A stretch of 41,559 nucleotides of DNA. Origin: an uncultured Pseudomonadales bacterium. Lineage in GTDB: Bacteria; Pseudomonadota; Gammaproteobacteria; Pseudomonadales; Azotimanducaceae. Each line of letters opens with the position of its first letter. The first letter of the stretch is position 1. A program made the position numbers and the translations under genes. Positions 1-41,559 of the stretch are shown in pieces. The stretch covers positions 1 through 41,559 of the forward strand of contig CAJJAQ010000060.1 in NCBI GenBank assembly GCA_905182095.1. Reading direction: 5' to 3'. A model generated the notes under the pieces. It was not told the origin of the DNA and did no database searches. It saw only the letters and a list, made by a program, of their open reading frames with translations.

Positions 1-781
1 GATTGCATCGCCTTTAGCATTTGCTGATGAAAAAGAAATACTCCAAGCAATGGGCGCACAGCCCGGATCTCTCGGACCAGTAAATTGCAAAATCGCCTAC
101 CTAGTAGATCGAGATGCTGCAGCGCTAGCGGACTTTGTCTGCGGCGCCAACGAAGATGGCGTACATTTTACTGGCGCAAATTGGCACCGAGATTGCCCAC
201 TGGATGTTGCGCAAGTAGTTGATGCTAGAAATGTAGTTGAAGGCGATATGGCACCAGATGGTGAGGGCACAATCGAGTTCTTGCGAGGCATTGAAGTCGG
301 ACATATTTTCCAACTAGATAAGGCCTATAGCGAACCCTTAGAAGCATCTGTTTTAGACAGCGAAGGCATTAGCCAAATTCCAATCATGGGTTGCTATGGC
401 ATGGGTGTGACACGCCTAGTGGCCGCAGTGATTGAACAAAACAATGATGAAAATGGCATTTTGTGGCCGCAACCTTTGACCCCTTTCGACTTACACATCG
501 TTGCTTTGAATTCACAAAAATCAGAGGCCGTAAGAGAGGCCGCCGAAGGGCTCTATAATGAGGCAATAGCTGCAGGTCTTGAAGTTTTACTGGACGATAG
601 AGCCGAACGCCCCGGTGTAAAGTTTGCTGATGCTGACCTCATCGGTATCCCCCAGCGATTAGTAGTAGGCGACAGAGGGTTAAAGAGTAGTGTTGTTGAG
701 TACAAGCAACGCCATGAAAAAGAAGCCGTTGAGCTGCCATTGGATAAAGCATTAACTGAGGTCTGCGCACGACTCACGTAA
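1..781 (+). CDS. proS: Prolyl-tRNA synthetase, C-terminal part (5' end outside window)
   Basis: Charges tRNA-Pro with proline in the cytoplasm. The reading frame is open from the first bases of the window, so the ATG at 50 is internal and the N-terminal half is missing. What remains is the end of the inserted editing (YbaK-like) domain, then class II motif 3 (GCYGMGVTRLVAAVIEQ), then the anticodon-binding domain, which starts near LHIVALN and contains DDRAERPGVKFADADLIGIP. The C-terminus is intact and ends in a TAA. A perfect stem-loop follows at 855-876. In Pseudomonas-type genomes proS lies close to thioredoxin, BrkB, arsC and wrbA genes, as here. Identification is secure. Confidence 0.96.
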   Translation, partial: IASPLAFADEKEILQAMGAQPGSLGPVNCKIAYLVDRDAAALADFVCGANEDGVHFTGANWHRDCPLDVAQVVDARNVVEGDMAPDGEGTIEFLRGIEVGHIFQLDKAYSEPLEASVLDSEGISQIPIMGCYGMGVTRLVAAVIEQNNDENGILWPQPLTPFDLHIVALNSQKSEAVREAAEGLYNEAIAAGLEVLLDDRAERPGVKFADADLIGIPQRLVVGDRGLKSSVVEYKQRHEKEAVELPLDKALTEVCARLT

Positions 782-854
782 CTAAGAAAATTCGCGAGGA
801 CGTACTCCAAACTAGATAGAAAACTAGATAGCAGATAGTAGCACCAAGCATTGT

Positions 855-876
855 CCGCGCTGTTTGATCAGCGCGG
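855..876 (+). terminator. Stem-loop downstream of proS
   Basis: CCGCGCTG and CAGCGCGG form a perfect 8-bp GC-rich stem around a 6-nt loop, 74 bp after the proS stop. There is no clean T-run after it, so it may be a weak terminator or an mRNA-end stabiliser rather than a classic intrinsic terminator. Confidence 0.45.
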
Positions 877-921
877 CAACCACAGCTCCCTAACAAAGTT
901 TTGCCTACGTAGGTTTTCTAT

Positions 922-991
922 TTACCGCCACCTAGTTGCCGCCACATAGTTACCGCCACCTAGTTAACCCCACCTATTTACCGCCACTTAG
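922..991. repeat. Five-unit 14-bp degenerate tandem repeat
   Basis: Five consecutive 14-bp units with consensus TTACCGCCACCTAG lie end to end (922-935, 936-949, 950-963, 964-977, 978-991), each differing from consensus at zero to three positions. They occupy the gap between the convergent ends of proS and the TlpA-like gene. Two other gaps in this window have 14-bp arrays with unrelated units. Confidence 0.85.
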
Positions 992-999
992 GCATGCAT

Positions 1000-1494
1000 C
1001 TATAGACTGGCTTCAATGGTTTCGGCGGTCTGCGGACCAACCAAAACTTTATGTACCTCACCTTGCGGCGAAATAATCACTGTCATAGGCAGCACTTCAG
1101 CTGCTGCGTAGCCAACAAGAACCTGAGGGTCATCAACCAGAACAGGGAACTCAATGCCCATTTCACCAATCAAATCGGTTAATTCCTGCCCTTCCAAATA
1201 GTCAAAATTCACGCCGAGTACGAATATAGGCTCGCCCTCTTGACGTTGGTGCAAAATATTCAATTCAGGAATTTCTTCTCGGCAAGGTCTGCACCAATCG
1301 GCCCAATAGTTGATCAACACCCAGTTACCACGTAACTCAGACAGTTGCATCTGCGACCCATCGGCAACTCGATAGCTAGGTTCTTTCGCACAACCTGATA
1401 GCCCTAAGAGCGCTACAAAAAAAATTACTTTGAGGCCAAGGCCTAGCTTTAAGAAAGCAGAATTATTCAATCTATTACTCACAAATACTGACAA
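1000..1494 (-). CDS. TlpA-like thioredoxin-fold lipoprotein
   Basis: A 164-residue predicted envelope thiol-disulfide protein. Residues 20-34 are hydrophobic and end in the lipobox LSGC, with Cys35 as the likely lipidated residue, so it should be anchored to a membrane and face the periplasm. The thioredoxin-like domain follows, with the redox motif WCRPC (Cys68, Cys71) and the family cis-proline region LPMTVII. The family (TlpA/ResA/AhpC-TSA type) reduces periplasmic disulfides, for example during cytochrome c maturation, but the partner cannot be told from sequence. It is co-directional with the YihY-family gene, 59 bp downstream of that gene's stop. Confidence 0.85.
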   Translation of the reverse strand: MSVFVSNRLNNSAFLKLGLGLKVIFFVALLGLSGCAKEPSYRVADGSQMQLSELRGNWVLINYWADWCRPCREEIPELNILHQRQEGEPIFVLGVNFDYLEGQELTDLIGEMGIEFPVLVDDPQVLVGYAAAEVLPMTVIISPQGEVHKVLVGPQTAETIEASL

Positions 1495-1553
1495 AATTTG
1501 GGCTTAGAATCTGAGCTAACTCATAGCAGCCGCCCCCAGAAGATAGATACCAC

Positions 1554-2798
1554 TTAGTCTGTGAATATCTCATCAAGACTTAACGATAAATGGGCTTCAC
1601 CATACTCAACCAAGGACAACAAAGAGCGCTCAAGAGCTGGAAAGTCAGAACTAGCACTCAAGCTTTCCTTAGTAACGTGTTCAGGGAAAATTTGTACTAG
1701 TTGCCATAGAGTAACCGTCTTTAGATCTCGACCCAAGCGCCAGCGCTGATCCTCGTCAAGCTTTATCAGGTTAAGCCGCTGAAGGGCCGACACAACATCA
1801 CGCCATTGATTGGCGGCAAAATGACCAGCAGCACGCAAGCGGCCCTCATCAACACCCTCGCCACGGACGTGGGCAAGGCGTACTAGATTTAACAAGCGCA
1901 AGGCTTTGACAATGGTCGGCTCGGACGAGGCTAAATCCATGGATCCCATGGCAATGGAGCGAACGAAAACAGCCCCAGCCAAAACAATTACCCAAACCAA
2001 ATAAAGCCATATTAAAAATATGGGCAAGGCCGCGAAGGCACCATAAATGGCATCATAAAAAAAGTTCTTCGACGCTTCGGTATAGAGGAAGAATGCGATC
2101 TTAAAAATAATCGCAGTAGCAACGCCACCATAAAAGCCATGTAACACTGAGACCTTACAATTTGGCACCACCACGTAGAGCGCGGTAAAACCAAGCGCCG
2201 TAAGTAAAACGGGTAAGTAGGTGAGTAAAGTTTTCCCCAACGTCCATGTTTCAAGGTCGGAAATCAGTGGAATACTGAGCAAGTAGGCGCTGACTAACAT
2301 GGCACTGACAATGGCTACCGGGCCAAGTGATAGGATGCCCCAATAAACTAAAACACGGTGCAGACTCCATCTAGGCGCCTCTACCTGCCATATATTGTTG
2401 AACTGTTTTTCTACCGCCACCAACATCAATAAAGATGTAATCAATAGCCCAATAACACCCGCCGCCGTCAGAGTAGTAGCCCGGTCGGCAAATTCTAAGA
2501 GCTTTTCCTGCACCAAGGTTGATCCTGCGGGCAAAAAATTCTGGAAAAGAAAGTTTTGAAAATCCTGTCCCAAAACCGCAAATTCAGGCAGTAAAGAAAA
2601 GAACAATAAGGTCACCGTCATTAGAGGAACAACAGCGAAAAGGGTCGTGTAAGTAAGTGCTGCTGCCGAGGTCAGACAGTCGTAGCGAATAAGTTGCTGT
2701 CCAAGTAGCGACAGATGTTGGAGGGCAGCGGGAAAAAAGCGCTGTCCTAATCTTGGACTAATCAATTGGCGGTTATCACTGGCGTCATTCTTACTCAT
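1554..2798 (-). CDS. YihY/BrkB family inner-membrane protein
   Basis: A 414-residue polytopic membrane protein of the YihY/virulence factor BrkB family, historically mislabelled ribonuclease BN. The hallmark N-terminal segment LTYTTLFAVVPLMTVTLLFF follows a short cytoplasmic stretch. About six hydrophobic helices run to residue ~290, then a soluble C-terminal extension of ~120 residues resembles a winged-helix-like region. The biochemical function of the family is not established. It is divergently transcribed from arsC across a 39-bp gap, so the two promoters must overlap or lie inside the coding ends. Confidence 0.88.
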   Translation of the reverse strand: MSKNDASDNRQLISPRLGQRFFPAALQHLSLLGQQLIRYDCLTSAAALTYTTLFAVVPLMTVTLLFFSLLPEFAVLGQDFQNFLFQNFLPAGSTLVQEKLLEFADRATTLTAAGVIGLLITSLLMLVAVEKQFNNIWQVEAPRWSLHRVLVYWGILSLGPVAIVSAMLVSAYLLSIPLISDLETWTLGKTLLTYLPVLLTALGFTALYVVVPNCKVSVLHGFYGGVATAIIFKIAFFLYTEASKNFFYDAIYGAFAALPIFLIWLYLVWVIVLAGAVFVRSIAMGSMDLASSEPTIVKALRLLNLVRLAHVRGEGVDEGRLRAAGHFAANQWRDVVSALQRLNLIKLDEDQRWRLGRDLKTVTLWQLVQIFPEHVTKESLSASSDFPALERSLLSLVEYGEAHLSLSLDEIFTD

Positions 2799-2837
2799 GC
2801 CTATACTGTACCCTTCATTCCTATTAACTAAAGCTCA

Positions 2838-3188
2838 ATGCCGAATTACGTTATTTATCACAATCCAAGCTGCTCAAAATCTCGTGCCACCCTTGCGCTG
2901 CTTCAAGAGAACAACCTGGAACCAGAAATTATCGAGTACCTGGACAACCCGCCTAGCACAGAAGAGGTCGAGCATATTTTGGCCCTACTCAAATATCAGC
3001 CCATTGAACTGATGCGTACAAACGAGGCAACATTTACCAGCCTCAACCTAGCTGCTCCGACAACCACTAATAAACAGTTAGTTGAGGCGATGGTCGGTAA
3101 CCCAATCCTGATAGAACGACCAATCGTTTTACGCGGCAATCAAGCCATTATTGGTCGACCACCTGAACGAGTACTGGACCTAATATGA
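2838..3188 (+). CDS. arsC: ArsC/YfgD family arsenate reductase-like protein
   Basis: A 116-residue glutaredoxin-coupled ArsC-fold protein. The N-terminal YHNPSCSKSR motif carries the candidate catalytic Cys12. Downstream basic residues in LMRTNE and in IERPIV match arginines that stabilise the oxyanion in ArsC. The family reduces arsenate to arsenite using glutathione and glutaredoxin, but the YfgD branch seen here is chromosomal and not linked to arsB/arsR, so a role in arsenic resistance is not shown. It overlaps wrbA by four bases (ATGA), so translation is probably coupled. First gene of a three-gene operon. Confidence 0.88.
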   Translation: MPNYVIYHNPSCSKSRATLALLQENNLEPEIIEYLDNPPSTEEVEHILALLKYQPIELMRTNEATFTSLNLAAPTTTNKQLVEAMVGNPILIERPIVLRGNQAIIGRPPERVLDLI

Positions 3189-3799
3189 GCACAAACCCAT
3201 ACATCCTTATTCTCTACTATTCTCGCACCCAAGGGACACAAAACCTTGCCTTACACATGGGCCGCGGCGTCGACAAAGTTGCTGGCATAGAGACCAGAAT
3301 TCGCACCGTACCACCTGTTAGTAGCGTCGCGGAGCGCACAGCGCCATCAGTACCCGACGAAGGTGCGATTTTTTGCACTAAAGAGGACTTAGCTGAGTGC
3401 AGTGGCTTAGCCCTGGGTAGCGCCACCCGTTTTGGCAATATGGCGGCGCCAATGAAATATTTTTTAGACAGCACTGCAGATCTTTGGGCAGGACAGCAGT
3501 TAGTCGGTAAACCGGCCAGCGTATTTTGTTCCACCGGGTCACTTCACGGCGGCCAAGAATCTACTTTGCTGACCATGATGGTGCCACTGCTACATCACGG
3601 CATGGTTATTCAAGGACTTCCTTACAGCCATCCTGAGCTAAACACCACCCAGACAGGGGGCACACCTTACGGTGTGACTCATGTTCAAGGCAAAGACCAC
3701 AGCAGTGCTGCGGTGCTGTCTAAGGAAGAAGCCGCATTAGCTGAAGCCGCAGGCCAACAGTTGGCTGAACTTGCATTAAAAATTAGAGGAGTGTCCTAG
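3185..3799 (+). CDS. wrbA: NAD(P)H:quinone oxidoreductase, WrbA type IV
   Basis: A 204-residue flavodoxin-fold enzyme. The FMN phosphate loop is YYSRTQGTQNLA near the N-terminus and the isoalloxazine contact region is GSATRFGNMAAPMKYFLD. WrbA enzymes reduce quinones by two electrons using NAD(P)H and limit oxidative cycling. The start ATG overlaps the arsC stop, and the TAG stop overlaps the GTG start of the next gene by one base, so the three genes form a tight operon. Length is typical for the family. Confidence 0.93.
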   Translation: MSTNPYILILYYSRTQGTQNLALHMGRGVDKVAGIETRIRTVPPVSSVAERTAPSVPDEGAIFCTKEDLAECSGLALGSATRFGNMAAPMKYFLDSTADLWAGQQLVGKPASVFCSTGSLHGGQESTLLTMMVPLLHHGMVIQGLPYSHPELNTTQTGGTPYGVTHVQGKDHSSAAVLSKEEAALAEAAGQQLAELALKIRGVS

Positions 3800-4155
3800 T
3801 GAAAGGCTGGTTGTTTATCATACTTGTGATGTTGGGATCGCTTATTTCACTGACCGGTCTCAGACAATTTTTTATCGAGCCACTGGCCACACCATCGGTC
3901 AATGCAGTTTGGTTTCTGCTACAGATAGCACCGCTTTTGTTAACCATCCCCGGTGTCATACGAGGCCAGCTGAAAAGTATGTTTTTACTTTGCATGGTCA
4001 GCACGCTGTATTTCATACACGGAATATTAGTGATATTCGACCCGGCATTATTTTGGTTCGGCACAGCGGAGTTGTTCTTTTCTCTCGCTGTTTGCCTTGT
4101 CAGTGCATTATTTGTGCGCAAGCTGCGAGAGTTTAACGGGCCACCAGAAGAGTAG
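3799..4155 (+). CDS. DUF2069 family membrane protein
   Basis: A 118-residue protein of four predicted membrane helices and almost nothing else: helix 1 at residues 3-22, then segments near 32-52, 58-78 and 83-105. It starts with GTG, supported by an AGAGGAG ribosome-binding site ending 8 bp upstream, and overlaps the wrbA stop by one base. DUF2069 proteins are commonly found after arsC-wrbA in gammaproteobacteria. Their function is unknown; linkage suggests a membrane partner of quinone or thiol redox chemistry, which is inference only. Confidence 0.85.
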   Translation: MKGWLFIILVMLGSLISLTGLRQFFIEPLATPSVNAVWFLLQIAPLLLTIPGVIRGQLKSMFLLCMVSTLYFIHGILVIFDPALFWFGTAELFFSLAVCLVSALFVRKLREFNGPPEE

Positions 4156-4188
4156 ATTCTAACGCTACAACCTGATTTTACTAACACC

Positions 4189-4263
4189 AAGCCTAAGTCC
4201 AAGCCCAAGCCCAAGTCCAAGTCCAAGCCCAAGTTTGGACTTAGATTTAGACTTAGATTGGGG
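4189..4263. repeat. Inverted array of hexanucleotide repeats
   Basis: Eight head-to-tail hexamers of the form AAGYCY (AAGCCT, AAGTCC, AAGCCC and so on, 4189-4236) are followed by four related hexamers in the opposite orientation (4237-4260). The two blocks can pair: CTAAGTCCAA at 4193-4202 is exactly complementary to TTGGACTTAG at 4235-4244. The element lies between the convergent 3' ends of the DUF2069 and SulP genes, so it may act as a two-way terminator. Confidence 0.8.
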
Positions 4264-4320
4264 ATTAAACCAGACGGTTCAAAAAGCAGGCTGCTATTGG
4301 CGTGAGCAGTAACTTTCTCT

Positions 4321-5886
4321 TTAACCTAAAGTATCTTCAGCAATAAAATAGCGAGGATCTTCAATCACGTTCACTTCCACCAAACTTCCGGCCTTTCTCA
4401 ACAAACGCTTACACTCAGCGCTCAGATGTACCAGATGCAAAGTCTTGCCACAATTCAAGTAACGCTCAGCTAGGGTATCTATAGCCTCCAAGCCAGAGTG
4501 ATCACAAACCCGCGACCCGGCAAAATCTACAACCACGTCGTCGTTAGCCATTGTTGGATCGAAACGGTCTAAAAAAGACGTTACTGAACCAAAAAAGAGT
4601 GGCCCATGCACAGCGTAAACCGTTGAACCTTTGTGATCTTCACGGGCCTCAACATGCACTTGTTTAGCGTGCTCCCAGGCGAATACTAGCGCTGAAACAA
4701 TCACCCCAACAATAACGGCTACGGCTAAATCAGTGGCCACAGTTACAGCAGAAACCAGCACCAAAACCAGTGCATCACTCTTTGGCACTTTGCGAATTAC
4801 CCGGAAGCTACTCCATTCAAAGGTTCCGATAACCACAATAAACATCACACCTATTAGCGCAGCAAGAGGAATTTGTTCGATAAGAGGCGATGCCACCAAA
4901 ATGAACAGTAAGAGGAATAACGCAGCAGAAATGCCAGACAAACGCCCCCGCCCACCAGAATTCACGTTGATCATACTTTGACCAATCATGGCACAGCCAC
5001 CCATACCACCGAACATACCGGTGACAGTATTGCCAATGCCTTGAGCAACACATTCTTTGTTGCCGCGGCCACGAGATTCAGTAATTTCGTCAACTAAGCG
5101 CAATGTCAGCAGTGACTCAATCAAACCTATTGCAGCTAAAATTACTGCATAGGGAAAGATGATTGTCAGTGTCTCAAAATTAAATGGCACAGATGGAATA
5201 TGAAAAGCAGGTAAACCACCGCTAATGGACGCAATGTCGCCCACTACGCGAGTATCCAAGTCTTGTGATACCACCAACAAACTAACCACAACAATGGCCA
5301 CTAGCGAGGAAGGCACCGCTGTTGTCAGCTTGGGCAGAAAGTGAATAATCAGCATGGTCAGGAACACTAGGCCAATTAACATAACGAGCTGGCTGTCTTC
5401 CAACCAAGCAACATCAAGAATACTGCCTTGCATAAAGGTGCCGGCTAACCAACCGGGTTCGCCGACAACACCAAACTGACTTAACTGGGCCAGAAAAATC
5501 ACTATGGCCAAACCGTTTACAAATCCCAACATGACTGGGTGGGGAACCATCCGGATAAATTTGCCGAGACGGAAAACCCCGGCCAATATTTGTAGAATGC
5601 CCATCAGCACAACCGTGGCAAACAAGTACTCCACCCCATGATCAGCAACTAACGCAACCATAACCACCGCTAACGCGCCTGTGGCGCCAGAAATCATACC
5701 TGGCCGGCCGCCAATACATGCTGTTATCAACCCCACCATAAAGGCCGCATATAAACCCACTAAGGGTTGAACCCCGGCGACAAAAGCAAATGCTACGGCC
5801 TCGGGCACTAAGGCCAAAGCCACGGTCAATCCGGATAGAATATCATTCCTTGCAGAAGCGCTTCTGCTAGGTAGGAGGTCGATCAT
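4321..5886 (-). CDS. SulP family anion transporter with STAS domain
   Basis: A 521-residue inner-membrane transporter. The N-terminal signature is close to the family start ([22 protein letters not shown]), followed by 10-14 membrane segments to about residue 400. The cytoplasmic STAS domain is in the last ~110 residues ([20 protein letters not shown]). Bacterial SulP proteins move sulfate, bicarbonate or dicarboxylates, usually with Na+ or H+. The substrate cannot be read from sequence; no carbonic anhydrase or sulfate genes are adjacent. It is monocistronic, and the upstream 277 bp contains nothing I recognise. Confidence 0.92.
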
Positions 5887-6163
5887 ATAGTTCTCATAGG
5901 AAATAGATGTCCTTGGCGCACCTTACATAGGCCACCTAGAACGGCAAAAAATAGGAAACTTCCAAGCAAGGCTATTATTCAGCCTGTTGGTGAAGGCGGG
6001 CATATTAGGCCATGCACCGAATGGACACAACGAAGAAGCCGAATTAGTCGGGCATTTACCCATCAGATGACGCAAACGGCGGTAATGACCGCGCTAGGAT
6101 GAAAACAAGCCTGATGTAGATGACTTCTATGACTGACCTGACGCCGTCACAAGTTAAAGCTGG

Positions 6164-6952
6164 CTAACAGAGAATTTCAAAATGATCCTCTTGTACCACC
6201 CCAAAATGCTCCCACTGACCAGCATCGCTCCCATCTAACGTTACCACTGTCCACTTATCCCCCAGCACCTGAGTATTCGGCGACCCCATGGCCACAATAG
6301 GCTCTATTGCCAGCACCATACCGGTCTTGAGTAGGATGCCAGCCTCGGCTTTACCGTAATTGGCGATATACGGCTCTTCGTGGAGATCCTTACCAAGGCC
6401 ATGTCCACCATATTCGCGCACTAAACTATAAGGCGAGGCGTCGATAACCGCCTGTACTGCCGCAGAGATATCCCCGACGCGATTACCGGCATGAGCTTTA
6501 TTGATGCCCGCCATTAACGCCGCGTACATAGTTTTTGAGAATTTTGCGCGCTCAGGATGTGTGGCCTCACCGCCAACAATATAAGTGCGCGCTGCGTCCG
6601 AGTGATAGCAGCGCCAGCAAGCACCCGAATCAATCGTGATGATGTCGCCTGCTTGTAGTTTCCGTTGATCAGGAATGCCATGCACCACTTCACTATTCAG
6701 CGCAGTACAAATGGTGCCGGGGAAGCCGTGGAAGCCCTTAAATGAAGGTGTGGCCCCTTCGCTGCGGATAACGTGTTCTGCCGCCGCGTCGAGTTCCAGC
6801 AAAGAAACGCCGGGTTCAACCATTTGCCCAACTATTGCGTGGGTTTTCGCCAGAATTTGGCCCGCCTTACGCATCAATTCAATTTCGACTGCAGATTTAA
6901 CCACTGGCGCTACTCCCGAACCTTGAGCGTGGACAAATACGTGATCGCCCAA
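6164..6952 (-). CDS. map: Type I methionine aminopeptidase
   Basis: Removes the initiator methionine from nascent proteins. All five metal ligands of the family are present (Asp108, Asp119, His184, Glu217, Glu248 in the longest frame) as well as the substrate-positioning His91 in VVHGIP; spacing matches E. coli MAP. The longest frame starts with TTG at 6952, but a GTG at 6904 is preceded by GGGAG eight bases upstream and gives a protein (246 aa) starting in the usual place, just before the AVEIELMRKAG motif, so I favour 6904. It is not next to rpsB, so it may be a second, stand-alone copy. Confidence 0.93.
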   Translation of the reverse strand: MGDHVFVHAQGSGVAPVVKSAVEIELMRKAGQILAKTHAIVGQMVEPGVSLLELDAAAEHVIRSEGATPSFKGFHGFPGTICTALNSEVVHGIPDQRKLQAGDIITIDSGACWRCYHSDAARTYIVGGEATHPERAKFSKTMYAALMAGINKAHAGNRVGDISAAVQAVIDASPYSLVREYGGHGLGKDLHEEPYIANYGKAEAGILLKTGMVLAIEPIVAMGSPNTQVLGDKWTVVTLDGSDAGQWEHFGVVQEDHFEILC

Positions 6953-7044
6953 CCATTCTCTTGTGCAGATTTTAGTGAGGGTTTTTATAGGTTTTGAGGG
7001 GGGGATTTAGCCCATTTAAAATCCATCAATGCAACCGTAAACAA

Positions 7045-7518
7045 CTAGCCAAAAATATCTTCACGGGTCCAACTTAAAAGGTTTGCCCAAACCTCATCCA
7101 TGTAAGGCGCCCATTTTTCAAACATAGGCGATCGAGCAGCGGCGTCCGAGTAACCTTTTTCCAATTTCAAATAGTGATACATAAACGCCGACACACGGAA
7201 ATTGACCACACAGTGAACGAATATATTACTTACGCTAGTTTGGTCTTCTAAGCCACGCATTAACCTGATGAACCGAGCCACATCCGCTGGTCTTGGCGTT
7301 TTAAAGTTAACGGGTAAGTGGATATAGGTCATGCCTAAACTAGTGACTAAAGTACCTTCGTTAGACAGCGCATGCTCAGAATCTGCCATAGCCAAATTTA
7401 TAACAACGTCATAGCCTGCCGCCGCAACATTAGCGAACTCATCAGCCTTAGGTTGTCCAGCAGTGCCTACAGTAGCGGTGAGTTGAACAAAATTAGTGAT
7501 ATGAGCCAGTTTAGACAT
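7045..7518 (-). CDS. DUF442 / beta-lactamase hydrolase-like phosphatase-fold protein
   Basis: A 157-residue protein resembling the DUF442 (BLH phosphatase-like) family, which has a tyrosine-phosphatase fold. The signature loop reads VHCVVNFRVSAF: Cys103 and Arg108 are separated by four residues instead of the five of true HCX5R phosphatases, and the general-acid Asp is not obvious. This spacing seems to be a family trait rather than a mutation, so phosphatase activity is doubtful. A strong AGGAGGG ribosome-binding site precedes the ATG. No operon partner. Confidence 0.75.
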   Translation of the reverse strand: MSKLAHITNFVQLTATVGTAGQPKADEFANVAAAGYDVVINLAMADSEHALSNEGTLVTSLGMTYIHLPVNFKTPRPADVARFIRLMRGLEDQTSVSNIFVHCVVNFRVSAFMYHYLKLEKGYSDAAARSPMFEKWAPYMDEVWANLLSWTREDIFG

Positions 7519-7700
7519 AAAGCCCTCCTAAATAGCATGCTAGCAATATTGTTGTTGCAGACAGCAATGGGCTGAGTGCCAACAGATCCTATTAACTGAG
7601 AATTTCCCCAAAAGCGATTAGCAATAGCGATTCAGTCTGGCCTCTTAGAATTAGCGCAAATCTGCATTTGTACGACCGGTGGCAACCAGTAAGCATCTAA

Positions 7701-8039
7701 TCAGTGGATTATCGGTTCCTCGGTCTCTATCAAAACCGCTTCTTCTTCCTCAATACTTTGCACCGCATAACGCTTGGTCACTACATCACCAGCGAGGATA
7801 TCGGGTAACTGCTGCAAAAAATCGTCCATGTGCTTAGTTTCAAAATGGGACTGTAGCGCGTCCAAGCTCTCCCACTCCTGAAACAGCATCAACGTATTGG
7901 GGTCAGCTAGTCCAACATAAAAATCATAGCTAACACAGCCGGACTCTAGCCTTGACGCTTCCACCATGTTTTTCGCCATGGATATAGCTTGATCACGGCA
8001 TTCCGGGCGAACTGGAATGCTTCCTTGAACAATAATCAC
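7701..8039 (-). CDS. Antibiotic biosynthesis monooxygenase (ABM) domain protein
   Basis: A 112-residue single ABM-domain protein of the YgiN/quinol monooxygenase-like group. Features are the N-terminal strand IIVQGSIPV, the CVSYDFYVGL strand, and LFQEWESLDALQSHFETKHM with the conserved His. Family members are dimeric ferredoxin-like folds that oxidise quinols or small phenols without cofactors, though many have unknown substrates. Translation appears to start at GTG (8039). The acidic tail after residue ~97 (EEEEAVLIETEEP) is longer than usual. Confidence 0.8.
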   Translation of the reverse strand: MIIVQGSIPVRPECRDQAISMAKNMVEASRLESGCVSYDFYVGLADPNTLMLFQEWESLDALQSHFETKHMDDFLQQLPDILAGDVVTKRYAVQSIEEEEAVLIETEEPIIH

Positions 8040-8117
8040 TACTTTCTTCTACTCCAAAATCTGCAGGTTATACCTGATAAATGTGCCTATGCCGAGGGTC
8101 AAATACGGCAATAATCG

Positions 8118-10040
8118 CTAGAGCAGACCATGCTCAATTAGGGTTTCCTTTAACTCATCAATAATCAACGGATCATCAATTGTAGAGGGTACGGTATAGG
8201 GCTGCTGATCTATGATCTTTCTAATCACCTGACGCAAAATTTTCCCAGATCGAGTTTTCGGCAACCGTTTTACAACAATTGCGGTTTTGAAGTTAGCGAT
8301 AGGACCAACGGACTTACGCACCAACTGCACTAACTCTGCCTGCAAAGTAGCCGCATCAATATTGACGCCATCTTTGAGTAGTAAAAGCCCCATAGGCACT
8401 TGGCCTTTTTCTTGATCAGCAATACCGATCACAGCACATTCTGCCACCGCTCCGTGGTCGGCAACAACTTCTTCAATTTGACCGGTAGAAAGGCGGTGAC
8501 CGGCGACATTCATTACATCATCAGTACGCCCCATAACAAAAACATAGCCGTCTTCATCACGATAACCACCATCACCTGTTAGATAAAACCCGGGATATTG
8601 GCTCCAATAGCTGTCCATATAACGCCCATGATCACCCCATACCGTGGGGAAAGAACTGGGCGGCATGGGCTCTTTTATAACAATAGCGCCCTCCTGATTT
8701 GGGCCTAACTCTTGCCCAGCTTCATCTAAAATACGTAAATCCCAGCCCGGCGCTGGCAAAGTACAAGAACCCGCCTTGCATTCCAACAGTTCGATACCCG
8801 CCATATTCGCGCAAATAGACCAACCGGTTTCTGTCTGCCACCAATGGTCAATGATGGGCACATCCAAATGAGCTTTTAACCAATGATAAGTGGGAGGATC
8901 AAGGCGTTCACCGGCAACAAATTGATACTCCAAGTTAGAAATATCGTAATCAGCGAGCAATTTGCAATCCGGATCTTCTTTCTTCATTGCACGAAACGCG
9001 GTCGGCGCAACAAAAAAGCTCTTCACTTTGTGTTCTGCTAAAACCCGCCAAAAAGCGCCAGCATCTGGTGTGCGCACTGGCTTGCCTTCAAACAATACAG
9101 TTGTGCAACCTGCAAACAGCGGTCCGTAAACAATATATGAGTGGCCAACAACCCAGCCAACGTCCGAAGCAGCCCAATATACATCGCCCACGCCAACATT
9201 ATAAATCGCCTGCATACTGTAGCGTAAAGCAACGGCATGACCGCCATTGTCTCTAACAATGCCCTTAGGTTTACCGGTGGTTCCAGAGGTATACAAAATA
9301 TACAACGGATCGGTTGCGGCTACTGGCACACAATCCACCGGCTTGGCTTGTTGTTGCCAAGTTTGCCAGTCTAAATCTCGACCTGATTGCAGCGTTGCAA
9401 GGGCTTGGGGACGTTGTAGCATGACCACGTGCTCAGGCTTGTGAGCGGCAATTTCAATGGCTTCGTTTAACAAGGGTTGGTAGGCGATAACCTTATCCAC
9501 TTCAATTCCGCACGAGGCCGCCATAATGACTTTGGGAGCTGAGTCGTCAATCCGCATAGCCAGTTCGCGTGGTGCAAACCCACCAAAAACCACAGAATGA
9601 ATGGCGCCAATCCGAGCGCAGGCCAACATAGCCACAGCAGTCTCAGGCACCATTGGCATATAGATAATTACTACATCGCCCTTAGTAACGCCTAGCTCCT
9701 GCAGGCCACCGGCAACACGGGCAGTCCAGTCGCGCATTTCGCTATAAGAGTAGTGCGCTACGGTGTTAGTTACTGGAGAGTCGTAAATCAGCGCGATGTG
9801 ATCGCCACGCCCTTGCTCGACATGCTGATCTAGCGCCACGTAACAGGAATTCAGTTCGCCGTCGGCAAACCAACGCCAAACGTCATTCTGATCTTTATCA
9901 AGAATTTTCGTCGGTGCCTTAATCCAGGGAATTTGTTTAGCCTGTTCGGCCCAAAAAGCCTCCGGCTCGGTGAGCGAGCGCTGATATACCTGCGCGTAGC
10001 TAGTGGCGTTAGTTGTTGTAATTCCCAAAGATCCCCCCAA
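8118..10040 (-). CDS. prpE: Propionyl-CoA synthetase (PrpE-type acyl-CoA synthetase)
   Basis: A 640-residue ANL-superfamily enzyme that activates propionate (or acetate) to its CoA thioester via an acyl-adenylate. The P-loop motif YTSGTTGKPKG is at 250-260, DHWWQTETGWS is the aromatic acid-pocket region, GRTDDVMNVAGHRLSTGQIEE is the hinge, and Lys600 in RSGKILRQ is the adenylation lysine that acetylation silences in this family. The start is unclear: the longest frame begins at TTG (10040) and a second TTG lies four codons on, beside a GGGGGGA tract; the conserved region begins at SYAQVYQRS. No prpBCD genes are nearby, so it may serve general short-chain acid salvage. Confidence 0.9.
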   Translation of the reverse strand: MGGSLGITTTNATSYAQVYQRSLTEPEAFWAEQAKQIPWIKAPTKILDKDQNDVWRWFADGELNSCYVALDQHVEQGRGDHIALIYDSPVTNTVAHYSYSEMRDWTARVAGGLQELGVTKGDVVIIYMPMVPETAVAMLACARIGAIHSVVFGGFAPRELAMRIDDSAPKVIMAASCGIEVDKVIAYQPLLNEAIEIAAHKPEHVVMLQRPQALATLQSGRDLDWQTWQQQAKPVDCVPVAATDPLYILYTSGTTGKPKGIVRDNGGHAVALRYSMQAIYNVGVGDVYWAASDVGWVVGHSYIVYGPLFAGCTTVLFEGKPVRTPDAGAFWRVLAEHKVKSFFVAPTAFRAMKKEDPDCKLLADYDISNLEYQFVAGERLDPPTYHWLKAHLDVPIIDHWWQTETGWSICANMAGIELLECKAGSCTLPAPGWDLRILDEAGQELGPNQEGAIVIKEPMPPSSFPTVWGDHGRYMDSYWSQYPGFYLTGDGGYRDEDGYVFVMGRTDDVMNVAGHRLSTGQIEEVVADHGAVAECAVIGIADQEKGQVPMGLLLLKDGVNIDAATLQAELVQLVRKSVGPIANFKTAIVVKRLPKTRSGKILRQVIRKIIDQQPYTVPSTIDDPLIIDELKETLIEHGLL

Positions 10041-10120
10041 AGGATTGCTTAATCCGGACTTGCTAAATTGATTGGTGCAAATATGGTATGGTAGTGCCAG
10101 CTAGATTTAGCTTAGTGCGG

Positions 10121-10160
10121 AAAAGAAAACACCGCAAATGGCAAAGACCAATTTGCGGTG
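10121..10160 (-). terminator. Intrinsic terminator of the AP2-like gene
   Basis: CACCGCAAAT (10130-10139) and ATTTGCGGTG (10151-10160) form a perfect 10-bp stem. Read on the minus strand the stem is followed by TTTTCTTTT, the layout of a rho-independent terminator. It lies 22 bp after the stop of the AP2-like gene and upstream of prpE, so the two minus-strand genes are separate transcription units. Confidence 0.85.
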
Positions 10161-10182
10161 CTGAACAACAGTTAAGGAGATC

Positions 10183-10683
10183 TTACTGTTGGGTGAACTT
10201 TTTAATCTGAGCAGGCTTAGGACAGCGAGCTATAAGTTCTTTGTAAGTTTTAGTGCGATTACCAATACGCTTGTGCTCACAGTAAAAATCTACTGCACGC
10301 TGCCATGCTTCCACACGACCATGTTTGGTAATAGACACAGTGGTGTTCACGATTTTACTGCGTATTCGTGACATAACACCTACTTGGAAGACTGGCGTTA
10401 AGGTCCCGCTCTTTTCTTTCTTCATGCGGCACAATATTCCGCGAATCTGACCACTTGGATCTAACTGAATTTCACGATCGTTCTTATCGCGATTCTTCTG
10501 TTGAAGATCTTTTAACACTACATCACGCGCATCGGCAATTGCCTTAACTTCAGCGCGCTTAGCACCGCGCATTCTCTTGCTATTTTCCTTTAACGAAAAA
10601 TATTCCTGATAGGTCTTACCCTCGATTTGTCTACGTACGCGAAAACCAAAAAATCTCGGATTATCTAATAGTTCTACACTCAT
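10183..10683 (-). CDS. AP2-like DNA-binding domain protein
   Basis: A basic 166-residue protein with two similar beta-rich segments. The first (about 10-35, FFGFRVRRQIEGKTYQEYF) resembles bacterial AP2/integrase arm-type DNA-binding repeats, and the second (about 95-135, FQVGVMSRIRSKIVNTTVSI then WQRAVDFYCEH) resembles it more loosely. A charged helical linker joins them. Such domains bind DNA through a three-stranded sheet. No catalytic domain is present, so it is not an integrase. An AGGAAG ribosome-binding site precedes the ATG and a strong terminator follows. The role is unknown; a regulator or nucleoid-type protein is possible. Confidence 0.6.
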   Translation of the reverse strand: MSVELLDNPRFFGFRVRRQIEGKTYQEYFSLKENSKRMRGAKRAEVKAIADARDVVLKDLQQKNRDKNDREIQLDPSGQIRGILCRMKKEKSGTLTPVFQVGVMSRIRSKIVNTTVSITKHGRVEAWQRAVDFYCEHKRIGNRTKTYKELIARCPKPAQIKKFTQQ

Positions 10684-10806
10684 CGGATGCTTCCTGCTCT
10701 CTATTTCAAGTGATCATCACTGTTTTTAACTACAAGCCTTAAAGGCCTGAGCCTATGAAAAGCCAGAAATACAACCTGACTCGATTACTTCACATTGCTG
10801 TGAAAT

Positions 10807-11949
10807 TTAGACTTTAGCGATAATTCGGTCGCCTTCTAACTGACCAATTTCTGCATCACTAAATCCAAACTCTTTTAACACCGCGCCAGAATCCTCGCCT
10901 GGGATCCGAGCACCTTTTACCTCCCCAGCTTTAGATCTGGAGAATCTTGGCGCCGGGGAATGTTGCAAAACCCCATCCACGGTCAAATAACTGTTGCGCG
11001 CTAAACTATGAGGGTGCTCAGCAGCCTCTTTTAAGTTAAGTACCGGCGCAAAACATACATCCGTACCTTCCATCAGCTCACACCACTCGGCGCGAGTTTT
11101 TGTTAAGAACACCTTCGTCAGCTCTGCTTTTAACGCGGGCCACTGACTTTGGTCCATTTGCGGCGCAAATTTACCCGCATCTAAACCCGCTTTTTCAATT
11201 AGCAGGGCATAAAACTGCGGTTCAATTGAGCCAATACTCACGTGCTCACCATCTTTGGTACGATAAGTATCGTAAAAGTGCGCGCCACCGTCTAACAGGT
11301 TAGTTCCGCGCTCGAGGCTAAATGTACCACTTGCAGACATAGAATAAAACATTGCCATCAACGCAGAGGTACCATCGATCATAGCTGCATCTACCACCTG
11401 TCCCTTTTTTGACTTAGACGCCTCAAGAAGGGCACAGACAAGGCCGAATGCTAACAACATGCCGCCTCCGCCAAAATCTCCAACAAGATTCAGCGGCGGT
11501 ACTGGCTTTTCACCTGCTCGACCCATGGCATGCAAGGCGCCAGCGAGGCCAATATAGTTAATGTCGTGCCCCGCAGCCTGTGCCATTGGACCTTCTTGAC
11601 CCCAACCGGTCATCCGCCCGTAAACTAAACATTCATTACGCGCTAGGCAATGTTCTGGGCCAAGGCCCAACCTTTCGGTGACACCGGGCCGAAACCCCTC
11701 AAACAGCGCGTCTGCGCCTTCCACCAAGCGCAGCACTGTCTCAACGCCCGCTGGACTTTTCAGATCTACCGCAATTGAACGGCGATTTCTAGCAAGCACA
11801 TCTTTTGCCGCAGCAGCAGAATGAACTGCATTAGTTAGTCGTTCGACACGAATGACCTCAGCCCCCATATCGGCCAGCATCATGCCGCAGAAAGGGCCCG
11901 GACCAATGCCCGCCAACTCAATAATCTTAAATCCCGACAATGGCCCCAT
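10807..11949 (-). CDS. CaiB/BaiF CoA-transferase family, alpha-methylacyl-CoA racemase-like
   Basis: A 380-residue class III CoA-transferase fold protein. His128 (AGHDINYIG), Asp158 (GDFGGGGM) and Glu243 (IEPQFY) align with the His126/Asp156/Glu241 catalytic set of Mycobacterium alpha-methylacyl-CoA racemase, which favours a racemase over a transferase. The GGGGM loop and [10 protein letters not shown] are also typical of that group. The enzyme would invert the 2-methyl centre of branched acyl-CoAs before beta-oxidation. AGGGAAATC precedes the ATG. The neighbouring PrpE would handle propionyl-CoA related metabolites, but co-function is inference. Confidence 0.87.
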
Positions 11950-12289
11950 GATTTCCCTCTTTCATATTCAAATTAATATTTGGCAGATGATCTCGCCATT
12001 ATCAACTTAGCACGATATTTGTTAACTTTTAATCTACAGTGTACACAAACGATTAGCTAATATGCTATCCAAAAGATTACTAACATACTGAAAAACAGCG
12101 ATATTTCATTAATAATTCTAAAACCGCTTGATTCGACGCGTACAACCAAAGTTAACATCCTCTCTGCAATCACCATTAGAATGACATGCTAGGTTAGCAC
12201 GCAGAAAGGCAGCTTAAGCTAGTTACCTCGAACAAACTTTATTAGAGTAGTCAAAACTAAAGGCAAAATAGTCGTCAAATAACAGCAAA
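11950..12289. other. AT-rich divergent intergenic region
   Basis: This 340-bp gap separates divergent genes (racemase-like on minus, dinB on plus) and must hold both promoters. It is markedly AT-rich. A short inverted repeat, TGCTA-GGT-TAGCA, lies at 12187-12199. I looked for a LexA box (CTGT-N8-ACAG) that would place dinB in an SOS regulon and did not find a convincing one. No gene seen. Confidence 0.5.
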
Positions 12290-13378
12290 ATGACAGAAGA
12301 AAGCGCATCAATACTAACAACACCGACAATGAGAAAAATCATTCATTGTGATTGCGATAGCTTCTATGCGTCAGTAGAGATGCGTGATGACCCATCTCTA
12401 ATGCAAAAAGCCATCGCAGTGGGCGGTAGTCCGGACCAACGAGGCGTTATCGCGACGTGTAACTATAAAGCGCGAGAATTTGGCCTACATTCAGCAATGC
12501 CAATGTCACAAGCACTACGTGCTTGCCCTGATTTAGTCATTATTCGGCCTAATATGGCGAAATATAAATATGAGTCACAAAGAATCCAAAAAATATTCCT
12601 CGAATTCACCGATCTAGTAGAGCCCTTATCGTTAGATGAAGCTTTTTTAGACGTTAGCAACAGTGATCTTGAGCGCGGCAGTGCCACCTTGATCGCCAAG
12701 AGAATTAGACAACGCGTAAGAGAAGAAGTTGGCATTACCATTTCGGCTGGAATAGCACCGAACAAATTTCTCGCAAAAATTGCCTCAGATTGGAATAAAC
12801 CTGACGGGCAATTCACGCTTATACCGACAGAAATAGACGCATTTATGCTGCAACTGCCAGTAAAAAAGATTTTTGGCGTAGGCTCCGTGACTGCAAAAAA
12901 AATGCACAGCTTGGGGCTGCATACTTGCAAAGATCTGCAAACACAATCATTGCCGGAGTTGAGCAAGTTATTCGGCAAGTTCGGTAGTCGTTTATACAAT
13001 TTGTGTCGCGGCCAGGACGAAAGACCGGTAAACAACAACCGAATCCGCAAATCTGTTAGCACAGAACGCACTTTCGTCAGCGACCGACTCGACGAGGGCG
13101 CGTGCAACACCCCTCTACAAGTGCTCTTTGCAGATCTTGAATCGCGCATAGAAAGGGCCCAGTGCGCAGGTTTGGTGAAAGCACGAACAATGAAAATTAG
13201 GTTCAGCGGCTTCGATACCACGACAGTTTCAGTAGCGGGCCAAGAAATCAGCCCACAAATCTATCGAAATATGCTTAAGCAGGCATGGTTAAGACAACAA
13301 AAACCCGTTAGGTTATTGGGTATTGGCGTCCAGCTAAAAGAAAAGGACAGCCCACTGCAGTCAAACTTGTTCGAATAA
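12290..13378 (+). CDS. dinB: DNA polymerase IV (Y-family)
   Basis: A 362-residue translesion DNA polymerase. The catalytic acidic residues are Asp21 in HCDCDSFYASVE and Asp116/Glu117 in SLDEAFLDV; Tyr26 occupies the steric-gate position where E. coli DinB has Phe13. A little-finger domain fills the C-terminal third, and the protein ends in QSNLF-E, a good beta-clamp-binding motif. The conserved fold starts at the second in-frame ATG (12332, MRKIIH), and neither ATG has a clear ribosome-binding site, so the start could be either. The cupin gene begins 3 bp after the stop, implying co-transcription. Confidence 0.95.
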   Translation: MTEESASILTTPTMRKIIHCDCDSFYASVEMRDDPSLMQKAIAVGGSPDQRGVIATCNYKAREFGLHSAMPMSQALRACPDLVIIRPNMAKYKYESQRIQKIFLEFTDLVEPLSLDEAFLDVSNSDLERGSATLIAKRIRQRVREEVGITISAGIAPNKFLAKIASDWNKPDGQFTLIPTEIDAFMLQLPVKKIFGVGSVTAKKMHSLGLHTCKDLQTQSLPELSKLFGKFGSRLYNLCRGQDERPVNNNRIRKSVSTERTFVSDRLDEGACNTPLQVLFADLESRIERAQCAGLVKARTMKIRFSGFDTTTVSVAGQEISPQIYRNMLKQAWLRQQKPVRLLGIGVQLKEKDSPLQSNLFE

Positions 13379-13381
13379 CTG

Positions 13382-14086
13382 GTGCAACACGCCCCGGGAG
13401 CTCCCTTGGAATTAAATAATAATTTTGATCAACGAGTGGCTATTCATTCGGCAAGCCAAGCCTGGCTTGCATCACCGATCCCAGGCGTGGATAGGCGAAT
13501 GCTCGACCGTATTGGCGAGGAGGTAGCGCGAGCAACCAGCATCGTCCGCTACGCACCCCAAAGCCAATTTTCACCCCACGTACACACTGGCGGCGAAGAA
13601 TTCTTAGTCTTAGAAGGGGTTTTCCAAGACGAGCATGGCGACTTTCACGCGGGCAGCTACATCCGCAACCCACCGGAGTCCTCACATACCCCAGGTTCAG
13701 AAAAAGGTTGCGTAATATTCGTTAAATTATGGCAATTTGATCTGGCTGACCGCACAGAGGTGCGCATCGATAGCGCAGCAATGCTCTATTCACCAGCAGT
13801 AGATAGGCCCGGCATTGGCATAAAAGAACTTTTCCAAGACTCTAGAGAGAGAGTGTCATTAGAACATTGGGACGCAAAAGCAGATATTAGTTTAAACAGC
13901 CCCCACGGCATGGAAATATTGGTCATTGATGGAACCTTTAGTGAGGGCGATGAAGAGTTTTCAACCCAGTCCTGGCTACGGTTACCCCAGGCAACGCAAA
14001 CCAAAATCTGTGTGGGTAAGGAAGGCGCAAGGGTGTGGGTCAAAGAACACCTAGCAGCCGTGGTCGCCAAAGCACCGCAAAGCTAA
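13382..14086 (+). CDS. ChrR-like double cupin protein
   Basis: A 234-residue protein with two cupin_7/ChrR-type domains. The first carries an intact metal-binding motif HVHTGGEEFLVLEG (HxH-x3-E-x6-G) at about residues 60-75; the second (about 150-225) has the fold pattern MEILVIDGTFSEGDEEF but lacks the paired histidines. ChrR proteins are anti-sigma factors with an N-terminal zinc ASD domain; that domain is absent here and no ECF sigma gene is adjacent, so this is a free-standing cupin of unknown substrate. It starts with GTG 3 bp after dinB and is probably translated from the same mRNA. Confidence 0.8.
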   Translation: MQHAPGAPLELNNNFDQRVAIHSASQAWLASPIPGVDRRMLDRIGEEVARATSIVRYAPQSQFSPHVHTGGEEFLVLEGVFQDEHGDFHAGSYIRNPPESSHTPGSEKGCVIFVKLWQFDLADRTEVRIDSAAMLYSPAVDRPGIGIKELFQDSRERVSLEHWDAKADISLNSPHGMEILVIDGTFSEGDEEFSTQSWLRLPQATQTKICVGKEGARVWVKEHLAAVVAKAPQS

Positions 14087-14228
14087 AACAAGCACTGCAT
14101 AGCAAAACTAGCACAATCGCCGCTTTTTACGCCCACGCGCCCTTTTCAACCCACGAACCTGACTAGAGCGCGGGTTTGGGCAATGAGTAAACTGGGTCTA
14201 TAGCCGTCCATTGGGACACAGTCGCCAC

Positions 14229-14276
14229 TGAGCAGTCAGCGGCGCAATTCAGCGGCGCAATTCAGCGGTGCGTTTC
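14229..14276. repeat. 13-bp tandem repeat, about three units
   Basis: AGCGGCGCAATTC is present twice exactly and a third time with changes (AGCGGTGCGTTTC) directly head to tail in the 201-bp gap between the convergent cupin and ABC transporter genes. No other element was recognised in that gap. Confidence 0.7.
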
Positions 14277-14287
14277 AACCACTACAA

Positions 14288-16072
14288 CTAAGTAGCAAAT
14301 TGAATGTTCGCAAAGCGCGCATACAAAGGGTTGCTAGCAACCAACTCGTCATGACTGCCGCTAGCGATCAGTGAGCCTTCTTGTAACACCAAAATTCGAT
14401 CCGCCTGCCTTACCGTGGATAATCGATGGGCGATAACCAAAATAGTCATATCACCCTTCAGGGCTTCAACGGACTGGCGAATATACTGCTCACTTTCAGC
14501 GTCAAGGGCACTGGTGGCCTCATCTAACAACAAGAACGATGGTTTTAGCAGCAACGCTCGAGCAATGGCCAAACGCTGACGCTGACCGCCGGAAAGACCA
14601 ATACCGCCCTCTCCCACCGTTGTTGCCAACCCCTTTGGCAGTGCCGCAATAAAGTCCCCTGCATTGGCGCCCCGCAGTGCAGTGGCAATTTCCTCGTCCG
14701 TGGCATCTGTTTTTGCGTAAGTAAGGTTTTCCCTCAACGAACCAGCAAATAACACAGGATCTTGGGGCACGAAGCCAAAAGTACCTCGTAGCTTGTGCAA
14801 CTTAAGCGAGCGAATATCATCATCACCCAAAGCAATAACCCCAGAGTCCGGATCATAAAATCTCTGCAAGAGGTCAAACAAAGTACTTTTACCTGCGCCA
14901 GATGGTCCTACCAACGCCACCATCTCACCAGGAGCAATAGCAAAACTCACATCCCGCAGAACTGCCTGTTCCGGCCTGCTAGGGTAGGTGAAATTGACGC
15001 TATCTAGCCTTAACCCTGGTTGATAATCTGCAGCGGATTGGTCCTGGCCTGGGCCATCTACAATGGCCCAAGGTGATTGCAAAATTTCTATCAACCGCTC
15101 CGTTGCGCCTGCTGCGCGCTGCAAGTCACTCCAGACCTCGGATATTGCTCCCACAGAACCGGCCACGATAAAGGCGTAAAATATGAATGCTGCCAAGTCT
15201 CCTGGAGACGTGTTACCGGCCAAAACATCTTGGCCGCCCACCCAAAGCAGCATGGCAATGGCGCCAAAAACCAACAACATAACCACCGCAATAAGAACCG
15301 AGCGCAGCCAAACACGCTGCAAAGACACGCGCAGTACTTCCTCAACTCTAGAGGCAAAGCTGCGTATATCGGCGTCCTGATGGTTAAAGGCCTGCACCAC
15401 CTTTATATAACGGAAACTTTCACCTGCGTGACTACCAACATCAGCCAGCCGATCTTGACTCGAGCGCGATAAAGTACGCACCCGCCGGCCAAAAAATATT
15501 ACCGGCAGCACAACAAAGGGCACGCTGGCTAAAACAATCAACGACAACTTGGCATTAGTCAAAAACAACAACACCATGCCACCAAAGAACATCAATATAT
15601 TCCGCAGCGCTATGGATACCGACGAACCAATCACAGTTTGCAGCAACGTGGTATCGGTTGTGATCCTAGACTGAATTTCGCTAGGGGCATTGTCTTCAAA
15701 ATAACCCGGATGCATATGAATCAAATGATCAAATACAGCGAGCCTAATATCAGCGCTAACTCGCTCACCCACCCAGGAGACAAAATAGAATCGAACAAAG
15801 GTGCCTGCGGTCAAGATGCCTATAAAGGTTACAAACAACATCAGCGACTGGGTCAACATTGCAATCTCGCCACTAGCGAAACCACTGTCTATAACCAAGC
15901 GAATACCTTGGCCCAGCGACAATGTGGCACTGGCAGTCACAATTAACGCCACGCTGGCGACAATAACCTGCAATTTGTAGGGTTTTAAAAAGGCGAATGC
16001 GGGGCCGAGGCGACGCATATTTTTTGAGCTTTCACGTTCTTCTTCATTCATCGCGGCATTATGTCTATGCAA
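14288..16072 (-). CDS. MsbA-like ABC exporter, fused membrane and ATPase domains
   Basis: A 594-residue half-transporter acting as a homodimer in the inner membrane. Residues ~30-320 form the six-helix exporter domain. The ATPase domain has Walker A GPSGAGKST (389-397), a Q-loop in VPQDPVLF, the signature LSGGQ (493-497), Walker B LLLDEATSALD (catalytic Glu518) and the H-loop IAHRLSTV. All catalytic residues are intact. The substrate could be lipid, drug or peptide; it is not next to lpxK, so it is probably not the essential lipid A flippase. The longest frame starts at TTG (16072); ATG at 16051 (MNEEERESS) is the more usual start. Confidence 0.92.
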   Translation of the reverse strand: MHRHNAAMNEEERESSKNMRRLGPAFAFLKPYKLQVIVASVALIVTASATLSLGQGIRLVIDSGFASGEIAMLTQSLMLFVTFIGILTAGTFVRFYFVSWVGERVSADIRLAVFDHLIHMHPGYFEDNAPSEIQSRITTDTTLLQTVIGSSVSIALRNILMFFGGMVLLFLTNAKLSLIVLASVPFVVLPVIFFGRRVRTLSRSSQDRLADVGSHAGESFRYIKVVQAFNHQDADIRSFASRVEEVLRVSLQRVWLRSVLIAVVMLLVFGAIAMLLWVGGQDVLAGNTSPGDLAAFIFYAFIVAGSVGAISEVWSDLQRAAGATERLIEILQSPWAIVDGPGQDQSAADYQPGLRLDSVNFTYPSRPEQAVLRDVSFAIAPGEMVALVGPSGAGKSTLFDLLQRFYDPDSGVIALGDDDIRSLKLHKLRGTFGFVPQDPVLFAGSLRENLTYAKTDATDEEIATALRGANAGDFIAALPKGLATTVGEGGIGLSGGQRQRLAIARALLLKPSFLLLDEATSALDAESEQYIRQSVEALKGDMTILVIAHRLSTVRQADRILVLQEGSLIASGSHDELVASNPLYARFANIQFAT

Positions 16073-16189
16073 CCTCTAAGTTGCACTCATAAGCGCGAAT
16101 ATTTCTAAACTAACTTTTAGACTTGGCAAACAGACCTTCCAAAAAAGCCGAGGGTTCGCGCAACTACCAAGCAAGTTAAAGCGAGGGTT

Positions 16190-17056
16190 ATGACGAACCA
16201 CTGGGTACTCAAGACTTACCAGAGCCAAGTGCTTGCGCCGGCCGAACAGGACAAGGCACACTGCTACCAAGCGCAAATTCAGCGAGAAATTATGCCAGCA
16301 GAAATACAATGGACAGATGCCAAAGATAACCACGACAACCCTACACGTGAGTTTCGTATCCTTCGTAAAGATATGCGCGACATCACAGGAGCCCTATGGC
16401 TGCCAGAAACTGCCGTTGTCGGTAAAACCCTGATCTGCTGTGGCCATGGCGCATCTGGCGATCGTTATCAGGCACCCATAAGCCAACTGGCAGAATGTTT
16501 TGTTAGCGCAGGACTGCCTGTCCTTTCCCTTGATGGTCCAGTACACGGCTTGCGCAAGGTTGGAGACGGCGGACGCACAGCATTTTTCCCTGAGTATCAA
16601 CGTGACAATAGTTTGGTGGATATGACAGCGGATTGGAGCTGCGCTGTAGAGCAAATCAGGTCCGAAATGAGTATCGGCAAACTCGCTTATTTCGGCCTCT
16701 CTATGGGATCTCTATTCGGTGTGCCATTTGTAGCAAGCAGATCAGATGTCTCAGTGGCAGCCTTGGGCCTCATGGGCGTACAACCAGACTTCCCCCACGG
16801 CGAAACATTACTCAAAGCAGCAGCCCTTATTGAATGCCCAATAGTATTTTTGATGCAATTAGAAGACGAATTATTTAGCCGCCAAGGCTGCCTTGATATA
16901 TTTGATGCCTTCGCCTCAAAAGACAAAAGGTTGCACGCCAACCCCGGTCTACATCCAGAAGTGCCTGAAGAGGAAATCGACTTCACATTTAACTTTATGC
17001 TCGCCCATATCAACGGCACTGAGACTAAGAAGATAGTCAATATAATCTCAGACTGA
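16190..17056 (+). CDS. Alpha/beta hydrolase of the dienelactone-hydrolase type
   Basis: A 288-residue soluble serine hydrolase. The nucleophile elbow GLSMGS gives Ser171, and Asp226 (LEDELF) and His255 (GLHPEV) sit at the right distances to complete a triad; the oxyanion strand is ICCGHGASGDR. The natural substrate is unknown. The start at 16190 has a GAGGG close upstream; an in-frame ATG at 16292 would remove a poorly conserved N-terminus. It is divergent from the ABC exporter across about 117 bp. Confidence 0.8.
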   Translation: MTNHWVLKTYQSQVLAPAEQDKAHCYQAQIQREIMPAEIQWTDAKDNHDNPTREFRILRKDMRDITGALWLPETAVVGKTLICCGHGASGDRYQAPISQLAECFVSAGLPVLSLDGPVHGLRKVGDGGRTAFFPEYQRDNSLVDMTADWSCAVEQIRSEMSIGKLAYFGLSMGSLFGVPFVASRSDVSVAALGLMGVQPDFPHGETLLKAAALIECPIVFLMQLEDELFSRQGCLDIFDAFASKDKRLHANPGLHPEVPEEEIDFTFNFMLAHINGTETKKIVNIISD

Positions 17057-18326
17057 GCGCGTCCAAGTAACGCGGGGCTAATCCAGCAAGTTGAGCGAGC
17101 ATTTGGCGCTGAGGCATGCCCGCGCTACGTATCAGGGCGTGCAAATTTCGTTTGCGCGCATACATACAGCACTCTATCAACTTCGTTGCGCTATTTTGCT
17201 CGAAAATATCGAGATCAAACCGTCTAGCATCAAATAACCTAGCATCACCTCAACCGTTACATACTCACCTACCAGACTACCTTTTGGCGTGATATCCCTA
17301 AAACCCAATGTGGTAAACGTCACAAAACTGAAATGGTAGGGTGTGAATGCCGTTGACTCAATCGCTTCGACTTGACCACCTAAATTAGGCAGCCAGCCCC
17401 AACCAGAAACGTCCTTGGCTTTATTTATAACCTAACTAATATTTCTCAGAGCGTATTGAATTGACTGAGCATATAGGTTGGCCCGCACACAAAACCTTGC
17501 AAATCTCCCACCCACTAACAACTTATTACAACCCCAACGAGCAATTCACGCAATAAAATAACTAGGGGAGCTAAGCGCCTAAAGAAAAACTCAAAAATTT
17601 TTAGTAAGTAGTTATCAAAAAAATCACATGCGCCAGCTTGCGCCCTTAAACCTACCAACGTGCCCAACGATCACCTCACCCTGCTGAACAACTTAAACTA
17701 TTTCTCGGCAATCAAAGCGCTAACCAGAGGATTGAAAACTGGCACCATTTCGCCGAGCAAGTTCTAAACGCAAACCTCTTTTAGCACTGCTAAAAATCAC
17801 GTAGACATCAACCAATAATGGACTTACCCCGTCGTTGAAATATGTGATTTATTGATTGTGGTAACGCTCTTTCTGAGCAATTTTCCTAAACCCTTTGGAA
17901 TCGCTAGACGGAAGATTAAGTTGCTCAACTAATTAGGCGTCTATTTCAAACATAAAAGTCAAAAAATTCACCAAAACCCTAAAACGCAAACGCAAACGCA
18001 AACGCAAATTTTGGTCCGGCTCAAAAACTTCAACAGACCGCGGTTTAATAACAGAAGTTAATGATTGGTTAGCCTCAAAGCCTGGCATTGGCGTTCAAAA
18101 CATTACTCAGTCGGAAAACCGCAACTTCAGGAATTTACCATCAACAATTGCTATTTGCGCTCGGCACCAATAGCCAAAATATATTCACCTACCGTTGGAC
18201 AGCGCAAAGATTTTCAGTTTTTAATTGTGGTTGGGGGGGCTATATCGTTAAGGTGCTCGCCTTAAGACTAATGGATTAAAAAGCCAGCCCGAGGTAAACA
18301 GTAAATAGGGCGGGACGAGGATCGCA
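17057..18326. other. 1.27-kb gap with gene debris
   Basis: No intact gene was found. The stretch holds a decayed potassium channel fragment (17177-17431, minus strand). It also holds (ACGCAA)-type hexamer repeats at about 17985-18006, and an inverted repeat TTTGCGCT (18154-18161) / AGCGCAAA (18201-18208) around 39 bp. The open frames seen at 18065-18279 have no recognisable motif. The composition is more AT-rich than the flanking genes. The region reads as an old insertion or a decayed gene pair. The carboxylesterase promoter must lie in its last 100 bp. Confidence 0.6.
17177..17431 (-). pseudogene. Remnant of a two-helix potassium channel (Ion_trans_2)
   Basis: The minus strand has an 84-codon open stretch with no start codon, ending in TGA at 17177. 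It translates to a channel pore end: HFSFVTFTTLGFRDITP followed by VEVMLGYLMLDGLISIF and SKIAQRS. In functional K+ channels the selectivity filter reads TxGFGD or TxGYGD; here the second glycine is Arg (GFRD), which should abolish conduction. The upstream frame is closed by TAG, so the N-terminal helices are lost. Loss of start, truncation and a broken filter together mark a pseudogene. Confidence 0.72.
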
Positions 18327-18992
18327 ATGACTGACATGACCGAACTTGAATATTTAGAAACCGAAACTGGCGAAAATCCCGTTGGCTGTGTCATATGGAT
18401 GCATGGCCTCGGCGCGGATGCCAGTGACTTTGAACCCATCGTACCTATGCTGCCGCTAGACCAGCCTTTACGCTTTGTCTTCCCCAACGCGCCAATACGC
18501 CCAATCACAGTGAATGGCGGTGCGGAAATGCGAGGTTGGTACGACATAGACCCTAGCTCCTCCGTAGTCGGCGGCGATGACATCAATGAGTCAGCAGCGG
18601 CCATCAAGGCCTTAGTAGAAAATGAAATAGCCAATGGCTTTAAGTCCAACCAAATCACCTTGGCAGGTTTTTCCCAGGGCGGTGTAATTGCGCTGGAACT
18701 TGGTCTATCAATGGACAGCAAAATCGCTGGCATTATGGCGCTGTCTACTTACGTGCATGATCACCAACACCTTACCGACCGTGTTGGCTTCGCCAACATT
18801 GATACCCCCATATTTATGGCTCACGGCATCAATGACCCGGTAATCCCAATTACTCGCGCCATTACTTCACGACAAACCCTACTAAACCTGGCTTACCCCG
18901 TTGAATGGCAAGAATACGCCATGGGTCACCAGGTTTGCCCTCAAGAAATTACGCACATAGGCCAATGGCTAAATCAGATTTATCAAAATTAG
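18327..18992 (+). CDS. Phospholipase/carboxylesterase family hydrolase (EstB-like)
   Basis: A 221-residue alpha/beta hydrolase of the acyl-protein thioesterase-like family. Ser116 in GFSQGG, Asp170 in GINDPVIP and His201 in MGHQVCPQE form the triad, and WMHGLGADASDF is the oxyanion loop. Family members hydrolyse short-chain carboxylesters; physiological substrates in bacteria are usually unknown. The ATG is preceded by GACGAGG. Its 3' end overlaps the start of miaE by 28 bp, so the two are co-expressed, as in several gammaproteobacteria. Confidence 0.9.
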   Translation: MTDMTELEYLETETGENPVGCVIWMHGLGADASDFEPIVPMLPLDQPLRFVFPNAPIRPITVNGGAEMRGWYDIDPSSSVVGGDDINESAAAIKALVENEIANGFKSNQITLAGFSQGGVIALELGLSMDSKIAGIMALSTYVHDHQHLTDRVGFANIDTPIFMAHGINDPVIPITRAITSRQTLLNLAYPVEWQEYAMGHQVCPQEITHIGQWLNQIYQN

Positions 18993-19558
18993 CACCCCTG
19001 TTACCCAGCCCTGAGGCGTGGGTAGACACGGTGCTGCAAGACTTCGAGAGTTTTCTCCAAGATCACGCCTCGGCAGAAAAAAAAGCATCTGGCATGGCTT
19101 TAAGCATGGCATCCCATTACCCAGACCGGCTAAAACTGGTGGGTGCTATGGTGGATCTAGCGGTGGAGGAACTGAATCATTACCGTGAAGTCATGCGCAT
19201 CCTGTTGGGTCGGAAAATTGCCCCCAGCGCAGATCGCAAAGACGCCTATGTGACCCATATGAACAAACAAGTGCGCAAAGACGCCGAATACTTTTTACTC
19301 GATAGATTACTCGTCGCCGCCATAGTTGAACGCAGGGGCGCGGAACGTTTTGGCCTCATCGCCGAGCACATTACAGATCCGGCAATGCAAAAGTTCTATG
19401 CTGCCATCACCGCAAGCGAAGAACGCCACTGGCAGCTATTTGTGCAGCTGGCTTGGGATCACTGTGCGGTTGATGAAATCGAACCGCGCTTTAACCAATT
19501 GGCGGACTACGAAAACAACCTAGTCAGCACCCTGCCTGTTGCGGCAACCCTGCACTAA
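18965..19558 (+). CDS. miaE: tRNA-(ms2io6A)-hydroxylase MiaE
   Basis: Hydroxylates the isopentenyl group of ms2i6A at position 37 of tRNAs reading U-initial codons. It is a ferritin-like di-iron monooxygenase: the two ExxH half-sites are visible as EELNHYR and EERHWQL, with an additional Glu in IVERRGAE. The longest frame begins at 18905, but residues before MAKSDLSKLAPLL overlap the esterase heavily and lack similarity; the ATG at 18965 gives 197 aa, normal for the family, with TAGG just upstream. Confidence 0.92.
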   Translation: MAKSDLSKLAPLLPSPEAWVDTVLQDFESFLQDHASAEKKASGMALSMASHYPDRLKLVGAMVDLAVEELNHYREVMRILLGRKIAPSADRKDAYVTHMNKQVRKDAEYFLLDRLLVAAIVERRGAERFGLIAEHITDPAMQKFYAAITASEERHWQLFVQLAWDHCAVDEIEPRFNQLADYENNLVSTLPVAATLH

Positions 19559-19579
19559 CTCTGCTAATTGGGTAACAAT

Positions 19580-20791
19580 ATGAAAGACCCAATTGAGCAA
19601 TACTTACGCCGCTACGCAGAGCCAGAAGCCGCCAACCCGCAACTTTTACAACCGTCAAAATTTGCGCAGAAAAGTACTTACGCCCAATGTTTGGTGGTAC
19701 CCGCCTTTGATGAAGCCGAAGACTTTCTAACCCACCTACTGCGTAACATTAGCGACAAAAAAGACCTACTCGTCATCATTGTCGTCAACGCACCAGAAAA
19801 CCAAGGACAAATTGGCTATGACCCAGCGCCCGTAAAACGCACCGTAAAGCTTCTGCAAGATCTTGAACAGAGAGCAAGCCGCGCCCCTAGCTGCGGTATT
19901 TTGTTAATCGACCGCGTCAGTCCCGGGCAAGAAATTGCATACAAACAGGGTGTTGGGCTGGCACGAAAAATCGCCAGCGATGTGGCTCTGGCCCTACACC
20001 ACCATGGGCGCATCACCTCGCCATGGATCTATCAAACCGATGCCGATGCATGCCTACCCAAGAACTACTTCACAACACCCATGCCGCCACGAGGGTGCGC
20101 CATATTCCCCCACCGACATATCAGCGAAGACAGCGAGGTACGTGCAGCAGCCCGACTCTATGACTTACATATGAGTTACTTTGTCGCCGCTCTAAAAAAA
20201 CATGGCAGCGCATATGCACACCCAAGCCTTGGCAGCACCTTGAGCATCCATGCTACGGACTATGCCAGCGTTAGAGGTTATCCAAAACGCAGTGCAGGGG
20301 AAGATTTTCATATTCTGAACAAGTTAAGCAAAATAACTCCCCTGACCCTTTTGCCCGGTCCAAGTATTGATGTGCAAGCAAGAACTTCGGCCAGAGTGCC
20401 TTTTGGCACCGGTCCGGCACTGAGCAAAATCATTGAAATTTTGCGCCAGCAGCCCAACGGTAGCGGTTATCTGAGCTACAACTATGCAAGCTTCAAACTT
20501 TTGGCCCAAGGTTTAGCTGAACTAGGTGCCGCATGCCAAAACCAAGGCACCCGTGAGCATCTATTCACCCCACAAATCGGAGAAATCCTTGAAGAACTGG
20601 GCTTATCCAGAGTCCTACCCCAGCTTCAAAACAACAACACTCCGTTTAAGCAGCGTCAGCGAGTCGCTCAGGAATGGTTCGACGCACTCAAAACCCTAAG
20701 ATTTATCCACCTCGCTCGACGCTTTCACCCAGATAAATCCCTGTTAGAAACCCTGCAAAATGAGGCACGAGAACTACAATTACTCATTTAG
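19580..20791 (+). CDS. GT-A-like glycosyltransferase-fold hypothetical protein
   Basis: About 403 residues. The N-terminal half looks like a nucleotide-sugar glycosyltransferase: QCLVVPAFDEAEDFLTHLL opens the Rossmann-like fold and YQTDADACLP contains a DxD motif (Asp154, Asp156) that would hold a metal ion. A later SAGEDFHILNKL resembles the catalytic GxD(E)D region. The C-terminal ~130 residues have no family I recognise. No signal or membrane helix. The annotated frame can be extended to a TTG at 19568, but ATG 19580 is preferred. It follows miaE by 21 bp and is probably in the same operon; acceptor and donor are unknown. Confidence 0.6.
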   Translation: MKDPIEQYLRRYAEPEAANPQLLQPSKFAQKSTYAQCLVVPAFDEAEDFLTHLLRNISDKKDLLVIIVVNAPENQGQIGYDPAPVKRTVKLLQDLEQRASRAPSCGILLIDRVSPGQEIAYKQGVGLARKIASDVALALHHHGRITSPWIYQTDADACLPKNYFTTPMPPRGCAIFPHRHISEDSEVRAAARLYDLHMSYFVAALKKHGSAYAHPSLGSTLSIHATDYASVRGYPKRSAGEDFHILNKLSKITPLTLLPGPSIDVQARTSARVPFGTGPALSKIIEILRQQPNGSGYLSYNYASFKLLAQGLAELGAACQNQGTREHLFTPQIGEILEELGLSRVLPQLQNNNTPFKQRQRVAQEWFDALKTLRFIHLARRFHPDKSLLETLQNEARELQLLI

Positions 20792-21021
20792 TTGAGCAGG
20801 CCAAATCCACACCTTTTTTGACTCTTGCGGTAAGGTCCTAAGTTAATGCCTGCTAGCGGCAATACCAGCAACAGCATTTGCCACAGAATTAGCAGTTAAC
20901 AGTGGCGAACAATCCCCGTAGAATGCACGCGCCTTAAGGCGGAATTGCCCTTTTGAGGCAAAACAGTACGAGCTTCAAATACTCACACTTTTTCTATTTT
21001 CTATCAGGTAAAAATAACCCG

Positions 21022-21960
21022 ATGGCCAAAGTTTTTATTGACGGACAAGTAGGTACAACAGGTATCGAAATCAGCGAGCGACTCGGCGGTAGGTCAGATA
21101 TCGAGCTGATTAGTTTGGCTAATGATGAGCGTAAAAGCCCGTCGGCACGCACGCGTCTGCTACAACAAGCGGACGTCGCCATTCTTTGCCTGCCAGATGA
21201 TGCCGCCGTCGAATCTGTCGCGTTAGCAGATGGCCAAACAAGAATACTAGATGCCAGCACAGCTCACCGCACCCACCCTGAGTGGACTTATGGTTTGGCG
21301 GAACTCAGCCCAACGGCACGAGAAGAAATTGCTAATGCGCAATTTGTCTCTAATCCCGGCTGCTACCCCCAAGGATTTATATTACTGACAAGACCGCTCA
21401 TTCAAGCAGGCTTGCTGTCTGCCAGCACACCGCTACGCTGCCATGCTTTATCTGGCTACTCCGGTGGCGGTCGCCAAATGATCGAAAAGTTTCGCGATTT
21501 TTCTCCAGCTCAGGCAGACACCTTAGGCGTGCAGAGCTATGCTCAAGGCCAGCAGCATAAGCACCTACCTGAAATGCTCAGTTACAGCGGCACCAACGTG
21601 CAGCCCATCTTTACCCCAAATGTTGCCAACTATTACAAAGGCATGTTGGTAGAGGTGCCGCTGTTTGCAAGCGAACTGAACGACGCATCGCCAGAGCAGG
21701 TGCATGAAGTTCTACAACAGCGCTACGCGGACGAGCCATTCATCAGCGTTGCATCCCTTGGGGCTGAAGAGTTAATGGAAGGTGGCTTCCTCAACCCAAC
21801 GCGCTGCAATAACAGCAACCGCATGGATCTAATGGTGCTGGGCGACAACCAGCGCATAATCCTCTGCGCACGCTACGACAATCTCGGCAAAGGCGCAGCT
21901 GGCGCGGCTGTGCAAAACTTAAATATTATGCTTGGTATACAGGAGTCCGCAGGACTATGA
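21022..21960 (+). CDS. argC: N-acetyl-gamma-glutamyl-phosphate reductase, type 2
   Basis: Reduces N-acetylglutamyl phosphate to the semialdehyde with NADPH, the third step of arginine synthesis. It is the short ArgC2 form: 312 residues from ATG 21022, starting at the dinucleotide-binding strand AKVFIDGQVGTTG. The catalytic Cys114 lies in NPGCYPQGF, and HALSGYSGGGRQM is the family loop. The frame is open back to a TTG at 20953, but that extension is hydrophobic noise. It ends with an ATGA overlap with the aminotransferase, so the pair is translationally coupled. Confidence 0.93.
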   Translation: MAKVFIDGQVGTTGIEISERLGGRSDIELISLANDERKSPSARTRLLQQADVAILCLPDDAAVESVALADGQTRILDASTAHRTHPEWTYGLAELSPTAREEIANAQFVSNPGCYPQGFILLTRPLIQAGLLSASTPLRCHALSGYSGGGRQMIEKFRDFSPAQADTLGVQSYAQGQQHKHLPEMLSYSGTNVQPIFTPNVANYYKGMLVEVPLFASELNDASPEQVHEVLQQRYADEPFISVASLGAEELMEGGFLNPTRCNNSNRMDLMVLGDNQRIILCARYDNLGKGAAGAAVQNLNIMLGIQESAGL

Positions 21961-23255
21961 GCACACCGTTGGCGCAACGCTCGAACGCAGAGCTAAAAAA
22001 ATTACAACAAGAATTGAGCGCAGCTTACCAAGCCCTAACGGCAGCCCAGGGCGGCAACCAGCTAAAGCTAGACTTAAGCCGCGGCAAACCAGGCGCAGAA
22101 CAACTAGACCTTAGCAACGGTTTAGAACAAGCCTTAGGCGGCGATTTCTTTAGTGCAGACGGATCGGACTCGCGCAATTATGGCGGCATACGCGGCGTCG
22201 TTGAGGCAAGAGAACTAGGCGCAGAGCTTATGAGCGTTCCGGCCAATGAAATTATTGCCGGCGGCAACTCCAGCTTGACCATGATGCACTTGGTGTTAAG
22301 AACAGCAATGGACCTTGGCCTTTGGGGCGACGAGCGTCGTTGGAGCAATTGCGCAACGGCAAAGATTTTGACCCCAGTACCCGGCTATGACAGACATTTT
22401 ACATTAGCAGAACATTTCGGTTTAGAAATGGTCAACGTACCAATGGACGACAATGGCCCAGATATGCAGGCGGCCCTAGAGCTTGTGGCTAACGACGACA
22501 GCATCAAAGGCATTTGGTGTGTGCCCAAATATGCCAACCCTACAGGCTGCACCTATAGCGATGCAGTTGTAGATGCACTTGCGGCACTGCCTAAGCACGC
22601 CAAAGCAAACGACTTTGTTGTAATGTGGGACAACGCATATGCCGTCCACGACCTAGATGAACACGGCGAGCAGTTAAAATCCATTCGCGACGCTGCGATA
22701 GCACAAGCTACACACGAACATATTGTGCAGTTTGCATCCACTTCAAAAATTACCCATGCAGGATCAGGCGTCGCCTTTATTGCAGGGGCAGACAACGTAC
22801 TGGCCAATCTAGAAAAACACATGGCGGTTTTTACCATTGGTCCAGACAAAGTGAATCAATTGCGCCACGCGCGATTTTTAAAGGGTCGGTTAAAAGAACA
22901 TATGGCTGCACATGCTGCAATCATCCGACCAAAATTCAACCTAGTGTTGAAAAGTTTCGAGCAAGAACTGGGAAGCTTCGACATAGCCACTTGGACTAAA
23001 CCCAAGGGTGGCTACTTTGTTTCCTTAGACCTTCAGCCCGGCCTAGCCAAAGAAGTGGTAGCAATGGCAAAAGCTGTAGGTCTTACCCTGACGCCCGCAG
23101 GCGCGACATTTCCTGGCGACCACGACCCCGAAGACCGAAATATGCGAATAGCGCCTACCTTTGGGTCCTTAGATGAAATTAACGCAGCAATGGATATCCT
23201 GACGCTGTGTATAAAGTTGGCCAGCGTACGCAAGCTAGTCAGCGACCAAACTTAA
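21957..23255 (+). CDS. Aspartate aminotransferase, type Ic family (PLP, fold type I)
   Basis: A 432-residue aminotransferase of the group typified by the actinobacterial short-sequence aspartate aminotransferase (Pfam Asp_aminotransf). The PLP lysine is Lys264 in STSKITHAGSG; YANPTGCTY and MWDNAYAVHD are the cofactor-binding loops, and LSRGKPG near the N-terminus is the substrate loop. It would interconvert aspartate and oxaloacetate with 2-oxoglutarate/glutamate. Its ATG overlaps the argC stop, placing it in an amino acid operon with argC, although it could also supply the transamination step of arginine synthesis; that is inference. Confidence 0.85.
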   Translation: MSTPLAQRSNAELKKLQQELSAAYQALTAAQGGNQLKLDLSRGKPGAEQLDLSNGLEQALGGDFFSADGSDSRNYGGIRGVVEARELGAELMSVPANEIIAGGNSSLTMMHLVLRTAMDLGLWGDERRWSNCATAKILTPVPGYDRHFTLAEHFGLEMVNVPMDDNGPDMQAALELVANDDSIKGIWCVPKYANPTGCTYSDAVVDALAALPKHAKANDFVVMWDNAYAVHDLDEHGEQLKSIRDAAIAQATHEHIVQFASTSKITHAGSGVAFIAGADNVLANLEKHMAVFTIGPDKVNQLRHARFLKGRLKEHMAAHAAIIRPKFNLVLKSFEQELGSFDIATWTKPKGGYFVSLDLQPGLAKEVVAMAKAVGLTLTPAGATFPGDHDPEDRNMRIAPTFGSLDEINAAMDILTLCIKLASVRKLVSDQT

Positions 23256-23266
23256 TTAGGTATTAC

Positions 23267-24967
23267 ATGTTAGAAGAAAATGGCGAAACTCAAAATTTAG
23301 ACAAGGCCAAAAAGGAAGCAGAGGCGCAAAGTAACGCTGAAGATTCCACATCCGACGCTCCGGTTACACAGGCAGAACAAGTGAGCGAAACAGCAGACGC
23401 ATCTACGGCTGCTGATACAGAAACAAACGAGCCCGTTGCAACTGATTTTGCACAAAGCAACGAGGCAGTTGAAGAGACAGTTGAAGAGGCAGTTGAAGAA
23501 AACGCTGAAGCGAATGCAGTAGAGCGCGCAAAAGCACCAACTGAGGAAGTAGCTGAAGAATCAGCTGAAGAGTCAGCTGAAGAGTCGGTTGCAGAATCCG
23601 TTGAAGAATCCGTTGCAGAGGCTGCTGAAGAGTCAGCTGAAGAAACAACTGAAGAGACAACTGAAGAATCCGTCAGCGAAGCAGCTGTCGTTGAAGCCGC
23701 TGCCATTGATGAAGTTATAGAAACTGAAAAATCCGGGCCCTCTGAGGACTCAGCGCAAGCAGCGGAACCAGAAGCTGCGGCAGCAACTGAGACACCAGCA
23801 GAAGTATATGAACCCGTACGCTTCCAAGAGCTGGCCCTACCGGATCCACTAGTGGCGGCAGTAGACGAGCTAGGCTTCGAGTTTTGCACGCCCATCCAAG
23901 GCCGATCATTACCGTTCAGCCTTTCTGACTACGACGTGACGGGGCAGGCACAAACAGGTACCGGTAAAACTGCCGCATTCCTTATTACCCTGTTCACCCG
24001 CTTTTGGGAAAACCCCTTACAAACCGAACAAGCCTCAGGCACACCTCGGGCTTTAGTACTGGCACCCACACGGGAACTGGCCATGCAAATTGAGGGCGAC
24101 GCGCAAAGCCTTAGCAAGCACATGGGTATGCGCACAGTTTGCGTAGTTGGCGGCATGGACTATGGCAAGCAGCGCGAAGAACTGGAAGAAGGCCCAGTAG
24201 ATGTATTGGTTGCCACCCCAGGCCGACTTATAGATTTTGTCGAACGACGAGAAATCAATTTGCGCGAAGTTGAAGTACTGGTCATCGATGAAGCCGACCG
24301 CATGCTAGACATGGGCTTCATTCCAGATGTAAGACGCATCGTTTTGCAAACACCGCATAAGCGCAAGCGCCAAACACTCTTCTTCTCGGCAACATTTAAC
24401 GATGCAGTTATGCGCTTGGCGCAATCATGGACCATCGACGCAGAGCATATTATTGTCGAACCTGAGAATGTGGCAACAGACACTGTAGATCAGAAATTTT
24501 GGCTAGTGGGTGCACGAGAAAGACAAAAGGTACTGTTCCAGTTCTTATCTCAAGCGCAACCAGAGCGGGCGATTATTTTTGCCAACAGACGCGATCAAAC
24601 TCACCGCATAGTTGAATTCCTGCGGAAGAAAGACATACCGTGTGAAGCACTGGCTGGCGACGTGCCACAGCGCAAGCGTATGGCAACTTTAGCCCGCTTC
24701 AAAGAAGGCAAGTTACGCTACCTCATTGCAACAGATGTTGCCGGTCGCGGCATTCACGTAGACGGCGTAACACACGTTGTAAACTACGAGTTACCCGACG
24801 ACTCAGAGGACTATGTACACCGCATTGGCCGCACCGGAAGAGCTGGCGCATTAGGCACGTCTATTAGCTTCGTTTCTGAAGATGACGCGTTTAATCTACC
24901 TGCACTGGAAAAATATTTGGGCAGCCAAATCAAGTGCATCCAACCGGACTTGCTAACGGACAGCTAA
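23267..24967 (+). CDS. rhlB: DEAD-box RNA helicase RhlB with acidic N-terminal extension
   Basis: A 566-residue ATP-dependent RNA helicase. The helicase core begins near residue 182 (RFQELALPDPL, the Q-motif region CTPIQ), with Walker A AQTGTGKT near 229, DEAD in VIDEADRMLDMGF near 340, SAT in FFSATF, and HRIGRTGR. This matches RhlB, which associates with RNase E in the RNA degradosome. The first ~180 residues are disordered, rich in Glu/Ala/Ser/Thr, built of AEES/VEES-type four-residue repeats, and highly acidic. The frame can begin at 23207, but ATG 23267 has AGGT upstream and avoids the overlap with the preceding gene. Confidence 0.9.
   Translation: MLEENGETQNLDKAKKEAEAQSNAEDSTSDAPVTQAEQVSETADASTAADTETNEPVATDFAQSNEAVEETVEEAVEENAEANAVERAKAPTEEVAEESAEESAEESVAESVEESVAEAAEESAEETTEETTEESVSEAAVVEAAAIDEVIETEKSGPSEDSAQAAEPEAAAATETPAEVYEPVRFQELALPDPLVAAVDELGFEFCTPIQGRSLPFSLSDYDVTGQAQTGTGKTAAFLITLFTRFWENPLQTEQASGTPRALVLAPTRELAMQIEGDAQSLSKHMGMRTVCVVGGMDYGKQREELEEGPVDVLVATPGRLIDFVERREINLREVEVLVIDEADRMLDMGFIPDVRRIVLQTPHKRKRQTLFFSATFNDAVMRLAQSWTIDAEHIIVEPENVATDTVDQKFWLVGARERQKVLFQFLSQAQPERAIIFANRRDQTHRIVEFLRKKDIPCEALAGDVPQRKRMATLARFKEGKLRYLIATDVAGRGIHVDGVTHVVNYELPDDSEDYVHRIGRTGRAGALGTSISFVSEDDAFNLPALEKYLGSQIKCIQPDLLTDS
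23460..23690. repeat. 12-bp coding tandem repeat in rhlB
   Basis: Within the acidic tail, units of the type GCTGAAGAGTCA recur with substitutions, coding for AEES, VEES, VAES and EETT tetrapeptides. The array keeps frame because the unit is a multiple of three. The repeats differ at synonymous and conservative positions, so expansion is not very recent. Confidence 0.75.
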
Positions 24968-25002
24968 AGTAAGCTAACTAAACTGGGGCTTGGAAAGGAC
25001 CT

Positions 25003-25866
25003 ATGACGGAACAGCACTCAGACAGTACCGCAAGCAACAACCCTTCTACCGTCACCCAAGTGGCGGTGGTTCAGCATAACGCTGGGGTTGATGTTGAAGC
25101 TAACTTAAGCAAGTTAGAGCTGCTCTCAGCCCAAGCCGCAAGCGAAGGTGCGCAGCTTATTACTTGGCCAGAAGCCTTTGCCTACTTGGGGCGACACGAT
25201 GGCAAAAAAGCCATCTTGGAATCCCTCAGCGCAGGCGGACCAATCCTTACGCGCTGCCAAGACTTAGCGCGCAGCCTCAACTGCCACCTACTATTGGGTG
25301 GCTTTCACGAAGCGGTGTCCGATGACCCGGAACGCTGCTACAACACCAGTGTTTATTTAGACGAAACAGGCAGCATTCGCGCCAGCTATAGAAAAATCCA
25401 TTTATTCGATGTGAATATTCCCAACGGCCCGCAACTCATGGAATCTCGGCAAACTGCGCCGGGTGAAAAAGCCGTGTGCGTAGACACGCCAATGGGCAGC
25501 CTGGGCTTAACCATTTGTTATGACGTGCGCTTCCCAGCTTTATACCAACGCCTAGCCACCATGGGCGCCGTTGCTATGACTGTGCCATCTGCATTTACCG
25601 CCACCACCGGCGCCGCCCACTGGCACACATTACTCCGAGCACGAGCTATTGAAACCCAGAGCTATATTATTGCGCCCGCGCAACATGGCGCCCACAGCGC
25701 CAACCGCGCCTCCTATGGGCACTCATTGATTGTCGACCCGTGGGGTAAGATCATTGCAGAATTGCCCGAGGGTGATGGCTATGTTATCGGCGCCGTGGAT
25801 AGCCACGAGGTACATAGAATCAGACGCGAAGTACCCAGCCTTGCCAACCAAAGACCGATAAATTAG
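25003..25866 (+). CDS. Carbon-nitrogen hydrolase (nitrilase superfamily, Nit1/Nit2-like)
   Basis: A 287-residue hydrolase with the Glu-Lys-Cys triad: Glu57 (WPEAF), Lys131 (YRKIHLFD) and Cys172 (LTICYDVRFP). The ending VPSLANQRP resembles omega-amidases and the deaminated-glutathione amidases of the Nit group, which repair misdeaminated glutathione. Substrate remains open. A GGAAAGGA ribosome-binding site precedes ATG. The stop is 3 bp from the next start, so it is coupled to the AI-2E gene and probably to hisC. Confidence 0.9.
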   Translation: MTEQHSDSTASNNPSTVTQVAVVQHNAGVDVEANLSKLELLSAQAASEGAQLITWPEAFAYLGRHDGKKAILESLSAGGPILTRCQDLARSLNCHLLLGGFHEAVSDDPERCYNTSVYLDETGSIRASYRKIHLFDVNIPNGPQLMESRQTAPGEKAVCVDTPMGSLGLTICYDVRFPALYQRLATMGAVAMTVPSAFTATTGAAHWHTLLRARAIETQSYIIAPAQHGAHSANRASYGHSLIVDPWGKIIAELPEGDGYVIGAVDSHEVHRIRREVPSLANQRPIN

Positions 25867-25869
25867 CCC

Positions 25870-27045
25870 ATGAGCACTCAACTAGAGCAACAAAGCCCTC
25901 GCGGTAGCAGCCAAGTTATTTTCTTACTGGCGGCACTGATCATTGTTGCGGCTGGGCTTAAATCCGCCCAAGAAATTATGGTGCCCTTTTTGTTGGCAGC
26001 ATTTATCGCAACCATTGCTGCCACACCCATGTTCTGGATTCGCTCCAAAGGCATACCCGCAGGAATAGCATTGGCGTTAGTCGTAGTCGGCATATTTACC
26101 GCTCTCCTACTCATTGGCGCGGTGGCTACACAGTCCACATCCGCGTTTATTGCCAAACTGCCCTTTTACCAAGAACGCCTCTTAAGTATTCAAGTAGACA
26201 TAGTTCAAGCCCTAGAAGGCTTTGGTATTCCTGTTGACCTATCTAGCCTGCTCGAAGGCCTGTCTATTAGCTCGGCGCTTCAATTCGCAGGCTCTACTCT
26301 GGCAAGCCTAGGCAACTTACTGAGTAACGGTTTTCTAATCATACTCACGGTGATTTTCATTCTCGCTGAAGCCACCAGCTTTTACCCAAAGTTGAACTCG
26401 GTATTGAGCAACCCTGAACGCGACTTGGTTTACTTCACACGCTTCGCCAACAACATGAATCGTTACGTGGCCATCAAAACTTCCATGAGCCTACTGACCG
26501 GCGCGTTGGTGACAATTGCTCTGTGGGTACTAGACATCGACTTCCCCGTACTTTGGGGACTGCTGGCGTTTCTGCTCAACTTTATCCCCACCATTGGCTC
26601 AATTTTCGCTGCTGTACCGCCATTATTATTGGCGCTAATACAGCATAGCCCTAGCGTTGCAGGTGCGGTGGCACTGGTTTTCTTCCTTATTAACATGGCC
26701 GTGGGCAATATTTTGGAGCCTCGCTACATGGGCAAGGGTTTGGACCTTTCCACCTTGGTAGTATTTTTATCTCTGATCTTTTGGGGCTGGATACTTGGCA
26801 CTGTAGGCATGTTTCTTTCAGTGCCACTAACCATGACCGGCAAGATCGCCATGGAAGCTAACCCAAGAACACTGTGGTTAGCGCGGCTGTTGGGGCAAGG
26901 CGAAGACGGTAATTTGACCCCCATAAACACTGAAAATAAAGACAATCCATCGACCCAAACGAATAGTCCAAATAATAGTGAAGCCACAAGCCCGACCAAA
27001 CCCCAGGTCCACAGCAAAACCCAGCAAGAGTCAGACAACACATGA
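25870..27045 (+). CDS. AI-2E family (PerM/TqsA-like) membrane transporter
   Basis: A 391-residue inner-membrane protein of the AI-2E transporter family. Seven or eight hydrophobic segments are visible: FLLAALIIVAAGL and VPFLLAAFIATI at the N-terminus, and ALWVLDIDFPVLWGLLAFLLNFIPTIGSI, the family's hallmark region, in the centre. The C-terminal ~55 residues are a polar, Asn/Thr/Ser-rich tail. Family members have been linked to AI-2 export or Na+/H+ antiport, and the substrate here is unknown. The 3' end overlaps hisC by four bases. Confidence 0.85.
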   Translation: MSTQLEQQSPRGSSQVIFLLAALIIVAAGLKSAQEIMVPFLLAAFIATIAATPMFWIRSKGIPAGIALALVVVGIFTALLLIGAVATQSTSAFIAKLPFYQERLLSIQVDIVQALEGFGIPVDLSSLLEGLSISSALQFAGSTLASLGNLLSNGFLIILTVIFILAEATSFYPKLNSVLSNPERDLVYFTRFANNMNRYVAIKTSMSLLTGALVTIALWVLDIDFPVLWGLLAFLLNFIPTIGSIFAAVPPLLLALIQHSPSVAGAVALVFFLINMAVGNILEPRYMGKGLDLSTLVVFLSLIFWGWILGTVGMFLSVPLTMTGKIAMEANPRTLWLARLLGQGEDGNLTPINTENKDNPSTQTNSPNNSEATSPTKPQVHSKTQQESDNT

Positions 27046-28121
27046 GTCAATTTGAACGGCCCAACATAGCGGCCTTGCAAGGGTACAGCTCAGGCGAGCA
27101 ACCCTTAGAAAAAGAAACCATTAAACTCAATACCAACGAAAACCCTTTTCCTGTCAGCGTAAAAGTTCAGGCCGCATTAATGGATTTTGCAACCGCAGAT
27201 CTGCGAGTTTATCCGCAACCTACCGCAGACAAATTACGTGATGCCATTGCCGCACATCATGGTCTGACCCGGGACCACGTAATCGTCACCCATGCGGGAG
27301 ATGAAGCGCTAAGGCTGGCTATAACCACATTTGTTGAGCCAGGAGGTACTTTAGGCACCACAGAGCCAAGCTATTCCCTGTATCCAGTGCTGAGCAAAAT
27401 TCAAGACGCCAACATGCATACTCTGGCATTACACGACGATTGGTCTATTCCCAGTGAATTTGCACAGACTATGACAGAGCATAACGCTCAGCTAACCTGC
27501 TTGGTTAACCCCCATGCTCCTAGCGGCCACCTTACGCCCTTACAAAGCATAGAATCCATTGCCAAAAATATCAGCGGAGTACTGTTAGTAGACGAAGCTT
27601 ATATCGACTTTGTCGACCCAGATCTGGCTTATTCCAGCAAAGCCCTGATCAATGCCCAAGACAATGTTCTGGTTCTACGCACCTTCAGCAAAGGCTATAG
27701 CTTGGCCGGTTTGCGCCTGGGTTATTTGCTCGGCGACCCAGAGTTAATCAAGCCTATGCTAGAAAAAACTCGCGACAGCTACAATGTTGATGGCATTAGC
27801 CAAGCATTGGGCTTAGCCGCAATTAGCGACCAAGACTATGCAAAAGATACCTGGCGGCAGGTCCGCGAACAAAGACAGGTGCTGGGCGATGCCCTAGTAG
27901 CACTGGGATTTAGCTGCCCACATAGTGAAGCAAACTTTTTACTCGCCACCACCCCAGAAGAAATAGACGCAGAAGGTTTGTACGAAGCGCTGAAAGCCAA
28001 AGGCATTTTAGTACGCTTTTTCCCAACGCCACGGCTTAAAGACAAATTGCGGATTACCATCGGCACAGCCGAGCAAAACGAAAAGTTAATCGCCAGCATC
28101 CGCCAGCTAATAACCCGCTAA
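27042..28121 (+). CDS. hisC: Histidinol-phosphate aminotransferase
   Basis: A 359-residue fold-type-I PLP enzyme converting imidazole acetol phosphate to histidinol phosphate. LNTNENPFPVSVKV is the N-terminal substrate motif, NPHAPSG (156-162) and VDEAYIDF (183-190) bind the cofactor, and Lys217 in RTFSKGYSLAGLRLGY forms the Schiff base. The ending LRITIGTAEQNEKLIASI is typical. The ATG overlaps the preceding stop. It is outside a his operon; arom-type HisC paralogs that accept phenylalanine or tyrosine precursors are possible. Confidence 0.9.
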   Translation: MSQFERPNIAALQGYSSGEQPLEKETIKLNTNENPFPVSVKVQAALMDFATADLRVYPQPTADKLRDAIAAHHGLTRDHVIVTHAGDEALRLAITTFVEPGGTLGTTEPSYSLYPVLSKIQDANMHTLALHDDWSIPSEFAQTMTEHNAQLTCLVNPHAPSGHLTPLQSIESIAKNISGVLLVDEAYIDFVDPDLAYSSKALINAQDNVLVLRTFSKGYSLAGLRLGYLLGDPELIKPMLEKTRDSYNVDGISQALGLAAISDQDYAKDTWRQVREQRQVLGDALVALGFSCPHSEANFLLATTPEEIDAEGLYEALKAKGILVRFFPTPRLKDKLRITIGTAEQNEKLIASIRQLITR

Positions 28122-28169
28122 TTTCCGCCGGTGCTGGCTTAATACCCAAATACATCGAAAGGAATTCCA

Positions 28170-28640
28170 ATGAGTAAACATCTGCTCAATAAGCAAAATA
28201 TTGCAGCGCTGCCCATCACCCGGGTGCAGCATCAATTCAACGCCAATGCTATTCGCTCAACAAAAACCCTCAGTTCCGCCACGGGCATGCAGCGCTTAGG
28301 CATACACCTCGTCACCATCAGCCAGGGCAACGACTCCACAACCCACCACTACCACGATGCTGACGAAGAATTCATCTACATTGTTTCTGGCAAAGGCATA
28401 GCCCGCATAGGCGAGGAATCATTCGAAGTAGGCGCTGGAGACTTCATGGGTTTTCCAGCGCCATCAGACGCTCACAGCCTGCACAACCCTCACGCAGAAG
28501 ATTTGGTTTATCTTATGGGCGGCGAAGGCTGGCCCGTAGACGTTGTTCACTACCCAGAGATAAAGCGCAGCATGACCCGCTCACACGGCAAGCGTGCCTA
28601 TAGCGACTGGGAAGATATTACGGAGGTTAAAGGCCGTTAG
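28170..28640 (+). CDS. Cupin domain protein
   Basis: A 156-residue single cupin. THHYHDADEEFIYIVSGKG carries the HxH-x4-E-x6-G metal motif, and the second motif DFMGFPAPSDAHSLHN gives the fourth ligand His. No catalytic partner domain, so it may bind a sugar or act as a small dioxygenase; unknown. GAAAGGAA precedes the ATG, 48 bp after hisC. Confidence 0.82.
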   Translation: MSKHLLNKQNIAALPITRVQHQFNANAIRSTKTLSSATGMQRLGIHLVTISQGNDSTTHHYHDADEEFIYIVSGKGIARIGEESFEVGAGDFMGFPAPSDAHSLHNPHAEDLVYLMGGEGWPVDVVHYPEIKRSMTRSHGKRAYSDWEDITEVKGR

Positions 28641-29075
28641 CAGCGCCAAAGTGCCCCTTGAACAAAGCGCTGATTAACCGCGTTTTGTCGACAATGCTAG
28701 GTTTCGGGATGCGGGATGCGGGATGCGGAGCTTGGACACAACGGCGGCAAGCATTTTTATTAGTACCACGCCCAGCGCTATATCAGCGCCTTACCAGAGC
28801 GATACCAGCGCCATACCAGTGCGATAACAAAACAATAGATCACCCCCCACTTTAGCCCAGCGGACAACTTCTACTGGGTATAAAGATGACGTTTAGTCAC
28901 AAAACAGACCGCCATTTGGCGAAAGCCCTAAGGTCGAGTACCCTCTAGCCCAGCCTTGTCAGCGCAACACCTGCACTGAAGGGGCAAAACTACTGATCGC
29001 TGCTGATGACTATTGATGACTATTGATCAATAGTCATCAGCGAATTAGTCGAAGCAATAAATTATAGGAGGGGAT
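28641..29075. other. 435-bp gap with repeats and a long palindrome
   Basis: No gene supported. It contains GGGATGC repeated three times (period 7, about 28706-28728), then five degenerate 11-bp units of the form CAGCGCCATAC (about 28776-28830), then a 26-bp perfect palindrome at 29014-29039 (listed separately). A 65-codon open frame across the repeats is an artefact of them. The promoter of the luciferase-like gene must lie near the palindrome. Confidence 0.6.
29014..29039. promoter_or_regulatory. 26-bp perfect palindrome, candidate operator
   Basis: TGATGACTATTGA is followed directly by its exact reverse complement TCAATAGTCATCA. A further direct copy of the half-site starts at 29003, so the larger element can also fold as a 15-bp stem with an 8-nt loop. 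It ends 36 bp before the ATG of the luciferase-like oxidoreductase, where a repressor site would be expected. It could instead be a hairpin in the transcript. Confidence 0.5.
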
Positions 29076-29981
29076 ATGACTCAGTTACCTGCAGTGAGCC
29101 TTGCCGCCGTACCCGGCCGCAGATTACAAACCATCGAAATCGCCAAAGAAATTGAAAAGAAAGGATTCCCCGGCATCTTCGGACCCAGCCTAGGTGACAG
29201 TCTGTCTCTTTGTAACGCCATTGCCCTAGCGACAACTGACGTCATGATTGGCACCAGTATTACGCCTATTTATACCCGTAATGTAGCGGACTTCGCGCAA
29301 ACAGCCGGCTTCTTACACGAAGTGTCCAATGGCCGTTTTCGCTTTGGTGTAGGCGTCAGCCACGCACCGGCCCTAAACCGCATGGGCATTACCGCAGGCA
29401 AGCCTTTGGGTGATATGCGCAAGTTCGTTGAAGACATGCACGCTGTGCCACGAGTAGGCGACATGCCACCTATCGTTTTGGCCACCCTGCGCGACAAGAT
29501 GATTCAGCTGGCTCAAGAGATCGGCGGCGGCATGGTATTTGCCAACGGCGCACGCTCTTATATGAGTCATTCATTAGGCAACCTATCTGCAGAAACACGC
29601 AGCAATGACGACTTCTTTATTGGCAACATGATTCCCACTTGTGTCAGCGACGACAAAGCTGCGGCCGCAGCCGTGTGCCGCAAAACACTGACCAGCTACG
29701 CATTCCTACCTAACTATAGAAACTACTGGAAGGCAGCGGGCTTTGAAGAAGAAATGAATGGTGTTGAAGCAGCCATCGCAGAAAAAGACTACGACCGCGT
29801 AGCTGAATGTCTGTCTGATCGCTGGCTTGCAGATACCACCCTCTTTGGCAGCGCAGCTGAAGTACGCGAAGGGGTAGAAGCTTGGTTCGACGCGGGCATT
29901 AAAACACCGATCATCGTGCCCTCATCAGCATCAGGCGGCCAGATTAAAGCATTGGAAGAATTCTTTGCCCTCTGGGACTAG
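29076..29981 (+). CDS. Luciferase-like (LLM class) flavin/F420-dependent oxidoreductase
   Basis: A 301-residue TIM-barrel oxidoreductase of the bacterial luciferase-like monooxygenase superfamily. The typical sequence blocks are GFPGIFGPSLGDSLSLCNAIALAT, IGTSITPIYTRN, and SNGRFRFGVGVSHAP. It would use FMNH2 or F420; in gammaproteobacteria FMN is more likely. Substrate unknown. The ribosome-binding site is unusually strong (TAGGAGGGG, 2-3 bp from ATG). Overlaps sixA by 17 bp. Confidence 0.82.
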   Translation: MTQLPAVSLAAVPGRRLQTIEIAKEIEKKGFPGIFGPSLGDSLSLCNAIALATTDVMIGTSITPIYTRNVADFAQTAGFLHEVSNGRFRFGVGVSHAPALNRMGITAGKPLGDMRKFVEDMHAVPRVGDMPPIVLATLRDKMIQLAQEIGGGMVFANGARSYMSHSLGNLSAETRSNDDFFIGNMIPTCVSDDKAAAAAVCRKTLTSYAFLPNYRNYWKAAGFEEEMNGVEAAIAEKDYDRVAECLSDRWLADTTLFGSAAEVREGVEAWFDAGIKTPIIVPSSASGGQIKALEEFFALWD

Positions 29982-30498
29982 CCCACGCCCATTGCGCCAA
30001 TCGCGTAAAATCCGACTCATCAGACACGGCCAAGCCGAGCCGAGTCGGTTTGGGCAAACAGATTTCGCAAGGCCACTGGATCAGCGTGGCCTTGATGATC
30101 TACACAACACCGCAGCGCAGTTAGTTGCGCGCAAAGAAAATACAGCAGATTGGTTGTGGAGCAGTTCAGCGGCTAGAACATTAGCCACCGCACAAGCCCT
30201 CTCATCTACGTGCAATTGCCCTATGCAATTAGAGGAAGATCTCTATTTAGCCGGACCAGAAACCATACTCAGCGTGCTACAAAGTACCCCTGAAGATTTC
30301 CATAACATCATACTGGTGGGTCACAACCCGGGTATTAGTATGTTGGCGGGGTTACTCAGCAATCCTTCACTAACAATTGAACTAGCCACATTGGGTATAA
30401 TAGAACTGACATTTGACGGGCAATGGCAGCACCTAAACTTTGGTCAATGCCAGCTGCAAAGCACCTATTACTATAAAACCGGCGTTGCTAAAGAGTAG
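29965..30498 (+). CDS. sixA: SixA-like phosphohistidine phosphatase
   Basis: A 177-residue histidine-phosphatase-family protein. The catalytic RHGQAE is present, as are SSSAARTLATAQAL and VGHNPGIS with the second catalytic His. SixA dephosphorylates phosphohistidine in phosphotransfer proteins (in E. coli, the nitrogen PTS NPr). The start is likely the TTG at 29965, because GGAAG lies six bases before it, which puts the N-terminal 17 bp inside the preceding gene; a TTG at 29992 is the alternative. Confidence 0.85.
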   Translation: MPSGTSPRPLRQSRKIRLIRHGQAEPSRFGQTDFARPLDQRGLDDLHNTAAQLVARKENTADWLWSSSAARTLATAQALSSTCNCPMQLEEDLYLAGPETILSVLQSTPEDFHNIILVGHNPGISMLAGLLSNPSLTIELATLGIIELTFDGQWQHLNFGQCQLQSTYYYKTGVAKE

Positions 30499-30899
30499 AA
30501 AAGCCAGCGGCCTGAAACCAGCAGAATACGGCCAACGAACTATTTTATTAGGGCTATTTCCTTAGCGCTCTTTTCCTAACACTCTTTTCTTAACGCCGTT
30601 TCCTTAACGCTGTTTCCTAAAAGCTATTTCCAAAGAACTGTTTCCAAAGAACTGTTTCCAAAGAACTACTTGCAAAGAACTAGCAAAAGACCCAATACCC
30701 GCGCTAGAAGCGTCGAAGGACAAAACTGATTGGCTAAACGGATTAATCGTACTAATTGACTAAGCCACTTAACCGATTTGCCTAACTACATTGCTTAAGC
30801 GATTTGCCTGACTTAGTTGCTCACCAAGTTGCGTGCCAAGTTGCATAAAGAGAGCGGTGAATAGATTAAGGCTTCTACCAAGCTCTCCTTATCTTCCGA
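30499..30899. other. 401-bp gap dominated by degenerate tandem repeats
   Basis: Between convergent sixA and the methyltransferase gene. It contains a nine-unit 14-bp array (30551-30677, listed separately) and then a second, looser family of 12-17-bp units at about 30725-30845 based on TTGCCTAACTAC / TTGCGTGCCAAG. No gene or terminator was recognised. Confidence 0.65.
30551..30677. repeat. Nine-unit 14-bp degenerate tandem repeat
   Basis: Consensus close to AACTGTTTCCAAAG. Units at 30636-30649 and 30650-30663 are identical; units further left drift progressively (for example CGCTGTTTCCTAAA, CGCCGTTTCCTTAA), and one unit at 30565 is 15 bp. The gradient of divergence suggests repeated duplication at the right-hand end. 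Confidence 0.88.
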
Positions 30900-31916
30900 C
30901 TAAGCGGAGGGCTTGAAAATCTTCGCCACATAAAACCCATCCCAGGGCCCAGCAGGCAATACCCGCAGGGTCAGCGCCAAATTTTCGTTCAACCCTTTGC
31001 CCAACCATTGAGTAAGTCCCGGCATAGAGTTTTCTGGATATTCTGGAATAGGCATAATCTGCGCATCGGTCTTTTTCAACAATGACGCCACCACCAATTC
31101 GTTTTCATCAGGGGCAAAACTGCAGGTGCAATAAAGCAATATGCCCCCGGGCTTCAACGCCATATAGGCAGAGCGTATTAGACTCTTTTGCTTGCGCTGG
31201 GTTTCTTTAACCTTGCGCGGACTCCAATGCTGATACGTGCTGGCATTCGACCAATTCATTCGCGACTCTGAAGAGCATGGCGCATCTAACAAAACTCGAT
31301 CAAAGCGCTCGGGTACCGCCCGCCCAACACTGCGCCCGTCACGCTGATAAAAAACAACATTGGTCACACCGCAACGCTGCAAGTTAGCTTGCATACGAAA
31401 AAATCGACCACGTATGGGTTCCACCGCTGCCAAACGCCCGCTGTTACGCATACGCGCGGCAATGGCCAGCGTTTTACCTCCGGGAGCTGCAGCTAAATCC
31501 AATATCTCTTCGTCCTGTTGAGGGTCGAGTATAGACACAGCAAAATAGCTGGCTGGGTTCTGAATATAAATCTGGCCAGTTTCAGCACTGGCATGTTGAG
31601 AAATTGCCGCACCTGCAACGACAGAATATAAATCTGGCAGGCCAGGCACCGGCTCTCCTAACGAACCGCCCATGTGTGCCTGTAGTGACGCAACGAGCTG
31701 TTCTTTGTCAGTAGCAGACTCTATTTGTAGGTCGTTCAACCAATAGCTGGAAGCCGTCTTCTGCCCCAACTCTGCAATAATCCGCTGAGCCTCATCTAAG
31801 CCAAATACACTCTCAAGGCGCTGGCAAAAATCCCCGGCAAATTGAAAATCCTCCGGCAATTGATCTACCAACGCCTGATTAACAGGGAGTGCTACAAATT
31901 TGTTTGCTTTGGCCAC
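30900..31916 (-). CDS. RsmB/RsmF-type RNA cytosine-C5 methyltransferase
   Basis: A 338-residue SAM-dependent RNA m5C methyltransferase. AdoMet motif I reads LDLAAAPGGKTLAIA, motif IV is DAPCSSESRMNW with the PCS cysteine that releases product, and motif VI, YCTCSFAPDENE, carries the catalytic TCS-type Cys. It lacks the N-terminal NusB-like domain of RsmB and the long C-terminal PUA-like parts of E. coli RsmF, so it is a shorter member of unknown RNA target. Starts with GTG. Monocistronic on the minus strand. Confidence 0.85.
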   Translation of the reverse strand: MAKANKFVALPVNQALVDQLPEDFQFAGDFCQRLESVFGLDEAQRIIAELGQKTASSYWLNDLQIESATDKEQLVASLQAHMGGSLGEPVPGLPDLYSVVAGAAISQHASAETGQIYIQNPASYFAVSILDPQQDEEILDLAAAPGGKTLAIAARMRNSGRLAAVEPIRGRFFRMQANLQRCGVTNVVFYQRDGRSVGRAVPERFDRVLLDAPCSSESRMNWSNASTYQHWSPRKVKETQRKQKSLIRSAYMALKPGGILLYCTCSFAPDENELVVASLLKKTDAQIMPIPEYPENSMPGLTQWLGKGLNENLALTLRVLPAGPWDGFYVAKIFKPSA

Positions 31917-32078
31917 GACTAAAATTCTCTCAATTGCATTTACTTAGCGTTGTTTAAGCTTAAGAACCACGAAAAATGGATGGCACCAGAACTTTATGCA
32001 GCGGTAGTATTACGCAAAGTGCATGGGGTAAATACACTCCATAGTACATTCGCCAAATAAATTAGAGGAGCAGCCTTT

Positions 32079-32747
32079 TTGAAACTCGCAAAACCCGCAT
32101 TAGACGTTGGCTTATACACCAACCAACTAGACCCAAGCTTGGCATTTTGGCAAGACCAAGTTGGTCTCACATACAGCGAAATGTTGCCCCTAGGCGGCGG
32201 CGCTAGGCAACATCGACACGCCATTGGCGACAGCGTACTGAAGGTTAATCATAGCCGCCACGCGCTTGAGGCCGGTGACAGTGGTCTGAGCAAACTAAGC
32301 ATCTACAGCGCATCTGTAGAAGAGCCTGCACAGCTTTTAGACCCAGACGGCAACCACATAGACCTTTGCCCAATCACCGCGCAAAGTCCTAATTTGTCCC
32401 TTACGCTGGCAGTGACAGATTTAGCACGCAGTGAAGAATTTTACGCCCAAACCTTGGGACTACCCCAAGACACCGAAGGCGGCTTTCGAGCCGGCGCGTC
32501 GCAGATATTACTCACACAGGGCGGCAGTTTAGGCGAGGTGCCACAAAAAGCACTGGGGCTGCGTTATATGACCTTTCAAATTTTTGATGTGGTGGCCGAA
32601 CACGCCCATGTGATCAGCAACGGCGGTAGCGAAGGCATGGCCCCGGTACGCCTGGGAGAAGTTGCCTTTATCAGTTTTGTACGCGACCCAGACGGCAACT
32701 GGATAGAGCTCAGCCAAAGAAAATCTATCACTGGATCTCTCGCTTGA
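32079..32747 (+). CDS. VOC (glyoxalase/dioxygenase fold) protein, two-domain
   Basis: A 222-residue protein made of two vicinal-oxygen-chelate modules. The first begins KPALDVGLYTNQLDPSLAFW, the second LSLTLAVTDLARSEEFYAQTLGLP and ends DPDGNWIELSQ. Metal-binding residues (Asp/Glu/His) are present at the usual strand ends (DPDGNHIDL, DPDGNWIEL). Likely a glyoxalase- or dioxygenase-like enzyme; no substrate implied. A TTG start is supported by AGAGGAG eight bases upstream. Confidence 0.78.
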   Translation: MKLAKPALDVGLYTNQLDPSLAFWQDQVGLTYSEMLPLGGGARQHRHAIGDSVLKVNHSRHALEAGDSGLSKLSIYSASVEEPAQLLDPDGNHIDLCPITAQSPNLSLTLAVTDLARSEEFYAQTLGLPQDTEGGFRAGASQILLTQGGSLGEVPQKALGLRYMTFQIFDVVAEHAHVISNGGSEGMAPVRLGEVAFISFVRDPDGNWIELSQRKSITGSLA

Positions 32748-32868
32748 GAGGCTAAAACCACCTTCAAGCGCATTCAGAGCAAGGTCAGACTAGACTCAGG
32801 CTGACCTAATGGGTATACCTGTTCACTCACCATTCCTTTCGTAAAATCAGTTATTCCGGAGACAATCA

Positions 32869-33075
32869 ATGGGCCTTTTCTCTTTTCTCGTTCTCGTGGT
32901 CATCGCTTACTTGATATGGCGCATCAGCGATCAACTACCCGATGTTTTGTATAGATTGAGCGAGATACAAAAAGACATCGCAGAACTCAATAGACGCAGC
33001 AGTGAAAGCACAACTGAAACAATTGCGGACAAGACAAAGCCCGCAACTAAGAAAAAACCTAAAGCAGAAGATTAG
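32869..33075 (+). CDS. Small single-pass membrane protein
   Basis: A 68-residue protein: one membrane helix (about 3-18, LFSFLVLVVIAYLIW), a short amphipathic coil (ISDQLPDVLYRLSEIQKDIAEL), then a Lys/Thr/Pro-rich tail. It has a good ribosome-binding site (GGAGA, eight bases from ATG) and codon use like its neighbours, so I think it is real. No family recognised. It resembles small YidC- or Tat-type anchors in shape only. Confidence 0.55.
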   Translation: MGLFSFLVLVVIAYLIWRISDQLPDVLYRLSEIQKDIAELNRRSSESTTETIADKTKPATKKKPKAED

Positions 33076-33116
33076 ACTAATGTACTGTGCAATTTTGAAC
33101 CGGAGCTAAGCCAACC

Positions 33117-33926
33117 ATGCAAGCAAACGAGGGTCAGTCCGCAGAAAAAAATCGTCTGCGCAAAAAAAGTTTAGACTGGCGTGTGCGCTTCGGCCTAGCG
33201 ATAACTGCTGCTTGGATATTTCTTGGCAGCAGTTATATCACCGGGCAAATCGGTTGGGCGGCTTTTTCACGCCTCCCGGCTGAACAACTGGGCAGTTTTT
33301 TAGAGGGCGCCTTCGCACCCCTAGCTTTTCTTTGGTTAGTTATCGGCTATTTCTTGCAGCAAAAAGAGCTAGAGCAAAATACCCAAGCCCTGCATGCACA
33401 AGCATTACAAATTGGCCGCACCGCAGAACAAGCCATTATTCAATCTGAAAAATTGGCAGCTAGCGAACTCCACGCCCGTCAAGAAGCCTTTTTGCAGATT
33501 GCACAATTGGTGCGCGCCCAACTCGGCACAATTACCGGTTTACTGTATACCTCAAGCCAAGGTGACTCAGGCGACGGCACAGTAAATCCAGAAGAAATGA
33601 CTCGATTGTTTTCAGAACAGAGCAATGGCGACCTAGACTTGTTCAGCCGACGGCTGATACAAACAATCATTGTGGTCGAAGACGAAAAACAACGCTTTGA
33701 ACTATTTTACGGCACAGCCATTCGCGCCAGACACAGCAACCATTTTCTGTTCGCCTTTGAACGCTTAATGCGCAATGTAAAAGAAGTAGATCCCCAAGGC
33801 ATGCTCGAAGACGCTCTGATCTCCAGCGCCAACGGACTACTTTACGCCAGAATGAAAGGCCACCAGGCTAATGCACCAGTAGAATGGTCAGACCATGAAA
33901 AAACCGGAACTCAGATCCACCTCTAG
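33117..33926 (+). CDS. Membrane protein with coiled coil, unknown function
   Basis: A 269-residue protein with two membrane helices (about 25-43 AITAAWIFLGSSYITGQ and 64-82 APLAFLWLVIGYFL), then a coiled coil (about 83-125, rich in QALQIG/AEQ/LEQN heptads), then a soluble C-terminal domain with no motif I recognise. The coiled coil suggests oligomerisation. It follows the 68-aa protein by 41 bp and its 3' end lies 10 bp before the next gene's ATG, so all four (to the PNPOx gene) may be one transcript. Confidence 0.55.
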   Translation: MQANEGQSAEKNRLRKKSLDWRVRFGLAITAAWIFLGSSYITGQIGWAAFSRLPAEQLGSFLEGAFAPLAFLWLVIGYFLQQKELEQNTQALHAQALQIGRTAEQAIIQSEKLAASELHARQEAFLQIAQLVRAQLGTITGLLYTSSQGDSGDGTVNPEEMTRLFSEQSNGDLDLFSRRLIQTIIVVEDEKQRFELFYGTAIRARHSNHFLFAFERLMRNVKEVDPQGMLEDALISSANGLLYARMKGHQANAPVEWSDHEKTGTQIHL

Positions 33927-33936
33927 GAATCTAAAT

Positions 33937-34812
33937 ATGAAAATACAATTCCCCAGCGCACTGATCTTGCTCTGCGCCAGTTCACTCAGCTTCACCAACA
34001 CATGGGCGGCAGACCGCTTTGACAGTGTAGAAATCAAAGCCCAACCTGTTAGCGGAAGCGTACATATGCTCACTGGCTCAGGAGGCAATATTGGCGTATC
34101 CATTGGTACGGACGGCACACTGATTATTGATGATCAATTCGCGCCACTGGCAGAAAAAATACAAACTGCACTAACCACTTTAGGTGGCGACCGACCAAAA
34201 CTGATTTTAAATACCCACTTTCACGGCGACCACACCGGCAGCAATCCTAGTTTTGGCAACGGTGGCACCATTATCGCCCATGACAATGTTCGCGTGCGCC
34301 TAGCAGGCGAAGAAAATTTCGCAGCCAGCGGCTTACCCGTAGTCACCTATGCCAAGCAGCTTACCGTTCACTTTAACGGCGACGAACTGGCGCTAATACA
34401 CTTACCTAACGGTCATACAGATGGCGACAGTGTGGTGTGGTTTAAGCAAGCGAATGTAATTCATATGGGCGATCATTTCTTTAACCATGCATTCCCCTAC
34501 ATAGATGTAGGCAGTGGAGGCAGCGTTGCCGGCGTTATCCGCAACCTCGAGCATGTGATCCAAATGGTACCAGCCAACATCAAGATAATTCCCGGCCACG
34601 GTCCAATGGGCACTGTTACCGATTTGGGCAGAAGCCTAACTGTCATCAAGGCCACGCAAAAAATTGTCCAACAAGGCATGCAAACGGGTTTATCTGACAG
34701 CGCAATTGAAGAGCAACTCAGCAGCTATGCAAACTGGGGCAAAGGCTTTATTAACACATCACGCTGGATCAGCATTATCAAAAGCGACCTAGAAAAAAAT
34801 GCCAGCAGATAA
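33937..34812 (+). CDS. Secreted metallo-beta-lactamase fold hydrolase
   Basis: A 291-residue exported hydrolase. A Sec signal peptide is clear (IQFPSALILLCASSLSFTNTWA-like; cleavage near Ala-Asp), so the start is ATG 33937 with TAGGAA upstream rather than the in-frame ATG at 33895. The dinuclear metal motif THFHGDHTGSN is present, then His in GHTDGD, Asp in MGDHF and His in GHGP. It is related to the quinoprotein relay/subclass B3-like group, so lactamase activity should not be assumed. Its 3' end overlaps the PNPOx-like gene by 14 bp. Confidence 0.82.
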   Translation: MKIQFPSALILLCASSLSFTNTWAADRFDSVEIKAQPVSGSVHMLTGSGGNIGVSIGTDGTLIIDDQFAPLAEKIQTALTTLGGDRPKLILNTHFHGDHTGSNPSFGNGGTIIAHDNVRVRLAGEENFAASGLPVVTYAKQLTVHFNGDELALIHLPNGHTDGDSVVWFKQANVIHMGDHFFNHAFPYIDVGSGGSVAGVIRNLEHVIQMVPANIKIIPGHGPMGTVTDLGRSLTVIKATQKIVQQGMQTGLSDSAIEEQLSSYANWGKGFINTSRWISIIKSDLEKNASR

Positions 34813-35413
34813 AAGCGCTAAAAGTATGCAAGACCCGTTAAAGCAATTCCACGCAGAACGCCAATTGGCGCGCGACGCCGGCGACCCAATGGCACACGTT
34901 TGTGTGCTGGCAACAGTAGATAAGCAAGGTCGCCCGCAAGCGCGTACGTTGGTGCTGCGAAATGTAAATCACGAAGGCCAGCCACGACTGGCACTGTTCA
35001 TCAACGCCAGCAGCCCAAAATGGACAGAGCTGGCGAATAGCGAGAGCGTGTCAGTGCAGGTGTATTGGCCTAGCGTAGAGTTGCAGTACCGAATGCAGGT
35101 AAAGGCCGAAACGCTAAATCCGCAAATGGTGGCCGAAAGCTGGCAGCTCCGACCCGACGCGCCAAAGAACATGGATTGGCTATATCAACAACAAGCCCAA
35201 AGCACCATGGTTGCAGACAGACAAGCGCTACTCAGCCAGTTAAATCAGCTTAAGACACCAGAGCCACTAGTCGCCCCAGAAGGCGCAAAAGGCTTACTGC
35301 TGCAAATAATAGAAATAGAACGGTTAGATTTAACCCAAAGCAACGGCGTACATGACCGAACGCAATACACGTTAAATAACAATGAGTGGCAAAAACAAAC
35401 ACTGGTACCTTAA
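34799..35413 (+). CDS. Pyridoxamine 5'-phosphate oxidase family protein
   Basis: A 204-residue FMN-binding split-barrel protein. VCVLATVDKQGRPQARTLVLRNV is the FMN phosphate-binding strand pair, ALFINASSPKWTELANSESVSVQVYWP the second, and ELQYRMQVKAETLNP the third. It resembles PdxH but the C-terminal substrate segment (the RxxP/W motif of true PdxH) is not recognisable, so the enzyme's reaction is left open. An in-frame ATG at 34826 is possible. Confidence 0.7.
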   Translation: MPADKSAKSMQDPLKQFHAERQLARDAGDPMAHVCVLATVDKQGRPQARTLVLRNVNHEGQPRLALFINASSPKWTELANSESVSVQVYWPSVELQYRMQVKAETLNPQMVAESWQLRPDAPKNMDWLYQQQAQSTMVADRQALLSQLNQLKTPEPLVAPEGAKGLLLQIIEIERLDLTQSNGVHDRTQYTLNNNEWQKQTLVP

Positions 35414-35430
35414 ATTGGTAACTCTAGAAG

Positions 35431-35598
35431 TGCTTTAAAGACAGCGCTTTAAATACAGTGCTTTGAATAAAGTGCTTTGACTCAAACACTTTAAATTAAG
35501 CGCTTTAGATTAAGCACTTTAGATTAAGCACCTTGGCTTGAGCAGCTTGGCCTGAACACCTTGGATTAGAGACCATAGGTTAGAGACCTCGGTTTTGC
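35431..35598. repeat. Twelve-unit exact-period 14-bp tandem repeat
   Basis: Twelve consecutive units, every one exactly 14 bp, with a consensus of (C/T)RCTTTRRATTAAG on the left drifting to CACCTTGGATTAGA on the right. They fill 168 bp of the 297-bp gap between the convergent PNPOx-like gene and metR. No length slips are seen although the bases diverge heavily, which is unusual for a neutral array. Confidence 0.9.
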
Positions 35599-35710
35599 TG
35601 CAATAGTTGTAGCCGTCCAAAGCACATGGCTATGCAAGCAAAGACCATGTTAGATGCAAAGCCATCATCCAAAGACATCACCAGAAGGCATAACTCACCC
35701 TAAATTAGAA

Positions 35711-36661
35711 CTAAAACTTCAGCTCATCTAGCTCAGCGGTGACAATGCCCCTAAGGTTGCTAAAGCAGGTCTTTTTTGCAATATCAATAAAGCCCGCAAT
35801 AAACGGCGCATCCGCTTGGTCCGCACGCACCGCGCCATAAAGCGTAGGCCACACACCCTCCTCACCCAGCGAGCGCACTGCAACATAGTCATTTTCCAAA
35901 TATTCATGCAACGCCCAGTTGGGCAAACAGGCCACACCACGACCACTGGCCACCAACTGAATAATCATCGTCGTTAACTCGGCATGCCTAACCCGCTTCG
36001 GCTCAACCCCAGCCAAATCCAAAAAGCTGGTAAACAAGTCCAGACGATCACGATCAACCGGGTAAGTAATCACCACTTCCTCAGCCAAATCGCTGGGCTC
36101 AACCCAAGGCTTTTGACCCAAATCATGACCTTTAGCAACAGCCAACTGCGCCTCGTAGCTAAACAAAGGAAAATAGTGAATGCCCGGCTCGTTAACCGGG
36201 TCCGCAGTAATGACCAAATCTAAGTCACCCCGCGCCAACGCAGGCAGCGGCGCAAAATGAAAACCACTGGCAATATCTAGCTCAACGTCAGACCAATCGT
36301 CACGATAAGAATCAATAGCAGGCAACAGCCACTCAAAACAACTGTGGCATTCAATGGCCATAAAAATACGCCCAGACTCGCCACCAGCCAACCGCTGCAA
36401 ATCTAACTCGGCACTGTGTACCCTAGGCAACACCTCATCGGCCAGTTTAAGCAGGCGATTACCCGCGCTGGCAAAACGCACAGGCCGGGTCTTGCGCACA
36501 AACAATGCACAGCCAATGCGAGTTTCCAGCTCTTTAATTTGATGAGACAAAGCCGACGGCGTTAAGTAAACCCGCTCCGCAGCCTCCACCAAACTGCCGG
36601 TGTCACGCAAAGCCACCAAAGTACGCAGATGGCGCATTTCCACTTGAGACATGAATTTCAC
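35711..36661 (-). CDS. metR: LysR-family regulator, MetR-like
   Basis: A 316-residue LysR-type regulator closely resembling E. coli MetR, which activates metE and other methionine genes with homocysteine as co-inducer. The N-terminal winged helix has LVEAAERVYLTPSALSHQIKELE; the effector domain starts with FMAIECHSCFEWLLPAI, matching the MetR signature. The start may be ATG 36661 or 36652. It is divergent from the cas locus with 395 bp between them. metE is not in the window, so the target is unknown. Confidence 0.78.
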   Translation of the reverse strand: MKFMSQVEMRHLRTLVALRDTGSLVEAAERVYLTPSALSHQIKELETRIGCALFVRKTRPVRFASAGNRLLKLADEVLPRVHSAELDLQRLAGGESGRIFMAIECHSCFEWLLPAIDSYRDDWSDVELDIASGFHFAPLPALARGDLDLVITADPVNEPGIHYFPLFSYEAQLAVAKGHDLGQKPWVEPSDLAEEVVITYPVDRDRLDLFTSFLDLAGVEPKRVRHAELTTMIIQLVASGRGVACLPNWALHEYLENDYVAVRSLGEEGVWPTLYGAVRADQADAPFIAGFIDIAKKTCFSNLRGIVTAELDELKF

Positions 36662-37056
36662 TCACCATTAAATTTTCGAAAACGCATTGTATTCATGTTC
36701 GGACTTTAAGTCACGGGGGTCATGCACATACAACATGAAAAACTAGGCGACAAACTAGGTAAAGAACTAGGTGAAAAACTAGGAGAAGAGCTAGGAGAAA
36801 AACTATGCAAAAAAGCTAGGTGGCAAATTAGGCCGCAAGGCTGACGAATAATAAGAGACGAACTTTTTGGCAAGCCCTATCGCCGTATCACTAGACCAAT
36901 CAAGCAATAGCTAGGTGGTATCAAAATCAAGACAGACTGTCGCATACCTGTTCAGTTAGTTTTGTAAGATCTAACCATAACTTTTTCATTCAGCATAATT
37001 CATGCCACTGAAACAAACGCACTATTCATCCGTTATAAAAATGCGGCGGCGTAAAA
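36662..37056. other. 395-bp divergent gap: metR promoter, 12-bp repeat, cas1 leader
   Basis: Contains the promoters of metR (minus) and the cas operon (plus). A 12-bp repeat, AAACTAGGNGAA, occupies 36740-36835 (see next entry). After it, 36850-37050 is AT-rich with no clear -10/-35 pair and no CRISPR-repeat-like stem. An out-of-frame ATG at 37002 opens a shadow frame of cas1. Confidence 0.55.
36722..36844 (+). CDS. Possible 40-aa KLGE-repeat peptide
   Basis: ATG at 36722 opens a 40-codon frame that reads through a 12-bp tandem array (six exact-length units, 36740-36811, then two drifting ones) and would give a peptide of repeated tetrads (KLGD, KLGK, ELGE, KLGE, ELGE, KLCK). The array fits both explanations: a repeat that happens to be open, or a small basic/acidic amphipathic peptide. 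GGGGGT precedes the ATG but the spacing is only one base. Low confidence that it is translated. Confidence 0.2.
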   Translation: MHIQHEKLGDKLGKELGEKLGEELGEKLCKKARWQIRPQG

Positions 37057-38010
37057 ATGGAACAACTGGATCAACTCAAAGCAATATTGCACTCCAAGCG
37101 AGCGAACATCTATTACCTCGAAAAATGTCGGGTAATGCAAAAAGATGGTCGAGTCCTCTACCTCACCGAAGCAAAAGCCGAAAATCAATATTGGAACATT
37201 CCAATAGCCAACACCACTTGCTTATTGTTAGGCACCGGCACATCTGTCACCCAAGCGGCCATGCGCATGTTGGCATCAGCGGGCGTATTAGTTGGCTTCT
37301 GCGGAGGCAGCGCAACTCCGTTACTGATGGCCACAGAAATAGAATGGATGACACCCCAAAGCGAATACCGCCCCACCGAGTATGTGCAGGCCTGGATGCA
37401 ATTTTGGTTCGACCCAGAAAAACGCTTAACCGTAGCCCAACAGTTCCAACACACACGCATGGACTTCATACAAACCATTTGGAATAAAGACCGCGAACTG
37501 AAAGCCCACGGCATATCCGGCGAAGAACCCAGCATGCAAAAAGCCATAGAGCGCTGCCGCGACAGAACAGATCATGCTGTGAATGTAGGAAACCTCTTAC
37601 AAGCAGAAGCAGAACTCACCAAAAAATTCTATCGATATATAGCAACCACAGTGGGTTATGGCGATTTCACCCGACAACGAGACGGTCAAGATCTAGCCAA
37701 CAGCTTTCTAAACCACGGCAATTACCTAGCGTACGGGTTAGCGGCCACAACATTGTGGGTACTGGGCATACCACACGGCTTCGCCGTCATGCACGGTAAA
37801 ACACGAAGAGGCGCATTGGTATTTGATGTGGCTGATCTTATTAAAGACGCCCTAGTACTGCCCTGGGCGTTTATCTGCGCCAAAGAAAATGCGACAGAAC
37901 AAGAGTTCCGTCAACAGTGCTTACAAGCCTTCACAAACCACGACGCCTTAGGCGTGATGTTTGAAGAAGTAAAAAGAGCAGCGTTAACGAATGGTGCGGA
38001 GGAGCAATAG
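37057..38010 (+). CDS. cas1: CRISPR integrase Cas1, type I-F
   Basis: A 317-residue Cas1 endonuclease that integrates new spacers, together with the Cas2 part of Cas2-3. Catalytic residues at family-like spacing are Glu184 (LLQAEAEL), His246 (VMHGKTRRG), Asp257 and Asp260 (VFDVADLIKD). The N-terminal region matches type I-F Cas1 (LHSKRANIYYLEKCRV). It is directly followed in normal I-F loci by cas2-3; here a 481-bp gap intervenes. All residues appear intact, so adaptation machinery is predicted functional. Confidence 0.95.
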   Translation: MEQLDQLKAILHSKRANIYYLEKCRVMQKDGRVLYLTEAKAENQYWNIPIANTTCLLLGTGTSVTQAAMRMLASAGVLVGFCGGSATPLLMATEIEWMTPQSEYRPTEYVQAWMQFWFDPEKRLTVAQQFQHTRMDFIQTIWNKDRELKAHGISGEEPSMQKAIERCRDRTDHAVNVGNLLQAEAELTKKFYRYIATTVGYGDFTRQRDGQDLANSFLNHGNYLAYGLAATTLWVLGIPHGFAVMHGKTRRGALVFDVADLIKDALVLPWAFICAKENATEQEFRQQCLQAFTNHDALGVMFEEVKRAALTNGAEEQ

Positions 38011-38104
38011 TCACTTTCTGCTAAAGTACCAAATATCCCCAACCCTCTAGTTTCAACGCAAAATATTGTGCGATCGCGTCGATACCGATTCGCTATAACC
38101 GTTA

Positions 38105-38120
38105 GTATAAAAAATTATAC
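38105..38120. promoter_or_regulatory. Perfect inverted repeat, possible operator
   Basis: GTATAA and TTATAC are exact complements separated by AAAA, 24 bp upstream of the putative guide-RNA target. Its size suits a dimeric helix-turn-helix regulator. It also contains -10-like TATAAA. Function not shown. Confidence 0.35.
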
Positions 38121-38143
38121 CGAACGTCGAAAAAATTAAATAA

Positions 38144-38162
38144 AATTAAGAAAAGTTAGTGG
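38144..38162 (-). promoter_or_regulatory. Target site of the cas-locus pseudo-spacer
   Basis: Read on the minus strand the site is 5'-CC (PAM, 38162-38161) followed by ACTAACTTTTCTTAATT (38160-38144). It pairs with pseudo-spacer positions 1-5, 7-11 and 14-17. The upstream end abuts the -10-like hexamer TAAAAT (38141-38146), so binding of Cascade could block transcription. An alternative promoter, TTGAAT-N17-CATCAT (38169-38197), starts 6 bp downstream of the PAM. Confidence 0.7.
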
Positions 38163-38226
38163 TAAAAGTTGAATACCTAGTCCACCAAGCCCATCATGCC
38201 AACATCTTTCCTAAGTGAGTAAAAAA

Positions 38227-38370
38227 TTGAAAATAATCCGCTACTACATTGTCGTAATCTTCATACTCTTGCCTGCCCAAAGTCAGCTTCTCAAGTTGAC
38301 ACAAAGAAGCTATCCGGGGGCGAGCGTTGAACTGAACATTACGCAACACCTAATACTACCGAACAGGTAG
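38227..38370 (+). CDS. Small hydrophobic peptide ORF, candidate CreT-type toxin
   Basis: A 47-codon frame from TTG 38227 (or 51 codons from GTG 38215) with AAGTGAG seven bases before the TTG. The peptide begins with basic residues and a single hydrophobic segment (YYIVVIFILLPA), then a polar tail; this is the shape of small type I-like toxins but also of an ordinary signal anchor. Its TAG stop (38368-38370) is part of the 3' stem of pseudo-repeat 1. No family recognised. Whether it is translated, or the locus acts as RNA, is unknown. Confidence 0.4.
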   Translation: MKIIRYYIVVIFILLPAQSQLLKLTQRSYPGASVELNITQHLILPNR

Positions 38371-38427
38371 CTCAGAAGACTAAGTTTTCGAAATTGCTAT
38401 TTAACTGCCGAGTAGGCAGAAAGACAT
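38351..38427 (+). ncRNA. CreA/CreR-like minimal CRISPR: pseudo-repeat, 21-nt spacer, pseudo-repeat
   Basis: Pseudo-repeat 1 (38351-38378) reads CTACC-GAACA-GGTAG in its stem-loop, then CTCAGAAG, matching 19 of 24 bases of the I-F consensus core and handle; the stem pairs perfectly because both arms changed together. Pseudo-repeat 2 (38400-38427) keeps the canonical stem CTGCC-GAGTA-GGCAG but has lost the 8-nt handle. They flank a 21-nt spacer (38379-38399). Cas6f cleavage after the stems would give one short crRNA-like guide. Pairing with the target is described elsewhere. I assigned this from sequence and known CreTA/CreR architecture; no array from this strain is available to compare repeats. 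Confidence 0.75.
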
Positions 38428-38491
38428 AAACTATGTGGACTGTATCGAGTTAACACAGACTATATTAGTCAGTCAAAAAAGGTAAGTTCCC

Positions 38492-41400
38492 ATGATGGTC
38501 ACTTTTGTATCTCAATGCGAAAAGAAAGCGCTTAGCCGCACCCGTCGTGTATTGGACGCTTTCGCTAATCGTATTGGTGATAACACTTGGCAAACGGTTA
38601 TTACACTAGAAGGATTGGGAGCGGTGAAAAACTTATTGCGCAAATCTGCCAGCAAAAACACGGCGGTGAGTTGTCATTGGATACGCAGCAGATCTAGAAG
38701 TGACCTTGTTTGGGTTGTTGGCAATAAGGCGAAGTTTAACGCGCAAGGCGTGGTGCCGGTTAACACAACAAAAAGAGATGTGTTGAAATCCGATTGGCAG
38801 AACAATTGGTCTCAAGCGTTCAGTATTCAGGTGGTCGCTTCCCTTGCTGCCCTACTCCATGATCTGGGCAAAGCGACTGTTGGCTTTCAACGTAAACTGC
38901 AAAAAAATGCGCCCCGCGGCCTCCCTGACACCTACCGCCACGAATGGATTTCTCTTCACTTGTTTAATTGTCTTATTCGGGGCTGCACAACAGATGAAGA
39001 GTGGTTAAACAGATTCACTCAATTACCTGCATTTTTGAGCGAAGAACCAAATTGGCTCAAAGAGTTTGGAAGCCAGCGTGAGTGTAGTGGGCTAGACGAC
39101 AGGCCGCCTTTGGCCCAATTGTTAGGCTGGTTAATTGTTACCCATCACCGCTTACCTTTTTACAACGAACAGTACTTTTTACCCACAAAACGCAAGGCTC
39201 TTCGCCAGAGCGCATTTTTATATGACTCAAGCGTTCAAGATTTTCTCGCCGAGCTGAAACCAGCAGAATACTGGATTAAAAATCCCAAAGACTGGGACAA
39301 CAGAGGCGACCACTCAGACTACTGGACCCTTAAAGCCCCGCTGCAAGATAACAAGAAATGGCAAACCGCTATTGCGCGATGGTCAAAAAAGGCGCTCGGT
39401 CATAGTCCTCTGCTCACCTCCGCCGCAGAGCTGCGCGGCAACACGCTTTTTCTTCATCTCACCCGGCTGTGTCTCATGGTGGGTGATCACAACTTTTCTA
39501 GCTTGACGCTAGACCAGAGCAATAAAGTTATAACCCCTGATCGCTTCCAAGCGGGCGGCCTTCTCGCAAATACCGATCAAACTAGCAGAGATCCGAAACA
39601 GGCCCTAGACCAGCACCTGCTCGGCGTGGCACTTTTTACCTCGCATTTCGCACGAACCCTTCCGCAGCTAGCACAAAAACTGCCCTACCTAACCGGTGAA
39701 AGTGCCAAAGAACTAACGGCCAGAACCAGCATTAAAAGGTTCCAATGGCAGAACAAAGCTTTTGATCTAGCCAAAAACATACAGGCAGATGCACAAAACC
39801 AAGGCTTCTTTGGCATCAATATGGCGTCTACGGGCACAGGAAAGACCATTGCCAACGCCCGCATTATGTATGGTCTGAGTGATCCAAACCAAGGTGCGCG
39901 GTTTACCATTGCACTGGGACTTAGAGTACTTACTTTGCAAACCGGTCAGGCCCTTGGCGATAAAATGAAACTCACCAAGAGAGAGTTAGCAGTATTAATA
40001 GGCAGCAGTGCTAGCCGTAAACTGTTTGTAATTAACCAAGAAAATAGCGACGGCTACCAGCTTGATGATGAATTTGAAGCCATAGGTTCTGGTTCATTGG
40101 AGAATTTGGTAGACGAAGAGGTGCACTTCGAAGATGACATGATAGAGGACGGCCTAATTCAAGACCTAGGCACTGTCATTGAAAACCCCAAAGCCCGCAG
40201 TTTGCTATTTGCGCCGGTAGTAGCCTGCACAATAGACCATATGATTAAAGCCACTGAAACCGCGAGGGGCGGCAAACATATAGCACCTATGCTGCGCTTA
40301 CTCAGTAGTGATTTGGTCTTAGATGAGCCAGACGACTTTGGTCAATCTGACATGGCTGCCCTTACGCGCCTAGTGCATTTCGCCGGTGTGTTAGGTAGCA
40401 AAGTGCTTTTGTCTTCAGCGACGTTAACCCCTGATTTGAGCGCCGGTCTTTTCACCGCCTATAGTGCTGGAAGAAAAATATGCAACGAACAGCAGGGTAT
40501 TACCAATGGCAATATCAAGTGCGCGTGGTTTGATGAAAACAAAGTGTCTAGTAGCAACTGCGACTCGCACAGCGAATTTGAAACTGCACATAAGGTATTT
40601 GTGGACAGAAGAGTAGCAAAGTTACAACAAGCTCCCACTCGGCACTGGGCTGAGGTATTACCCGTCGAGTTGCCTCCTCCCCCCGAAAATACGGCAATTC
40701 ACTACGCGGGCCTCGCCCGAATACTGCTAGATGAGAGCTATCAATTACATCAACAGCACGCTGAAACCAAAAACGGTAAGAGCGCCAGTGTCGGTCTTAT
40801 ACGTATGGCGAACATTGGCCCACTAATCCACCTTGCATTGGAGTTTTACAAACCAGAACTGAGTATTGAAGGTGTGCAATTTCACCTTTGCTGCTACCAC
40901 GCCCAACAACTACTCATACTGCGCAATGGCATTGAAACAAAGCTCGACAAAATTCTCAGCCGTTCAAGTGACAGCTGTCTTTTTGATCACCCAGAAATAA
41001 GCACACGAATTGATCAAGGCGATGCCGAACATCACGTGTTTATTGTACTCGCAACCGCGGTGGCTGAAGTAGGTCGCGACCACGACTACGATTGGGCCAT
41101 TGTAGAGCCCTCATCAATGCGCTCCATAATTCAATTAGCCGGGCGAGTTTGGCGTCATCGCCCAAATAAAGTTGCAGCCAGCATAAATATCAAAATATTG
41201 GACGCTAACGTCAAGGCGCTTGGCAAAGGCAACTCACTAGGGCTTGGTGACGCTGTGTTCCAACGGCCAGGGTTTGAGGGTGGCGATGAAGGCTGGCTCC
41301 TGCAAAGCCACAAAGTCAGCGAACTGATCAGCCCAGAGCAAATGCACCCACTCAATGCATTACCACGCATATCCAAAGCAGAAAAAATGCAACCTACGGC

Positions 41401-41559
41401 AAGCCTTGCAGACCTAGAACACCACGTAATGCGAACGCTATTGAACAACCCAAGCAGTAACTACGTTAACGCGCTATGGGCTGAAGGCGGCAGCTACGCG
41501 CTTAACTGCCACCTACAAAAAATCAGCCCTTTTCGAGAGCAAAATAAAAAGCAAAGCGA
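38492..41559 (+). CDS. cas3: Cas2-3 fusion nuclease-helicase, type I-F (3' end outside window)
   Basis: At least 1022 codons are open to the window edge. The Cas2-like domain occupies about residues 1-95 (TFVSQCEKKALSRTRRVLDAFA, then TAVSCHWIR), followed by the HD nuclease with His123/Asp124 in LLHDLGKATVGFQ, then an SF2 helicase with Walker A MASTGTGKT (444-452), DEPD at 611-614, SAT in LSSATL and motif VI QLAGRVWRHR from 881. All catalytic motifs look intact. In type I-F this protein both assists Cas1 and degrades Cascade-marked DNA. ATG 38492 is followed by a second ATG; AAGGT lies about nine bases upstream. Confidence 0.96.
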   Translation, partial: MMVTFVSQCEKKALSRTRRVLDAFANRIGDNTWQTVITLEGLGAVKNLLRKSASKNTAVSCHWIRSRSRSDLVWVVGNKAKFNAQGVVPVNTTKRDVLKSDWQNNWSQAFSIQVVASLAALLHDLGKATVGFQRKLQKNAPRGLPDTYRHEWISLHLFNCLIRGCTTDEEWLNRFTQLPAFLSEEPNWLKEFGSQRECSGLDDRPPLAQLLGWLIVTHHRLPFYNEQYFLPTKRKALRQSAFLYDSSVQDFLAELKPAEYWIKNPKDWDNRGDHSDYWTLKAPLQDNKKWQTAIARWSKKALGHSPLLTSAAELRGNTLFLHLTRLCLMVGDHNFSSLTLDQSNKVITPDRFQAGGLLANTDQTSRDPKQALDQHLLGVALFTSHFARTLPQLAQKLPYLTGESAKELTARTSIKRFQWQNKAFDLAKNIQADAQNQGFFGINMASTGTGKTIANARIMYGLSDPNQGARFTIALGLRVLTLQTGQALGDKMKLTKRELAVLIGSSASRKLFVINQENSDGYQLDDEFEAIGSGSLENLVDEEVHFEDDMIEDGLIQDLGTVIENPKARSLLFAPVVACTIDHMIKATETARGGKHIAPMLRLLSSDLVLDEPDDFGQSDMAALTRLVHFAGVLGSKVLLSSATLTPDLSAGLFTAYSAGRKICNEQQGITNGNIKCAWFDENKVSSSNCDSHSEFETAHKVFVDRRVAKLQQAPTRHWAEVLPVELPPPPENTAIHYAGLARILLDESYQLHQQHAETKNGKSASVGLIRMANIGPLIHLALEFYKPELSIEGVQFHLCCYHAQQLLILRNGIETKLDKILSRSSDSCLFDHPEISTRIDQGDAEHHVFIVLATAVAEVGRDHDYDWAIVEPSSMRSIIQLAGRVWRHRPNKVAASINIKILDANVKALGKGNSLGLGDAVFQRPGFEGGDEGWLLQSHKVSELISPEQMHPLNALPRISKAEKMQPTASLADLEHHVMRTLLNNPSSNYVNALWAEGGSYALNCHLQKISPFREQNKKQS

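Follow-up and report, generated by a model that had tools for sequence, protein, structure and literature searches.

A degenerate CRISPR mini-array with a PAM-flanked self-target in the cas1/cas2-3 gap of a type I-F locus resembles CreR and CreA guides

Results

A mini-array in the gap between cas1 and cas2-3

The 41,559-base stretch of DNA analysed here (the window) carries a mini-array in its type I-F cas locus that, judged from its sequence, is a regulatory guide of the CreR/CreA type, a kind already known, and that very probably acts on a CC-flanked self-target, T1, in the same gap between cas1 and cas2-3. The locus occupies the end of the window and consists of a divergent lysR gene, type I-F cas1 (37057–38010, + strand; open reading frame with the Pfam match Cas_Cas1), a 481-base gap and cas2-3 (38492–41559, + strand; open reading frame with Pfam match), which is broken off at the contig end and has its remainder on contig C18 (L008). 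This second contig starts within the end of cas2-3 and continues with csy1, csy2, csy3, csy4/cas6f and a CRISPR array whose repeat, GTTCACTGCCGTATAGGCAGCTAAGAAA, is present in six or more identical copies. Pfam matches confirmed cas1, cas2-3, csy1, csy3 and csy4; csy2 was identified by its operon position. The cas locus is spread over these two contigs, whose join we infer. Two other repeat features were noted in the window. A small open reading frame between lysR and cas1 (36721–36853) contains tandem 12-base repeats encoding (x)KLG units, with a run of six A between two reading frames, each of which carries on the KLG pattern, and an intergenic cluster of repeats of about 15 bases, GCACTTTA/AGCGCTTTA, partly inverted, is located at 35429–35531.

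As stated in the original prediction, the gap contains two I-F-like stem-loops 21 nt apart, and all elements named there were recovered. The first (psi-R1, 38351–38378, + strand) has the stem CTACC/GGTAG (38356–38360 and 38366–38370) followed by the 5′ handle CTCAGAAG (38371–38378, + strand); the second (psi-R2, 38400–38427, + strand) has the intact stem CTGCC/GGCAG (38405–38409 and 38415–38419) and has lost its handle. The 21-nt pseudo-spacer between them (38379–38399, + strand) is ACTAAGTTTTCGAAATTGCTA when read as crRNA. Cas6f cuts are predicted after 38370 and after 38419, and a mature guide RNA modelled on I-F crRNA anatomy would comprise 49 nt (8 + 21 + 20; 38371–38419, + strand) with the 5′ start CUCAGAAG. 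For the CreA RNA of Acinetobacter, the accessible text of PMC10097628 gives 8 + 20 + 20 nt by sRNA-seq.

The prediction had also proposed a comparison with the genome's own array repeats, and psi-R1 and psi-R2 each match GTTCACTGCCGTATAGGCAGCTAAGAAA at 18 of 28 positions. A 5-bp stem combined with at least 18 of 28 repeat matches occurs at two places in the whole window, psi-R1 and psi-R2, both on the + strand. Among 5000 dinucleotide shuffles of the 481-base gap, two contained at least one such hairpin and none contained the pair. The minimum-energy structure includes both hairpins (z −2.25), and 6 of 200 shuffles folded equally well. A search of the whole window with Rfam gave no match at gathering thresholds; at relaxed thresholds CRISPR-DR4 matched psi-R1 on the + strand with 22.5 bits (E 0.021), below its gathering score of 35. 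Two degenerate cognate repeats close to cas genes correspond to the anatomy of CreR and CreA loci. Ordinary type I-F arrays have near-identical repeats and 32-nt spacers, whereas the repeats found here match at 18 of 28 positions and the spacer has 21 nt.

A self-target flanked by a type I-F PAM

T1 was identified in this analysis; the original prediction had named no target and had chosen neither CreA nor CreR. T1 lies at 38140–38160 on the − strand, is flanked by a CC PAM (38161–38162, − strand) and pairs with guide positions 1–5, 7–11 and 14–17, with positions 6, 12, 13 and 18–21 unpaired. It is the guide's one strong CC-flanked match in the neighbourhood, with a run of 10 when position 6 is excluded and matches at 14 of 18 non-flipped positions. 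Guide shuffles, scored against the 43 CC sites up to 300 nt away in either direction, gave p values of 1e-4 by run and 3.5e-4 by total, and against the whole window of 0.006 and 0.018, respectively. In a stretch of about 1.6 kb, CC yielded the run of 10 and the other 15 dinucleotides yielded best runs of 3–5, and the guide read in the opposite orientation reached a best run of 4. T1 is situated about 190 bp upstream of the guide and about 330 nt from cas2-3. It presents the partly matching, PAM-flanked site within the cas locus that characterizes CreR and the nearby PAM-flanked target that characterizes CreTA. In Acinetobacter CreA, positions 2–5, 7–9 and 13–17 are needed and positions 6, 11 and 18 are naturally unpaired (PMC10097628, accessible text); T1 departs from the needed positions at position 13 only, which is mismatched here.

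The guide's second-best CC-flanked match, T2 (36665–36687, + strand; 13 of 18, with mismatches including position 2), overlies the promoter of the divergent lysR beside cas1, together with the start of that gene, and does not exceed what chance gives over the whole window. The LysR regulator PigU represses type I-F in Serratia, as reported in the accessible part of PMC10810281. T2 was rejected as a second target and judged a chance match, because it is mismatched at position 2, because it ties with another 13/18 site in the window and because a module-free genome of the same genus has CT at its PAM.

Mini-arrays in other type I-F loci

Among the 80 relatives listed of 538 found by a cas1 search, cas1 abuts or overlaps cas2-3 in most; where both genes were located, the spacing was at most 6 nt in 58 of 77 and at least 79 nt in 19 of 77. 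Our scans found no mini-array pair in 16 of these 19 long gaps (79–1619 nt; e.g. L012, L025, L031 and L048). L049 is among these 16 and carries its mini-array behind cas2-3.

Isolated I-F-like hairpin pairs were searched for in these 80 loci and in the two loci of the window's own genome. The scan returned 12 pairs, one each in 12 relatives, and none in reversed sequences. Three pairs lie in the cas1/cas2-3 gap (L016, L021 and L072) and seven between cas2-3 and csy1; in the remaining two (L036 and L069) csy1 was not located. A CC-flanked self-target was present nearby in all 12. A target-based scan added L081, which, having been found through its target, is not independent evidence for targets; for the remaining 26 relatives, repeat structure was the sole basis of detection. 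When 390 genomes of the order were searched by pattern, 12 genomes matched, with no control matches: the window's own, the known L036, eight with a target and two without, the latter resembling ordinary arrays. In 369 genomes of the class, 11 genomes matched, six of them new and all six with a target; the others were known loci again or array-like. In the target of L127, positions 6 and 7 are both unpaired.

Altogether, 29 structure-found mini-arrays were analysed, and 26 of them have a nearby CC target. The three without a target look like ordinary arrays: L099 and L102 have identical or near-identical repeats with a 30-nt gap, and L131 belongs to a locus with 51 such stems. The family of 28 evaluated below comprises the window, the 26 structure-found members with targets and L081. 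It leaves out L096, L125 and L133, which are the same loci as L036, L049 and L021, as well as L099, L102 and L131; six G632 matches, judged array-like from the search listing, were left out both of the 28 and of the 29 analysed.

Shared pairing rules, spacer lengths and stems

Over the 28 members, mismatches between guide and target were absent from positions 1–5 (0/140) and amounted to 11/140 at positions 7–11 and 12/129 at positions 13–17, against 22/28 at position 6, 20/28 at position 12, 17/24 at position 18 and 61/107 beyond position 18. The targets had been ranked on the non-flipped positions, so that the counts at those positions are biased. When targets were chosen by CC and guide bases 1–5, 7 and 8 alone, exactly one site within 260 nt was obtained at 22 of 22 loci (before the last six were added), and the pattern at positions 9–18 was unchanged. 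Type I effectors flip every sixth base out of the duplex, and the mismatch pattern is therefore the expected residue of selection on effector binding.

The spacers of the 28 members measure 13, 14, 15 (two members), 19 (five), 20 (six), 21 (two), 24 (three), 25 (two), 26 (four), 27 and 29 nt, i.e. in classes close to a 32-nt spacer minus 6, 12 or 18 nt. Only 5 of 50,000 uniform draws showed as high a periodicity of about 6 nt, under a null that ignores the probable kinship of L036, L069 and L081; R was 0.57 for period 6, 0.49 for period 5 and 0.45 for period 7, indicating a step of about 6 and not sharply 6. The stepped lengths suggest complexes that lack one, two or three of the Cas7f subunits present in the normal one. 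According to the accessible part of PMC7296934, type I-F1 guides from which 6, 12 or 18 nt have been removed still load Cascade, and R-loops form without triggering Cas2/3, with weak binding at minus 18. The original prediction of a CreA/CreR-like form, from which Cas6f would make a short guide for Csy, gains support at the sequence level from the self-target with its I-F PAM, from the I-F analogues with the same target rules and from the stepped spacer lengths.

In the psi-R1 stems of 22 members, 110 of 110 cells are paired and both sides have changed in four of the five pairs. None of 500 shuffles reached the covariation score; a measure of further pair types in the same stems was not above shuffles (460 of 500 as high). 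The window's stem CTACC/GGTAG recurs in L016, L072, L101 and L128. On the earlier argument that stem conservation points to selection these data bear only weakly: the stems of the family covary, but the pairing is partly there by construction, since the searches required stems that pair fully or almost so, demanding five pairs or allowing little else, and the covariation is for this reason not independent evidence.

These rules also bear on the possibility that the mini-array is a functionless, decaying remnant of an ordinary CRISPR array. The degeneracy of both repeats (18/28) would fit such decay. Against it stand the compensated stem, a 21-nt spacer that falls into a family with stepped lengths, and a self-target that appears with the correct PAM only. 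The apparent array pieces that were met (L099, L102 and L131) lack a target, and their repeats are identical or nearly so; we regard a decaying remnant as very improbable.

Gain or loss of the 481-base module

The module between cas1 and cas2-3 (38011–38491, no strand assigned), which was either inserted or lost, is missing from the same-genus genome G128. There, cas1 and cas2-3 overlap by 4 nt, and the amino acid identities to the window are 96% for cas1 and 89% for the compared part of cas2-3. In each of the assembled cas1 and cas2-3 of this genome (L094, contig C19 of G128, 3489–5785), one tryptophan codon is replaced by a stop codon; no conclusion is drawn from these stops, since the contig ends in adapter-like sequence. 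Relatives in which the stems decay freely next to intact cas genes would, according to the original prediction, have refuted it. None was seen, and the closest relative, G128, lacks the module as a whole and has stops in cas1 and cas2-3, which as a single genome with an adapter-like contig end weighs little in either direction.

In 205 other genomes of the organism's family, the module gave only six short matches of 21–37 bases. By pattern, no I-F-like stem is present in any of the six loci, and all six were for that reason treated as chance. Four are A+T-rich pieces. The match in L109 (33 columns at 88%) takes in the pseudo-spacer along with the beginning of psi-R2, but falls within an open reading frame, and that in L110 (37 columns at 84%) extends over the T1 stretch. 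Because no close relative has kept the module, covariation between T1 and the guide cannot be shown in this lineage.

A plasmid or phage origin of the module was considered and rejected, as plasmid and phage collections contained no match to it. The same result bears on the idea that the element is a solitary-repeat or Racr-type decoy blocking Csy, or a guide against foreign DNA. Phages do carry repeat-like RNAs that inhibit type I-F (PMC10651486, accessible part). A Racr or solitary repeat is a single repeat on a phage or mobile element, however, and the window has two repeats, inside the cas operon, together with a self-target, so that a decoy or a guide against foreign DNA is exceedingly unlikely.

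Orientation of guides and targets

In 22 of the 28 members the target precedes the guide, read along the strand of the guide, and the guide is transcribed away from the PAM-facing side. Among those 22, the PAM-facing side holds the next cas gene wherever neighbours were placed. The exceptions to this common orientation are the window, L018, L027, L098 (beside which a cas3-like gene was identified by reading its sequence), L101 and L106; in L018 the guide is on the csy1 strand, but the target comes after the guide. In 2 of the 28, the window and L106, the guide is in sense, with its target on one side and a cas gene on the other.

L016 (from Amphritea atlantica), L021 and L072 share with the window the cas1/cas2-3 gap and the orientation of the target to cas2-3, and L016 and L072 the psi-R1 stem as well. 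They differ in that their guides are transcribed away from cas2-3 and that their targets are only about 20–35 nt from the guide. In L106 (G239), the mini-array (1447–1596) lies between divergent csy1 and cas1, with the guide in sense just upstream of cas1 and, as in the window, with the PAM facing guide and cas gene. Unlike the window's, it precedes cas1 and not cas2-3, has a 25-nt spacer, and its target (1447–1473) covers the start codon of the divergent csy1. L106 therefore does not demonstrate repression of a sense-strand unit, and csy1 may be the repressed gene there. Of the two members with this sense layout, L106 thus has a divergent cas gene at its target, and the window has none.

Where relatives have clear promoters, the −35 element starts 0–2 nt after the PAM. 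A −35 element at this distance was the best-scoring site in 9 of 23 targets, five of them with shuffle p ≤0.05. In a profile averaged over 181 offsets, −35 offsets 0 and 1 rank second and third and offset −48 ranks first, so that the profile is suggestive only in favour of PAM-adjacent promoters. From target to next cas gene, L066, L072, L070 and L083 have about 69–86 nt, a spacing that fits cas autorepression and leaves little room for a toxin.

Other members have small open reading frames behind the target. By eye, L128 (about 1620–1850) shows the target, a TTGACA promoter, a mini-ORF led by a Shine-Dalgarno (SD) sequence with four consecutive arginine codons, a G+C-rich hairpin and then csy1, and L101 (about 1640–1850) a similar CreT-like unit before csy1. 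SD-led ORFs of 49 aa in L016 (8159–8308; basic and hydrophobic, no Pfam match) and of 78 aa in L018 (11492–11728) lie between the target and the next cas gene, and may be cargo or toxin genes under control of the guide. Both cas-autorepressing and toxin-module kinds thus seem to be represented in the family.

Candidate transcripts controlled from T1

Promoter-like sites in the gap were scored by a weight matrix with approximate hexamer frequencies. The top + strand score belongs to TTGAAT-17-CATCAT (38169–38197, + strand), which starts 6 nt after the T1 PAM and is weak (8/12, shuffle p 0.33). On the other side of T1, TTTATT-19-TATAAT and TTTCGA-17-TATACT (38104–38144, − strand) read towards the cas1 end. 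The highest score of either strand, 7.8, was obtained for TTGACT-17-TTAACT (38448–38476, − strand), which reads antisense through the guide. Between guide and cas2-3, the weak site TGGACT-19-TATATT (38436–38466, + strand) is a possible unrepressed start. On neither strand of the gap did a stock promoter scan report a sigma-70-like site or a terminator scan a terminator. From the ORF list and reading by eye, no SD-led mini-ORF was recognised in 38011–38491. A 51-aa ORF with a GTG start (38215–38370, + strand), located between T1 and the guide and ending in psi-R1, has no Pfam match and, by eye, no good Shine-Dalgarno sequence; it was rejected as a toxin and is probably a chance ORF.

On balance we consider it likely that the repressed unit is the cas2-3 transcript, i.e. 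that the system represses itself. Cas6f would cut after both stem-loops and release the 49-nt guide with its 21-nt spacer, which would load a shortened Csy complex. This complex would bind T1 via the CC PAM and form an R-loop too short for Cas2/3 cutting, acting as a roadblock or by promoter occlusion. The transcript repressed would be that of the + strand, running through the guide into cas2-3 and on to csy1–csy4, so that the system would keep its own supply of effector in check until crRNAs or anti-CRISPRs take Csy away and lift the repression. We favour a + strand unit that continues into cas2-3 and the csy genes, because T1 is oriented to cas2-3 as the targets of L016, L021 and L072 are, because the top + strand promoter score of the gap starts 6 nt after the T1 PAM, and because neither a + strand terminator nor an SD-led mini-ORF was recognised in the gap. 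Several observations weigh against self-repression: the + strand promoter at T1 is weak, with its −35 element 6 nt from the PAM and not at the 0–2 nt of the clearest relatives; the − strand candidates of the gap score higher, the best of them antisense through the guide, and the stock scan reported no sigma-70-like site there at all; T1 is much farther from cas2-3 than are the targets of the tightest relatives from their cas genes; and guide position 13, needed in Acinetobacter CreA (PMC10097628, accessible text), is mismatched.

The main rival to self-repression of cas2-3 is a CreTA-like addiction module, in which the guide would be the antitoxin (CreA), T1 would control a small toxin, and loss of Csy would free that toxin. 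The candidate for the toxin would most likely be a − strand RNA with its start near 38107 that would extend antisense into the cas1 end, or else the 51-aa + strand ORF. The characterised I-F example, in the accessible text of PMC10097628, is the CreTA of Acinetobacter, whose toxin is divergent from creA. In favour of such a module in the window, the − strand TATAAT/TATACT sites just beyond T1 outscore the + strand site, and the module was gained or lost as a unit. The target of L128, followed by its mini-ORF with the four arginine codons and its hairpin, and the similar unit of L101 (both read by eye) show what such a module may look like among the relatives. In the window's gap, however, neither an SD-led mini-ORF nor a terminator on either strand was seen (RNA toxins need not be recognisable), and the 51-aa ORF lacks a good ribosome-binding site and a Pfam match. 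A − strand transcript would, moreover, enter cas1, whereas the targeted side faces a cas gene in the other members with placed neighbours. We rate an addiction module as less likely than self-repression.

Both could apply at once, the guide repressing a + strand unit that consists of a small cargo gene, for a toxin or another small protein, and cas2-3, in the manner of CrePA. The SD-led ORFs of 49 aa in L016 and 78 aa in L018 occupy such a place, and a CrePA with a protein toxin is described in the accessible part of a review (PMC12737573). The sole + strand ORF of at least 40 codons in the corresponding place of the window (38215–38370) is weak, overlaps psi-R1 and has no Pfam match, so we hold such a combined unit to be improbable.

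If cas2-3 is self-repressed, the position of the guide in sense between T1 and cas2-3 means that Cas6f should cut the guide out of the cas transcript itself. It is possible, if somewhat less likely than not, that the cas transcript carries its own repressor guide in this way: an mRNA started at T1 or reading through from upstream would be cut twice by Cas6f, and the guide would return to block the start of the same unit.

Discussion

CreR RNAs are reportedly cas-regulating RNAs from mini-CRISPRs (Liu et al. 2023), and mini-arrays directed against cas promoters are said to occur across type I, with one type I-F1 case tested (Shmakov et al. 2023). The CRISPR-derived RNA regulatory elements of the latter work reportedly include I-F mini-arrays beside cas genes with a partial self-match, and the class of I-F mini-arrays is on this account already known. 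With CreR, the window's element shares two degenerate repeats, a short spacer that partly matches a PAM-flanked site of the cas locus, and a Cascade expected to act on its own promoter; it differs in its type (I-F), in its place in the cas1/cas2-3 gap, and in having the guide in sense between target and cas2-3.

In the parts of the literature accessible to us, the CreR types named are I-B, I-E and V-A (PMC13131331), CreR is treated for type I and V-A in general (PMC12737573), and it is also covered in a further review (PMC12948488). The CreTA of Acinetobacter WCHA45 belongs to type I-F, lies between cas3 and csy1 and has a divergent toxin with an SD-led mini-ORF (PMC10097628, accessible text). 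It resembles the window's element in its place in a gap of an I-F cas operon, in the order psi-R1/psi-S/psi-R2 (with a psi-S of 20 nt) and in the CC PAM, whereas the window has no recognised SD-led mini-ORF and its guide points towards cas2-3. No description of a sense-strand, in-transcript layout was found in the titles and abstract openings that our searches of the open literature covered. The kind of element is thus known, and its sense-strand, in-transcript layout may be a new variant.

The mini-array provides a well-defined type I-F case of CRISPR machinery that apparently regulates itself, with a specific 21-bp target. If the guide is indeed cut from the cas transcript, one guide would arise per cut mRNA, and effector output, mRNA cleavage and repression would be a single event, amounting to one-to-one feedback. 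The rules shared by the family can serve in the search for more mini-arrays: a CC PAM, unconstrained bases at guide positions 6, 12 and 18, and spacer lengths that fall by about 6 nt per step, in line with the truncated I-F guides, which bind but leave Cas2/3 untriggered. Anti-CRISPRs would release immune genes that use a guide to sense free effector.
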